Below are positions 1-56,288 of a DNA stretch of 56,288 bases, one piece after another (positions within the stretch are counted from its first letter, which is position 1; each line of letters starts with the position of its first letter). A program made the translations under genes and the position numbers. Where the stretch lies: the NCBI GenBank assembly GCA_947458405.1, contig CANGZW010000010.1, forward strand, positions 1 through 56,288, in the 5' to 3' direction. The notes beneath the pieces are model-generated. The model saw only the letters and a list, made by a program, of their open reading frames with translations, ran no database searches and had not been told where the DNA came from. This DNA comes from Leptospiraceae bacterium (GTDB lineage: Bacteria; Spirochaetota; Leptospiria; Leptospirales; Leptospiraceae).

Positions 1-2860
1 AAATCCTGAGTAGAGTTATCAGAATAAAAACCCAATGCGGAGTATTTTAAACTTAGACCTTTAGCAATTTTTTGATTGCCCGGTGTTACAGTTATTGAAA
101 TTAATTCGGCTGGTGATACAGTTATGGTTGAAGTTATACTTACCTTACCCAAAATTGATTTGATATTTGCATTTCCAATTTGAATTGCAGTGATTGTACC
201 TTTAGATGAGGATTGATTACTAACGGAGATTACATAATCATCATTTATTCCATCATCATTGCTGTCAGACAAAAACGTTACTTGTGAAGTTATATCTCTT
301 GAAGTTCCATCTGTAAAATATCCATTCACAGTTAGTTTTTTTGTGGTTCCTTTAGCTAGTGCTAGTTCTGACTCTGAAATGCTAAGGGAAAGGACTTCTG
401 CAGGCAGGATTGTAATATTGATACTTGCCGAAATAGTCTTTGAAGTTGCTGAAATAGTTACAGATTCTTCTCCGGCAGAAACTAATAAGCCTGAATTTGA
501 ATTTGTACTACTTACAAGAGCTTTTCCGGACGAAGACCAAATCAATGAATTAGTTATATCCTGTGTTGAATTGTCACTATAGGTACCAATTGCTTTTAGT
601 TGAAGGGAAAGTCCATTTGGAATTGATTGGGGCCCACCGAGTGAAATTGATACTAATTCTGCGGGTGTAATATTTATTGTCGTAGTACCATTTATCCCAT
701 TTAAACTTGCTTTAACAGATAGATTTCCTATGTTTGTTGAACTTAAAAATCCATTTTTATCACTATTATTAATCGAGGCTATAAGTGTATCATTTTTTCC
801 ATCCCCGTCTCCATCTCCAAACCATGTTACTGAATTTGTAATATCATTAGTAGAATTATCCGTATAGGTAGCTACTGCCTTGAGTTGAATTGTATTACCT
901 TTTGGTATTGATATGGAATTTGGTGAGATAGAAATAGATTTTAGTTCAGCGGGTGTTACATTTACTGTAATTGAAGAACTTTTAGCATCTTTTGTTGCTT
1001 TAATTATAGCTTTTTCAACCCCTGCTGTAAATATTTCACCAGAAGATTGGTCGATATAAAGTTTTCCTGAAGATATAAAGCTAACTTCTTTTGTAATATC
1101 AGATGTAGAATTATCTGTAAAAATACCCATAGCAACTATCTTTCCAGTTAATCCATTAGGAATATTTTGAGGAGCCCCCAATGAGATAGAAACTAAATCA
1201 GCAGGTGATACAGTTAGATTAGTTGAACCTTTTAAATCTCCGAGTTTAGCATAAATTTTTGCAGTACCTGTAGATACAGATTTCAAAAATCCTTCAGACT
1301 CTTTTATATTTTGAATTTGAGCTATTGCTGAATCGTCAATACCATCATTGTTACTGTCAACAATCCATGTTACATTTTTTGTGAGATCTGATTTGGAATT
1401 GTCCGTATAGAGACCTGTAGCAGAGAAATTTTTCTCGATTCCTTTCGGGAGAATTGTATTACTTGGCGTAATACTAATTGATAATAATTTAGCTTCTGTT
1501 ACATTAACAACTGTATTTGCAGTTTTATTATTGTAAATTAAGGAGATCTTAGAAGAGCCGACAGCAGTTGCATTAAAAATTCCAATTATCCCCGGTAAAT
1601 TGTTAATCTCCCCGACCCCTTCATTTGACCAAGTAGATTGCTCTGTTAAATCCTTTGATGATCCATCCGAATAAAAACCAATGGCTTTTAAAGAAGTGCT
1701 GAGTCCTTTTGCTATTGTTTTTTCCCCCTCAATCGAAATTGAAGTAAGTAATGCTGGAGTTACATTGAAGATAGATGTAATCTGCACTCCACTGATGGAA
1801 GCTCCTATCTTTACATTTCCCACAGCACGGGGTAGGGCATATCCTGAATGATCAATTGAGTTAGAAATTGACAGTATGTTTGAATTTTCTGATATCCATG
1901 TGGTTTGACTCGTTACATCCTGAACTGTACCATCTGTAAATGTTGCAATAGCCTTATATTGATATCCTACACCATTTGGAGATGTTACTATCGGTGGAAT
2001 TGAAATAGAGGAGATCAATGGAGATGTTACTTTTATTACATCGGTATAACTGATACCCTGCAAGGAAATTCTTACAGTTGTATTTCCTATACTCCAACCC
2101 ATAAACTGACCAGCCGTATTCAGGTAATTATTTTTGGCAATTTGACTATCATCTATACTCCAACTTACCTGACCTGTTACATCACCCTTGCTATTATCTT
2201 CATAAATTGCATAAGCAGTTAACTTAGAAAGTGTACCCTTTACAATGCTTGTATTACCCGAAAAAGAAAGGGATACTATTCTTGTTTTGGAAAGATTTGT
2301 TGGGCTAGTAAAAATAATTCCACCCAGACTTGCGATAACTTCAATATTACCTCCGCCTAATGCAGTGAAATTTCCGAAAGCATCTATTGTGCCATTCGTT
2401 TCTGAACTTACTGACCACTTAACAGAATTCGAAATATCTTGCGTAGTACCGTCTGCAAGAATTGCAATTGCAGTATAAGGTACAGTTGATCCAATACTTA
2501 CAAAGTCATATTTAGTAATCTCGATTCTATCTACCGAGACCCCTTTAATAACAAGTTCGCATTCACCTGTAATACCTTCCATAGTTGCTTTGATTTTTGT
2601 CTTACCTGCCGATTTAGCTTTGAATCTTCTTTTGATCGGCGCGGAGACTTGAGAGTCTCTGGTATTTTTTGCGACTGTGTAATTAACAGTTTTTGCGTCA
2701 CCAGCTTCTTCTGCGACATTGGAATCATAAAGATCCCAGTCAGCTACTTCGGTAACATCCAATTTCGTTCCATCGGAATATATAGCAACAGCAGAGAATT
2801 CAGCATTTGTATCCTGAATAATTGTCATCACACTTGGTTCAATTTGGATTTTTTTTAAAG
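1..2860 (-). repeat. Tandem Ig-like repeat units within the lipoprotein gene
   Basis: Degenerate tandem coding repeats have a period of about 260-320 bases. The conserved DGT..DVT..W block of successive units lies near 2735, 2411, 2161, 1898, 1627, 1365, 1080, 822, 537 and 257, with an eleventh unit running off base 1. The copies are divergent at DNA level, although units at about 660, 950 and 1200 share nearly the same GCxGGTG(A/T)xACA block. This points to old protein-level duplication with some more recent homogenisation. Confidence 0.8.
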
Positions 2861-3014
2861 TAGCACCCTCAGAAACGGTAGTTGTTACACCACCACCACC
2901 TACTTGATTGTTGGCAGTACCCAACAGAAAAAATGGTGAACTGTTACTTGATGAGGCTCCTTTACCACAGTGAGAAAGTATCACTATTGTAAGAAATGTT
3001 AGTAATTTTTTCAT
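1..3014 (-). CDS. Large Ig-like (Big_2) repeat lipoprotein, C-terminus beyond window edge
   Basis: The reading frame is open from an ATG at 3014-3012 to base 1 with no stop, so at least 1004 residues are coded and the 3' end is missing. A GGGGAG Shine-Dalgarno lies just upstream. The N-terminus is a short hydrophobic signal ending in LSHC, a plausible spirochaetal lipobox, followed by a Ser/Gly-rich linker. Ten complete copies and one partial copy of a roughly 85-100 residue bacterial Ig-like group 2 repeat follow. Each has the signature [SAT]D[GN][ST]..D[VIL]T..V.W and begins with a strand such as ISIxPxxxxIPKG. Big_2 repeats are known from invasin/intimin and leptospiral Lig proteins. Adhesin or surface scaffold is the likely role, but no binding partner can be read from the sequence. 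Three repeats carry Asp/Asn/Gly inserts resembling calcium-binding loops. It is transcribed divergently from the DUF2147 gene. Confidence 0.85.
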   Translation of the reverse strand, partial: MKKLLTFLTIVILSHCGKGASSSNSSPFFLLGTANNQVGGGGVTTTVSEGATLKKIQIEPSVMTIIQDTNAEFSAVAIYSDGTKLDVTEVADWDLYDSNVAEEAGDAKTVNYTVAKNTRDSQVSAPIKRRFKAKSAGKTKIKATMEGITGECELVIKGVSVDRIEITKYDFVSIGSTVPYTAIAILADGTTQDISNSVKWSVSSETNGTIDAFGNFTALGGGNIEVIASLGGIIFTSPTNLSKTRIVSLSFSGNTSIVKGTLSKLTAYAIYEDNSKGDVTGQVSWSIDDSQIAKNNYLNTAGQFMGWSIGNTTVRISLQGISYTDVIKVTSPLISSISIPPIVTSPNGVGYQYKAIATFTDGTVQDVTSQTTWISENSNILSISNSIDHSGYALPRAVGNVKIGASISGVQITSIFNVTPALLTSISIEGEKTIAKGLSTSLKAIGFYSDGSSKDLTEQSTWSNEGVGEINNLPGIIGIFNATAVGSSKISLIYNNKTANTVVNVTEAKLLSISITPSNTILPKGIEKNFSATGLYTDNSKSDLTKNVTWIVDSNNDGIDDSAIAQIQNIKESEGFLKSVSTGTAKIYAKLGDLKGSTNLTVSPADLVSISLGAPQNIPNGLTGKIVAMGIFTDNSTSDITKEVSFISSGKLYIDQSSGEIFTAGVEKAIIKATKDAKSSSITVNVTPAELKSISISPNSISIPKGNTIQLKAVATYTDNSTNDITNSVTWFGDGDGDGKNDTLIASINNSDKNGFLSSTNIGNLSVKASLNGINGTTTINITPAELVSISLGGPQSIPNGLSLQLKAIGTYSDNSTQDITNSLIWSSSGKALVSSTNSNSGLLVSAGEESVTISATSKTISASINITILPAEVLSLSISESELALAKGTTKKLTVNGYFTDGTSRDITSQVTFLSDSNDDGINDDYVISVSNQSSSKGTITAIQIGNANIKSILGKVSITSTITVSPAELISITVTPGNQKIAKGLSLKYSALGFYSDNSTQD

Positions 3015-3156
3015 TTGTTTTCTCCCCTTAGGAAAAAATATTTAGCTTGAATACTATTAGATTTTAATATCAATATATGTCTATATAAAATCATTTTTAT
3101 TATATTTTCCCTGTAAAAATCACTTTTTTTTACTTTCAATATCTTATTTCCTTGAA

Positions 3157-3654
3157 ATGATTAGCAGAATGAAATCCTATTTCAAATTTTTAAATTTGTT
3201 TAATTTCCTAATTTTTAGAAATCTTATCTTTGTACTTTCATTTACTTGCCTGCCTATATCCATTTTCTCTAATCCTAATGAAATTCTCGGATTATGGGTT
3301 ACATATGATGAGATTGGGGGGGAAAAATCAGTCGTTGAAATTTTTGAAGATAAAGGATATTTTTATGGGAAAATTATTTCCTTAAAGGAACCATTAGATG
3401 AGAATGGGCACAAAAAAATATGTCATCAATGCAATGGTGCAGAAAGAGACAAACCAATGGTTGGTTTAGTGATAATCCAAAACATGATCTATGATGGAGA
3501 AGAATTTTCAGGAGGGAGTATCCTTGATCCTCTCACCGGGAATGTCTATAAATGCAGGATAGAGACAGTATCAAACGGGAATAAACTCAAAGTGAGGGGC
3601 ATTTTTGGGCTTTTTGGAAGGACTCAAACCTGGATTCGAAAAAAAATTAAGTAA
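3157..3654 (+). CDS. DUF2147 family secreted protein
   Basis: This 165-residue protein has a hydrophobic N-terminal segment (about residues 10-35) that looks like a signal peptide. The mature part matches the DUF2147 pattern: an opening GLWVTYDE, VVEIFEDKGYFYGKI, a CHQC pair, KPMVGLVI, SGGSILDPLTGNVYKC and a closing LFGRTQTW. The family is a small beta-rich periplasmic domain of unknown function. The ATG at 3157 is used; an in-frame ATG five codons later could also serve. It stands alone, divergent from the Ig-like lipoprotein and convergent with rnpB. Confidence 0.85.
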   Translation: MISRMKSYFKFLNLFNFLIFRNLIFVLSFTCLPISIFSNPNEILGLWVTYDEIGGEKSVVEIFEDKGYFYGKIISLKEPLDENGHKKICHQCNGAERDKPMVGLVIIQNMIYDGEEFSGGSILDPLTGNVYKCRIETVSNGNKLKVRGIFGLFGRTQTWIRKKIK

Positions 3655-3657
3655 ATG

Positions 3658-3692
3658 TTAAAAAGCCTCTTGGTACTGCAAAAGAGGCTTCT
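3658..3692 (-). terminator. Intrinsic terminator of rnpB
   Basis: The 9-bp inverted repeat AAGCCTCTT / AAGAGGCTT (3663-3671 and 3682-3690) has a 10-base loop. Read on the minus strand, the stem is followed by TTTT immediately downstream of the 3' end of rnpB. On the plus strand it may also stop the DUF2147 transcript, but it lacks a T-run in that direction. Confidence 0.75.
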
Positions 3693-3697
3693 TAAAA

Positions 3698-4062
3698 GAA
3701 AGTCTTTCTCATAAGCCGGATTCTGTTCCTGTTTCCAGGTGATAACTATTTATCTTGTTGTATTGTTACCAATACAATCCTTGCTCTCTACCCGCAGTCT
3801 CCCGGAATCTATCAGCGACTGCATACTTGAGATTGCACCCTGAAGGGTTTACAATGCCTTCTTTTTTACAAAAGAAGCGGTGGGCTCTTACCCCTCCATT
3901 TCACCCTTACCCCATAAAGAGGCGGTATATTTTCTGTTGCACTTTCCATCCAAAATAATAGAATTATTTTGTTCCGGGAGTTACCCGGTTCAGTGATTCC
4001 GTGGTGTCCGGACTTTCCTCACCCCAGTTTCCCGGTAGCGCAGTTATCTCAAAAGACCTTCC
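3698..4062 (-). ncRNA. rnpB: RNase P RNA (bacterial type A)
   Basis: This is the catalytic RNA of ribonuclease P, which trims the 5' leaders of tRNA precursors. On the minus strand the 5' conserved block GAGGAAAGTCCGGACACC is at about 4003-4020, followed by AAAGTGCAACAGAAA, a GGGTGAAA...GGTAAGAGCCCACC block, AGATAAATAGTTATCACC near the end, and the 3' block ACAGAATCCGGCTTAT at 3711-3726. Helix P1 can be drawn as GAAGGTCTTT (4061-4052) pairing with AAAGACTTTC (3707-3698), which sets the ends. Length is about 365 nt, normal for type A. Confidence 0.95.
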
Positions 4063-4125
4063 ACTAAACCTCAAATGAGAAATACTATTTATGCAAGGAT
4101 TTTTTAGGAAAATTAATTTTATTTC

Positions 4126-4154
4126 TTGACATTGATAATCAGTCTCAATTAAGT
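4126..4154 (+). promoter_or_regulatory. Candidate promoter with Fur-box-like operator
   Basis: TTGACA at 4126-4131 could be a -35 element. It is followed directly by TTGATAATCAGTCTCAAT (4132-4149), close to the classical Fur operator form ATGATAATCATTCTCATT. A weak -10 (TTAAGT) would fall at 4149-4154. The operator would then fill the -35/-10 spacer of the gene for a Bfd-like iron-sulphur protein, a type of gene commonly Fur-controlled. This rests on visual matching only. Confidence 0.5.
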
Positions 4155-4162
4155 TGGTCTCA

Positions 4163-4342
4163 ATGGAAAAATGTCATTGTTCTGGTGTTCGATTTGAAAA
4201 AGTTGTAGAGACGGCAAAAAAGGAATGTATTTCCTTTAGAGATGCAGCTAAATCCTTAGATGTATCGGAGACATGCACAGCTTGTAGGCAGGATATGATT
4301 GAATTTTGTGAAGTAAAATTAGGTTTAGAAAAAGTATATTAA
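4163..4342 (+). CDS. Bfd-like [2Fe-2S] protein
   Basis: This is a 59-residue protein from ATG 4163; a TTG three codons upstream is less likely. It has four cysteines in the Bfd arrangement, CHC near the N-terminus and CTAC about 30 residues later (C-x-C ... C-x-x-C), the ligands of the Fer2_BFD [2Fe-2S] fold. Family members include bacterioferritin-associated ferredoxin, which reduces stored ferric iron for release. No Shine-Dalgarno is visible before the ATG, and the candidate promoter would start transcription almost at the ATG, so the message may be leaderless. The 3' end overlaps the convergent rsmI-like gene by 4 bases. Confidence 0.65.
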   Translation: MEKCHCSGVRFEKVVETAKKECISFRDAAKSLDVSETCTACRQDMIEFCEVKLGLEKVY

Positions 4343-5007
4343 TTCGAGATTACCAACACTGGATTAGCTTTTGGTAAATCATCTAATTTTTTGAGTAAAT
4401 CCCCACAATTCCCCCTAAAAATAAATTCATCCTCAGCAGTTAAATTTAATCCTAAAAAAACCTTTGTTTCTTTTTTTAAAAGAGGGAGTATTTCCCGAAA
4501 AGCTTTTTTGTAACGATAGGGTGTTTCGTAGAGTATAAGTGTATGCCTTAGAGTTAAGAATTTTTTCATCTTTTCGATTCTCTCCCCCGAATCTCGAGGC
4601 AAAAATCCAATAAAGGTAAAAGGCGATATCGTAAATCCAGAGAGGAGTAGGGCAATCAAAAAGGCTGACGCCCCCGGTGCAACTTTGATCTCAATATTCT
4701 CTTTTATGCATTCCCTCACCAATTCTAATCCGGGATCTTCTAGTAATGGAGTCCCTCCATCAGAAAACAGACAGGTTAAGGAATTCAATTTTATCTTCCC
4801 AACAAGGTTAGTTATATCTTCTGGGGTAGAATGTTCATTGAGAAGTTCAAAATCTTTTTGTGAATTTAATTTCTTTAAAAGTTTGGAGGTATTCGTAAAT
4901 TCTTCACCAATCACAAGAGAGGCAGACTGAATGGTTTGTCTTGCCCTCTCCGATAGATCACTAAAATTTCCTATGGGAGTGCAAACTAAGGTTAAGCAGG
5001 GTTTCAT
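4339..5007 (-). CDS. rsmI: RsmI-like 16S rRNA 2'-O-methyltransferase (tetrapyrrole methylase fold)
   Basis: This 222-residue protein matches the RsmI family, which 2'-O-methylates C1402 of 16S rRNA using S-adenosylmethionine. Visible blocks are LVCTPIGNFSDLSERA at the N-terminus, LFSDGGTPLLEDPG near residue 85, the PGASAFL loop, FTFIGFLPR and LILYETPYR. It is shorter than typical RsmI (about 280 residues), lacking the C-terminal domain, and the usual AEDTRxT block reads GEEFTNT. A divergent short RsmI or a related tetrapyrrole-fold methylase is possible. Its start overlaps the end of the upstream HAD gene by 4 bases, so the two are probably co-translated. Confidence 0.75.
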   Translation of the reverse strand: MKPCLTLVCTPIGNFSDLSERARQTIQSASLVIGEEFTNTSKLLKKLNSQKDFELLNEHSTPEDITNLVGKIKLNSLTCLFSDGGTPLLEDPGLELVRECIKENIEIKVAPGASAFLIALLLSGFTISPFTFIGFLPRDSGERIEKMKKFLTLRHTLILYETPYRYKKAFREILPLLKKETKVFLGLNLTAEDEFIFRGNCGDLLKKLDDLPKANPVLVISN

Positions 5008-5786
5008 TTAAAAACAGGCTGGATGTAATTTCCCAAACCTTTACATTCATCGCGGAGTTCCTGATTTCCTCTATCAATTAAGATTCCTCTTTGGGCAAAC
5101 CGTAGGAGAGGTAGATCATTTCTGGTGTCTCCAAAGGCTAAATCTAATCTATTCTTTGAGTTATTTTTGTAAGCCTCTACTTTCCCATTCCCATAAGTAT
5201 AAGGATCAAGAATGATTGAACTCAGCGTATTTTCTTCGACTTTGAGATTCATTCCCAAAACACAGTTTTTTTCTAATCCAAAAATAGGTATAACACTTTG
5301 GATAGCAATAGTGGGGGAGGCGGTAATAACATAAATTGTCCAATGATTTAATTTTAAAAATTCTAAGAGTGAGATCATGGGTTTATAGGGATAAATTTTT
5401 TTATCTTTACATTTTTGATTCCAGACTTTGAGGGATTTGGATTCAAACTCATCGGGAGTCCATCCTGAAAATAAAAAACTGGTCCAACGGTATGCAGTTT
5501 CCATTCCCTCTGTTTTTAAAATGGATTCATATCTTTTCCAGATAATTTCAGATAATAAGGGGGGATTGTCCCGGGGAAGCATTTTAGCATTGGGTAGAAA
5601 TTCTTCAATATCTGAAGGAACTTTTTCTAGTCCCTCCTCTACAAGTTGCATCATCAACTCCTCACCGAAATCCCCGAAGATAAGGGTATTATCAAAATCA
5701 AAGGCAACTGTGCCTCGAAAACTAGGGATGAGTGATTTTAGTTCGGAAGAAATTTCATCTTCCCAACCAATTAGAGCCTGAGTTAT
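5004..5786 (-). CDS. HAD superfamily phosphatase (SerB-like), non-canonical start proposed
   Basis: This is a HAD phosphohydrolase of the phosphoserine-phosphatase type. Motif I FDFDNTL lies upstream of the first ATG (5657), motif II is TASP, motif III is the Lys in GNGKVEA and motif IV is GDTRNDLPLL. Because the nucleophile Asp is in motif I, translation must start upstream of 5657, but no ATG, GTG or TTG exists in frame between motif I and the stop at 5792-5790. An ATA at 5786-5784 sits 8 bases after AAAGGAG and overlaps the TAA of the upstream M23 gene as ATAA. I take this as the likely start, giving about 260 residues. An ATT start further in, or a G-to-A error or mutation, are alternatives. 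The substrate cannot be told. Confidence 0.75.
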   Translation of the reverse strand: MTQALIGWEDEISSELKSLIPSFRGTVAFDFDNTLIFGDFGEELMMQLVEEGLEKVPSDIEEFLPNAKMLPRDNPPLLSEIIWKRYESILKTEGMETAYRWTSFLFSGWTPDEFESKSLKVWNQKCKDKKIYPYKPMISLLEFLKLNHWTIYVITASPTIAIQSVIPIFGLEKNCVLGMNLKVEENTLSSIILDPYTYGNGKVEAYKNNSKNRLDLAFGDTRNDLPLLRFAQRGILIDRGNQELRDECKGLGNYIQPVFK

Positions 5787-6556
5787 GGATTAGGCTCCTT
5801 TGCAATAGCTAACTTTGGATCAAGAATGGGTTGAACTTGGATATAATGTTCTGGATTCAATACAATGTTTTGGTAACGAACTTCAAAGTGGAGGTGTGGG
5901 CCTGTGGAATGCCCTGTGGATCCAGAAAAGGCTATAATTTGACCCTTCTGTACTCTTTCTCCCTCTTTGACCATTAAGAAGGAATTATGTGCATATAGAG
6001 TTTGGATTTGATTAATATCATGTTGAATAAAAACAGCTAAGCCGTAGTTTCCATTGAATGCCGCTCCGGTTACAACACCATCAGCCGCCGCTAAAACTGG
6101 GGATCTATGGGGACAGGCTATATCAATACCTGTGTGCATTGAATTTCTTCGGAGACCTAGTTTAGAGGAAATTTTAGCATTTACGGTACCTACAGGCCAG
6201 ACGAAATCTCGATAATCGGATAAAACAGTATCTCGTCCTAAGCCCTTATTTGAAAGAGTTTGGATATAATTTTCACTGAATGGTATAAAAATTGGCTTTC
6301 TTGTGGGAATAATTTCATTGATTTTTATGGAGTTAAACTGTTTTATTTCTTCTTCAGTGGATTCATATTCTTTGATTAGGTTACTTAGAGAAATAGATGT
6401 TTCCGCTAAGATTACCCACCTGCCCTGTCTTTCGGAGTAAGTATGAACCTGATCATTGTCAATTTTTATAGCTTGTTTGGTCGAACTATCAATTGTTGTG
6501 CTACGAAGCCAAAAGGCTAATAGTATTAGACTGGATAGTATGATATTTTTACGCAT
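5783..6556 (-). CDS. M23 (LytM-type) peptidase with N-terminal anchor and degenerate LysM
   Basis: This is a predicted periplasmic zinc metalloendopeptidase acting on peptidoglycan cross-links. From ATG 6556 it has 257 residues: a signal/anchor (about 3-17), a degenerate LysM-like segment ending NEIIPTRKPIFIPF, and a C-terminal M23 domain with zinc ligands in HTGID and the GPHLHFEVR motif. I prefer ATG 6556 because an AGGG-rich site precedes it and the signal peptide starts there. An upstream ATG at 6634 adds 26 residues but lacks a well-spaced Shine-Dalgarno. It heads a three-gene unit with the HAD and RsmI-like genes. Confidence 0.85.
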   Translation of the reverse strand: MRKNIILSSLILLAFWLRSTTIDSSTKQAIKIDNDQVHTYSERQGRWVILAETSISLSNLIKEYESTEEEIKQFNSIKINEIIPTRKPIFIPFSENYIQTLSNKGLGRDTVLSDYRDFVWPVGTVNAKISSKLGLRRNSMHTGIDIACPHRSPVLAAADGVVTGAAFNGNYGLAVFIQHDINQIQTLYAHNSFLMVKEGERVQKGQIIAFSGSTGHSTGPHLHFEVRYQNIVLNPEHYIQVQPILDPKLAIAKEPNP

Positions 6557-6813
6557 TTTTTTTCCCTGTTTAACAGTTAATTGCTTTTCTGTTACAAGGA
6601 TTTCATTTTGGGGAAAATTGTCAATTTGTTCCATTGATAAAATTTTCGGCTTTTCCCCCTAAAATCGATTTTTTTTTCTAAAGATTTCACTATTTTTAAT
6701 TCTAAAAAAAAAAGATTACTCACAGAATTATCCTCTGTTACTCTTTTTGATTCTCATATTCAAAAATTTCAAATCTTCGTCTCCACAGGGGTTAAAGAAA
6801 AGTTTAGACAAGA

Positions 6814-7254
6814 TTATTTGCTTTTTTTCTTAGCAGGCTTTTTCTTTTTTTTCTCTTCTTCTAAGTATTCCAACATTGCTGTGGGTGTCATGAAAAGATG
6901 AGTATGATCCTTTCCCGTTCTAGAGCAGGATTTAGGAGAGTATTCCTTGCAAATCTTAGGTCGAGTTTCATAGATTCCACACATTCCATTGCTCTGCAAT
7001 TCTGTACACGGTGTTATAAAAAGGAGATTCCAATCTCCCTCATTGTCTATATATATTTGAACATTTTTATGGAGTAGATACCAGGTATAAAGTTGTATTT
7101 TTTCTTTTGTTCTTGGCTTTACTAGATCAACAGTTACATATCGGCAACAACCAGTGCATTTAACACAAATTTCGGATTCCGTCATACTCGCTTCATTTTC
7201 AAACTGTGGAAAAATTAAGGGAGAATCACCTTTTTCGTATAGATTAGTATTCAT
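6814..7254 (-). CDS. YkgJ-family cysteine cluster protein
   Basis: This 146-residue protein has the CxxCxxCC-type cluster (CVKCTGCCRY near residue 33), a CTEL...MCGIYETRPKICKEYSP block and a further Cys. These are typical of the YkgJ/UPF0153 family, which is thought to bind zinc or an iron-sulphur cluster; its reaction is unknown. The C-terminus is an unusually basic tail (KKKKKPAKKKSK). Its ATG overlaps the stop of the DUF4340 gene by one base (TAATG), so it is the last gene of the ABC operon. Confidence 0.8.
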   Translation of the reverse strand: MNTNLYEKGDSPLIFPQFENEASMTESEICVKCTGCCRYVTVDLVKPRTKEKIQLYTWYLLHKNVQIYIDNEGDWNLLFITPCTELQSNGMCGIYETRPKICKEYSPKSCSRTGKDHTHLFMTPTAMLEYLEEEKKKKKPAKKKSK

Positions 7255-8303
7255 TATTTATTTTGATCTTCCTTGAATTCAGGGGATGTTTGTATTTCAT
7301 TTAAAATATATTGAAGTTGAAAAAAAGTATCTTGTTTAATATAGGCAGGTGACTCCAGCCACTTATCCACTTTTCTTATAACAGGCATATAATGTGTATC
7401 TTTAAAATTTATAGCTTCATAAAAAAATAATTTTGTGGTACGATTCTTATCTGTTAAGAGTTCTATCTCAAAAATAGGGTTTCCGGAAGTTAGTTTTGTA
7501 GCAACAGCAAACCCATCCGCAATATCATCATCTGGATACAAATCATAGGAGAGAGATTTCAAAAGTCCATCTAATCTTGAAAATTGTTCTGGATTAATTT
7601 TTTCCAATTTTCCTTTTAGTTTGAACCATTTATCTTCATTGTTGTTTTTGGAGTCTTTTCCATGATTTTCAAAAAAAAGGTTCTGATTTTCAATTTTTGC
7701 TTTGATTTCTTGGTAGGTATCATCCCCAACACTTAAAAATTGCCTATGTCTCAAGGATTGTGGTTTGCTTGTAAATTTATCTATTATATAATTGGGTAAA
7801 GTAATTAAAAATTCTTCTGTTAAAACGTATCTTGCTGTTTTGTCTCTATTTCTTTCTCCAAGTAAGAGTAATTTTTGCATTTTCCCATCACTTCCTAACT
7901 CTACTTTTGGAGAGTCTGGGTTAATGGAAAACTTTTCAAGGAGAGATTTTTCTTCTTTAGCCATTGTCTTTGTGGTTAAAATAGAGAATTCGTTGAATAG
8001 ATTTTTTGCGGGATATCCCCCCTCATAGTGATATTCAATTTCTGAAGATATATCTTTTCCACTCACTTCAAAAAAAGGATGGTTTTTTAACCCCACTAAA
8101 TTTCGTTTTACGCGAAATGAATTTGAATTAAATTCGCTTTTATCTTTAAAATTTTCCCCGGGGGGAGTGTAAATTAACTCATCAAAATCATAAGTCCAAA
8201 AACTCACATCTGCTGAGTCTTCTTTATGAAAATCAGTATATAAAAAAATAATAAGTGTAAAGGCAAAAATACCTAAAACTAGAATAATTCTTTTGAAATT
8301 CAC
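7254..8303 (-). CDS. DUF4340 domain protein, partner of Gld-type ABC system
   Basis: This 349-residue protein has a single N-terminal membrane segment (residues 5-22) and a long extracytoplasmic part. Position right after the GldG-like gene and the layout (N-terminal anchor, then repeated beta-rich FxxVxGK / SLxYDLYPDDDIADGFAVA segments) match DUF4340 proteins that accompany GldG/GldF-type ABC transporters. The start is GTG at 8303, directly after the TGA of the upstream gene. Function in the family is unknown; it may help assemble or regulate the transporter. Sequence conservation is low, so the family call rests partly on context. Confidence 0.65.
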   Translation of the reverse strand: MNFKRIILVLGIFAFTLIIFLYTDFHKEDSADVSFWTYDFDELIYTPPGENFKDKSEFNSNSFRVKRNLVGLKNHPFFEVSGKDISSEIEYHYEGGYPAKNLFNEFSILTTKTMAKEEKSLLEKFSINPDSPKVELGSDGKMQKLLLLGERNRDKTARYVLTEEFLITLPNYIIDKFTSKPQSLRHRQFLSVGDDTYQEIKAKIENQNLFFENHGKDSKNNNEDKWFKLKGKLEKINPEQFSRLDGLLKSLSYDLYPDDDIADGFAVATKLTSGNPIFEIELLTDKNRTTKLFFYEAINFKDTHYMPVIRKVDKWLESPAYIKQDTFFQLQYILNEIQTSPEFKEDQNK

Positions 8304-10157
8304 TCAGTTTTTTCTCCTGAAAATGACATATAAAGACAACCCTAATATTATCGAGAGAGGGTAACCAAAAAGTCCTACACTCCATATAAACAGTTTTTGG
8401 TTTTGAGTTAAAGTTATTAAAGGAGTATCTTCTTTTTTTGTTAATATAGATTCAATAATTTGTTTTTGGTGCAACCAATTAAAAGAGTTTCCCGCTAAAG
8501 CTGGATTCAAATTGTAAATGAAAAACCTGTCAGTAATCCAATCTGTTCCGGAGTAAATAATAACCTTTCCTGATTCTTCTGTATTTTCTTCTTTTTTATC
8601 AACGGTGAGAGCTACACCTAAAATTAAACTATTTTGTTTTTCATCATCATCGAGTTTGTTATTTGAATTATTATCCAGAAAGGTTGTAAATCCCGATTCC
8701 AATAAAATACTCTCTTTGAATTTTAAATCTTCTCTTGAATTTAATTTTTCGAAGTACCCCGAATTTGGAAAAACTGCTCCAATTTCTTTTTTTATAAATA
8801 AATTCGAGATGGGGTGTTCGGGAAAATTATTTGCAATGATTTCGGGTCGCCCCTGAACCTGCCTTAAATTTCCATTTTCAAAATCTATATTGCTTAACTT
8901 TGTTAACCATTTAAAATTCTCTTTACTTTTAGGATCTATTGTTATAAAAACTTTTCCATTTTTATTAAAAACATAATCCAAAATAGATTTCTGGGCTTCT
9001 TCTGAAAATTCTATGTCGGGTCCAATGATTGCAAGCATATCAGCATCTGCGGGTATATTGGGAGCCCACAATTCTTTAAAGCCGAGTTCTTTAATTTTGT
9101 AGTTAAAGAAAGTCAAAGAATTTGTGAGTTTTGTGATTTTTCCATCTAAAATATTGGAGTATTTTTCGCTGTAATGCTCTCCATTCGAAGTTGTAAAATA
9201 AATTGTCTTACTCGGAGAGGAAAGATTGTTGATCGCCTGTACAACTTTTCTTTCTAGATCTTCTAAATCTTTTTTATTTTGCACTAGTATTTTTTCTTCG
9301 AGGTAAGGGTTTCCTCCAAAGCTAGAACCAGTTTTCAATGTGCGAAATACAACCATACCATTGGAAACCTGATCAAATTCTCCCAATAAATCTCGCTCTA
9401 CATCGGCATTTATAAATTTAACCTCTATTCTCGGATTGATAGCACTTAGCTGTTCTAAATAGATTGCTATTTCCATTCTCACTGCACTCAATGCCCAGGA
9501 TTCTTCTTTGCCGGAGGCCTCTAAAGGGCGTGGATAAAATGCGGTCACGGTTATCTTTTTATCAATTTGTTTTAATATACTTCTCGATGTGTCAGAGTAA
9601 GAAAATTTGCCTATCGAACTTAAATCAAAGTTATAATTTTTAGCACTCGAAAAGAAATTCACTGCAATCAAGAGTGGAAAAATTACTAAAAAGTTGTAGG
9701 CGGTATTTTGTAATAAAGACCTCTTATTCTCTCCCAAACGGGATTGTGCTTGTACGGACTCTTGACTTAAGGAAAGTAAAATTTGATAAATAAGGGAGTA
9801 GAGGGCGGAAAGTATAATAATAATAAGTAAAAAATCTCTAATTTTAGGAATGGGACTACTCTCAAGTGGCATTCCCGGTCTTACAGGTAAATCTAAATAA
9901 TTTCTCAGCACATAACTGCAAAATGATATCAGACTCGAGATGGCGATTCCAAAATTATCAAAAAGGGAGGATGGTTTCTTTTTTCTTTCATAAAGTAAAA
10001 AACCCAGATGAAGAGAGATTAAGATAAAAAATATAAAATCTCTTATAATTTTTAAACTTGGGTTTAGTACAATATCATAGGTAAGAAAATATAAAAATAA
10101 TGATAAAATACTTATGTATGGTATTACAATTGAAGGTGGAAATTTCATCCTATCCAT
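8304..10157 (-). CDS. GldG-like ABC transporter auxiliary membrane protein
   Basis: This 617-residue protein has four or five predicted membrane segments in the first 180 residues, then a large extracytoplasmic region. That region opens with [25 protein letters not shown], the typical start of the GldG-type auxiliary domain, and includes [20 protein letters not shown]. One C-terminal membrane helix ends IFRRKN. GldG works with GldA and GldF in an ABC exporter known from Bacteroidetes gliding, but homologous sets occur in many non-gliding bacteria. It overlaps the permease gene by 13 bases and abuts the DUF4340 gene. The several N-terminal helices exceed the single helix of classical GldG. Confidence 0.8.
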
Positions 10158-10870
10158 CTCCTTGATTCAAGACTTTTTAGTGTTAAAAATATAAATGTAA
10201 AAATACCGGATAAGAAAAATACGATAGAATTAAATGGTAGTACACCTTTAGAAAAAGAAAAAAAGTGAGAAAATATGTGCAGGTGAAATAGTATCGCTCT
10301 TGTTTTTGAATCGAAGAGGTGGGAGAAAAAGCCCAGTACCCAAAGTGTCATAATAATTAATACACTAATTAAAAGAGAAATCATTTGATTTTTCCCTATG
10401 CTTGAACCAAATAATCCCACGGAGTAAGTAAAACTTCCCAGTAGAAATACTCCAACCGAACCACTCACTACCAAATAAAAGGGAGCCTTCCAATATGTAT
10501 AAAGTAAAATTGGAAACAGTCCATTTATGAATATGGTTATTACCAGACATATTGTGACACCAAACAAAAATTTACCCAATACGATTTCTAAATCTGTGAT
10601 TGGACTAGTGTAAAGTAATTCCATGGTACCTTTTGTCTTTTCTTCAACAATAGCTCCCATAGATAGAATAAGCATAGCAACTATGATAGTGCTCATAAAA
10701 GAGATAAATGTTACAATTGTGGCATCTTCGTGAGTTGCTCTTTCATTGAAATTGGAAATCAAAACAAATAGAGCATTTAAAAAAGCTGTTCCGCCTAAAA
10801 TTAAGGGAGCCATAAAAGTTTGAAAAAAGACTTTTAATTCTTTGAAATAAATCCATTTAATATTCTGCAT
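10145..10870 (-). CDS. ABC-2 type permease (GldF-like)
   Basis: This 241-residue integral membrane protein has about six hydrophobic segments. It begins with an amphipathic [16 protein letters not shown] stretch and carries [27 protein letters not shown], the hallmark loop of ABC-2 permeases of the GldF/NosY group. It should form the transmembrane pore for the ATPase encoded 13 bases upstream. The substrate is unknown. Confidence 0.85.
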
Positions 10871-10883
10871 TTTAATTTTCCGT

Positions 10884-11810
10884 TTATAAATTTGTTAAAA
10901 ACATTTGTTCGAGAGTTACTTCCTGTCTCTTAATTGTATTTATAGATAGATTATTTTTTTTAAAAGTTTCAAACAATTTATCTTTAAACTCTCTCTCATT
11001 ATTAGTTTTTAATGTAAATGTGATACCAATAGTATCTTCTTCGGCATTTTTAATTTCTAAAGTTTGGTCTAGGGATTTTAAGTAAGAAATTATATTATCC
11101 TTAGAATTACCTTCTAGATTAATTTCCAAATAAGAGTATTTGGATAATTCTTTGTCGAGTGCATCTCTGGTAAGATTGTATCTTAATTTCCCCTCATGTA
11201 AAAATAAAAATCTATCGCAGGTCTTATGTAACTCAGAAAGAATATGACTGGATATAAAAACAGTGTGTTCTTTTTTTAAACCGGTGATTAGATTTCTCAT
11301 GTCCATTATTTGCTTTGGATCTAAACCTGAAATTGGCTCGTCCATGACAATGACTTGGGGATTTCCCAAGAGAGCCTGAGCAATGCCCGCCCTTTTTCTA
11401 TATCCAAGTGATACGTGACCCAGAAGAGTTTTTCTCTTTTCTGTGAGATTAGTTTTTTGCATAACCCTTTCGATTTCGGATGGAATCTTATCATTAGGTA
11501 TGCCTTTTAATCTGGCAACATGCAAAAAGTAATCCTCCATTTTCATATCCTCATAGAGAGGGGGAGATTCCGGTAAATAACCCATCAATCTTTTGGTACC
11601 TATGGGATCAGAAAAATTACTAATCCCATTTATCAATATCTCTCCCTCGGAAGGAATTAAAAAGCCAGTTAGGATTCGTAAAGTTGTAGTTTTTCCCGAA
11701 CCATTTAATCCCAATAGACCAATAATTTCTCCTTTTGCAAGGGTAAAATTAAGGTTCTCAATGGCGGCGACTTGATTGTAATATTTGGTAAGATTTTTAA
11801 CTTCTATCAT
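10884..11810 (-). CDS. ABC transporter ATPase (GldA-like)
   Basis: This 308-residue nucleotide-binding subunit has Walker [10 protein letters not shown] (about 34-42), Q-loop region [13 protein letters not shown], signature [15 protein letters not shown], Walker B VIVMDEP with D-loop SGLDP, and the switch histidine in [10 protein letters not shown]-terminal domain of about 90 residues follows, as in drug-exporter and GldA-type ATPases. It powers the GldF/GldG-like membrane partners encoded downstream on the same strand. It starts the operon ATPase-permease-GldG-DUF4340-YkgJ. Confidence 0.9.
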
Positions 11811-12030
11811 AATACTTTTTTCAGAGTTTATGAATAGACTTTGAAGTCAAGTAATTTTCAGCGTAAATTCTTTTGGGATTCAAGCCGAAGTGATTAAATA
11901 TTATATTACTAATTCTAAAGTAAGTAACTATTTATTTGGATATATTGGAAATAAATTATATTAAAAATATGGAATATTTATCTAAGGTTTTAAATTATAA
12001 AATACTCATCTATTCAAAAGAATTAGCAGA

Positions 12031-12762
12031 TTACTTTAAATCTCCCAATTCTTTAATTGATAAAATTATTTCAGATAGCTTATTGTTTGACTTAGTATCA
12101 TCTCTTAAATCCTCTCGGGAAACATAGATAGGTTTTCCATAATGAATTTCAATTGTAACAGGAAAGATTAGGGGAGCCATAATCCAAGTTTGGAAATTAA
12201 ATTTTTGTAAATCAATATTTGCAAGCATTGGCCAGATCAAATGTGTATTTCTAATTCCTATGGGGATTATTGGTTTGTCTGACATGGCAGACCACAATAA
12301 AATACCCTTTTGAATCGGGTACAATGTGTTTCCATCCCAAAAAAGATGATTTGTTCCTTCCGGGAAAACTCCAACCAATTCATCATTTTTTAGACTTTCA
12401 TTTACCATTTTATTGGTCTTGGATAAGGGGTAAGCTTTTTTTATTTCCTCTGAGCCAGTGGCACCAGGAGGATTTACTGGTATTACATTTGCTTTTCGTA
12501 GTACATTTCCATATCCTTTTTTTTCCAAAAGACCCGCCCAGGCAACATATCGAATTAGCCTTCCGGTTGTCTTATAGGTAGAGAGAAAAAGTAGGGGTGG
12601 GTCAAGAATACTCGGATGATTTGGTGCTAATAATGCCCCTCCGGAGGGAATATTTTCTTTACCAAAAACCTTAACTCTTGAGAAATACTTAAATACAAAT
12701 TCTCCAAACCAACCATCCAATAGGGAGAGAAGATCATTATCTATATTAAATTTTGTATCCAT
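12031..12762 (-). CDS. plsC: 1-acylglycerol-3-phosphate O-acyltransferase family protein
   Basis: This 243-residue glycerolipid acyltransferase has the HX4D motif in APNHPSILDP (H49, D54) and the FPEGT motif near residue 134, the acyl-acceptor phosphate site. PlsC enzymes convert lysophosphatidic acid to phosphatidic acid at the inner membrane. Other members acylate ornithine lipids or similar acceptors, so the acceptor is not certain. The gene lies 5 bases downstream of rlpA on the same strand. The 220 bases between it and the ABC ATPase hold no recognisable gene. Confidence 0.8.
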   Translation of the reverse strand: MDTKFNIDNDLLSLLDGWFGEFVFKYFSRVKVFGKENIPSGGALLAPNHPSILDPPLLFLSTYKTTGRLIRYVAWAGLLEKKGYGNVLRKANVIPVNPPGATGSEEIKKAYPLSKTNKMVNESLKNDELVGVFPEGTNHLFWDGNTLYPIQKGILLWSAMSDKPIIPIGIRNTHLIWPMLANIDLQKFNFQTWIMAPLIFPVTIEIHYGKPIYVSREDLRDDTKSNNKLSEIILSIKELGDLK

Positions 12763-12767
12763 GATAT

Positions 12768-13736
12768 TTATTTTGCAGGAATAAAACTAAAATATCCTTT
12801 TAATTTCATTTTATCTCTTAGAGCCACTGCCTCTTCTCTAGAATTGAAATCTCCAATTTGCATCACAAATGTCGAACCTCTCATAAACAAGAAAATGGGC
12901 TCTGATGTGATACCTTTCAATTCAGCTTTTAAGGCATCTGCTCTTTTCTTTTCTTTAAATACTCCAATTTGAGTTGTAAACCCCTTGGGCTGTATTTCAA
13001 TTGCTACTCCCTGAGGGTTTGCGCTATTTTTTGAAGGAGCATCTTTAGGTTCTTTCGGAGAAGGAATTTCCTTTGTTTCTTTTATGGGGGAAGGAGTTAC
13101 GGGTGTTTTTTTTCCGAGAGGTATTTCTTTGCCTTTTTTTCGTGGCTCTTCTTTTTTGGGGGGTTTGGTAGATGTGGGCTCATCATCGTCGTCTTCATCA
13201 TCATCTTCATCCAAATTAAAATCGTCATCTTTCATTAATTTAGCATTTCCCTTGTGAAGAACCATTATACCTACTTTGGCAAGTCCCGATTCCTTAAACT
13301 CCAGGAGTTCGGCAACTTTTTCAGTGACATCAATAATCCTGGCTTTGTTAAATGGACCTCTGTCATTTATTTTTACAACAGCTTCTTTTTGGTTTTCTAG
13401 ATTTATAACTTTAACTTCAGACCCAAAGGGAAGACTTCTGTGGGCAGCGGTCATCTTGTTTTTATCAAAAATTTCCCCGCTAGCTGTGGGTTTATTCTGA
13501 AATTGATCCCCATACCAGGAAACATAACCTGTTTCATCAAACTCTTTTTCAATTGGGTCTTCTGGAACTCCTTTTCTGGCTTCTTTTTCGAGAGCCTCGA
13601 AGGATCTTTCTTCTCGGACACTACCCGTGGAACAAGCTGTGAAAATAAAAAGGAATATTGAAAATAAGAAGAGGGTTTTTACCCTAAATATTGAACGATA
13701 AGAAGTGAAAATTCTATTAAAAAAGTATATTTTCAT
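12768..13736 (-). CDS. rlpA: RlpA-like lytic transglycosylase lipoprotein with SPOR domain
   Basis: This 322-residue protein has a lipoprotein signal ending FTACS after a long N-region. The double-psi beta-barrel RlpA domain follows (about 67-160): GYVSWYGDQFQNKPTASGE, the catalytic-type His in TAAHRSLPFG and Asp in INDRGPF. Next comes a strongly acidic then Pro/Lys-rich linker and a C-terminal SPOR domain (about 250-322) with TTQIGVFKEKKRADALK. RlpA cleaves denuded glycan strands in septal peptidoglycan, and SPOR binds such glycans. The Asp/Glu run at about 173-186 is longer than usual. It is divergent from the TPR gene. Confidence 0.9.
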   Translation of the reverse strand: MKIYFFNRIFTSYRSIFRVKTLFLFSIFLFIFTACSTGSVREERSFEALEKEARKGVPEDPIEKEFDETGYVSWYGDQFQNKPTASGEIFDKNKMTAAHRSLPFGSEVKVINLENQKEAVVKINDRGPFNKARIIDVTEKVAELLEFKESGLAKVGIMVLHKGNAKLMKDDDFNLDEDDDEDDDDEPTSTKPPKKEEPRKKGKEIPLGKKTPVTPSPIKETKEIPSPKEPKDAPSKNSANPQGVAIEIQPKGFTTQIGVFKEKKRADALKAELKGITSEPIFLFMRGSTFVMQIGDFNSREEAVALRDKMKLKGYFSFIPAK

Positions 13737-13868
13737 TTTAATTCATCCTCTGAAATCGAAAAATTGATTTTCAACTATGGGAAGTCGAAAATAGTACGAT
13801 CTGGCCTTGTACGAATTTTCGGTAATTTCTCTAAAGGTCAAAACAAAACTTTAAACCAAAAGGAAAAT

Positions 13869-14708
13869 ATGTCTCAAAGCGAAAGGTTCATCCAGGCTAA
13901 AATTTTAGAGGAAGAAGGAAAAAGTTCCTCTGCTTTGCTATTATTTGAGGAAGAATTAAAGGAAAACCCGAATTCGTCGGAAACTTATTTAGCGATTGGC
14001 GGGATTTATGCTAATTTAGGTAAATGGGTAAAAGCAGAGTCTTATTTTTCTAAGGCAATTCTTTTTGATCCAAGTGCTAGGAATTATTTCCTATTGGGAG
14101 AGGCACTTTATCAATGCGGACTGGCAGTTCGAGCAGTGGAAGCATTTAGGATGTCCCTAAAATCAAATCCTTCCTTAATTGAAGCCCACCTTGCCCTAGC
14201 AACCCTTTATGGAAATACTGAAAATCATTTTAAGAAAGAAGTTTATTTGAAAAATGCATTAATTCTTGATGAAAGTAATTCTTTGGTAATGGAAGAGCTG
14301 ATTTCAGTTTATAGCAAGACATTTCGTTTCGAAGAAGCTGTAGACCTCTGCCAAAAATACTTAACTTTTTATCCTGATATTACACAGATGAAAATTTTAC
14401 TCATAGAATTACTCATGAGAATGGAGAAATTCAATTCTTCTTTTGAATATATGGCAATTTGTATGAAAGATGATCCTCATATTACCCATGCGATTGAAAT
14501 AGCTAACCATGATGATAAAAAGGAAAAAATCGAAAAAACACTCCGGAAGAAAAAAAGAAAATTATTAAATTCAATTGCAAAAGATCCCAATCCCACACTT
14601 GCTATTGACGTAAGTTTGCTTTATCTAATGAATGGAGATATTTATCACTCAGCTAAATATTTGGTATATGCCAGACAACTCCATGAAAGAATTAAAATGG
14701 CTAATTAA
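13869..14708 (+). CDS. TPR-repeat protein
   Basis: From ATG 13869, chosen because AAAGGA precedes it by about 6 bases, this is 279 residues of helical repeats. At least four TPR-like units are visible, for example ETYLAIGGIYANLGKWVKAE, RNYFLLGEALYQCGLAVRAV and LIEAHLALATLYGN. There is no signal peptide, so a cytoplasmic protein-binding role is likely. Its last 26 bases overlap the next lipoprotein gene in another frame, suggesting translational coupling. Confidence 0.8.
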   Translation: MSQSERFIQAKILEEEGKSSSALLLFEEELKENPNSSETYLAIGGIYANLGKWVKAESYFSKAILFDPSARNYFLLGEALYQCGLAVRAVEAFRMSLKSNPSLIEAHLALATLYGNTENHFKKEVYLKNALILDESNSLVMEELISVYSKTFRFEEAVDLCQKYLTFYPDITQMKILLIELLMRMEKFNSSFEYMAICMKDDPHITHAIEIANHDDKKEKIEKTLRKKKRKLLNSIAKDPNPTLAIDVSLLYLMNGDIYHSAKYLVYARQLHERIKMAN

Positions 14709-15690
14709 ACTAGTTATAAAAATTACCTCAATTTTTATATTCAATTGTTCTGCAATTCTTAAACCAAATATTTTTTCCAATCTTGAGATAGTTGAATCAC
14801 TCGAAAGAGATTCTTTATTTTATATTTCAGATAAGGAATTTTTTAAGGATAATAATTCTCAACTATTTGAAGATAATATGAAAAAATATAAAAACTTAAA
14901 AAATGAAAATGAAGTAAATTTATATGCCATATATTCAGCAAAAAATTCTCACATCGAAGAGTCAGAGATATCATTTTTATATTTGATAGATAATTATAAT
15001 AAAGATATATATCTATTAAATTATATTAGATTAAAATATTTAACGGAGGAATTTGATTCTCTTAGGGAATATTTAAAATTATACATAAATAATAATATAA
15101 ATAATAAATCAACTCTTCAAAAAATTTCAACTAAACTTAAAGAGAATAACAGATTTGAAGAGAATACGATTTACATGGGAGTATTATCTAGTTTTCCAAT
15201 TTTTGAAAAGGAAGCTAGTAATGAGTTAGGTGAATATTTTATCTCTATAGGAGATTACAGTAATGCAAAAGTATTTTATGAAAAAATATTAAATAGCTAT
15301 TCATATGATATAAAAGCATTAGATTATCTTTTACTTATCTCTAATTCGGAAGAAAAATGGCAAAATTCTATATTATATGGAAATGTATTACGAAAAGAAG
15401 GATACAAAAATAAAGAATTTTATCAAAATCTGTCAAAGGCATATTATGAAAATGGCGATTATTTTATTTTGATTAATTTTTTAAAAGGGCTTTCAGATGA
15501 CGAGAAAAATGATAGAATGCTACTCACTTATTGGAGAAATAGTATTTTGTCTAATGATATTTCTGACAATGTTTTATATTTGAATAAATTTTTAATTAAA
15601 AATGAAAACGACAAAAGGGATATAGACTTAGAGTTTTCATTATCAGAAGAAGGAAATAGTATATACAAAAGAGTTTTTAAAGGTTACTGA
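14683..15690 (+). CDS. Putative lipoprotein with TPR-like helical repeats
   Basis: From ATG 14683 this is a 335-residue product starting MKELKWLIKLVIKITSIF with a lipobox-like IFNCS. An earlier in-frame ATG at 14632 would add 17 residues before the signal and is rejected. The mature part is helical, Lys/Asn/Glu-rich, with TPR-like pieces such as NELGEYFISIGDYSNAKVFYEK and LSKAYYENGDYF. It is very AT-rich. Being directly behind a TPR gene suggests the pair arose by duplication or acts together. No specific function can be assigned. Confidence 0.65.
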   Translation: MKELKWLIKLVIKITSIFIFNCSAILKPNIFSNLEIVESLERDSLFYISDKEFFKDNNSQLFEDNMKKYKNLKNENEVNLYAIYSAKNSHIEESEISFLYLIDNYNKDIYLLNYIRLKYLTEEFDSLREYLKLYINNNINNKSTLQKISTKLKENNRFEENTIYMGVLSSFPIFEKEASNELGEYFISIGDYSNAKVFYEKILNSYSYDIKALDYLLLISNSEEKWQNSILYGNVLRKEGYKNKEFYQNLSKAYYENGDYFILINFLKGLSDDEKNDRMLLTYWRNSILSNDISDNVLYLNKFLIKNENDKRDIDLEFSLSEEGNSIYKRVFKGY

Positions 15691-15699
15691 GGAGAATAA

Positions 15700-16479
15700 A
15701 TGGATTTTAATTCTAAAACAATTTTAATAACCGGATCTACCGGTGGACTCGGAAAAGAAATGGTGAAGGCATTTTCCCTAGAAGGGGCCAAATTGATTCT
15801 CTCTGACTTAAATAATGAATCCCTGGAAAGTATGAAAAGTTTATATGGTAATTCAATTTTGGGAACAATCGAGGCTGATTTAACTAAAGAAGATGGCTGT
15901 AAAACACTTGTAGAAACAACACTCTCAAGGTATGGAGTACCGGATATATTAATCAATAATGCAGGTATTGCAACTCTCGGTAAGTTTTGTGACACACCTG
16001 AGGAAAAATGGGAAGGCTTAATATCTCTAAATATACTTGCACCGATGAGAATTACATATCCAATATTAAAAAAAATGAAAGATAGGAAAAGTGGTTATAT
16101 TGTAAATATCAGTAGTGTGGCAGGACTAATAGCTGTACCGGGACTCGCTTCTTATTCTACAAGTAAATTTGCTATCAAAGCATTCGGGGAAGCCTTATAT
16201 CATGAATATAAAGAAAATGGAATTTATGTTTCCAATTTATATCCTTTTTTTACTGATACACCTATTCTTCAGTCTGAGCAATATGGTTTTAGAGATAAAA
16301 AGGTAATTCCGGAATTTCTTTTATCAACTCCTAAAGATGTTATTAAAGATTTACTAAATGGAATGAAAAAAAATGAACTCCACATTTATCCCGGTATGGT
16401 ACCTCAATCTATTGATTTCATTACTAGAATATTTCCAGGATTAATGGAAAATCTTTCTAGGGGACAAATTGCACAATAG
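15700..16479 (+). CDS. SDR-family NAD(P)-dependent oxidoreductase
   Basis: This 259-residue classical short-chain dehydrogenase has the cofactor motif TGSTGGLGKEM near residue 10, NNAG near 87, catalytic Ser in NISSVAG and the YxxxK motif in YSTSKFA. An AGGAG lies just before the ATG. The long C-terminal part (GMVPQSIDFITRIFPG) resembles SDRs acting on lipid or acyl substrates, but the substrate cannot be identified. It sits between AT-rich lipoprotein genes in one apparent transcription unit. Confidence 0.85.
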   Translation: MDFNSKTILITGSTGGLGKEMVKAFSLEGAKLILSDLNNESLESMKSLYGNSILGTIEADLTKEDGCKTLVETTLSRYGVPDILINNAGIATLGKFCDTPEEKWEGLISLNILAPMRITYPILKKMKDRKSGYIVNISSVAGLIAVPGLASYSTSKFAIKAFGEALYHEYKENGIYVSNLYPFFTDTPILQSEQYGFRDKKVIPEFLLSTPKDVIKDLLNGMKKNELHIYPGMVPQSIDFITRIFPGLMENLSRGQIAQ

Positions 16480-16516
16480 ATTGAAAATAGAATTATAATA
16501 ATATTCTATAATATAT

Positions 16517-17689
16517 ATGAAATTAGAATATTTTATTTTTTTATTATTCTTTAGTTTATATTCATGTAAAAATGATATACAAAGACCTTCGATTCTCTCA
16601 TTATTTTTACCTCAGGGGGGATCGGATGTAGAAAAGTTAGGTATCGTTTCCACTGATTTCTCTTCTGGGGGAAGATTTAGTATGATTGATACTTCTTCTT
16701 TAGTAGCTCTTCCTGCTTTATCTTATATACATAGTGATGCAGTAATACGATATTTTAATCAAAAAATTTATATTGTAAATAGACTCAATCGGGATAGTAT
16801 CTTGATTCTTAATCCTTTATTGGGTTATTTACCCCTGCAAGAATTTTCTATGGGGAGTGGGAGTAACCCGCAGGATATTGCAGTAGTAAATGACAGTAAG
16901 GCTTATGTTAGTCTATATAATAGAACATATCTTGCTGTTGTAAACTTGAGTACGGGTCAAACATATAAAACTATCGATTTAGCAGTTTATTCAGAGGCTT
17001 CTTCTAACTCGAGTTCAGGAATAGATGGAAAGCCAGAAATGGCAAGAATGATAATAAATGAAAATATATTATACCTCCAATTGCAAAGACTCGATAGAAA
17101 TGATATTTCTGGTTTTCCTTCTCCCAATACATATTCTTATATTTTAAAAATAAATATAATAACAGATGAGATAATCGGAGTAAGTAAAACTCCTTATCCC
17201 AATCCTTTTGGTAAAATGCAAAAAATTAGTCTGGGTTCTGATAATTTTATTGCAGTGTGTCTCCCTGCTAGACTCGGATACATTAGTCAATTAGATGGTG
17301 GAATAGGGGCATTAAATATTGCAACAGGTGAATTTAGAGCTTCACTCCTGTACTCCGAAAAAGATGCAGGTGGAGATATTCTTGATATGGTGATTAAATC
17401 AGAAACAGAAGGATTTGCTTATGTTTTAGACAGTTCTTTCAATAAATCCATTCAAAGATTTAATCCAACTACAGGTGCAAAAACAGGAACTTTAGCTACA
17501 TATTCATCAAACTTAGGAAATATATCCGGTTTGGTTTTATCACAAACAGGAAAATTATTTTTGGGATCTGCTGAGTACAATAATCCAGGTATTACTGTAT
17601 TTGAAACCACAAATGGAGAATTAAGACAAATTACCCCAACTCCGATAAATATTGGTTTAAGACCTTTTGATTTAGAAATTTTAAAATAA
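16517..17689 (+). CDS. Putative lipoprotein with beta-propeller-like repeats
   Basis: This 390-residue protein has a signal ending LYSCK (lipobox). The mature part has recurring strands of the YncE/YVTN type, such as NQKIYIVNRLNRDSILILN, NDSKAYVSLYNRTYLAVVN and GFAYVLDSSFNKSIQRFNP, consistent with a propeller of about seven blades. Such proteins usually scaffold or bind ligands at the cell surface. No catalytic motif is visible. Confidence 0.6.
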   Translation: MKLEYFIFLLFFSLYSCKNDIQRPSILSLFLPQGGSDVEKLGIVSTDFSSGGRFSMIDTSSLVALPALSYIHSDAVIRYFNQKIYIVNRLNRDSILILNPLLGYLPLQEFSMGSGSNPQDIAVVNDSKAYVSLYNRTYLAVVNLSTGQTYKTIDLAVYSEASSNSSSGIDGKPEMARMIINENILYLQLQRLDRNDISGFPSPNTYSYILKINIITDEIIGVSKTPYPNPFGKMQKISLGSDNFIAVCLPARLGYISQLDGGIGALNIATGEFRASLLYSEKDAGGDILDMVIKSETEGFAYVLDSSFNKSIQRFNPTTGAKTGTLATYSSNLGNISGLVLSQTGKLFLGSAEYNNPGITVFETTNGELRQITPTPINIGLRPFDLEILK

Positions 17690-17693
17690 AGTT

Positions 17694-19196
17694 ATGAATT
17701 TTTTTAAAAAAATAAGAATAAATAATATAATTAAATATATAGTATTTATATTTTTAGTTATTTTATTAAATTTTAAAGTATTAAATCTTAAGGATATTCC
17801 TGTAATTATAGATTTAAAATCTGAATTGACTACAAAAGATTCTGTTTATTATTTAAATAAGCTCTTTTTGACCTTTAAATTTGATAGTAAAGCGGAAGAA
17901 TTTCACAAATTTTTAAATAAGAGTATCCAAAATTTTGAAATAGGTGAATTATTTTCATCAAAATACATGATATCTATTTCTGAAAATGAAAAGTGGTTAA
18001 CTTATAGTGGAAAATGGGTGGGTGATATTTATACAGTTTTTTTAAAAAATGAAGCCTATGACGATTTGAAAATAGAGAAACCTTATGAATTTAAGGCTTA
18101 TTATTCTCTAAAGTTAAATAAAAATATTCAGAATGGAAAGAAAATATTTAAAGATGATATATACTCTGGATATTTAAAATCTACTACTAATTTGCATGGA
18201 TTTTCAAATGATAAAATAATATCATGTTCATCTATTTTATTAAACTATATATCTTATGATAATATTAATAGTCTAATCTTAAATATTAATTCATCCAAAG
18301 GATATAAAGGAAAAGATAAAGAGAGTGAAGCTATAATTTCAAATTTTAAAACTGACTTTCCAAATATATCAAAATATGTACTACAATATATTAATATATT
18401 TAAAATAATAACAACTATTGATGAAAATAAAATTTCGAAATTTTCTTTAGTTTCGGAAGTTAATAAAAATTATTTAAAAATTAGGTTTCCTTATTTATTT
18501 GAATATTTAGAAGATATTAATGATTTAGGAATTATTGAAATAATAGTGAAAGATTTAAATGCTAAGAATCTTATTTCAATCTATTTGAATTCTAAATCCA
18601 GTCAGCTACTGATTAATTTCTATACATCCAATGGAAAAATACTTCCTTTTACAATTGATAATAATAAAGAAATTTATTATATGGACTCGCCTATTTCAAT
18701 AAATGATATAAAAGAATTTCCCTTTCTCATTCAATTTAAATTTAGAGCAAACATATACGGACTTAAAATAAAAAATGATAACATATTATTAAGTGGGAAT
18801 TATAAGAGATCGGATAAAGATTTTATAGTGGATGTAAAATTTCAAGATTTTCCCCGTTGTAAAATTGAAGGTGGATTTGCATATATTTTACCACCTACCT
18901 TTATTAATTTGGTAATACCTGGGAATTTAGAAGATATAATTTATGAATTCACCAGTATTCTTTCCTCTTCTATTAAAAAAAACAAATTTATATCCTTTCA
19001 ACTTCTAACAATTGACAAAAGTGCAAGGCTTAAAGTTGATTTGAATATAGACATATTAAATAATTTTTTTATTAGATTTGGATTAAAAGTTTGGAATTTT
19101 AAAATCCAACCCTCCGATTTAGCCTTAGATGAAATACAGGAAATTTTTACTATTGCTACCGGAGAATTGTATAAAGATTTAAATCAAATTCCTTAA
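17694..19196 (+). CDS. Hypothetical membrane-anchored protein
   Basis: This 500-residue protein is of unrecognised family. One N-terminal hydrophobic segment (about 14-30) likely anchors it in the inner membrane, with the rest outside. It is extremely rich in Lys, Asn and Ile and has alternating strand-like segments; no catalytic motif is visible. It starts 4 bases after the stop of the propeller lipoprotein, so the two are co-transcribed, and it overlaps the convergent FmdB gene by 4 bases. Confidence 0.6.
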   Translation: MNFFKKIRINNIIKYIVFIFLVILLNFKVLNLKDIPVIIDLKSELTTKDSVYYLNKLFLTFKFDSKAEEFHKFLNKSIQNFEIGELFSSKYMISISENEKWLTYSGKWVGDIYTVFLKNEAYDDLKIEKPYEFKAYYSLKLNKNIQNGKKIFKDDIYSGYLKSTTNLHGFSNDKIISCSSILLNYISYDNINSLILNINSSKGYKGKDKESEAIISNFKTDFPNISKYVLQYINIFKIITTIDENKISKFSLVSEVNKNYLKIRFPYLFEYLEDINDLGIIEIIVKDLNAKNLISIYLNSKSSQLLINFYTSNGKILPFTIDNNKEIYYMDSPISINDIKEFPFLIQFKFRANIYGLKIKNDNILLSGNYKRSDKDFIVDVKFQDFPRCKIEGGFAYILPPTFINLVIPGNLEDIIYEFTSILSSSIKKNKFISFQLLTIDKSARLKVDLNIDILNNFFIRFGLKVWNFKIQPSDLALDEIQEIFTIATGELYKDLNQIP

Positions 19197-19471
19197 TTTA
19201 AATCATACTTTGAATGAATATTCGAAGATGGGCAAGAAGAAGTTCCATGACACCCACATCCTATCGAAGGAGAGCTCGATTGATATTCAGAAAATCTATC
19301 CGCACTTGATGATTCTCCCTTTATTGCAAATGCTGATATTAATCTATGTATCGCTCCTTTTTCATTACAGTTCGGTATCACTTCATCACATGATTTTAAA
19401 GCATTTCTACTGTGCTGAAATGCTTCCATTTTTTTTCCACATTTATCGCATTGATATTCAAATATTGGCAT
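19193..19471 (-). CDS. FmdB-type zinc ribbon protein
   Basis: This 92-residue protein begins MPIFEYQCDKCGKKMEAFQ, the FmdB/CxxC_CXXC_SSSS signature. The second knuckle, normally CPxCG, is replaced by SCDEVIPNCNEKG with wider Cys spacing. A Ser-rich tail with CGCHG and SCPSS follows. Family members are putative regulatory or metal-binding proteins of unknown function. Confidence 0.75.
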   Translation of the reverse strand: MPIFEYQCDKCGKKMEAFQHSRNALKSCDEVIPNCNEKGAIHRLISAFAIKGESSSADRFSEYQSSSPSIGCGCHGTSSCPSSNIHSKYDLN

Positions 19472-19482
19472 TTAACCTCTCC

Positions 19483-19833
19483 TTATTTTGAACTTAAAAA
19501 ATTGACTACACTCAATAAAAATCCACCAACTATCGCGGGAAAGAATCCGGGAACTGTCATTTTTTCGGGAAAAAAGTGTCCGATTAATAAGAGAACAACA
19601 GCATTTAAAATTAACCCCGCAGTCCCGAGAGATAAATAATATAGGATTCCCGCGATTCCCAATGTGAAGATGAGAAATAATTGTCTTAAAATAAAATTTA
19701 AGGCCATAAATGCTAGAACAATAAAGAATCCATCTCCCAAATTTTTAGAAACCTTAAAATCGGAATCAATCAGGGGAAAAACTACTATTACAACAATAAC
19801 CTGTAATATAATACTAAATATAAACTCTTTCAA
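19483..19833 (-). CDS. Small membrane protein of the YvlD / phage_holin_4_2 family
   Basis: This 116-residue protein has four hydrophobic helices and ends in GFFPAIVGGFLLSVVNFL, the pattern of the YvlD / mycobacterial four-helix holin-like family. Despite the family name these are usually chromosomal membrane proteins, and no phage genes are nearby. It is 11 bases upstream of the FmdB gene on the same strand. Confidence 0.7.
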   Translation of the reverse strand: MKEFIFSIILQVIVVIVVFPLIDSDFKVSKNLGDGFFIVLAFMALNFILRQLFLIFTLGIAGILYYLSLGTAGLILNAVVLLLIGHFFPEKMTVPGFFPAIVGGFLLSVVNFLSSK

Positions 19834-19903
19834 TTCATTATCCTCTATAATTTAGACTTTTTTAGATTAAGATTTTCATTTGATAATAAAAAAAATCAAC
19901 CAT

Positions 19904-21007
19904 TTATTCTAAATCTTTTACATTTTCAAAAGAAAACACCCTACTTAAATTAAATCCCAAAAGTATATCTTTTTTATAAATGTCGTAATCTGCTCCTCTA
20001 AGGTACTGAGTGTGAGCCATTGTTTTATTGTTTGATAAAAATATTTGAAATACATGTCCACCAGCTTCAAAATCAAATCCCAGGCTGATAGGAGTATACA
20101 AATGTGGTACTGCCTTATCTCTATAAACATTATTATAGTAAGCAAAAAGTAAGCCATTAGGATTAGAATAGCTAGAGTTAATTGTAGAGCCACTAATCAT
20201 TTGTATATTATCTGCATTTGTATTATCTACTGTTTCATAGTTTGTTCCAATATAGTCTCTTTTTGGCATTTGAAACATTTCAAAAGTAAAATCAATAGTT
20301 TTGGTAATTTTTATTCTTCCCCCAATACTTACTCCTATTCTATCATTTGATAAATTTGGTTTTACAAAATTTCTATGGACATACATAGGGGATAATTGAA
20401 TGCTAAATGTATCATTAATTCTTTTGGATATTAAAAAAGAAGCTAAATAGCTAGTTCTATCCTTATAACTTAAATCTACTTCCTGGTAATTTAATTTTTT
20501 TAGATAAGCATCGCCAATTATATTTCCTGTGGAGTTTACTGTTGTTAGATAATTTCCTAGGATTACTTTTTGTGCTTCTGTTTCCATTCCTATTGCCCCA
20601 TGAAAGCTAATTGAAAATGGAAAAGAAGTCGTCTGTGTTAAAATTGCATATTTTGTTCTGAGTTCATATGTTTTTAAATTACTTATTCTTGCTAATCCAA
20701 GAGAAAATTTTTTCGTGATACCATAATCCATAGAAATGGCTACATTAGCTCCCTCGTCTAGTCCAAATAAATCATATATTCCTTTTTTTGTACTACCAAA
20801 TCGATGATTAAATCGCACTTCTAAATTTTCAGCATCTACTGGTCTAGTTGAAGGCATATTTATTAAGCTGCTCCCCATAAAAGTAGAAGGAATTTTATTC
20901 TGAGCATAAATTGTATTTGATGATAAAATAAAAAAAATTATAAATAATATTTTATAATATAAATAATAATATTTTAATAAATAGAATTTTTTAATTGAGC
21001 GTTTCAT
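19904..21007 (-). CDS. DUF5777-type outer-membrane beta-barrel protein
   Basis: This 367-residue protein has a signal segment (about 14-34) ending IYAQ. It then shows the DUF5777 pattern: INMPSTRPVDAENLEVRFNHRFG, DLFGLDEGANVAISMDYGIT and repeated amphipathic strands up to a C-terminal aromatic. An outer-membrane barrel is expected; its cargo or role is unknown. The start overlaps the end of the upstream membrane-protein gene by 17 bases. Confidence 0.7.
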   Translation of the reverse strand: MKRSIKKFYLLKYYYLYYKILFIIFFILSSNTIYAQNKIPSTFMGSSLINMPSTRPVDAENLEVRFNHRFGSTKKGIYDLFGLDEGANVAISMDYGITKKFSLGLARISNLKTYELRTKYAILTQTTSFPFSISFHGAIGMETEAQKVILGNYLTTVNSTGNIIGDAYLKKLNYQEVDLSYKDRTSYLASFLISKRINDTFSIQLSPMYVHRNFVKPNLSNDRIGVSIGGRIKITKTIDFTFEMFQMPKRDYIGTNYETVDNTNADNIQMISGSTINSSYSNPNGLLFAYYNNVYRDKAVPHLYTPISLGFDFEAGGHVFQIFLSNNKTMAHTQYLRGADYDIYKKDILLGFNLSRVFSFENVKDLE

Positions 21008-21617
21008 TAATTTGTTTTCGAGTTTCTATTGCACTCATTTGAATTAGTTTTTTGCGTCGAGAAAATCTATTTTTTAAATTTATATCATAGGCAATTACAA
21101 ATGCTATCATGAAAAGTGAAAAACTATAAACTACCCCAATACCTAAAAATAAAAAACCTATGATTAAAAAAAGTGATGCAAATAACAATAAAATTGCAGT
21201 TTTTATAGTTCTTCCGCTGGTGAGAAGAAAAGAAGACTTAAGAGCCTTTCTTGCACTATAGCCTTTATCTACCACAAAAAATGGAGAAAAAATCAATCTA
21301 GTTAATAACCAAAAAAATAAAAATATTCCAAATATTACTCTTATCTTCATGATTCCTTCATATTCTGATAAATCTTCAACTACTTTAATTAAGAATATAT
21401 AAACACTGTAGTACAGTGAAAAAAGAATCCAGATGTGAATAAACTTTTTCAAATCTATCAATAGAAGATTTGTTTTTATTTCTGATTTTCTAACCAATGC
21501 TAAATAAAATCTGATAACTCCTATTGAAAAGAATGAGATAACAATTACTCCTGAAAATCCTAGAACAATATCCTGGTTTTGTCTTTCATATACAAATCGT
21601 AGTACGGGAAACATCAT
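20991..21617 (-). CDS. Multi-pass membrane protein, 5' end probably longer or frameshifted
   Basis: From the first ATG (21617) this is 208 residues with about five hydrophobic helices and a cytosolic basic C-terminus. The frame stays open upstream to 21776 and encodes protein-like sequence (ILFRLLTPPKIF, then LPILRINLIFGLIFFF, another helix) without any ATG, GTG or TTG. An ATG at 21783 reads Met-Val-Lys then stop; skipping one base (21774) would join it to this frame. The gene may have suffered a one-base insertion at its fourth codon, or may use a non-canonical start. Function unknown. Confidence 0.6.
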   Translation of the reverse strand: MMFPVLRFVYERQNQDIVLGFSGVIVISFFSIGVIRFYLALVRKSEIKTNLLLIDLKKFIHIWILFSLYYSVYIFLIKVVEDLSEYEGIMKIRVIFGIFLFFWLLTRLIFSPFFVVDKGYSARKALKSSFLLTSGRTIKTAILLLFASLFLIIGFLFLGIGVVYSFSLFMIAFVIAYDINLKNRFSRRKKLIQMSAIETRKQINETLN

Positions 21618-21783
21618 TAAGAAAAAACTGAAGAAAAATATTAAACCAAAAATAAGGTTAATCCTTAGAATAGGAAGAATTTGTTTATTGGTTAATATTA
21701 TACTTTCTGTGATATAATTTTTAAAAATTTTGGGAGGGGTAAGGAGTCGAAAGAGAATTTGAAATAAAATTTTACTTCACCAT

Positions 21784-21809
21784 AAAAACCCTACTTGAAG
21801 GTAGGGTTT
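21784..21809 (-). terminator. Intrinsic terminator overlapping the receiver gene stop codon
   Basis: On the minus strand AAACCCTAC - CTTCAA - GTAGGGTTT forms a 9-bp stem followed by a T-run. The TAG stop of the receiver gene (21793-21791) lies inside the 3' arm, so translation ends within the hairpin. Confidence 0.8.
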
Positions 21810-22222
21810 ACTTTTTCAATAGCTAGTTTTATTTTTTCTAGAATCTTTTCTCTTTTTATTGGTTTAATGTAATAGTCAACCGCACCATGATCCAAAAGAC
21901 TTTTGACTACTCCGGGAGAGTTCTCTTCCGAAATAAAAAAGATTTTAGGTAAAATAGGGGAAACATCTCTAAGATCCCAAAAAGCAGCATAACCGTCAAT
22001 AACAGGCATACATACTTCCATAATTATTAAATCTACATTCTTATTTTGCTCATATAGATTTCTGAGTTGTTTACCATCCTCTGCCATAGCAAGGATATTA
22101 TAACCCTCGGATTCTAGGATTTGTTGGAGTTGCTTTGCCTGGAATTTAGATGGTTCGGCAACTAAAACTGTGTAGGGTCTTCCATTTGGGGATATTCCCT
22201 GTGGCTGATAGGTTTGAGCCAT
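21791..22222 (-). CDS. Atypical response-regulator receiver protein (Glu at phosphorylation site)
   Basis: This is a stand-alone receiver domain of 143 residues with an N-terminal extension of about 16. The fold elements are present: Ser98 in place of the conserved Thr/Ser, Lys120 in YYIKPI and the MPVIDG loop. The phosphoacceptor Asp is replaced by Glu69 (VDLIIMEVCMP), and one of the paired N-terminal acidic residues is lost (VLVAEPS). Such receivers cannot be phosphorylated normally; a Glu can mimic the phosphorylated state. Its ATG directly follows the leuB stop, so it is the last gene of the mutase-argD-leuB operon. Confidence 0.85.
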   Translation of the reverse strand: MAQTYQPQGISPNGRPYTVLVAEPSKFQAKQLQQILESEGYNILAMAEDGKQLRNLYEQNKNVDLIIMEVCMPVIDGYAAFWDLRDVSPILPKIFFISEENSPGVVKSLLDHGAVDYYIKPIKREKILEKIKLAIEKVNPTFK

Positions 22223-24526
<2,304 letters not shown>

Positions 24527-24534
<8 letters not shown>

Positions 24535-26311
24535 TTAAACCTGCCATTTTCATAAAAGTTGTTTCTGCTTCTTTAATTTCTTGACTTAGAGTATTTTTTA
24601 ACTCATCAATTTCATCTCTTTTTTTTGGTGATTGAAAAGATTGAAAGGATGAGTAAAGTTTTACCTTTGGTTCTGTTCCCGAGGGACGAATTGTCAATTT
24701 AGCATTATCCGATAAAATTAATTGTATTACATCTGCGGAGGGCAGTCCAGAAAATACAGATGACTTTGCCTCACCGGATACTTTTTTATTCTTATAATCC
24801 AACACTGCTATAACTTTTCGTTTTCCTATCTCTAATCCAACTAAATTTGTAGTACGAAGTTTTTCAAGGCTCTCGTTGATTTTTGCTTTTCCTGCTTCTC
24901 CTTCGAGATTTATACTTTTCAAAGATTCTAAATACAATCCATATTTTAAGTAAATTTCATCTAAATAGGCAAGTAAGTCCTTTTTTTCTGAGATGATTTC
25001 TAAAAGCAATAGAGCGGAAGAGAGTGAATCTTTATCCCTCACTAATTCTACGGGTAAATAGCCATAGGATTCTTCCCCTCCAAATAAAAATTTCTTCTTC
25101 TTGTCTTTTGCTATTTTATTCATTTCATTGGCTATATACTTAAAGCCAGTTAACACATCTTTAATTTTTAATTTATTTAACTTTGCTATATTTGATTGTA
25201 AATCAGTTGTAACTATAGTTTTGAATATATGATAATCAAACTTTGGTTTAGAGGAATTTATTTTTTCGGCAAGGTATGCACATAAAACACTTCCTATTTG
25301 ATTGCCATTTAGAAGAATGTAATCTCCCTTATTATTCTTAACACCAATACCGAGTCTATCAGCATCCGGATCTGTTGCTATAAAGATATCAGCTTTTTTC
25401 TTTTTAGAGAATTCAATGGAAAGTGCCAGGGCATCTCTTTCTTCTGGGTTGGGATACTTAACTGTAGGAAATTCTCCATTTGGTTTTTCCTGTTCTGGAA
25501 CTATATAAACATTTTTATATCCAGCATCTTTTAAAAAACTTTTCATGTAAACCCCTCCTGTGCCATGTAGGGGGGAGTACACTATCTTTAGTTTAGATCT
25601 TTCTTTTGTTAATTTTTTCCCATTATATACAAGAGATGAGAGTACTTTTTTCTTATATGATTCAAAAACAGACTTATCAACCTCTGAAACAAACTTTTTA
25701 TAAATTGTAGATTTTGGATCGGTAAAAACTACATCATTCCAATCTGTGATATTATCAATAGATGCAATTATCTTAGCATCATCGGGAGGAACTAATTGTC
25801 CCCCATCCTCTAGGTATGCTTTGAATCCATTGTACTCAGGAGGATTATGAGATGCTGTAATGACAACTCCTCCTTGAGCTTTTAGTTGTCTTACAGCGTA
25901 AGACAACATTGGAGTTGGAGTTGGAATTGGAAATACTTTTACATAAATTCCATAACCTGCTGCAACACCTGCTGTGATACTTGCAAATTCTTTTGACCTT
26001 CTTCTTGAGTCATAGGCAATTACAATGGTAGATTTTTTATATTTATTAGAAAGAAATTTACAAAGTCCATGTGCTGCTCTTCCAATGGTATATTCATTCA
26101 TTCTTCCTACACCATTTCCAAGGACTCCCCTGATCCCTCCAGTTCCAAATTCAAGAGGATTTGTAAAGGCTTCTATTTCTTTAGATTTTTCTCCTTTTTT
26201 ATAGGATTCTAAAACGGATAGAGCTTCCGTAGATATTTTTTCAGAAAAGGGGGCTTTAGTCCAGGCCTGTATTAAGTCTTCCTTCGTGAAGATCTTTTTT
26301 TTATTTTTCAT
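24527..26311 (-). CDS. Phosphoglucomutase/phosphomannomutase family enzyme
   Basis: This 594-residue alpha-D-phosphohexomutase has GTGGIRGVLGNG, the phosphoserine loop TASHNPPEYNGFK, metal loop DPDADRLG, sugar-binding GGEESYG and phosphate-binding RPSGTEPKVKLY. The length and RGVLGNGVGRMN block fit the PgcA-like subgroup that interconverts glucose-1-phosphate and glucose-6-phosphate, some members also using mannose or deoxyribose phosphates. It is first gene of the unit mutase-argD-leuB-receiver. Confidence 0.9.
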
Positions 26312-26485
26312 TGATTCCCTCCAAAAATTAAATTGTATTACTTCTAAAATTTAGCAAAACATTTATTTTAATTTCTATGTTGTTAGAGTGGACTATGAAA
26401 ACAAGTCTTTTGAGGATTTAAAACGTAATTTTTGTTTTAAAATGTTGTTTTTTGAAACCATCAACCTTTTAGATTGGTTTTATAT

Positions 26486-27574
26486 ATGCTACCGAGAGAA
26501 TTTTTTATAGAAGATAGATTGGAAAAATACCGAAAAATCTCTTCCTGTAATTTAGGCGAAAGTGGGTTTAAAAATTTCAAGCTAGGTGAAATCTTTAATT
26601 TTATAGAATTGGAAATGGACGAATTTAAACAAATCAGTTTGGAAGATTCATCCAATAGGGGAATGGAGGATTTAAGAAGGGAAATCTCTAGTTTGTATGG
26701 GAATATCGACCTCGACGAAATATTAGTTACTACCGGAACTTCTGAGGCACTCTATATTTTTTTTAGATCAATTATTAAAAAAGGAGATAAGGTTGGGTAT
26801 TTTTCTCCAGCATTTCAAGCTCTTTATGAAATTCCTCTTCTCTGTGGGGGTATATTAAATCCGGTTAATATTTTTAATGGAAAAAATTTTGAAAAACTCT
26901 TTAAGGAGTCAGATCTTGTAATATTAAATCATCCACACAATCCAACAGGGATTACATTTGACGATAAAGATTGGGATCAAATAAATTTTTATGCAAAAAA
27001 ATATGAAAGGGTAATACTTTTTGATGAACATTATAGATTTTTAGATAATGAAAACGGCATGGGAAGAACGGGTTACCAAGGAAAAAATACATTTGCAACT
27101 GGATCAATTACTAAGAGTTTCGGTACTACAGGACTTAGAATTGGGTGGATTGTTGGAAATAAAGAAATTATTTCTAAAATGCGATCCTTCAAGGATTATT
27201 TAACGCATACAGTAAATCCTATAAGTGAATTTTTAAGCCTAAAATTATTAAAAAATAAAGCTAGAATTCTTCCACTTATAATCTCTATACTAAAAGAGAA
27301 TCAAAGATATTTTTTGGAGAATTTGAAATCAATTTCTTCCATTGATTCAATGATTCCGCCCTCTGGTGGATTAGTAGCATTTCCTAAATTAAAAGATGGA
27401 ATTTCCTCGGAAGAATATTCAGATAATTTGTATGGTAATTGTGATGTTTTTGTTTTACCCGGAACTAATTTTGAAATGGAAGGATATATTCGTGTTGGAT
27501 TTGGTGAAACTAAGGAAAGATTTAAAAATGGAATCAATAGATGGTTGGAATGGGAAAAGTATAAGGAAATTTAA
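26486..27574 (+). CDS. Class I/II PLP-dependent aminotransferase
   Basis: From ATG 26486 this is 362 residues; a TTG four codons earlier is less likely. Fold type I features are TTGTSEALYIFF, NHPHNPTG, DEHYRF, the PLP lysine in GSITKSFGTTGLRIGW and a C-terminal Arg in YIRVGFGE. The opening NLGESGFKNF resembles the capreomycidine-synthase-like group, so a specialised substrate is possible, but this is weak. It is followed one base later by a lipoprotein hydrolase gene. Confidence 0.8.
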   Translation: MLPREFFIEDRLEKYRKISSCNLGESGFKNFKLGEIFNFIELEMDEFKQISLEDSSNRGMEDLRREISSLYGNIDLDEILVTTGTSEALYIFFRSIIKKGDKVGYFSPAFQALYEIPLLCGGILNPVNIFNGKNFEKLFKESDLVILNHPHNPTGITFDDKDWDQINFYAKKYERVILFDEHYRFLDNENGMGRTGYQGKNTFATGSITKSFGTTGLRIGWIVGNKEIISKMRSFKDYLTHTVNPISEFLSLKLLKNKARILPLIISILKENQRYFLENLKSISSIDSMIPPSGGLVAFPKLKDGISSEEYSDNLYGNCDVFVLPGTNFEMEGYIRVGFGETKERFKNGINRWLEWEKYKEI

Positions 27575-27575
27575 A

Positions 27576-28694
27576 ATGAAAAATATAACAAAGTATATAA
27601 TAATTATTTATATTATAATAGGATTTATAGCCTGTTCCGCTTTCGGTACAGACCCCAAAGGCGAGCATTTAAAAAAAATACAATCTTCCCCTCAATACAA
27701 TATGGAGGAGAAAATATTCGTCAACAGAAGGTCAGATTTACTGTCTGAAATGAGGAATGATTTAAGTTATTGGAAATTAATTAATGCTTATATTTTTGGA
27801 AAAGAAGAACGCTATCCAAAGGAAAAACTTCCCGAGATTAAACCTAATATAAATATCTTTTTACAAAAATCCGATTCAATATCATTTATTTGGTTTGGTC
27901 ATTCAACATTTATGGTCAATTTTGGGGGTAAAATCTTACTTTTTGATCCCATTTTTTCTTCCAATGCATCTCCAGTAAGTTTATTTATAAATAGATTCCA
28001 GGCACCTGTTTTAAAACTTACTGAGCTTCCCAATATAGATTATATTATTATATCGCATGATCATTATGATCATTTGGATATGGAAACCATCAAATATTTT
28101 AAAAATAAATCGACTAAATTTATTGCACCCCTAGGTGTAACATCTCACATTAAAGGTTGGGGGATTCAGGAGGATAGATTATCTGAATTAGATTGGTGGC
28201 AATCAATTGAAAAGGATGGGCTAGAATTTATTTGCACTCCCGCCCAGCATTTTTCAGGTAGAACTGGATCGAACAGTAATAAAACACTCTGGGGATCCTG
28301 GATTGTTCGTAACAAAAAAAATTCTTTGTATTTCAGTGGAGACTCTGGTTATGATATACATTTTAAGCAAATAGGTGATAAGTATGGACCTTTTGATCTA
28401 ACCTTTATTGAAAATGGGCAATACAATCAAATGTGGAGGGCAGTACATGTACTACCAGAAGAAACTGCTCAGGCATTTTTAGACCTAAAAGGTAAAAATC
28501 TTGTTCCTGTGCATTGGGGAATGTTTGCTCTCTCCCTACATGATTGGTATGAGCCAATTGAAGAATTAGAAAAATATTCTAAATTAAAAAATATCAATCT
28601 TTTGACTCCTAAATTAGGGCAATTAATTGTTCTGACAGAAGAAAATTTTATTGAGAGATGGTGGAAGGCTCTCATTAATAAAATAAAACAATAA
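27576..28694 (+). CDS. Metallo-beta-lactamase-fold hydrolase, predicted lipoprotein (NAPE-PLD/UlaG-like)
   Basis: From ATG 27576 (AAGGAA upstream) this is 372 residues. A long isoleucine-rich signal ends GFIACS, a lipobox. The catalytic domain has WFGHSTFMV, DPIFS, the zinc motif SHDHYDHLD, a later His in PAQHFSGR, the Asp in YFSGDSGYD and PVHWGMF. This order matches the NAPE-PLD-like branch of the MBL superfamily, whose members cleave N-acyl phospholipids or related esters. Membrane anchoring would suit a lipid substrate; that is inference. Confidence 0.8.
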   Translation: MKNITKYIIIIYIIIGFIACSAFGTDPKGEHLKKIQSSPQYNMEEKIFVNRRSDLLSEMRNDLSYWKLINAYIFGKEERYPKEKLPEIKPNINIFLQKSDSISFIWFGHSTFMVNFGGKILLFDPIFSSNASPVSLFINRFQAPVLKLTELPNIDYIIISHDHYDHLDMETIKYFKNKSTKFIAPLGVTSHIKGWGIQEDRLSELDWWQSIEKDGLEFICTPAQHFSGRTGSNSNKTLWGSWIVRNKKNSLYFSGDSGYDIHFKQIGDKYGPFDLTFIENGQYNQMWRAVHVLPEETAQAFLDLKGKNLVPVHWGMFALSLHDWYEPIEELEKYSKLKNINLLTPKLGQLIVLTEENFIERWWKALINKIKQ

Positions 28695-28696
28695 GG

Positions 28697-29287
28697 ATGA
28701 AAAATTTTACTCTTCCTTTTAATTTCAAAAAAGAGAATAGATCTGCTATTTTTTTTGATTTTGATGGAGTCTTGGTAGATTCTGTGCCATTAAAATTAAA
28801 AGCATACCAAGATATATTTCGCCCATTTGGAGATGATGTTGTTAAAGAAATAACAAATTATCATTTAGCAAATGGGGGCATAGATAGATATAGAAAAATC
28901 CAACATGTATTGCAAAAGTTTTCATTGCCTGTATCTCAACTGAATATATTAGCTGATAAATTTGCAGAATTAGTCAAAGAAAAAGTAATACAAGCAAGCG
29001 CGATTGAGCCCATGATTTCTCTAGCAATAGAATTTCATAAGCAAATACCAATATTTATAGTTTCAGGAACTCCCGAAATTGAGCTTAATGAGATAGTGAA
29101 TGCTAGAAAGTGGGATTCATATTTTCGGGAAGTAAAGGGCAGTCCTATGGCTAAGCCTCAGATTATCAATATTCTCTTAGAAAATTACAATTTAGAGAAA
29201 TCAAAATGTATTTTTATAGGAGATGCAACCACTGATTTTTTATCAGCAAGAGAATGTGGACTTTTTTTTCTGGGAGTTCCTTATTGA
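28697..29287 (+). CDS. HAD-IA hydrolase (phosphoglycolate-phosphatase-like)
   Basis: This 196-residue protein has motif I FDFDGVLVDS, a helical cap, motif II in IFIVSGTP, motif III Lys in GSPMAKPQII and motif IV FIGDATTDFLSA. The Ser in place of Thr in motif II is normal. The phosphorylated substrate is unknown. It begins 2 bases after the stop of the lipoprotein hydrolase gene and probably shares its transcript. Confidence 0.8.
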   Translation: MKNFTLPFNFKKENRSAIFFDFDGVLVDSVPLKLKAYQDIFRPFGDDVVKEITNYHLANGGIDRYRKIQHVLQKFSLPVSQLNILADKFAELVKEKVIQASAIEPMISLAIEFHKQIPIFIVSGTPEIELNEIVNARKWDSYFREVKGSPMAKPQIINILLENYNLEKSKCIFIGDATTDFLSARECGLFFLGVPY

Positions 29288-29288
29288 G

Positions 29289-29327
29289 TGCAATCTGTAT
29301 TGAAAAAAAAATTCTATTGCATTTTTT
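29289..29327 (+). terminator. Candidate intrinsic terminator
   Basis: TGCAAT (29289-29294) pairs with ATTGCA (29316-29321), followed by a T-run. The loop is long (about 21 bases), so the stem is weak. It would end the aminotransferase/hydrolase/HAD transcript before the lipid A acyltransferase gene. Confidence 0.4.
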
Positions 29328-29386
29328 AGCTTAAACTCAATTCTTTCTTGTAGGATCTCAAACGAATTTAGGAATTATTTTTAAAA

Positions 29387-30295
29387 TTGAAACACATCAC
29401 TTATTTAATTAGTTTTTTTCTGGCATATCTATTTTATTTGCCATTTAAGTTTTTACCCTACCAAACCTGTTTATCTTATGGTAGAGGGCTTGTTATGTTA
29501 TTGTATCCAATAGCCAAAAAACATAGAAAAATTGCTTATGAAAATATCTCATACGCATTTCCAGAACTAAGCGAAATGGATAGATTAATCTTAACGAAAA
29601 AAAGTTTTCTTCATTTGGGTAATTTATTAGCGGGATTTCTATGGGCTCCACGTCTTACAAAAGAATGGATGGATGAGTATTTTGTGTACGACGAAAATTC
29701 ATTGAGAATAGAAAAACAAACTATCGAAGAGGGTATAGGGGTAGTTCTCATTTCAGGACACTTAGGAACATGGGAGATTTTGGTTCAATCCATGGGTGTT
29801 CGAATGAAGGGGGCTGGTATCTATAAAAAAATTAGAAATCCCTACATAGATAAATGGCTACGTAAATTAAGAGAAAACAATGGTATTAAATTAGTCCCTA
29901 TGGAGGATTCTCCTCAAGTTGTAAAAATGTTGAAAAATGGATATTGGGTTGGATTTGGATCCGATCAAAATGCAGGAAAAGCAGGAATTTTTGTTGATTT
30001 TTTAAATAGAAAAGCCTCTACTTTTCAAGGTCCTGCGCTCATGGCATACCTTACAGGATCAAAAATGTTAGTATATAGTACTTTGAGTGGTGAAAATGGA
30101 AAGGTAATAATTAGAGTGAATGACTTGGGCATCATCAATAAAAAAGATTATCCTGATAGGGATACTGCAATACGGGCTTATACTGAAAAATGGACCAAGA
30201 CTTTAGAAAGTGAAGTAAGACAATTTCCCGATCAATATTTTTGGGTACACAGAAGATGGAGAACAAAGCCGGGAGATTTTCCCGGTCAGGTTTAA
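29387..30295 (+). CDS. Lipid A biosynthesis late acyltransferase family protein (LpxL/HtrB-like)
   Basis: This 302-residue inner-membrane acyltransferase has an N-terminal membrane helix (about 5-22), the Arg/Asn-rich [16 protein letters not shown] block, the HX4E catalytic motif in [32 protein letters not shown] and the closing [12 protein letters not shown]. Family enzymes add secondary acyl chains to Kdo2-lipid IVA, so its presence indicates an LPS-bearing outer membrane. The start is a TTG at 29387 with AGGAATT about 14 bases upstream. It is convergent with the cNMP gene, with one base between them. Confidence 0.88.
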
Positions 30296-30296
30296 T

Positions 30297-31499
30297 TTAT
30301 AGTAATACTTTTTGCTCTTTTAATTTAGTTCTTATTACAGTAACATGCCTTTCTAATGCCATTAGATCATTGCACATAATCTTCCCTTCTTCAAATTTAA
30401 TAAATTTAAAAGTATTTACAAACTTAGGTGCAAATTTATCCAGGTCTTCAGAAATACTTATCATCTTAAAGAGATCTGCAAAATTGATTTCAAAATCAAA
30501 AGTACCACTTCCAATTTTAACCTTACTCTTTTCGACTAATATCATTAGCATATCTAATACTCTAGAGTTGGTATCATTTAAGTTAGAATTCAATATTTTT
30601 CTATAAGCGTTCCATATTCTTTCAGATAATATTGTGATAATTCTAGTCATGAGTTGGGGTTGCTTTTGAGTCATGACTTCAAAGTTTTGTTTATTAATTA
30701 CTAATAATTCAGCTTCTTCTAGGGCAGAAGCGGAAGCAGATCTGGGCTTATTTTCTAAGAGTGCCATTTCTCCAAAAATATCTCCCGGTTTCATTATGTT
30801 TAACTGCACTTCCGCATTATTAATTAGCTTAGTAATACGAATCTTTCCCCTTTGAACGATATATAGATCATTTCCGGGTTCATTTTCACAAAATACCATC
30901 TGGTCTTTTTCAAAAACTCTATTTGTTCCCTTTGCTTCCTCATAAGAAATCTCTTTAGCCCCCAATTCATTTAATTTAATTTTAGCATCCTCAACAAATT
31001 CACCTTCTGGTGAGTGTTTGAGATAGCTTTGTAACATATAAATAGCAGCTTGTTTCTGATCTAAATTTATATAATATTCAGCTAGATTATAGATAATATT
31101 TAAATTATCGGGTGAGCTTATTGATGTAGGTCTGGTGCCTGGATTTTTATCATCAAATTGTCGGAGCTTCTTAGAAAAATATCTAATTATCTTCATCGCA
31201 AGAGGAGAATTTTTTTGGATCAATTCTCCAAATTTTGTAAAACTCACAGCAATTAGTACTACAGGAGTCAGAGATAAAGCGGATTCAATTTGGGGGAGTT
31301 GACTCATAGCTGAAACAACACCAAAAAAATCTCCAGGTCCAATCACTTCACTTGCTTTTTCTCCGGCAACGGGAAAGTCTTTTTTTAGATTAATTCTACC
31401 TTCTTTGATTATATAAAATTGTTGAGATTTTTTTTCACCCTCCAAAATTATATAAGAGTTTTGAGGGTAGTTTGCCATTTTATATAGTACATTTTCCAT
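30297..31499 (-). CDS. Protein with two cyclic-nucleotide-binding domains separated by a helical/TPR linker
   Basis: This is a 400-residue protein. The first cNMP-like domain (about 10-110) has GDFFGVVSAMS but lacks the phosphate-binding Arg pattern. A helical TPR-like linker follows (about 130-185: NIIYNLAEYYINLDQKQAAIYML). The second cNMP domain (about 195-310) has PGDIFGEMALLENKPRSASASA, the canonical phosphate-binding cassette. The C-terminus (about 325-395) is a winged-helix-like remnant. It is therefore a fused form of the two-gene architecture at 54.7-56.3 kb. The ligand could be cAMP, another nucleotide or none. Confidence 0.8.
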   Translation of the reverse strand: MENVLYKMANYPQNSYIILEGEKKSQQFYIIKEGRINLKKDFPVAGEKASEVIGPGDFFGVVSAMSQLPQIESALSLTPVVLIAVSFTKFGELIQKNSPLAMKIIRYFSKKLRQFDDKNPGTRPTSISSPDNLNIIYNLAEYYINLDQKQAAIYMLQSYLKHSPEGEFVEDAKIKLNELGAKEISYEEAKGTNRVFEKDQMVFCENEPGNDLYIVQRGKIRITKLINNAEVQLNIMKPGDIFGEMALLENKPRSASASALEEAELLVINKQNFEVMTQKQPQLMTRIITILSERIWNAYRKILNSNLNDTNSRVLDMLMILVEKSKVKIGSGTFDFEINFADLFKMISISEDLDKFAPKFVNTFKFIKFEEGKIMCNDLMALERHVTVIRTKLKEQKVLL

Positions 31500-31736
31500 T
31501 TTTTAATCCGAATATTTAATTTTTAGAAGGTTAATTTAGTTTCAAACTTTATAGTTAAAACCAACGGTAACAGGTGATAATAATATTTTTTATTTGTCTA
31601 TTCTTTTTTAAAAAATAATATTATAATTTACTCTGATACGATTCAAATTTGTATTCATTATTAGTAAAACATAATTTAAAAAAAGGAAAAAGATCAAAAA
31701 CAAAACGTAGTACGCTAATTTCTATCTAAACTTAAT

Positions 31737-32111
31737 TTATGTATTTCCAAGAATATTTTCTACAAGTGCCAATAATGATTTTGGAGAAAATGGTTTGGTT
31801 ACAAAACCAACAGCTCCTAATTTATCTGCCTCATCTTTGTCTGAGTCGAGTCCTTTGGCGGTTAAAAAAATAATCGGAATACTATTCAACTCTGGATGGG
31901 ATTTTATTTTTTTGGCAGAATCGAATCCGGATAGTACTGGCATCATTATATCCATAATAATTAGGTCAGGCTTTATTTCCATGGCCTTTTGGTATCCCGC
32001 TTCTCCATTAAAAGCCATTACTGTAGAGTATCCTTTTTTGGTTAGTACATCATTTAAAATTTTTGAAATTTGGGGTTGATCGTCCACAATTAGGATTGTA
32101 GTTGTCATCAT
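31737..32111 (-). CDS. CheY-like response regulator
   Basis: From ATG 32111 (or the adjacent ATG 32108) this is a 124-residue single receiver domain. Acidic pair DD (10-11), phosphoacceptor Asp54 in DLIIMDIMMP, Thr in FLTAK and Lys in VTKPFSP are all present, so it should be phosphorylatable. An in-frame ATG at 32171 adds 20 non-conserved residues and is rejected. No output domain or cognate kinase adjoins it. Confidence 0.85.
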   Translation of the reverse strand: MMTTTILIVDDQPQISKILNDVLTKKGYSTVMAFNGEAGYQKAMEIKPDLIIMDIMMPVLSGFDSAKKIKSHPELNSIPIIFLTAKGLDSDKDEADKLGAVGFVTKPFSPKSLLALVENILGNT

Positions 32112-32160
32112 TTTATTCCGATAGTTGGTAGCATTGAAAGAAAACCTTAGAAAAGTCCAT

Positions 32161-32188
32161 AAGAAATACAAATATTTCTTTTTTTTAT
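32161..32188 (+). terminator. AT-rich hairpin followed by T-run upstream of nuoA
   Basis: AAGAAATA - CAAA - TATTTCTT forms an 8-bp A/T-rich stem followed by six T residues, terminator-like on the plus strand. It lies between the divergent CheY gene and nuoA, with no plus-strand gene just upstream, so it may insulate the nuo operon or be a chance structure. Confidence 0.35.
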
Positions 32189-32256
32189 TGGAAAGAATGA
32201 TTATTGCTTGACTTGGCTATTTCTGAAAGAATCATCAGGTTTTGGAGGAAAATTGA

Positions 32257-32640
32257 ATGGGCATAGGCGTTACCCCCGATGGATTAGGTCCGATTGTAGT
32301 TCAGCTAATTTTAGCATTAGGATTTTCCGTAGTAATACTCAGTTTGGCTTTATTAATAAGCCCTCGTAAAAAAAGTAAAACACAAGGAACCTTTGAATGT
32401 GGAGTTCCTTTCTATGGAGATGCTAGGGGTGTCTTCAATATTAAATTTTACTTGGTAGCCGTTTTATTTATACTTTTTGATATTGAAGCGGTCTTTTTGT
32501 ACCCATGGGCAGTTAGTTTGATTAATTTTAAAAATGCTGGTCTGGGATCATTCTTATTGTTAGAAATGTTCACTTTTATTGGTATTCTTGTAGTTGGATT
32601 GTATTATATTTGGAAAAAAGGAGCTTTGGAATGGGATTAA
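32257..32640 (+). CDS. nuoA: NADH-quinone oxidoreductase subunit A
   Basis: This 127-residue, three-helix membrane subunit of complex I has the conserved [20 protein letters not shown] block and [12 protein letters not shown]. It helps join the peripheral and membrane arms near the quinone site. GGAGG lies 8 bases before the ATG. A TTGACT at 32208 may be a -35 element, but no convincing -10 is seen. First gene of the operon; it overlaps nuoB by 10 bases. Confidence 0.95.
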
Positions 32641-33191
32641 CAGATATTCTTAGAAAACCCGGTGAAACTCTGGGTGATATGGCACAGGTTGCCAATTTGG
32701 ATGCTATGGTTAACTGGGGACAGAGTTATTCATTATGGCCCTATCCATTCGCTACAGCATGCTGTGGGATTGAATTTATGGGAACTGCTTGCTCCGATAA
32801 TGACATAGCTAGATTTGGTGCAGAAAGACCCTCTTTTTCTCCCCGACAGGCAGATATGATCTTAGTTTTGGGTACAATTACATACAAAATGGCTCCCGTA
32901 TTAAGAGAAATCTACGACCAATTATCTGAGCCAAAGTATGTAGTGAGCGTAGGGGCTTGTGCTTCCTCTGGCGGGATGTTTGATACATATGGAGTTGTTC
33001 AGGGTATCGATAGATTTTTACCTGTGGATATATATATTCCCGGATGTCCACCTAGACCCGAAGCAATCATGGATGCATTGATTAGACTCCAAGAAAAGGT
33101 AAAAACACAAGGACTCGAAGCCAGAAGAACTGAAATAAAAAGAAAAATAGAAGAAATTAATGAGAGGAACAGGCCTCTAATTGTACGATGA
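32631..33191 (+). CDS. nuoB: NADH-quinone oxidoreductase subunit B
   Basis: This is 186 residues from ATG 32631, preceded by GGAG at 8 bases; an in-frame ATG at 32610 lies inside nuoA and is rejected. It carries cluster N2, the last iron-sulphur centre before quinone. Ligands are the ACCGIE cysteine pair, the Cys in [10 protein letters not shown] and the Cys in PGCPPRPEA. The rest, [18 protein letters not shown] and [16 protein letters not shown], is standard. Confidence 0.95.
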
Positions 33192-33697
33192 AAGAAAAAG
33201 TAGAGAATTTTCTCCAATCTAAACTATCCCAATTTGTTTTAAAGTCTGAGCCAATCAATTCAAATATTCCTACCTATTCCATTAAATCCGAGGGAGTGGT
33301 GCCAGTAATCAAGGCACTAAAAGAAGACTCCGAGTTAAAATTTGATTTTTTAAATGATTTAACGGCAATTGACTGGTTAGGTAAAAGAAATCCAAGATTT
33401 GAGCTTTGCTATCTTCTTAAAAGTCCATCAAATAAGCACTTTCGAATCATGCTAAAAGCCGCTATCGAAGATGGCGAAGGGATTCATAGTATAACCTCTC
33501 TCTTTAAAGGTGCAAATTGGCCGGAGAGAGAAATCTTTGATCTCTTTGGGATAGAATTTATCAATCATCCATACATGGACAGAATCATCCTTCCCGACAA
33601 TTTCCAGGGACATCCTCTTCGAAAAGATTTTCCGCTCGAGGGATTTGGACAAGATTATTTAATATCTGACTTACTTCATATTCATCAGGAGGAATAA
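33188..33697 (+). CDS. nuoC: NADH-quinone oxidoreductase subunit C
   Basis: This 169-residue 30-kDa subunit of the peripheral arm has the [36 protein letters not shown] and [14 protein letters not shown] blocks. It is separate from nuoD, not fused as in E. coli. It overlaps nuoB by 4 bases. Confidence 0.95.
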
Positions 33698-33701
33698 TTC
33701 T

Positions 33702-34922
33702 ATGGCAATTTACGAAAAAACAGCCAGTCGATTTCGAGGTAAATTTGATAATCTACCCGAAGGGCATTCATTAGTCAATCTTGGACCTTCCCATCCTGCA
33801 ACCCATGGAATCCTGCAAAACGTTGTTCAGTTAGATGGAGAAAGGATCGTAGATACGGAAGCAGTCATTGGATACGTACATAGATGTTTCGAAAAATTGG
33901 GTGAAAAATACGACTACAACCAATTTTTGGTCTGCACTGACAGAATGAATTATGTTTCCACTCCCCTCAACAATATAGGTTGGATTCTGACGGTTGAAAA
34001 TTTAATGCAAATTCAGGTTCCCGATAGAGTTACTTATGTAAGGATGATTATTTCCGAACTCTCCCGAATCATGGATCATATTATCTGCCAGGGTATTTTG
34101 GGTGTAGATTTAGGTGCATTCTCCGGAATGCTACACATGTTTCATCATAGAGAAAATATTTATACTATCATTGAAAAATTAACAGGCGCTCGACTGACTA
34201 CAACATTTTGTAGGGTGGGGGGAATGGAAAGAGATATCTATCCAGAGTTTGCTTCCGAAGTTAAGATGGTTACCAAAGGTTTAAAGCCCGCCCTAGATGA
34301 ATTTAGAGATCTCTTACTTCGAAATAAAATCTTCAATGAAAGAACAGCTGGTATTGGCGGAATTTCTGCTGAAGAAGCACTGGCATATGGCTACTCCGGA
34401 CCAAATTTAAGAGCTGCAGGTGTGGATCATGATGTCCGCAAGGATACACCATATATGCTCTATGATAAAGTCGATTTTGATGTTCCGATAGGAGAAGATG
34501 GATCAGTCCTTCATAGAGCCCTGGTTCGAGCCGAAGAAATGTATCAATCAATTCGAATAATAGAGCAGTTGGTCGATAATATTCCATCCGGGAATTATCA
34601 TGCAGATCTTCCTCATATATTCTTGCCCGAAAAGCAAAAAGTTTATACAAGTATGGAAGAGTTAATTTATCACTTCAAAATTATCATGCATGGAGTAAAG
34701 GTTCCTGTAGGAGAGCAGTACTTTGCAACGGAAGCTGCAAATGGAGAGCTTGGTTTTTATATAGTTTCTGAAGGAGAGAAGTCTCCCTGGAGAGTGCATG
34801 TCAGAAGACCCTGTTTTTGGTTTTACCAATCTTTTCCCGATTTGGTAAAGGGTGGGTTATTGGCTGATTCAATCGCTACAATGAGTTCATTAAATGTAAT
34901 AGCAGGGGAGCTTGACTGTTAA
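33702..34922 (+). CDS. nuoD: NADH-quinone oxidoreductase subunit D
   Basis: This 406-residue 49-kDa subunit lines the quinone pocket with NuoB. Conserved blocks are [10 protein letters not shown] (quinone-region His), [54 protein letters not shown] and the C-terminal [16 protein letters not shown]. Length is normal. It ends in TAATG shared with nuoE. Confidence 0.96.
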
Positions 34923-35401
34923 TGAGTTATAAATTTTCCGATACATCCGAAAAAAGATTTCAAAAGTTACAAACCATGTTTCCGGATAAAAGATCACTAA
35001 TCTTACCAACTTTGTATTTGGTGCAAACAGATCTGGGCTTTGTAGATTCAGAAAATATGAAATACATTGCCGATCGAATAGGTTCACCTATTGAACTTTC
35101 TCATGTGTATGGAGTGGCTACATTCTATACAATGTATAACAAAAAACCGGTTGGGAAGTATCACATACAAATCTGTGAAAATATATCCTGTTATATAATG
35201 GGCAATGATGATATAACCAATCATCTCTGCAAAAAGTTCTCTATTAAGAAGGGAGAAACAACTCCTGACAAAAAATTTACAGTTACTGGAGTACAGTGTT
35301 TAGGAGCTTGTGGGTATGCTCCTATGATGCAAATAAATGAAAAGTACCATGAAAATCTTACACTAGAAGAAGTTGATAAAATTATCAACTCATTGGAGTA
35401 G
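34922..35401 (+). CDS. nuoE: NADH-quinone oxidoreductase subunit E
   Basis: This 159-residue 24-kDa subunit carries [2Fe-2S] cluster N1a. The four ligands are visible as CENISC and CLGAC in [11 protein letters not shown]. The [12 protein letters not shown] block is standard. It pairs with NuoF in the NADH-oxidising head. Confidence 0.95.
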
Positions 35402-35404
35402 AAA

Positions 35405-36679
35405 ATGACTGAAACAAAAATTCTAACAAAGTATAGAGGAGAAAAAGACTCCCATACAATTGCTCATTATAAATCAAAGGGTGGATATGAAGCCGCCAAA
35501 AAAGCTCTAACTTCAATGACATCCGATCAATTAATTGATGAAATTAAAAAATCTGGATTACGGGGTAGGGGTGGTGCAGGCTTTCCCACGGGAATGAAGT
35601 GGAGTTTTATTGATAAAAAAAATCCTAAACCCAAGTACCTAGTCTGTAATGCAGATGAAGGGGAACCCGGAACATTTAAAGACAGGATTTTGTTAGAAGA
35701 GCTTCCTCATCAAATGGTAGAAGGTATGATTATTGCCGCAAAAGCAATCGATGCCCACCATGCTTATATTTATATTCGGGGGGAGTATACCCTTTCTATC
35801 GAAAGAGTGCAAGCAGCAGTTGATGAAGCCTATGCTGCAGGTCTATTGGGAAAAAATATTTTGGGCTCAGGTTATGATCTAGAAATGGCACTTTATCAGG
35901 GTGCTGGAGCTTATATATGTGGAGAAGAGACAGCATTAATTAATTCATTAGAAGGTAGAAGAGGTCATCCTCGATTAAAGCCACCTTTTCCTGCGGTTGC
36001 CGGACTTTATGGGTGTCCTACTGTTGTAAATAACGTAGAAACATTTTCAGCTGTAACTCATATCATTCAAAATGGCTCAGAGTGGTATGCTAAAATGGGT
36101 ACGGCAAAATCTACGGGAACAAGATTATTTAGCGTTTCAGGACCAGTAAAAAAACCCGGAGTCTATGAGATAACTCTTGGTACGCCCTTAATGGTTCTAA
36201 TCAACGAACTTTGTGGGGGAATGAAAGACGGAAAAACTCTCAGAGGAATCATACCTGGCGGCTCATCTGTCCCTATTTTAACAGCCAAAGAATGTGAAAC
36301 AGCCAACATGGACTTTGAATCAATGGCCGATCATAAAACTATGCTCGGAAGTGGAGCGGTAATTGTCCTGTCCGAAGACAATGATATAGTTGAATCCACC
36401 TTCCGACTTGCTGAGTTTTATGCTCATGAATCCTGTGGACAATGTACTCCCTGCAGAGAAGGTACACATTGGGTAGCTGGATTGCTTCATAAAATCAAAG
36501 ATGGTCATGGTTCTCAAAAAGACCTTGATTTGATATTGTCACTAACAGTCAATATGGAGGGGGGAACGACAATTTGCCCTCTAGCTGATGCTTGTGTTGG
36601 TGCAGTTCGTCCTACAATTCAAAAGTTTAGAAGTGAATTTGAATCAAGACTCCAAAAAGAAAATAAACACGTAGCATAA
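35405..36679 (+). CDS. nuoF: NADH-quinone oxidoreductase subunit F
   Basis: This 424-residue 51-kDa subunit binds NADH, FMN and [4Fe-4S] cluster N3. It shows the glycine-rich [49 protein letters not shown] and the cluster ligands [11 protein letters not shown] plus the Cys in TTICPLADA. In canonical complex I electrons pass next to NuoG, but no nuoG follows here: nuoH begins 8 bases downstream. Confidence 0.96.
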
Positions 36680-36687
36680 GGAACTCC

Positions 36688-37725
36688 ATGGATCTAAATT
36701 TAATCTTAGTTTGGGCAGTTAAGAGCGGTTTATTATTTTTTGTAATAATTACTGCTTGTGCTTATTATACATTAGCAGAAAGGGTAGTAGCTGCTTTTAT
36801 TCAGGATAGAAGGGGTCCTAATAGGGCGGGTCCATTAGGGTTATTCCAACCTCTGGCGGATGGTATTAAATTTTTAACTAAAGAGGAAGTTTTTCCTTCT
36901 CAGGTTAATAAAATCACTTACCTTATAGCTCCTGCTATTTCTGTTAGTTGTGCAATTATGGCTTGGGCAATTATCCCTTTTGGGGGAAGATTTCAACTAC
37001 CTGAGTTTCTATCTTCTTTGGTTGGTTTTACTGATGTAGATCTACAAGTTGCAAATCCTGATACTGGAATCCTTTTTCTCTTAGCAATTTCCTCCTTGTC
37101 GGTTTATGGAGTTATACTTGCAGGTTGGAGCTCAAACAACAAGTATTCCTTAATGGGATCGATTCGGGCAACAGCTCAAATGATTAGTTATGAACTTCCT
37201 TTGGGACTTTCCTTGACAGCTATTGTCTTAATGGCTGGATCCTTAAGATTAACAGATATTAACAATGCTCAAAAAGATTTATGGTTTGTTTTTACCCTCC
37301 CCGGATTTATGGCGTTTCTGATTTTCTCAGTAGCTATGTTTGCTGAAACAAATAGACTTCCTTTTGATCTCGCAGAAGCGGAATCAGAATTAGTTGTAGG
37401 CTTTCATACTGAATATGGTGCATTCAAATTTGCTCTCTTTTTTATAGCGGAGTATATGAATATGATAACGATGAGTACTGTTGTAACACTCTTATTTTTC
37501 GGTGGATACAATGTACCATTTGGATTGGGTAACGATTTTCATGGTTTGGGTATTGCATTTTTTCTCTTAAAAGTTGTTTTTTTTGCATTTTCTTTTATGT
37601 GGGTTCGATGGACTTTACCCCGTTTTAGATATGATATGTTGATGAGTATTGGTTGGAAAAAACTAATACCATGGGCATTGGCAAATATTGTTTTAGCAGC
37701 AACTTATGTTGTTTATTGGAAATAA
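36688..37725 (+). CDS. nuoH: NADH-quinone oxidoreductase subunit H
   Basis: This 345-residue membrane subunit at the heel of complex I has eight or so helices. It contains [37 protein letters not shown] and the Glu-rich [27 protein letters not shown] loop next to the quinone channel. It directly follows nuoF; nuoI, which normally follows nuoH, is absent. Confidence 0.96.
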
Positions 37726-37737
37726 ATATGGAAGGAA

Positions 37738-38331
37738 TTAAATTTTAATATGGAATTAGATCTATCCAATCCTCAGCCTCTATTATTCCTAATTTTTGCT
37801 GGAATTTGTTTGGGGTCATCTTTATCGGTAGTACTTCATAAAAATCCCGTTATATCAGCCGTTTCTCTTGTGCTTTCTTTTTTTGCTCTGGCCGGTATCT
37901 ACGCTGTGATGAATGCAATTTTTATAGCTACAATGCAGGTTTTAGTATATGCGGGAGCAATCATGGTTTTGGTGATTTTTGTAATCATGCTACTTTCACT
38001 AAGAGAAGAGACTAACTTGGAAATTTGGAGAAGTCCCATCAAGCAGGCTGGAATTGTAATACTCGTATTTATGTATGGTGTTCTTTTGGTCGCCGCTGTA
38101 AATTATAATCCAGAAATAGGAAATGGGAAACCAGTAGAGAGTTATTCTTTTATGATTCAAGATGGTCAAAATAAGGGTATTGAAGTTACTGGTAATACTG
38201 CCAGTGTCGGTGCTTCCACATTTCTGGATTATTTATTACCTTTTGAATTGGTTTCTATCTTATTAACAGCGGCTGTAATAGGCGCAGTTGTTATTGCAAA
38301 AAGAGAAAAATTGAATAATCCTAACACATAA
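37738..38331 (+). CDS. nuoJ: NADH-quinone oxidoreductase subunit J
   Basis: This is a five-helix membrane subunit. I place its start at ATG 37750 within this span; the extra bases before it are an A/T-rich leader after nuoH. Conserved pieces are [40 protein letters not shown] cut across helices 2-3, and a C-terminal helix [21 protein letters not shown] hydrophilic loop of about 40 residues before the last helix is typical. Confidence 0.88.
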
Positions 38332-38345
38332 AGAGGGAAAAAATT

Positions 38346-38666
38346 TTGAATACAATTATTTCTGGTGTTCCGTTAACTTACTATTTGACTTTAGCGGTTA
38401 CTATGTTTGCAACTGGAGTCTTGGGTGTATTATTAAGGCGAAATGCGGTTGTGATTTTTATGTCCGTAGAACTAATGTTAAACTCTGTAAATTTAGTTTT
38501 TATATCCTTCTCTAAAGCTATGGGTAACATAGGAGGAGAAGTAATAGTATTTTTCGTAATGGCTATAGCCGCCGCAGAAGCGGCAGTTGGTTTGGCTATT
38601 GTTATTGCAATCCACAGACACAAAAAGACTGTCTTTGTGGATGAAATCAATCTATTAAAGTGGTAA
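38346..38666 (+). CDS. nuoK: NADH-quinone oxidoreductase subunit K
   Basis: This 106-residue, three-helix antiporter-related subunit begins at TTG 38346 after AGAGGG. It has the proton-pathway Glu in [16 protein letters not shown] and a second buried Glu in [13 protein letters not shown]. Confidence 0.93.
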
Positions 38667-38670
38667 TTTT

Positions 38671-40611
38671 ATGTTAGATTTGTTTTATCTTGTTATACTC
38701 CTTCCCTTGGTTGGTTTTTTGATCAATGGATTCCTCTATCGAAAGTTAAATCACACACTTGCGGCAATCATAGGGATTTCTGCGGTAGCCATTCCCTTTT
38801 TCATAACGGTTGGGGCCTTATTTCAGTATGATCCAATGCATGCAACGAAACCTTATAATTTCTTGCTTTTAGAATGGATTCATGCAGGTAATTTTAAGGT
38901 TAATTTTGCCTATCAGGTCGATCAACTTTCCCTCTACATGACTCTTATTATTACAGGGATAGGTTCTCTTATTCATGTTTATAGTATGGGTTATATGCAT
39001 GGAGATGAAGGATTCAATCGATTCTTTGTGTATCTAAATTTATTTATATTTTCCATGCTTAACCTTGTTTTGGGTGATAATTTAGTTTTAATGTTTCTTG
39101 GTTGGGAAGGAGTGGGGGTCTGTTCTTATCTATTGATTGGATTTGACTATCATAAATCATCAGCGGCAAATGCTGGAATGAAAGCCTTTATTACCAATAG
39201 AATAGGGGACGTTGGCTTTGCTGTGGGTATTTTTTTAACATATTGGTATACAGGAAGCGTGGTTTATACCGATGTAATCGCCGCTTTACCAACTGCGATA
39301 CCCTTTAAAGAAATAATAAATTGGGTTGCCTTTGCATTCTTTATCGGTGCCATCGGGAAGTCAGCTCAAATACCTTTGTATGTATGGTTACCCGATGCTA
39401 TGGCAGGGCCTACTCCTGTATCTGCATTGATCCATGCCGCTACAATGGTTACAGCGGGTGTTTTCATGATAGCCAGACTCAATCCTATCTTTATGGCGGC
39501 AGAAATTGCCAGTGATTATATTGCTATCACTGGAGCTGTTACAGCTCTTTTTGCGGCAACAATTGGACTTTATCAGACAGATATTAAAAAGGTATTGGCC
39601 TATTCAACTGTATCTCAATTGGGATATATGTTTTTAGCAATGGGAGTTGGGGCATACACAGCTGGAATGTTCCACTTAATGACACATGCTTTTTTTAAGG
39701 CGCTTATGTTCTTGGGGTCGGGTTCTGTAATTCATGCCATGCATCATGAGCAGGATATGAGAAATATGGGTAATCTAAAAAATTACATGAAAATTACCTG
39801 GATTACATTTATGATTGGAACTTTGGCAATAGCTGGTATTCCTCCATTCAGTGGTTTTTTCTCAAAAGATTTAATTTTAGAAAAAGCATTTGGGCATCAT
39901 GGAATTGGACCTCTACTTTGGGGGCTTGGGTTTCTAGGTGCACTTACCACAGCGTTTTACATGTTTCGCTTAGTATTTTTAACATTTTATGGGAAAGAAA
40001 GAATTGATCATCACGTAAAACATCATTTACATGAATCTCCTTTTAGTATTACATTTCCTCTAATGGTATTGGCTATTGGAGCGGCTTTCGCTGGACTTTT
40101 ACAGGTTCCACATGTATTATTCGGTGGAGTTCATATTCTCGATGATTTCTTTAAGCCAATCTTTTCTCAGGGAGAAACTGTGATTCAGGCTTGGGGTATC
40201 ACTAAAGAACCTCATCACATGAGCGAATCTACCGAGATTTTACTAATGGTTTTATCAGTTGGTATTGCTCTTACAGGGATAGTCTTAGCTAGAACCTTTT
40301 TTATCGGAAAAGGAATGGTACCACCTGCTGATGAAGGATTTAAGGGATTAACCAAGGTAATTTACAATAAATACTATGTAGATGAGATTTTTCAGGCTTA
40401 TATTATAAATCCATTAATTGAAATCTCAGATGCTCTTGCAGACTGGGATAAAAAGTTTATTGATGGGGCAGTGGTTGGAGTTGGTAAATTATTCTTAACT
40501 CTCTCTGATGGAATCAGAAGACTCCAAACAGGGGTCGTTGGGGATTATGCATTGTATATTGTTATGGGTGCATTTTTTGTATTATATTACGTATTTTTTA
40601 AGGGGGCTTGA
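38671..40611 (+). CDS. nuoL: NADH-quinone oxidoreductase subunit L
   Basis: This 646-residue Mrp-antiporter-like proton pump subunit contains FLGWEGVGVCSYLLIGF, LPDAMAGPTPVSALIHAATMVTAG (split across two helices), the broken-helix Lys/His region STVSQLGYMFLAMG and the long C-terminal lateral helix region. Length is normal for NuoL. Confidence 0.96.
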   Translation: MLDLFYLVILLPLVGFLINGFLYRKLNHTLAAIIGISAVAIPFFITVGALFQYDPMHATKPYNFLLLEWIHAGNFKVNFAYQVDQLSLYMTLIITGIGSLIHVYSMGYMHGDEGFNRFFVYLNLFIFSMLNLVLGDNLVLMFLGWEGVGVCSYLLIGFDYHKSSAANAGMKAFITNRIGDVGFAVGIFLTYWYTGSVVYTDVIAALPTAIPFKEIINWVAFAFFIGAIGKSAQIPLYVWLPDAMAGPTPVSALIHAATMVTAGVFMIARLNPIFMAAEIASDYIAITGAVTALFAATIGLYQTDIKKVLAYSTVSQLGYMFLAMGVGAYTAGMFHLMTHAFFKALMFLGSGSVIHAMHHEQDMRNMGNLKNYMKITWITFMIGTLAIAGIPPFSGFFSKDLILEKAFGHHGIGPLLWGLGFLGALTTAFYMFRLVFLTFYGKERIDHHVKHHLHESPFSITFPLMVLAIGAAFAGLLQVPHVLFGGVHILDDFFKPIFSQGETVIQAWGITKEPHHMSESTEILLMVLSVGIALTGIVLARTFFIGKGMVPPADEGFKGLTKVIYNKYYVDEIFQAYIINPLIEISDALADWDKKFIDGAVVGVGKLFLTLSDGIRRLQTGVVGDYALYIVMGAFFVLYYVFFKGA

Positions 40612-40617
40612 TAGTAA

Positions 40618-42369
40618 ATGCCAGATTCAATTCTATCAATCGTTATTTTTTCACCAATCCTGGGACTTGTTATCATTCCCCTTCTCAAGAGTGATACTGC
40701 TATAAAATGGGTAAGTTTATTTGTGACATTACTATCATTTATGCTCAGTCTTCCTATAATTATTGGTTTTGATCCATCTCAGTCTAGTTTGCAATTTGTT
40801 CATCAAATTAAGAATTGGATTAAAATTAGTGATACATTCTCCATAGATTATCACTTTGGGTTGGATGGAATCGCTATGTTATTGTTTGTTTTAACATCCT
40901 TCCTGTTTTTTCTTTCTAGTGCCGCTTCTTGGACCTATATTCATAAAAGAATTAAAGAGTTTCATATTTCTTTATTATTATTGGAAATTGGAGTCTTGGG
41001 AGTTTTTGCTTCTGCTAACTTAGTTTTATTTTATGTATTTTGGGAATTGATGCTAATCCCTATGGCACTTTTAATTGGGGTCTGGGGTGGAGAAAATCGA
41101 CTCTATGCGGCTGTTAAGTTTTTTATATATACAATGGCTGGATCGGTTCTCATGTTAGCAGGTGTCTTGATTATCTACTACAAAACAAATACAGTTTCCA
41201 TAGAGCAACTTTCAGTTATGAATTTGGATAATTTCTCAGTTGAACTCCAAACATTCTTATTCTTTGCATTTGCCTTAAGTTTTGCAATTAAAATACCTGT
41301 TTTTCCAATGCATACATGGTTACCCGATGCACATACCGAAGCTCCGACAGCAGGTTCTGTAATACTTGCTGGCGTACTTTTAAAAATGGGAACCTATGGT
41401 TTTATACGATTTTGTATTCCATTCTTCCCAGCTATTTCTTTGCAATACAAAGAATTAATTATGGTTCTAAGTGTCATAGGAATTATCTATGGTGCATTGG
41501 TTGCCATGGTTCAAAAAGATGGAAAGAAACTTATTGCATATAGTTCTGTATCTCACTTAGGGTTTTGTACCTTAGGTCTTATGACATTCACTGAAGAAGG
41601 TGTTATGGGAGGAATGATGCAAATGATAAATCATGGTGTTTCAACAGGTATGCTTTTCTTGATGATTGGTATGATTTATGAAAGGACTCATACCCGCCTA
41701 ATAGCCGATTATGGTGGAATAGCTAAAGTTGTGCCAACCTTCGCAATATTTTTCATGATTGCTATGCTTTCAAGTGTTGGATTGCCGGGAACCAATGGTT
41801 TTGTGGGAGAGTTCCTTGTATTACTCGGAACACTTAAAATTAATGTTTTATTAGGAATTTTAGCTGGTTCAGGAGTTATATGGGCAGCATGTTATTTGCT
41901 TTGGTTTACAAAACGCTTCTTATTTGGAGATATAACAAACAAGCACAATGAGCATCTTGCTGATTTGAATAATAGAGAAATTGCAATACTTATACCTCTA
42001 GTTATACTTATTTTCTGGTTTGGTATATATCCAAAAACATTTATTAAATATTTAGAACCTTCTGTAAGAGTGTATTTAAATTCAGCATCAATTACTGCAA
42101 TTGAAGAAAGAAACTCTGTAAAAAATGCAGAGGGAGAATTGATTCAAAAAGAAAGAAAATTGGCAGTAAATTATGCATCTCTTGGAGGACAGGTTTCTCG
42201 CTTTGAAGATAGATTGAAAGGATTTACAAACTCTTTTACAATTATCTTAGGGGAAAATCATGAAAGTATATCGAATCCAAAAGAAGAACATCATGACGAA
42301 AGCCATCCATCCCATGAGAAAGGCGATCATCCATCCGATCATAATGATGCTCCCGAGGAGACAAAATAA
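40618..42369 (+). CDS. nuoM: NADH-quinone oxidoreductase subunit M with His-rich C-terminal extension
   Basis: This 583-residue antiporter-like subunit has the core blocks FYVFWELMLIPMALLIG, FPMHTWLPDAHTEAPTAGS and YSSVSHLGFCTLGL in the usual order. Typical NuoM is about 490-510 residues. Here about 80-90 extra residues follow the last helix (near 480), ending in a hydrophilic His/Asp/Glu/Pro-rich tail from about residue 548 (EEHHDESHPSHEKGDH). The extension is cytoplasmic or periplasmic depending on the last helix and could bind metal. Confidence 0.95.
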   Translation: MPDSILSIVIFSPILGLVIIPLLKSDTAIKWVSLFVTLLSFMLSLPIIIGFDPSQSSLQFVHQIKNWIKISDTFSIDYHFGLDGIAMLLFVLTSFLFFLSSAASWTYIHKRIKEFHISLLLLEIGVLGVFASANLVLFYVFWELMLIPMALLIGVWGGENRLYAAVKFFIYTMAGSVLMLAGVLIIYYKTNTVSIEQLSVMNLDNFSVELQTFLFFAFALSFAIKIPVFPMHTWLPDAHTEAPTAGSVILAGVLLKMGTYGFIRFCIPFFPAISLQYKELIMVLSVIGIIYGALVAMVQKDGKKLIAYSSVSHLGFCTLGLMTFTEEGVMGGMMQMINHGVSTGMLFLMIGMIYERTHTRLIADYGGIAKVVPTFAIFFMIAMLSSVGLPGTNGFVGEFLVLLGTLKINVLLGILAGSGVIWAACYLLWFTKRFLFGDITNKHNEHLADLNNREIAILIPLVILIFWFGIYPKTFIKYLEPSVRVYLNSASITAIEERNSVKNAEGELIQKERKLAVNYASLGGQVSRFEDRLKGFTNSFTIILGENHESISNPKEEHHDESHPSHEKGDHPSDHNDAPEETK

Positions 42370-43811
42370 TGCACTCAATACCAAAACTAAATGATTTTTT
42401 ATCCATACTTCCCGCTCTTATTTTAATAATAGGAGCAATCATTTTTTTAGTAGCTCAATTTTTCTTAAGTTCCAATGACCATAGGGTTCTAAGATTTATA
42501 ACCGGTATTCTTTTGTTAGTAGGAATATACTATAATTTTGAATCAAAAGTTACTCCCGGTTTCGGAGACTATTTTTCGGGACAAATTAGAATATCTGAGA
42601 TAACTATATACTTAAATGCAATTTATTTAGGTACTGCTTTTATGACAATTATAGCTTCTCCGAGAATTTTAAATCAACATGGTATCACGTTTCCTGAATT
42701 TTATCCACTTATACTATTTGCTGTCACCGGTATGTTTTTTATGACAACCGGAGGAGATTTTATAGTAATCTTTATAGGTTTAGAGCTACTCTCAATAGCC
42801 TTATATATCTTAATCGGAATGGCAAAAAATGAGATTTCGAGTTTAGAAGCTACTATGAAATATTTCCTTTTAGGTGCATTCTCTTCCGGATTTATGCTTA
42901 TGGGAATAGCTTTTCTATTTGGTGGGAGTGGTAGTACGAATTTAAGTGCAGCCCTAAAGCCTGTATTTCAATTTGAAATCAATACAGAAGTAAGTTTATA
43001 TTCTAGAATGGGATTAGGTTTGTTTTTTGTGGGTGTTTTTTTCAAAATTGCACTTTTCCCCTTTCATTCTTGGACTCCCGATGTTTATGAGGGAGCATTA
43101 ACTACCATGACAGGTTTTATGGCCTCAGGACCTAAAGCCGCGGCCATGGGACTTTTACTTGTAATATACTCCTATATACCAGAAGTTGATACAAATAATT
43201 TTTGGGCTCACTTGATTGGAATTATCTCGATATTATCAATGACATTTGGAAATATATTAGCTTTAAAACAGGAAAACTTAAAGAGAGTTTTGGCTTATTC
43301 TTCCATATCGCATGCGGGTTATATCGTTGCGGGGATTGCATGTGGTGCTAAAAATGAAGTTCTCTATTATTTAATTATGTATGCATTTATGAATATTGCA
43401 GGGTTTTCTTTGATTGCATTTTTAGAAAATGGAAAATTAAATATCACCTATTCATCTTTGAAAGCCTTAGTGATACAAAAGCCCTTCACTGCTTTTGGAT
43501 TATTGCTTGTTTTCTTTTCGTTAGGTGGAATTCCACCCCTCGGAGGATTTTGGACAAAAGTATTTCTTTTTCAAAAAATTGCAGTATCAGACAATCCGTT
43601 GAATAGAGTCTTGTTGATTGCAGGAGTAGTTAATTCAGCGATTGCGATCTATTATTATTTGAGAGTTACGGTCAGTGCCTTTATGACAGAAGAAAAAGGA
43701 GAGGCTACACTAGAAGTTATTCCCGGAAGTTATGGCTTAGCCTTCACTTCTGTATTTTCTATTTTGGTAATTAGTTTTAGTTGGATTTTATTTCACCCCT
43801 CACATTTATAA
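42369..43811 (+). CDS. nuoN: NADH-quinone oxidoreductase subunit N
   Basis: This 480-residue antiporter-like subunit is the last gene of the operon. It contains IFIGLELLSIALYILIG, KYFLLGAFSSGFMLMGI, FHSWTPDVYEGALT, YSSISHAGYIVAGI and GGIPPLGGFWTK. It overlaps nuoM by one base and is followed by an intrinsic terminator. Confidence 0.95.
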   Translation: MHSIPKLNDFLSILPALILIIGAIIFLVAQFFLSSNDHRVLRFITGILLLVGIYYNFESKVTPGFGDYFSGQIRISEITIYLNAIYLGTAFMTIIASPRILNQHGITFPEFYPLILFAVTGMFFMTTGGDFIVIFIGLELLSIALYILIGMAKNEISSLEATMKYFLLGAFSSGFMLMGIAFLFGGSGSTNLSAALKPVFQFEINTEVSLYSRMGLGLFFVGVFFKIALFPFHSWTPDVYEGALTTMTGFMASGPKAAAMGLLLVIYSYIPEVDTNNFWAHLIGIISILSMTFGNILALKQENLKRVLAYSSISHAGYIVAGIACGAKNEVLYYLIMYAFMNIAGFSLIAFLENGKLNITYSSLKALVIQKPFTAFGLLLVFFSLGGIPPLGGFWTKVFLFQKIAVSDNPLNRVLLIAGVVNSAIAIYYYLRVTVSAFMTEEKGEATLEVIPGSYGLAFTSVFSILVISFSWILFHPSHL

Positions 43812-43820
43812 ATCTTCAAC

Positions 43821-43854
43821 TCTCCCGGTTATTTTAATAATTGGGAGATTTCTT
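43821..43854 (+). terminator. Intrinsic terminator of the nuo operon
   Basis: TCTCCCGGTTATT and AATAATTGGGAGA form a 13-bp stem (two G-U pairs) with a two-base loop, followed by TTTCTTT. It lies 10 bases after the nuoN stop. Confidence 0.85.
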
Positions 43855-43945
43855 TAATCTTCATATCTTCCCTTTAATTACTAAATTATTCCAATTATTA
43901 ATTTTTTAGCTAATAGATTAATAACTTTATATTAATCTCATATCT

Positions 43946-43998
43946 TTGTAATAATTTTGTAATAATTAAAGAGTATTGTAATGACACAAAACTATAGT
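43946..43998 (+). promoter_or_regulatory. Direct repeats and -10 upstream of the PhoB-like gene (Pho-box-like)
   Basis: TTGTAATAATT occurs twice in tandem with an exact 11-base period (TTGTAAT at 43946 and 43957), and a third TTGTAAT is at 43976-43982. TATAGT at 43993-43998 can be the -10 element, 10 bases after the third copy, with no TTGACA-like -35. Tandem 11-base repeats replacing the -35 are the architecture of PhoB/OmpR-family operators. Autoregulation by the downstream regulator is inferred. Confidence 0.5.
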
Positions 43999-44039
43999 AT
44001 GGGTTTATAAAAGCAATATAGTTCTATTTGGAGAATGAA

Positions 44040-44735
44040 ATGAATTTATCACAAAATGGATTAAATGTTTTGGTTGTCGATGATGAGGAAGATATCTTAG
44101 AGTTAATAAAATTTAACCTGGAAGAAGAAGGATTCACTGTTTCAACCTGTAAAAATGGATTGGAGGTTTTGCCAAAAATAGAAAAAAACTCTCCTGATTT
44201 AATCATTTTGGATGTTATGCTTCCAGGAATTGGTGGAATCGACTTATGTAAAAAAATCAAAGATAAACACTCTATGCCTATAATCATGGTTACCGCAAAA
44301 ACTGGAGAGACGGATGCAGTCTTAGGTCTAGAATTTGGTGCGGACGATTATGTTAGAAAACCATTTAGCCCTAGAGAGTTAATGGCAAGAGTTCGCTCAG
44401 TTCTAAGAAGATACATAACTCCAAGCGAAGAAGAAAAAACTTCAAGTATTACAATCGGAAAAGTTTTTTTAAATGGAGTCGCTCATAAAGTATATGTCGA
44501 TTCACTAGAAATAGATCTAACACTTTTGGAGTATAAAATACTGTTTTTATTTATGTCAAACCCGGGAGTGGCACTTACTAGAGATAAGTTATTAGATAAA
44601 ATATGGGGCCATGATATTTTTGTTACTGATAGAGCGGTAGACGTTAATATAAAAAGACTTAGAGATAAATTAGGAATTGAAAAAAATAGACTGGAAACTG
44701 TAAGAGGGGTAGGTTATCGCTTTAATAATGCGTAG
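44040..44735 (+). CDS. PhoB-like OmpR-family response regulator
   Basis: From ATG 44040 (GGAG 6 bases upstream) this is 231 residues. The receiver domain has acidic pair DDEED near 14, phosphoacceptor Asp58 in LIILDVMLPG, Thr in MVTAKT and Lys in YVRKPFSPRE. The C-terminal winged helix (about 135-230) has EIDLTLLEYKILFLFM, LTRDKLLDKIWG, DRAVDVNIKRLRDKLG and TVRGVGYRF. The pairing with a PhoR-like kinase suggests phosphate or envelope sensing, but the stimulus cannot be read. It overlaps the kinase gene by 8 bases. Confidence 0.88.
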   Translation: MNLSQNGLNVLVVDDEEDILELIKFNLEEEGFTVSTCKNGLEVLPKIEKNSPDLIILDVMLPGIGGIDLCKKIKDKHSMPIIMVTAKTGETDAVLGLEFGADDYVRKPFSPRELMARVRSVLRRYITPSEEEKTSSITIGKVFLNGVAHKVYVDSLEIDLTLLEYKILFLFMSNPGVALTRDKLLDKIWGHDIFVTDRAVDVNIKRLRDKLGIEKNRLETVRGVGYRFNNA

Positions 44736-46107
44736 TTTTTTTTCTAAAATATTAATAAGCAATTGGTTATTTCTTGTCGTTTTACTTTTAACAGCAATTT
44801 TTGTTCTTTATATAACTACTATAATTAGTAGTACATACTATATAATTCTTTTTATTTCATATCTAGTCTTTTCCCTTTATGTTGCTTTTCATATTTCATA
44901 TAAAATTGCTGAGAGTGTTACAGAACAATTGAGAGCCCTACAGGAGAGAACAAGGTTGATAAATGCCGGAGAATTTAACTCAGCATTTATAATGACTAAT
45001 ATTTCCGAATTGAGTGAGTTATCTCTTTCAATAAATGCGATGTCTGAGAGATTAAAACTTCAGTTTAATGCCCTAAACATTGAGAAAGAAAAGTTTAATT
45101 TATTGCTAGAAAATTTAAAAGAAGGTGTCTTCGCTATCGATAAAGAAAAAAGATTACTTTTTCAAAATAAAAGTATTCCTAAACTTTTGATTCCTGAGGG
45201 ATCCCAATCAAGAACAATAGATGTAATCATTAAAGAAAAAAAAATCCTACAATTTCTAAATCAGCATATAGCAAATGAAACTGAAGGAAAAATAAATATC
45301 GAATTAAATAAAAAATTTTATAGTATAAGATTATATTCATTAAAATCGGATGATAAAACATTAATGTATATAGGTGTAGTACTTGATAAAACTGAAGATA
45401 GAGAGAGACAATTACTTCGTGAACAATTTGTTCAAAGTGCTTCTCATGAGTTAAAAACACCAATAACATCGATAAAAGGTTATGCAGAAACACTTGATAG
45501 TAAATTAAAGTTAAACCCAAAATCTAACGAAAAAAAATTCCTAGATGCAATTCTTCGAAATACAGACAGAATGATAAGAATAGTTGAAGATATGCTTACA
45601 ATTTCAAAGCTTGAAACAGCAAATATGGTATTTCAGCCAGAAATGTTTTCATTAAAAGAGTTAGTAAAAAATATTGAATTTACAATTCTAGGTTTTTTGA
45701 AATTAAAAGGGCAAAAGTTTATTGTTGAAATTCCGAATGATTTAATAATGTATGCTGATTTGGTTCAAATGGAACATGTTTTACTTAATCTAATTCAAAA
45801 TGCATCCATCTATTCACCTGAAAATTGTAAAATCGGTGTGAGAGCTCTAAGAGAAGAAAAATATATTAAAATTAGTGTTTGGGATCAAGGGATTGGTATA
45901 GAAGAAAAGGAACTAGATAGAATTTTTGAGAGATTCTACAGGGTTGATGCTAATAGGTCTCGAAATCAAGGGGGAACCGGTTTGGGACTTTCTATCGTCA
46001 AGCATATAGTAAAACTCCATTCAGGATGGGTGAGCGTGTCCTCTATCCGTGGAGAGGGTTCTACATTTACAGTAAATTTACCTGTTGACAATCTTAGCTC
46101 TGGTTAG
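44728..46107 (+). CDS. PhoR-like sensor histidine kinase
   Basis: This 459-residue protein has two adjacent membrane helices (about 12-31 and 37-57) with almost no periplasmic loop. Then come a HAMP-like segment (60-115), a PAS domain (about 122-220), HisKA with phosphoacceptor His240 in SASHELKTPI, and HATPase with N-box NLIQNAS, DQGIGI, FERFYRVD and GTGLGLSIVK. The missing sensor loop fits PhoR-type kinases that sense through partner proteins or the membrane. It forms a pair with the regulator overlapping it by 8 bases. Confidence 0.9.
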   Translation: MRSFFSKILISNWLFLVVLLLTAIFVLYITTIISSTYYIILFISYLVFSLYVAFHISYKIAESVTEQLRALQERTRLINAGEFNSAFIMTNISELSELSLSINAMSERLKLQFNALNIEKEKFNLLLENLKEGVFAIDKEKRLLFQNKSIPKLLIPEGSQSRTIDVIIKEKKILQFLNQHIANETEGKINIELNKKFYSIRLYSLKSDDKTLMYIGVVLDKTEDRERQLLREQFVQSASHELKTPITSIKGYAETLDSKLKLNPKSNEKKFLDAILRNTDRMIRIVEDMLTISKLETANMVFQPEMFSLKELVKNIEFTILGFLKLKGQKFIVEIPNDLIMYADLVQMEHVLLNLIQNASIYSPENCKIGVRALREEKYIKISVWDQGIGIEEKELDRIFERFYRVDANRSRNQGGTGLGLSIVKHIVKLHSGWVSVSSIRGEGSTFTVNLPVDNLSSG

Positions 46108-46119
46108 TAATTTTAGCAT

Positions 46120-47271
46120 ATGTTACCGAAGGGATTTTATTCTCTGGGGAAGAATATAGGTATAAAAGATACAACTAAAGATTTCGCTGTTATATATTCA
46201 AATATCCCCTGTCATTCAGCCGCTGTTTTTACATTAAATAACTTTCCCGGAGCTCCCATTATAGTAGGTAAAGAGCACATTAAAAATGGTATTCTACAAG
46301 CTATTGTCATAAATTCTAAAAATTCAAATGTTGCAACCGGAGAAGAAGGAGTAAAAAATGCTCTAGAAATCTGTAAAGCTGTTGCGAACTCATTAAAAAT
46401 AAATTTTGAAGATGTTTTGCCCTCCTCTACAGGCGTAATTGGAGTTCCATTACCAATAGATAAAATTTTAAATGCATGTAAGACAATAAAATCTGAATTA
46501 AAAGAAGGTAATTTAGAAGAAGTTGCTGAAGCTATCTTAACAACTGATAAAAAGAAAAAGATAAGTTATAAAGTTATAAATCAAAATGGAAAGACTGGAG
46601 TAATATATGGTATTGCCAAGGGTGCAGGGATGATAGAACCCAATATGGCTACCATGTTATGTTATATTTTAACAGATATTAATATAAAAACTTCTGATCT
46701 AAAAAGTATACTTAAAAGTGCAGTGGATAAATCATTTAATTGTCTTACAATAGATTCCGATACATCTACAAGTGATACAGTGGTTGTAATGTCAAATGGA
46801 ACTAGTATAGAATTAGAAGAACCTGAATTTGAAGAATATCTAACTGAAATTTGTATTGATTTGACGAAACAAATTGCAATGGATGCAGAGGGTGCTACAA
46901 AATTAATTGAACTTAAAGTCAGTGGGGCAACTAATTTAGTACAGGCAAAAAAAATAGGTAAATCTATTTTAAATTCTCCTCTTGTTAAAACAGCCATCTA
47001 TGGTGGAGATCCTAACTGGGGAAGATTTATTATGGCTATTGGAAAAGTTTTTGATGAAAAAATCCCATTTGAAAATATATCATTAAAGTTGAATGGATTG
47101 GAAATTAAAAATGCAGATCAATCTACAAAGCATAAAATGTCGAATTATTTAAAAGAAAATTCAAAGATTTTTTTAGATGTAAATTTGGGTATGGGTGAAT
47201 TCTCTTCAATATTTTGGGGATGTGATTTAACGGAAGAATACATAAAAGAAAATGCATACTACACAACTTAA
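46120..47271 (+). CDS. argJ: Glutamate N-acetyltransferase / ornithine acetyltransferase
   Basis: This 383-residue ArgJ recycles the acetyl group from N-acetylornithine to glutamate in arginine synthesis. It is made as a precursor that cleaves itself at the Thr of MIEPNMATML (Thr178), which becomes the nucleophile. Other conserved pieces are PSSTGVIG, IDSDTSTSDT, AMDAEGATKL and GDPNWGR. The C-terminal YYTT is typical. It starts 12 bases after the kinase stop and shares TAATG with the next gene. Confidence 0.93.
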   Translation: MLPKGFYSLGKNIGIKDTTKDFAVIYSNIPCHSAAVFTLNNFPGAPIIVGKEHIKNGILQAIVINSKNSNVATGEEGVKNALEICKAVANSLKINFEDVLPSSTGVIGVPLPIDKILNACKTIKSELKEGNLEEVAEAILTTDKKKKISYKVINQNGKTGVIYGIAKGAGMIEPNMATMLCYILTDINIKTSDLKSILKSAVDKSFNCLTIDSDTSTSDTVVVMSNGTSIELEEPEFEEYLTEICIDLTKQIAMDAEGATKLIELKVSGATNLVQAKKIGKSILNSPLVKTAIYGGDPNWGRFIMAIGKVFDEKIPFENISLKLNGLEIKNADQSTKHKMSNYLKENSKIFLDVNLGMGEFSSIFWGCDLTEEYIKENAYYTT

Positions 47272-48584
47272 TGAAAGATTTTTTTGAAGAGTATTTACAA
47301 AACTTTATTCCATCTGGATTTAAGGTTAAATCTGTTTTAATTTTACTCTTCACGAGAGTAATCTTTATTACAATAGGGTTATTGATATATAATTCTATGA
47401 ATGATTTACTAAAAGATGTATATAGTAATAGGTTAATTATATCACTGATAAGTGCAATCATAACTTCTATAATTTTTTTCTTGCCACTCCAAGAATATAT
47501 GGAAATTTTTTTAAAGAAAAAAGTACTATCAGAATATTTATTTGATGACCCACTCACACTTCGATTTGCACACAAAAGATTTGAAATTAATGATTTAATT
47601 CGAAATGTATTTCCAGATATGGTAAAGGCTTCTGGAAGTTTAATGGGAAGATTGGCCGTTCTTAATCAACTAGGATACTTTGAAGCCTATACATTCACTA
47701 AAGGCAGAAGAAGAAAAATAAAAAATCAGAGATTTTTAGTTAATAAAAGACTAATGGAATATCTAATTCAAAATCATGAAGGGGTATCAATAACTGATAC
47801 TGCCGAAAGGTCAGATATAAATGAAGATTTTGCATTGTTGAAATCTAGCTACATATTGCCATTTATTTTTCGCGATAAACTTTTTGGTTTTTTATCTCTT
47901 TCTGGAATACCGGATGAACATTACTTAAAGACAATGCGAATTATTTCATCTAAGGCGGCATTGGCAATATATAATCACATTTTATCTTCTCAAATTGCAA
48001 TACATAAAAAATATAAACATGAATTTGAAGTAGCATCTCGAATTGAAGATAAAATTTTTTCTAATAAAGTTCCTATTTTTAGTGGAATTGAGATTAAAAC
48101 ATTTCAAAATGATCCTAATTTAATTTTAGAATTCTTTAAAAATGATGAAGAGGGACATGTTTTTGTTTTACTTGTTTTAAGCGGAAAAAATAGATTTAGT
48201 AGTGGGTTGGTTTCTTCGCATTTACTTGGAAAATATTACTCACAAAGTTTAGTTAGAAAAAAACATAATCATAAATCGATTAGAATTTTCACTGAAAAAT
48301 CTTTACAAGAATTATCATGGAATGAAGGATTTGAAATGATTATAGGAAGTTTTAAAGAAAATTCGACCCGTATTACATTTACACAGGTTGGACTCAATTT
48401 TCGAATAACAGATTCGGAAGTAAAATTGGATAATTTAATTTCAGTTGGATGGAAATATACACTTGATATTAAACAGGATAGTCTATTAATATATTATAAA
48501 AAAGATAAGGTTTTATCAATTAATAAAAAAATTGAAGAGATAGAAGATAATATAAAAATGCCAGATAAAAAAAATAATCGATGA
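47271..48584 (+). CDS. Two-helix membrane protein with GAF-like and degenerate SpoIIE/PP2C-like domain
   Basis: This 437-residue protein has two membrane helices (about 21-42 and 54-72) and a GAF-like region (about 100-235). A C-terminal part opens EFEVASRIEDKIFSNKVPIFSGIEI, matching the start of SpoIIE-type PP2C phosphatases. The metal-binding residues expected next are gone: GGDY-type is LILEFF and GDVSGHG-type is LVLSGKNRFS. It is therefore probably catalytically inactive. Its stop overlaps the start of an intact SpoIIE phosphatase by 4 bases, so a regulatory pseudo-phosphatase/phosphatase pair is plausible. The domain call rests on visual alignment. Confidence 0.65.
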   Translation: MKDFFEEYLQNFIPSGFKVKSVLILLFTRVIFITIGLLIYNSMNDLLKDVYSNRLIISLISAIITSIIFFLPLQEYMEIFLKKKVLSEYLFDDPLTLRFAHKRFEINDLIRNVFPDMVKASGSLMGRLAVLNQLGYFEAYTFTKGRRRKIKNQRFLVNKRLMEYLIQNHEGVSITDTAERSDINEDFALLKSSYILPFIFRDKLFGFLSLSGIPDEHYLKTMRIISSKAALAIYNHILSSQIAIHKKYKHEFEVASRIEDKIFSNKVPIFSGIEIKTFQNDPNLILEFFKNDEEGHVFVLLVLSGKNRFSSGLVSSHLLGKYYSQSLVRKKHNHKSIRIFTEKSLQELSWNEGFEMIIGSFKENSTRITFTQVGLNFRITDSEVKLDNLISVGWKYTLDIKQDSLLIYYKKDKVLSINKKIEEIEDNIKMPDKKNNR

Positions 48585-50905
48585 AGAATTTCATTCTATT
48601 ACTTTCTACAATAATAATTTATATAGTTATAGTTGTATTTATGGTATCATTTTTAGATCTTTCAAGAGCTAGGAGATTCTTATATTCATTTCCAAATGGA
48701 TATATAGCTAATACAGATACTCAAAATAATCAATTACTTAGTTTTAATTTAACAAGTGGTGAAAAATTACCTGAAATGAATTTAGAAATTGATGATTCAG
48801 TAGATGAAAGTATTGAATCAAATTTATATTCAGTTTATAGAGTTTTTTATGATTTTTTAATATTTTTTGTTATTTCAATAGTATTTTATTTTTCTTCAGT
48901 TTGGTTTTTTTTATTAATTGGTGATATTTTAATTAGTACTTTTTTTATAGATTTATCTTTTTTATTTACATCATCTATTTTTATTTTAGGATTTGATTCG
49001 TACCACTATATTTTTTATTTTTGTTTTTTTACCCTTCCATTTATAGTAATGCATTTAAGTTTTCGATTAAAAGGAAAAGATTTAACTTCAAAATGGTTAC
49101 TACCCGAAATTGCTTTAGCTAGTATAATGACATATATTGGTTACATTGGTAATAATGATCCTAGAACATTTAATAATATTTTAATAGTTGGTTTTTTTCT
49201 TTATCTACTTTCTGGATTCGGTATTATTTCTGTAGTTATTTATGATTTAATTAAATATAGTAAGTATTCATCTTCTCACCTAATAAAAAAAGCAATTCTA
49301 GCTTCCTCTATATTTATTTTGATAATGGTTCCATCTTTAATAATTTATTTTGAGCTCTTGAAAGATTACCCTAACCTGAGGTATTTGATATATTCTATCT
49401 TTATTACTTTTCCTATTTTTTTTGCATATGGCTCTATGAGATATTCATTTATCAAACAGCAATTGTATTTTAATTCCACAGTTACTTTGTTTTTCTTATC
49501 AATATTTATAATAAGTATTTATATAATAATATTCAAGATATTACAATTTATGATAATATTACCTGCAAATATACTTGATTTATTTAATGGAATTTACCTA
49601 ACATTAAGTTTATATTATGCATCTTCAATAAAGAATTTAATAAATGAAATTATTGAGTACTATACTTTCAATAGAAATACTAAATTTACAAGTGCATTAG
49701 AAGAGATGGCCGCTACTATAGCATCACCTATGACTATGAAAAGCTCCGCAAAACAATTGCTTCGTAGGGTAAATGATGTATTAAATGTTGATAGAGTCAT
49801 AGTTTTAGTCCCTGCCGAAAGGTTTCCTGATGTAGAGTTTAAAGATATTTCTGTTATGAAAATTGCTGAAAATTCTCCCATATGGGAATACTTTTCCAAT
49901 AACAAAGAAATAACAATTACATCCTATTTAATTTATGGTTCAGGAAATAGAGAAGATACACATAAATTTTTAAGAGAGTTAAATGTTCAAATTGCTTATC
50001 CCATGTTGGGCTTAGATTCTGGAAAAAAAGTTTCCTCTGTATTTTTGATTGGTGAAAAAAAGAATAATAAAAATTTTTCATTGGGTGAATTGAAATTTAT
50101 AAAAGAAGTTACTAGATTAGCTGATTTAATTATTCAAAATTATTTACTGCTACTTTCTGAAGTTGAAAAGAAAAAAATGGAAAGAGACCTAATAACAGTT
50201 CAAATTATGCAAAAAACAGTGAATCCTCTCATTTTTGATTCAGAAAGAATTGAGGATCTGGAATTTGGTTATATTTCCATCCCAGCAGTAGGTATCTCTG
50301 GGGATTATATGGATTTTATAAAGACCCCAGACAATAGACTCTGGATATTTTTAGGTGATGTGAGCGGACATGGTGTTGGGAGCGGTTTTTTGGTCAGTGC
50401 CATAAAAGCGTTGGTTCAGGATCAAATTTATCAAGAATTAGACTTGCAAACTATATTTAAAAATATAAATACTTTTTTGTTGGAAAGATATGCAGGTAAT
50501 GAATTTATGAGTCTTTTTGCTGGAATATACGATTCTAGATCTTCTATTTTTGAATATATAAATGCCGGTCACATAAGCCCAGTAGTTTTTAGGGGTTCTG
50601 ATTATAAATTTAAATTACGGGGAGGGGATCGACTCTTAGGAGTTTTGCCTACTATATTTAGTCCCGAAAAGGTTCAATTTTCAAAAAAAGATAGACTATT
50701 TTTATATTCAGATGGTGTAACTGAAACTTTTAATTCTGCCGAAAAGATTTATGGAGAGCCTAGATTGTTAGATTTTATTAAAAATAATTACTCCTTGGAG
50801 AGTGAAGAGATGGTAAAATCGATTGTTAAAGACATTGAGGAATTTAGAGGGGATGCAGAAATATCCGACGACATATCCTTGGTTTGTTTAACGAAAATTA
50901 TTTAG
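48581..50905 (+). CDS. Membrane-bound SpoIIE-family PP2C phosphatase with GAF domain
   Basis: This 774-residue protein has an N-terminal helix, a short extracytoplasmic loop, then seven or so helices to about residue 360. A GAF-like domain follows (about 375-525: QLLRRVNDVLNVDRVIVLVPAERF) and a SpoIIE-type PP2C domain (about 535-774). The active-site acids are present in GISGDYMDF, LGDVSGHGVGSG, YSDGVTE and SDDISLVCL. Such enzymes dephosphorylate anti-sigma-antagonist or similar Ser/Thr-phosphoproteins in response to a sensed signal. No anti-sigma factor or antagonist is encoded nearby. Confidence 0.88.
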   Translation: MKNFILLLSTIIIYIVIVVFMVSFLDLSRARRFLYSFPNGYIANTDTQNNQLLSFNLTSGEKLPEMNLEIDDSVDESIESNLYSVYRVFYDFLIFFVISIVFYFSSVWFFLLIGDILISTFFIDLSFLFTSSIFILGFDSYHYIFYFCFFTLPFIVMHLSFRLKGKDLTSKWLLPEIALASIMTYIGYIGNNDPRTFNNILIVGFFLYLLSGFGIISVVIYDLIKYSKYSSSHLIKKAILASSIFILIMVPSLIIYFELLKDYPNLRYLIYSIFITFPIFFAYGSMRYSFIKQQLYFNSTVTLFFLSIFIISIYIIIFKILQFMIILPANILDLFNGIYLTLSLYYASSIKNLINEIIEYYTFNRNTKFTSALEEMAATIASPMTMKSSAKQLLRRVNDVLNVDRVIVLVPAERFPDVEFKDISVMKIAENSPIWEYFSNNKEITITSYLIYGSGNREDTHKFLRELNVQIAYPMLGLDSGKKVSSVFLIGEKKNNKNFSLGELKFIKEVTRLADLIIQNYLLLLSEVEKKKMERDLITVQIMQKTVNPLIFDSERIEDLEFGYISIPAVGISGDYMDFIKTPDNRLWIFLGDVSGHGVGSGFLVSAIKALVQDQIYQELDLQTIFKNINTFLLERYAGNEFMSLFAGIYDSRSSIFEYINAGHISPVVFRGSDYKFKLRGGDRLLGVLPTIFSPEKVQFSKKDRLFLYSDGVTETFNSAEKIYGEPRLLDFIKNNYSLESEEMVKSIVKDIEEFRGDAEISDDISLVCLTKII

Positions 50906-50917
50906 AGGATATTCAAA

Positions 50918-51445
50918 TTGATTACTTTAATTTATCAAGATCAACTCTCTAAAAAAATCTCTAAGGTTGAACAGAAAAATTCAGTTCAAGAAGAAAATTA
51001 TTTTTTAGATTGTGACAGTGATTCTATTCTCATTATTAATAATTATTTAGAATATAAAGAAAATTATAAAATTAGTGAATGGAAAGACTTTTTTAAAGAA
51101 TTAATTCCAGTTGTTACTGTTAATGAAAATGGTGAAGTATTAATGCAGGCATTTATAAATTTTGATGCTTTAAATCTTTCCTTAAACACAGGGATAGCAC
51201 ATTATTATAGTCGATCAAGAGAAAAGCTATGGAAAAAAGGTGAAGAGAGTGGTCACACACAAACTATAATTTCAATATTTCATAACAAAATATATAATTT
51301 TTTTGTGTACAATGTAAATCAAAATGTTGTAGCATGTCATACGGGTTTTTATTCTTGTTTTTACCGAAAAGTTTCAAATGGAATAATTAAAGAAATCTAT
51401 CCGGGTCCTTTTAAAAAATTAAATGGAGATAAAATAATTGAATAA
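50918..51445 (+). CDS. HisI-like (phosphoribosyl-AMP cyclohydrolase) protein with altered metal site
   Basis: From TTG 50918 (GAGG 9 bases upstream) this is 175 residues. The C-terminal 120 residues match HisI, which opens the adenine ring of PR-AMP in histidine synthesis: GEVLMQAFINFDAL, GIAHYYSRSREKLWKKGEESGHTQ and ACHTGFYSCFYR with two zinc cysteines. The DxCDxD segment that should lie between these (Mg ligands and third Zn cysteine) reads IFHNKIYNF. A DCDSD sequence instead sits at residues 31-35 in an N-terminal extension. It may be inactive, repurposed, or use a relocated ligand set. No other his genes are nearby. Confidence 0.75.
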   Translation: MITLIYQDQLSKKISKVEQKNSVQEENYFLDCDSDSILIINNYLEYKENYKISEWKDFFKELIPVVTVNENGEVLMQAFINFDALNLSLNTGIAHYYSRSREKLWKKGEESGHTQTIISIFHNKIYNFFVYNVNQNVVACHTGFYSCFYRKVSNGIIKEIYPGPFKKLNGDKIIE

Positions 51446-52475
51446 TACTCTAAACAAATTAAAATCAAAGTCTTTTTTTAAAGGCTTATTAATCGGGATT
51501 CCTGTTGTATCTTTATTAATTTTTGCATTGATTGGATATCTCATAAGTTCTTATAGTAAGCCCACAGGTGATGGACAAACGAAGTTTGATTTAGCAATAG
51601 AAGAGGGTGAAGGATCCGGTAGTATAGCTAAAGAATTAAGAAAAAATAATATGATTCGCTCATCAAAATATTTCTTATTTTTACTTAAAATAAATGGAAA
51701 TACTAATAAAATAAAACATGGAATTTACGAATTAAATAATGGTCAATCAGCTTCTGAGATAATGAATTTGCTTGTCTCGGGAAAAGTTAAAATGTTAAGT
51801 TTTACCATCCCGGAAGGTTATCATAACAGACAAATTGCGGAACTTTTATTTAATAAAAAATTAATTGAGTCGAAAGACGATTTTTTTAGGGTAGCCGAAG
51901 ATAAAGAACTTATAAATAAATATAAGATACCGGCTAAAAGTGTGGAAGGATATCTATTCCCTGAAACATATGTGATGCCAGTCGACTACAAGATTGAGAA
52001 GATTGTTGAGATGATGTTAAAAAGATTTTATAAAAATTTATCCACAATTTCTGAGTCTAAAGATGTATTACCAGAAGAACTTCATAAGAAGGTGATCATG
52101 GCATCTATTGTTGAAAGAGAAGCCAAAAAAAAAGAAGAGCAACCATTGATGGCTGGAGTGTTTGAAAAACGACTAAAAATAAATATGCCATTTGAAAGTT
52201 GTGCAACAGTTCAATATTTATTCGAAAAGCCTAAAAAAAGATTATTGGAGAAAGATTTATTAATTGAATCTGATTACAATACATACCTGCATAAAGGATA
52301 TCCACCCGGACCTATTTCCAACCCGGGACTACCAGCTATTAAGGCCGCTTTTACTCCTGTGGAATCAGATAATTTATTTTTCTTAGTAAAACCAGATGGT
52401 TCTCATTATTTTTCTAAAACACATAATGAACATTTAGAAGCGAAAAAAAAATATATAGATGTACTATACCAATAA
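51438..52475 (+). CDS. mltG: Endolytic transglycosylase MltG (YceG-like)
   Basis: From TTG 51438, overlapping the HisI-like gene by 8 bases, this is 345 residues. It has one N-terminal membrane helix (about 16-34), a LysM-like segment with EGEGSGSIAKELRKNN and FTIPEGYHNRQIAELL, and the catalytic domain with VEGYLFPETY, the catalytic Glu in MASIVEREA and YNTYLHKGYPPGPISNPG. The usual LQSDPTVxYG block reads FESCATVQYL. MltG cleaves nascent glycan strands at the inner membrane and sets their length. Confidence 0.9.
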   Translation: MNNTLNKLKSKSFFKGLLIGIPVVSLLIFALIGYLISSYSKPTGDGQTKFDLAIEEGEGSGSIAKELRKNNMIRSSKYFLFLLKINGNTNKIKHGIYELNNGQSASEIMNLLVSGKVKMLSFTIPEGYHNRQIAELLFNKKLIESKDDFFRVAEDKELINKYKIPAKSVEGYLFPETYVMPVDYKIEKIVEMMLKRFYKNLSTISESKDVLPEELHKKVIMASIVEREAKKKEEQPLMAGVFEKRLKINMPFESCATVQYLFEKPKKRLLEKDLLIESDYNTYLHKGYPPGPISNPGLPAIKAAFTPVESDNLFFLVKPDGSHYFSKTHNEHLEAKKKYIDVLYQ

Positions 52476-52732
52476 TGAATCAGCAAGAATTAGAAAAAAT
52501 TAATGAAGAAATTTCAGCCATTAATAGTGAGCTTGAGAGAGTTACTGCAAGTTTAATGGAAGCTAAAGCAAAGGAATCCAAAAATACAATTTTAAAAAAA
52601 GAAGCTCTATTGTTTATAGATAAGACAGAAAAATTAATTGGCTTAGCCGAGATTGGAAAAATACAAATTTCCACCGAACAGAAACAAAAAATCTCTAAAA
52701 CTCTCTCCCACATAATGAAAATCTTCAAATAA
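52475..52732 (+). CDS. Small coiled-coil hypothetical protein
   Basis: This 85-residue, highly charged, helical protein has heptad-like spacing in the first 45 residues (LEKINEEISAINSELERV). There is no signal or membrane helix. It starts in the TAATG overlap after mltG. No family is recognised; it is accepted as a gene because of the overlap and uniform codon use. The minus-strand open frame across it is an antisense shadow. Confidence 0.6.
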   Translation: MNQQELEKINEEISAINSELERVTASLMEAKAKESKNTILKKEALLFIDKTEKLIGLAEIGKIQISTEQKQKISKTLSHIMKIFK

Positions 52733-52733
52733 G

Positions 52734-52760
52734 ACTTTTAATATATTTTTTAAAAGTTTT
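52734..52760 (+). terminator. Weak AT-rich terminator after the coiled-coil gene
   Basis: ACTTTTAA and TTAAAAGT pair with an 8-base loop, followed by TTT. The stem is A/T-rich. It would end the transcript that starts at the PhoB-like gene. Confidence 0.4.
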
Positions 52761-52943
52761 GACGTTATATAATTTAATTAAATTTATTCTAACAGATAAA
52801 TTTTTTGTCTTAGGAAAATTGAGAAATTTCTTTAAAAAATTATAACTATTAAATTCAAAATGACAGAAATCTCTCATGAATCATTTTGGATTGTAAAGTA
52901 TTATAAATACTCACTAATAATAAAAGATAAAGAGGAAGCTAAT

Positions 52944-54599
52944 ATGGATAAAACTTTAGTATCCAAAGTTTTAGGAGCGGCAAATAGTCTTGTAACAGAA
53001 ATCACCAAAGGACTGGCTCATAAATGCTCCGATAAAAATTCAATATCTGTTGAAAAAATGGATCAAAACCAATTGGTCTTTTATCAATTAGCATGGATAA
53101 CTTCAGAATTAAGAGTAGCAGAAAAATATGTGGATTACGCTTGGAATGAAAATTTTGGCACATCAGATATGGAAAAAAAGATGGCTATAACTTTTGCAGC
53201 CGAAACTGTATCACATATTCGATCTGAAATTAGCAATAGGCCAACTGAATATACCATTACTTTTCATAGATTATATGAATTATTGTACAATGATGAGGTG
53301 AATTCATTTTTATTTGAATCTTCAAAAATTGAAAAATACTCAGAAATTGCTGATTTAATTCTAAAAAATGGTCATATAGGACCTTATGGACTTTCAGAAG
53401 ACCATGAGCTGTTTAGAGATACATTTAAAAAGTTTGCTGAAGATGTTGTAATGCCACAAGCAGAGCATGTTCATAGAAATGATGAAACGATTCCAGAAGA
53501 AATAATCCAGGGCTTGCGTGATATGGGATGTTTTGGGCTTTGTATTCCAGAATCTTATGGTGGAATTCAGCCATCCGATAAACCAGACAATATATCAATG
53601 CTTGTAGTAACTGAAGAGCTTTCTCGAGGCGGGTTGGGGATTGCAGGATCACTCATAACAAGACCTGAGATCGTCTCTAAGGCAATTTTAAAAGGTGGCA
53701 CTGATGAACAAAAAATGAAATGGCTCGGTTCATTGGCTGAAGGCAAGATTATGGCGGCTGTAGCAGTGACAGAGCCAAACTTTGGTTCAGACGTTGCCGG
53801 AGTATCAGTTACAGCCACAAAAGCAGAGGGTGGTTGGAAGATAAATGGTGTGAAAACATGGTGTACATTTGCAGGATATGCTGATGTACTCTTGGTTCTA
53901 TGTAGAACAGAATCCGATCCATCTTTAAAACATAAAGGTCTGTCTATTTTATTAGCTGAAAAGCCAAGAACTAGAGAGCATAGCTTTGATTATACCCAAG
54001 AGGGTGGTGGTAGAATGGAAGGGAAAGCAATAGACACCATCGGATACAGGGGTATGCACTCATTTGAAGTATCATTCCAAGAGTTTTTTGTTCCAGATGA
54101 GAATCTAGTAGGTGGTGAAGCAGGTAGAGGAAAGGGTTTTTATCTTCAAATGGAAGGATTTGCTGGGGGAAGGATCCAAACTGCCGCTAGAGCAAATGGA
54201 GTGATGCAAGCCGCCCTAGAAGCTGCATTACGTTATGCCAATGAAAGACAGGTTTTTAAAAAGCCAATCTTTGAGTACAACCTAACAAAATATAAAATTG
54301 CCAGGATGGGAATGATAATTCAGGCCTCCAGACAGTTTACAAATTTTGTAGGAAAATTATTAGATGAGCACAAGGGACAAATGGAAGCTACCTTAATTAA
54401 GTTTTATTCTTCTAAAATTGCAGAATGGGTCTGTAGGGAAGCAATGCAGATTCATGGGGGCATGGGGTATGCGGAAGAATATGCGGTATCTAGATTATTT
54501 GTTGATTCCAGAGTCTTTTCAATTTTTGAAGGGGCTGAGGAAGTTATGGCTTTAAGAGTGATTGCAAAAGGATTACTTGAAGAAGCCTTAAAAAACTAA
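52944..54599 (+). CDS. Acyl-CoA dehydrogenase, (2S)-methylsuccinyl-CoA dehydrogenase-like
   Basis: From ATG 52944 (GAGG 8 bases upstream; an upstream ATG at 52860 lacks this) this is 551 residues: an N-terminal helical extension of about 155 residues, then a full acyl-CoA dehydrogenase. The core shows VTEPNFGSDVAG, KTWCTFAGYAD, AIDTIGYRGMHSFE, KGFYLQMEGFAGGRIQTAARA, REAMQIHGGMGYAEEYAVSR and the catalytic-type Glu in SIFEGAEEV. The size, the N-terminal extension and the blocks around GYRGMHS and GGMGYAEEYAVSR fit methylsuccinyl-CoA dehydrogenase of the ethylmalonyl-CoA pathway. The exact substrate is inferred. Confidence 0.85.
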   Translation: MDKTLVSKVLGAANSLVTEITKGLAHKCSDKNSISVEKMDQNQLVFYQLAWITSELRVAEKYVDYAWNENFGTSDMEKKMAITFAAETVSHIRSEISNRPTEYTITFHRLYELLYNDEVNSFLFESSKIEKYSEIADLILKNGHIGPYGLSEDHELFRDTFKKFAEDVVMPQAEHVHRNDETIPEEIIQGLRDMGCFGLCIPESYGGIQPSDKPDNISMLVVTEELSRGGLGIAGSLITRPEIVSKAILKGGTDEQKMKWLGSLAEGKIMAAVAVTEPNFGSDVAGVSVTATKAEGGWKINGVKTWCTFAGYADVLLVLCRTESDPSLKHKGLSILLAEKPRTREHSFDYTQEGGGRMEGKAIDTIGYRGMHSFEVSFQEFFVPDENLVGGEAGRGKGFYLQMEGFAGGRIQTAARANGVMQAALEAALRYANERQVFKKPIFEYNLTKYKIARMGMIIQASRQFTNFVGKLLDEHKGQMEATLIKFYSSKIAEWVCREAMQIHGGMGYAEEYAVSRLFVDSRVFSIFEGAEEVMALRVIAKGLLEEALKN

Positions 54600-54612
54600 C
54601 TATATATATAAG

Positions 54613-54639
54613 GCTACTGCAGATAAAATTTGCAGTAGC
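54613..54639. terminator. Hairpin between the dehydrogenase and tRNA genes
   Basis: GCTACTGCA and TGCAGTAGC form a perfect 9-bp stem with a 9-base loop. No strong T-run follows on either strand (TATTG on plus, CTTATATATA on minus). It likely separates the convergent transcripts. Confidence 0.6.
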
Positions 54640-54642
54640 TAT

Positions 54643-54716
54643 TGCCCCCGACAGGATTCGAACCTGCGACCCTTTGTTTAGGAAACAAATGCTCTATCCA
54701 CCTGAGCTACGGGAGC
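54643..54716 (-). tRNA. tRNA-Arg(CCU)
   Basis: On the minus strand this 74-nt sequence folds into a cloverleaf. The acceptor stem is GCTCCCG/CGGGGGC with one G-U, the D-arm GCTCAGGTGGATAGAGC, the anticodon stem TTTGT/ACAAA with loop TTCCTAA (anticodon CCT) and the T-arm GCAGG-TTCGAAT-CCTGT. The 3' CCA is not encoded. It reads AGG arginine codons. Confidence 0.95.
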
Positions 54717-54721
54717 TCTTC

Positions 54722-55360
54722 CTATTTAATTTCTTTTCGCTTTTGAAGCACTGTCCTGATTATATCCTGCATACTATGTATTACAACTTTATCTGGCTGG
54801 AATTCAATCTTACCACCTTTAGAAAGAATTTGAATAGCTTTTTGTACTTCAGCTAATGGTTGACCACACCAAGATGCAATCTCTTCTTGTGTTGCTCTTA
54901 TTACCACATTTTTTGCATTTTCAGGAACCATTTGTTTCTCGCTAAGCATCAAAAGTACATCCGCAACTTTTCCTGTTATATCATCAAATAATAAAATTTG
55001 AAGTCTTCTTTTTTGATCATAAATTCTTGTGGAGAATAATGTAAGTAATTTAAATGCAATTTGGGGAGTTTTATTCATCAAATAATCAAAATTTTCTCTA
55101 TTGAAATTGAGTGTTCTAACCTCCGAAACTGCTACAGCGGTGGCTGATCTTGGTTGACCATCTAAAAGACTCATCTCTCCAAAAATATCTCCAGAATTGA
55201 TTAAATCCATTGTCTTTATTGAGTTTCCAACAGTTTTTAAAATTCTCACCTGACCATTTAGAATCATATAAAAATCATTACCGGGTTCGTACTCACAAAA
55301 GATAATTTGGTCTGGGTCAAAAATTCTACCGAATTTATCAAACATTAATTCTAAATTCAT
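54722..55360 (-). CDS. Crp/Fnr-like cNMP-binding protein with winged-helix C-terminus
   Basis: This 212-residue protein has a cNMP-binding domain (about 8-120) with CEYEPGNDFYMILNGQVRI and the phosphate cassette SGDIFGEMSLLDGQPRSATAVA. A dimerisation-like helix and a C-terminal winged helix follow (about 145-205: TQEEIASWCGQPLAEVQKAIQIL). It starts one base after the stop of a cNMP/TPR gene on the same strand. Together the pair mirrors the single protein at 30.3-31.5 kb. DNA binding is plausible but the recognition helix is divergent. Confidence 0.82.
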   Translation of the reverse strand: MNLELMFDKFGRIFDPDQIIFCEYEPGNDFYMILNGQVRILKTVGNSIKTMDLINSGDIFGEMSLLDGQPRSATAVAVSEVRTLNFNRENFDYLMNKTPQIAFKLLTLFSTRIYDQKRRLQILLFDDITGKVADVLLMLSEKQMVPENAKNVVIRATQEEIASWCGQPLAEVQKAIQILSKGGKIEFQPDKVVIHSMQDIIRTVLQKRKEIK

Positions 55361-55361
55361 T

Positions 55362-56288
55362 TTAGCCTTCCAATTCGTTTACTTTAGATTGTGATTTTTG
55401 AGTAATATCATCTTCGGGAGGAAGGGTAATAACTTTTTTATAAAGAGAAATAGCCTTTTCCTTGTTGTTAGTTTTTTCATTTAGCAAAGCTAATCTATAA
55501 ATGGACTCTTTTAATTTTTCAGCTTTAGGGAATCTGGTGGGAAAGCTAGAAAATGCTTGAATGGCTTCTTCTGTTTTTTCTAAACTTTCTAAACCATCTC
55601 CTAAATAAAAGAGAGATGCTTCTATAATTTTTGATTCTTCCATGTCCGCAGTTTTTTGTACTTCAGATATAGTTTTATAAATTTTTATACTTTCAGCAAT
55701 ATTACTTTGATTTCTCAAATCTTCCGCTTTTTGATAAAGTTCCTTAATATTTATTGAAATAATAGGAGTAGATGTTTTTGATTTTTTTTCAGGTTCAAAG
55801 GTTATGGGTTCCATATCTTCAGGATAGTCCCCACCATTTTGTGCTAATTCAAATAATTGCTTGGCTCTTTCAACATACGTTCCATCAGGATAATGTTGGA
55901 TATACTTTTGATATGCGTACCACGCATGCTCTTTTTCTCCCAATTTGTGATACACTTCGCCAACATTAATTAATTCAAAGGCTGGAGATTTAATGTCTCT
56001 ATGTTGTCCTAAATTCTCTCTCACCTTGTAATGAAATTGACGGAGCTGATTAGAAAACACTTTCATCATTTTCATCATTAAATTCGGTTTATGTATTGCA
56101 TATGCCTCAAATTCACTTACTCTGAAAACAAGCAGGGAAGCACCTCCTACAACTTGTGCTGTTTCTTCCCTGGGAAATCTTCCTAGAGCAGATCTTACAC
56201 CAAAGAACTCGCCTAATTTTGCATCCTCACTAAGTTCATCTTTTCCATCTACAGATTTAGATGTCAGTACAACTCTACCTCTTTGGAG
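55362..56288 (-). CDS. cNMP-binding domain and TPR protein, N-terminus beyond window edge
   Basis: The frame is open to the right edge, so the start is missing; at least 308 residues are visible. The first 70 are the latter part of a cNMP-binding domain (LGEFFGVRSALGRFPREETAQVV), then helix FSNQLRQFHYKV, and then TPR repeats (YHKLGEKEHAWYAYQKYIQHYP near 115 and several more to the C-terminus). The phosphate-binding Arg-Ser/Ala pair of cAMP-binding domains is not clear here, so it may not bind nucleotide. It is co-transcribed with the winged-helix partner one base downstream. Confidence 0.8.
   Translation of the reverse strand, partial: LQRGRVVLTSKSVDGKDELSEDAKLGEFFGVRSALGRFPREETAQVVGGASLLVFRVSEFEAYAIHKPNLMMKMMKVFSNQLRQFHYKVRENLGQHRDIKSPAFELINVGEVYHKLGEKEHAWYAYQKYIQHYPDGTYVERAKQLFELAQNGGDYPEDMEPITFEPEKKSKTSTPIISINIKELYQKAEDLRNQSNIAESIKIYKTISEVQKTADMEESKIIEASLFYLGDGLESLEKTEEAIQAFSSFPTRFPKAEKLKESIYRLALLNEKTNNKEKAISLYKKVITLPPEDDITQKSQSKVNELEG

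Follow-up and report, generated by a model that had tools for sequence, protein, structure and literature searches.

The window, which is the whole stretch of 56,288 nucleotides analyzed here, encodes a HisI homologue of 175 residues that lacks the DCDxD metal motif at its canonical position and carries it in an N-terminal domain instead. This combination of an N-terminal DCDxD with loss of the motif in place is a confirmed observation and no coincidence. Regarding its interpretation, the protein is likely to be the phosphoribosyl-AMP cyclohydrolase of Leptospiraceae, the family to which the genus Leptospira belongs, in the form of a fused, asymmetric pseudodimer. In this assignment, catalysis, metal binding, a contact between C32, C140, and C147, the duplication route, and the oligomeric state are inferred. 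The gene and its parts are as follows.

50904 to 50909, plus strand: likely ribosome-binding site AGAGGA, 8 nt 5' of the TTG start (sequence)
50918 to 51445, plus strand: hisI-like gene, 175 aa, TTG start, sole PF01502 homologue of the genome
50918 to 51040, plus strand: N-domain, residues 1-41, with strands at residues 2-8, 14-20, 27-30, and 36-41, a predicted HisI-like minimal beta-grasp (AF2, hhalign, isolated L045 N-domain model)
51008 to 51022, plus strand: DCDSD, residues 31-35, the relocated metal motif, in the turn joining the last two N-domain strands as in canonical HisI
51041 to 51100, plus strand: linker, residues 42-61, of lower model confidence (pLDDT about 70)
51101 to 51394, plus strand: C-domain, residues 62-159, with PRA-CH/HisI fold (Foldseek, AF2)
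51209 to 51253, plus strand: retained substrate-binding loops SRSREKLWKKGEESG, residues 98-112 (alignment)
51284 to 51298, plus strand: NKIYN, residues 123-127, at the canonical DCDxD position, metal ligands lost (alignment)
51335 to 51358, plus strand: retained CHTGFYSC, residues 140-147, with two zinc cysteines and the general-base histidine (roles from PMC8102479)

The HisI genes of the relatives start with ATG at the position equivalent to the TTG of the window gene. The earlier note had located DCDSD at 51008-51022, and these coordinates are correct. It had further described the metal motif as missing in place, which the alignment bears out: N123-K-I-Y-N127 (51284-51298) aligns gaplessly to DCDGD of 1ZPS, the best solved relative of the PRA-CH domain. 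GEVLM and CHTGFYSC, which it had listed as kept, are present, and the protein retains GEVLM, SRSREKLWKKGEESGHTQ, and ACHTGFYSC. Its Pfam PF01502 match scores 89 bits, above the cut-off of 27, while the NCBIfam equivalog NF000768 reaches 116.5 bits and stays below the cut-off of 126. The criteria of a HisI are met by the CHxG...SC cysteines together with the catalytic His (invariant in 7/7 sequences), by the SRS and WxKGExS substrate loops, and by the fold, as Foldseek superimposes the C-domain on 1zps_A with an E-value of 2.1e-11 and an rmsd of 1.2 Å over 101 columns. A further criterion that fails, besides the equivalog cut-off, is a DCDxD between GHxQ and ACHTG, where NKIYN stands instead.

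The relocated arrangement is common to all seven Leptospiraceae genomes that have hisI, namely the window genome and six others, whose HisI proteins share 37-48% identity with the window protein (loci L045, L046, and L047 are contigs of genomes G004, G006, and G005, and are Leptospiraceae in the GTDB collection). In each of the seven extensions, one strand terminates in I-[YK]-Q-[DS] and the next surrounds an invariant Ile; [IVL]DCDxD[SAT] follows these two. None of the seven proteins has DCDxD in the canonical place. Besides Met1, the invariant N-domain columns (n = 7) are I5, Q7, I14, D31, C32, D33, and D35. The pentamers at the canonical site are all different and unconserved (NKIYN, SRLYK, SQKGS, LSETP, ETKPV, DDKNE, and NEKEA); Cys is absent from them, and Asp occupies one of the 21 Asp positions. 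CHxG, SC, and the SR..W loop are retained in every member. The 89 other HisI sequences compared have DCDxD in place, with 87 to 89 of the 89 agreeing at each position. By chance, a DCDxD would be expected in a 60-aa extension with a probability of about 7e-5, or 7e-4 if the extension's own composition is used. The earlier note had offered two readings, a relocated metal site or a chance motif within a repurposed protein. Of the two, relocation is favored, since the N-terminal motif and the in-place loss co-occur in all seven family members and across three gene neighborhoods; coincidence is disfavored by the invariance of DCDxD in these seven, by the status of the gene as the sole hisI, and by the presence of the rest of the pathway.

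Across 393 Spirochaetota genomes, full-length N-domain matches are limited to the seven Leptospiraceae. A search of the class with the N-domain only returned the same seven, always joined to HisI; no free-standing N-domain, and none in another family of the class, turned up. Several matches were discarded on inspection. Among the early-starting matches in G122, G174, and G177, the two that were checked (G122 and G177) proved to be fusions of HisA, HisI, and HisE that have DCDxD at its usual site. L087 (Omnitrophota), aligned from residue 8 of the query onward, is a canonical HisI, and an Acinetobacter plasmid match with 86% query coverage turned out to be a normal hisI of 139 aa next to folE2. 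Single-chain HisA + HisI + HisE fusions of about 435 aa, with DCDxD in place, occur in another Spirochaetota family (L169, L170, and L171).

In a C-domain tree (103 columns), six of the seven relocated C-domains group together with an SH-aLRT of 98, nested among sequences of the DCDxD type and separate from those with NCEQN. The seventh, from G002, falls outside this group on a branch of great length, and the tree alone thus does not prove a single origin. The NCEQN types are a separate observation: in 22/22 sequences (L013-L030, L037-L044, and L174, from the class's other families and from one further family, f44), NCEQN takes the place of DCDxD in the sole HisI, with the Asp triad replaced and the Cys kept. 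These proteins have a longer CHTKxxxGxxRxSC segment and form a separate, well supported clade (SH-aLRT 99).

Structure models were used to place the extension. The AF2 model of the window protein has a pLDDT of about 94 over residues 1-40 and a pTM of 0.83 over its 175 residues; judging from this pTM, the predicted N-domain can hardly be other than confidently placed relative to the C-domain. The window protein's own extension contains no helix in this model. The isolated L045 N-domain, modeled from a four-sequence alignment containing no canonical HisI, is predicted as beta-beta-alpha-beta-DCDED-beta with an only moderate pLDDT of 70.7. Searched with Foldseek against the PDB, it finds HisI structures with the highest probabilities (1zps_A, 0.95 with a TM of 0.57; 6j22_A and 6j2l_A, 0.92; 1zps_B, 0.91). 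Protein G B1 domains follow with probabilities of 0.66 or less, below HisI, and stand alongside HisI by E-value. As the E-values for this 60-aa domain are weak (0.2-0.7, and 0.2-0.4 for the matches named here), the model matches support homology of the N-domain with HisI without proving it. Linear di-ubiquitin and ISG15, weak matches of the full model with a TM of about 0.17, were set aside.

Profile comparison points to the same relationship. With hhalign, the seven N-domains aligned with 53 canonical HisI sequences at a probability of 95% (E = 2e-8 for one comparison); gap-stripped columns gave 93.5%, and E ranged from 2e-8 to 2e-7 overall. The alignment pairs QDxxSKxI with QDxxTGxV and DCDxD with DCDxD, and its one gap of 26 columns falls where the helix end and the substrate insert would be. 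The signal comes mostly from the DCDxD strand itself. With the motif block fixed and the other columns shuffled, the median score was 27.8 vs 40.7 for the real alignment, which a single shuffle out of 300 reached (40.9). Strands 1-2 without the motif scored 17.7 in the same register, compared to a maximum of 15.6 over 300 column shuffles, and their register was likewise unchanged with the motif masked; the motif-free probability is just 6-8%. A Pfam search with the N-domains alone yielded nothing meaningful and no recognition as HisI.

The window gene is the only hisI homologue of its genome. The earlier note had proposed a genome search for a second, canonical hisI; none was found, and the profile search of the window genome, which is 96% complete, gave no second PF01502 match, which supports relocation. 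The genomes of the six relatives have one PRA-CH match each. Further, hisG, hisE, hisB, hisD, and hisA/F are found in 8/8 family genomes, with two HisA/HisF-type proteins per genome, the second match in the window genome being cut by the contig end. In the window genome, hisG, hisE, hisD, hisB, and hisA/F lie on contigs other than that of the window, in agreement with the earlier remark that no his genes are near the window gene. In G007, a Leptospiraceae assembly of 620 contigs with 7% contamination, hisI was not detected while hisG, hisE, hisB, hisD, and hisA/F are there; this absence is probably an assembly gap. Because the window protein is the sole HisI homologue next to an otherwise present set of his genes, it is probably the working HisI of its genome, with catalysis and metal binding inferred in the absence of an assay.

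Two genes flank hisI in the same direction.

48581 to 50905, plus strand: upstream neighbor, SpoIIE-type phosphatase (profile match), outside the enzyme
51438 to 52475, plus strand: downstream neighbor, MltG/YceG endolytic transglycosylase (profile match), its start overlapping the hisI stop

The overlap of hisI and mltG amounts to eight bases. Five of the seven genomes (including G003-G006) retain the order SpoIIE phosphatase-hisI-mltG, while G001 and G002 do not; the relocated-motif trait is thus independent of the operon. Of the envelope/signaling operon that had been proposed for the gene, such neighbors indeed occur in 5/7 genomes, but they represent a mere gene neighborhood that is absent in G001 and G002. 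In G003-G006, the three genes are separated by short gaps or overlap, despite their unrelated functions. Upstream in the window and in the same direction lies argJ (ornithine acetyltransferase, 46120-47271), another amino-acid gene beside signaling genes.

Both chains of plant HISN2 contribute ligands to the catalytic zinc, one of them Cys126 of its DCDxD and the other Cys142 together with Cys149 (PMC8102479). A second metal is coordinated by the DCDxD aspartates, phosphate and adenine are held by W-x-KGETS, and the general base is His143 (PMC8102479). In known HisI, too, the DCDxD cysteine and the CHTG/SC cysteines belong to separate subunits. HisI dimers are obligate via a strand swap, and different monomers contribute the substrate and metal sites (PMC1949818). 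In the Leptospiraceae protein, the presumed N-terminal copy kept only DCDxD and the C-terminal copy everything else, which we therefore read as a one-site pseudodimer. Since the extension itself has a predicted HisI-like fold, a feature unseen by the earlier note, the relocation would become a fused pseudodimer with complementary losses.

As to its origin, we incline, with some reservation, toward a lineage-specific duplication of hisI that led by complementary catalytic losses to a cyclohydrolase with one site on a single chain, its formerly homodimeric site having become intrachain and asymmetric. An ancestral hisI would have been duplicated in tandem or fused with its own copy. Fusion would have brought two HisI half-sites into a single chain, leaving one of the two sites free to decay. 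The N-terminal copy may then have been reduced to a minimal beta-grasp retaining just the DCDxD turn, with one zinc Cys and the Asp triad for Mg, while the C-terminal copy would have kept the SRS and WKKGES loops, the remaining pair of zinc cysteines, and the His that acts as general base, and lost its own DCDxD. Both halves of the canonical trans-subunit site would thereby reside in one polypeptide, resulting in one active site per chain. Given the sites from different monomers described for HisI (PMC1949818), the pairing of half-sites in the fused form may be for structure to settle. No intermediate carrying both motifs was found.

The same observations could be accommodated by other readings. 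DCDxD might be truly relocated and catalytic while the extension is an unrelated hairpin, obtained by convergence or as a one-strand copy, that works either in cis or in trans inside a homodimer of the usual HisI type. The profile match is strongest in the motif strand alone, the window extension has no helix, and the Foldseek E-values are weak, all of which leaves room for such a hairpin; however, the motif-free QDxxSKxI aligns with QDxxTGxV of HisI in register and above all 300 shuffles, and the order of elements as well as the position of the motif in the same turn are those of HisI. We consider this reading unlikely, while it deserves to be kept in mind.

More distant is a repurposed, non-catalytic HisI homologue, for example an envelope or signaling regulator, in which the N-terminal DCDxD forms a separate metal or structural site. 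Loss of the metal ligands in place and the SpoIIE phosphatase and MltG neighbors would fit it, yet the genome has no other HisI despite the presence of hisG, hisE, hisB, hisD, and hisA/F, the remaining catalytic residues are invariant in 7/7 proteins, and G001 and G002 have a different neighborhood, which renders this reading decidedly improbable. Least credible, to the point that we give it hardly any weight, is an active cyclohydrolase that holds zinc on the two C-terminal cysteines and His only, with a changed Mg requirement and the N-terminal motif outside the active site. The sister-family HisI with NCEQN for DCDxD presumably works, so that the Asp triad is not immutable, but NCEQN keeps the in-place Cys in all 22 sequences, whereas the Leptospiraceae proteins have no in-place Cys and an invariant one only in the N-terminal motif. 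Moreover, the exact conservation of D-C-D-x-D would be left unexplained. The fused pseudodimer remains our preferred reading.

The relocated-DCDxD HisI is a new variant of a known enzyme; no paper on this form was found in the open-access literature, subscription literature being outside the search. HisI has so far been treated as an obligate homodimer with its metal ligands conserved in place throughout, and motif-based annotation would label the Leptospiraceae HisI defective. If true, the fused pseudodimer would show a shared intersubunit active site splitting between fused copies through complementary loss.

Compared to canonical HisI (PF01502; 1ZPS, M. thermautotrophicus), the window protein has the C-domain fold, the substrate loops, the CHTG and SC cysteines, and the His in common, but it lacks the in-place DCDxD, has an extra DCDxD-bearing N-domain, and probably forms one site per chain rather than two per homodimer. 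With HisIE and plant HISN2 (6J2L, 7BGM) it shares the PRA-CH domain, and the zinc site of HISN2 is shared between two chains (PMC8102479). In those proteins HisI is fused to HisE, whereas the window HisI has a HisI-like domain as its partner, with HisE encoded by a separate gene on another contig. Zur-regulated HisI paralogues (PMC2770081) are likewise HisI homologues outside his operons; in contrast to the window HisI, which is the only copy, they are second copies with zinc ligands in place. The gene elongations of hisA, hisF, hisB, and hisD joined two paralogous modules within a histidine gene, as is inferred here for hisI, those of HisD having kept different functions, and no sign of internal repeats was seen in other his genes (PMC7284861). 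These elongations are universal and are placed before LUCA, whereas the proposed hisI case was found only in Leptospiraceae.
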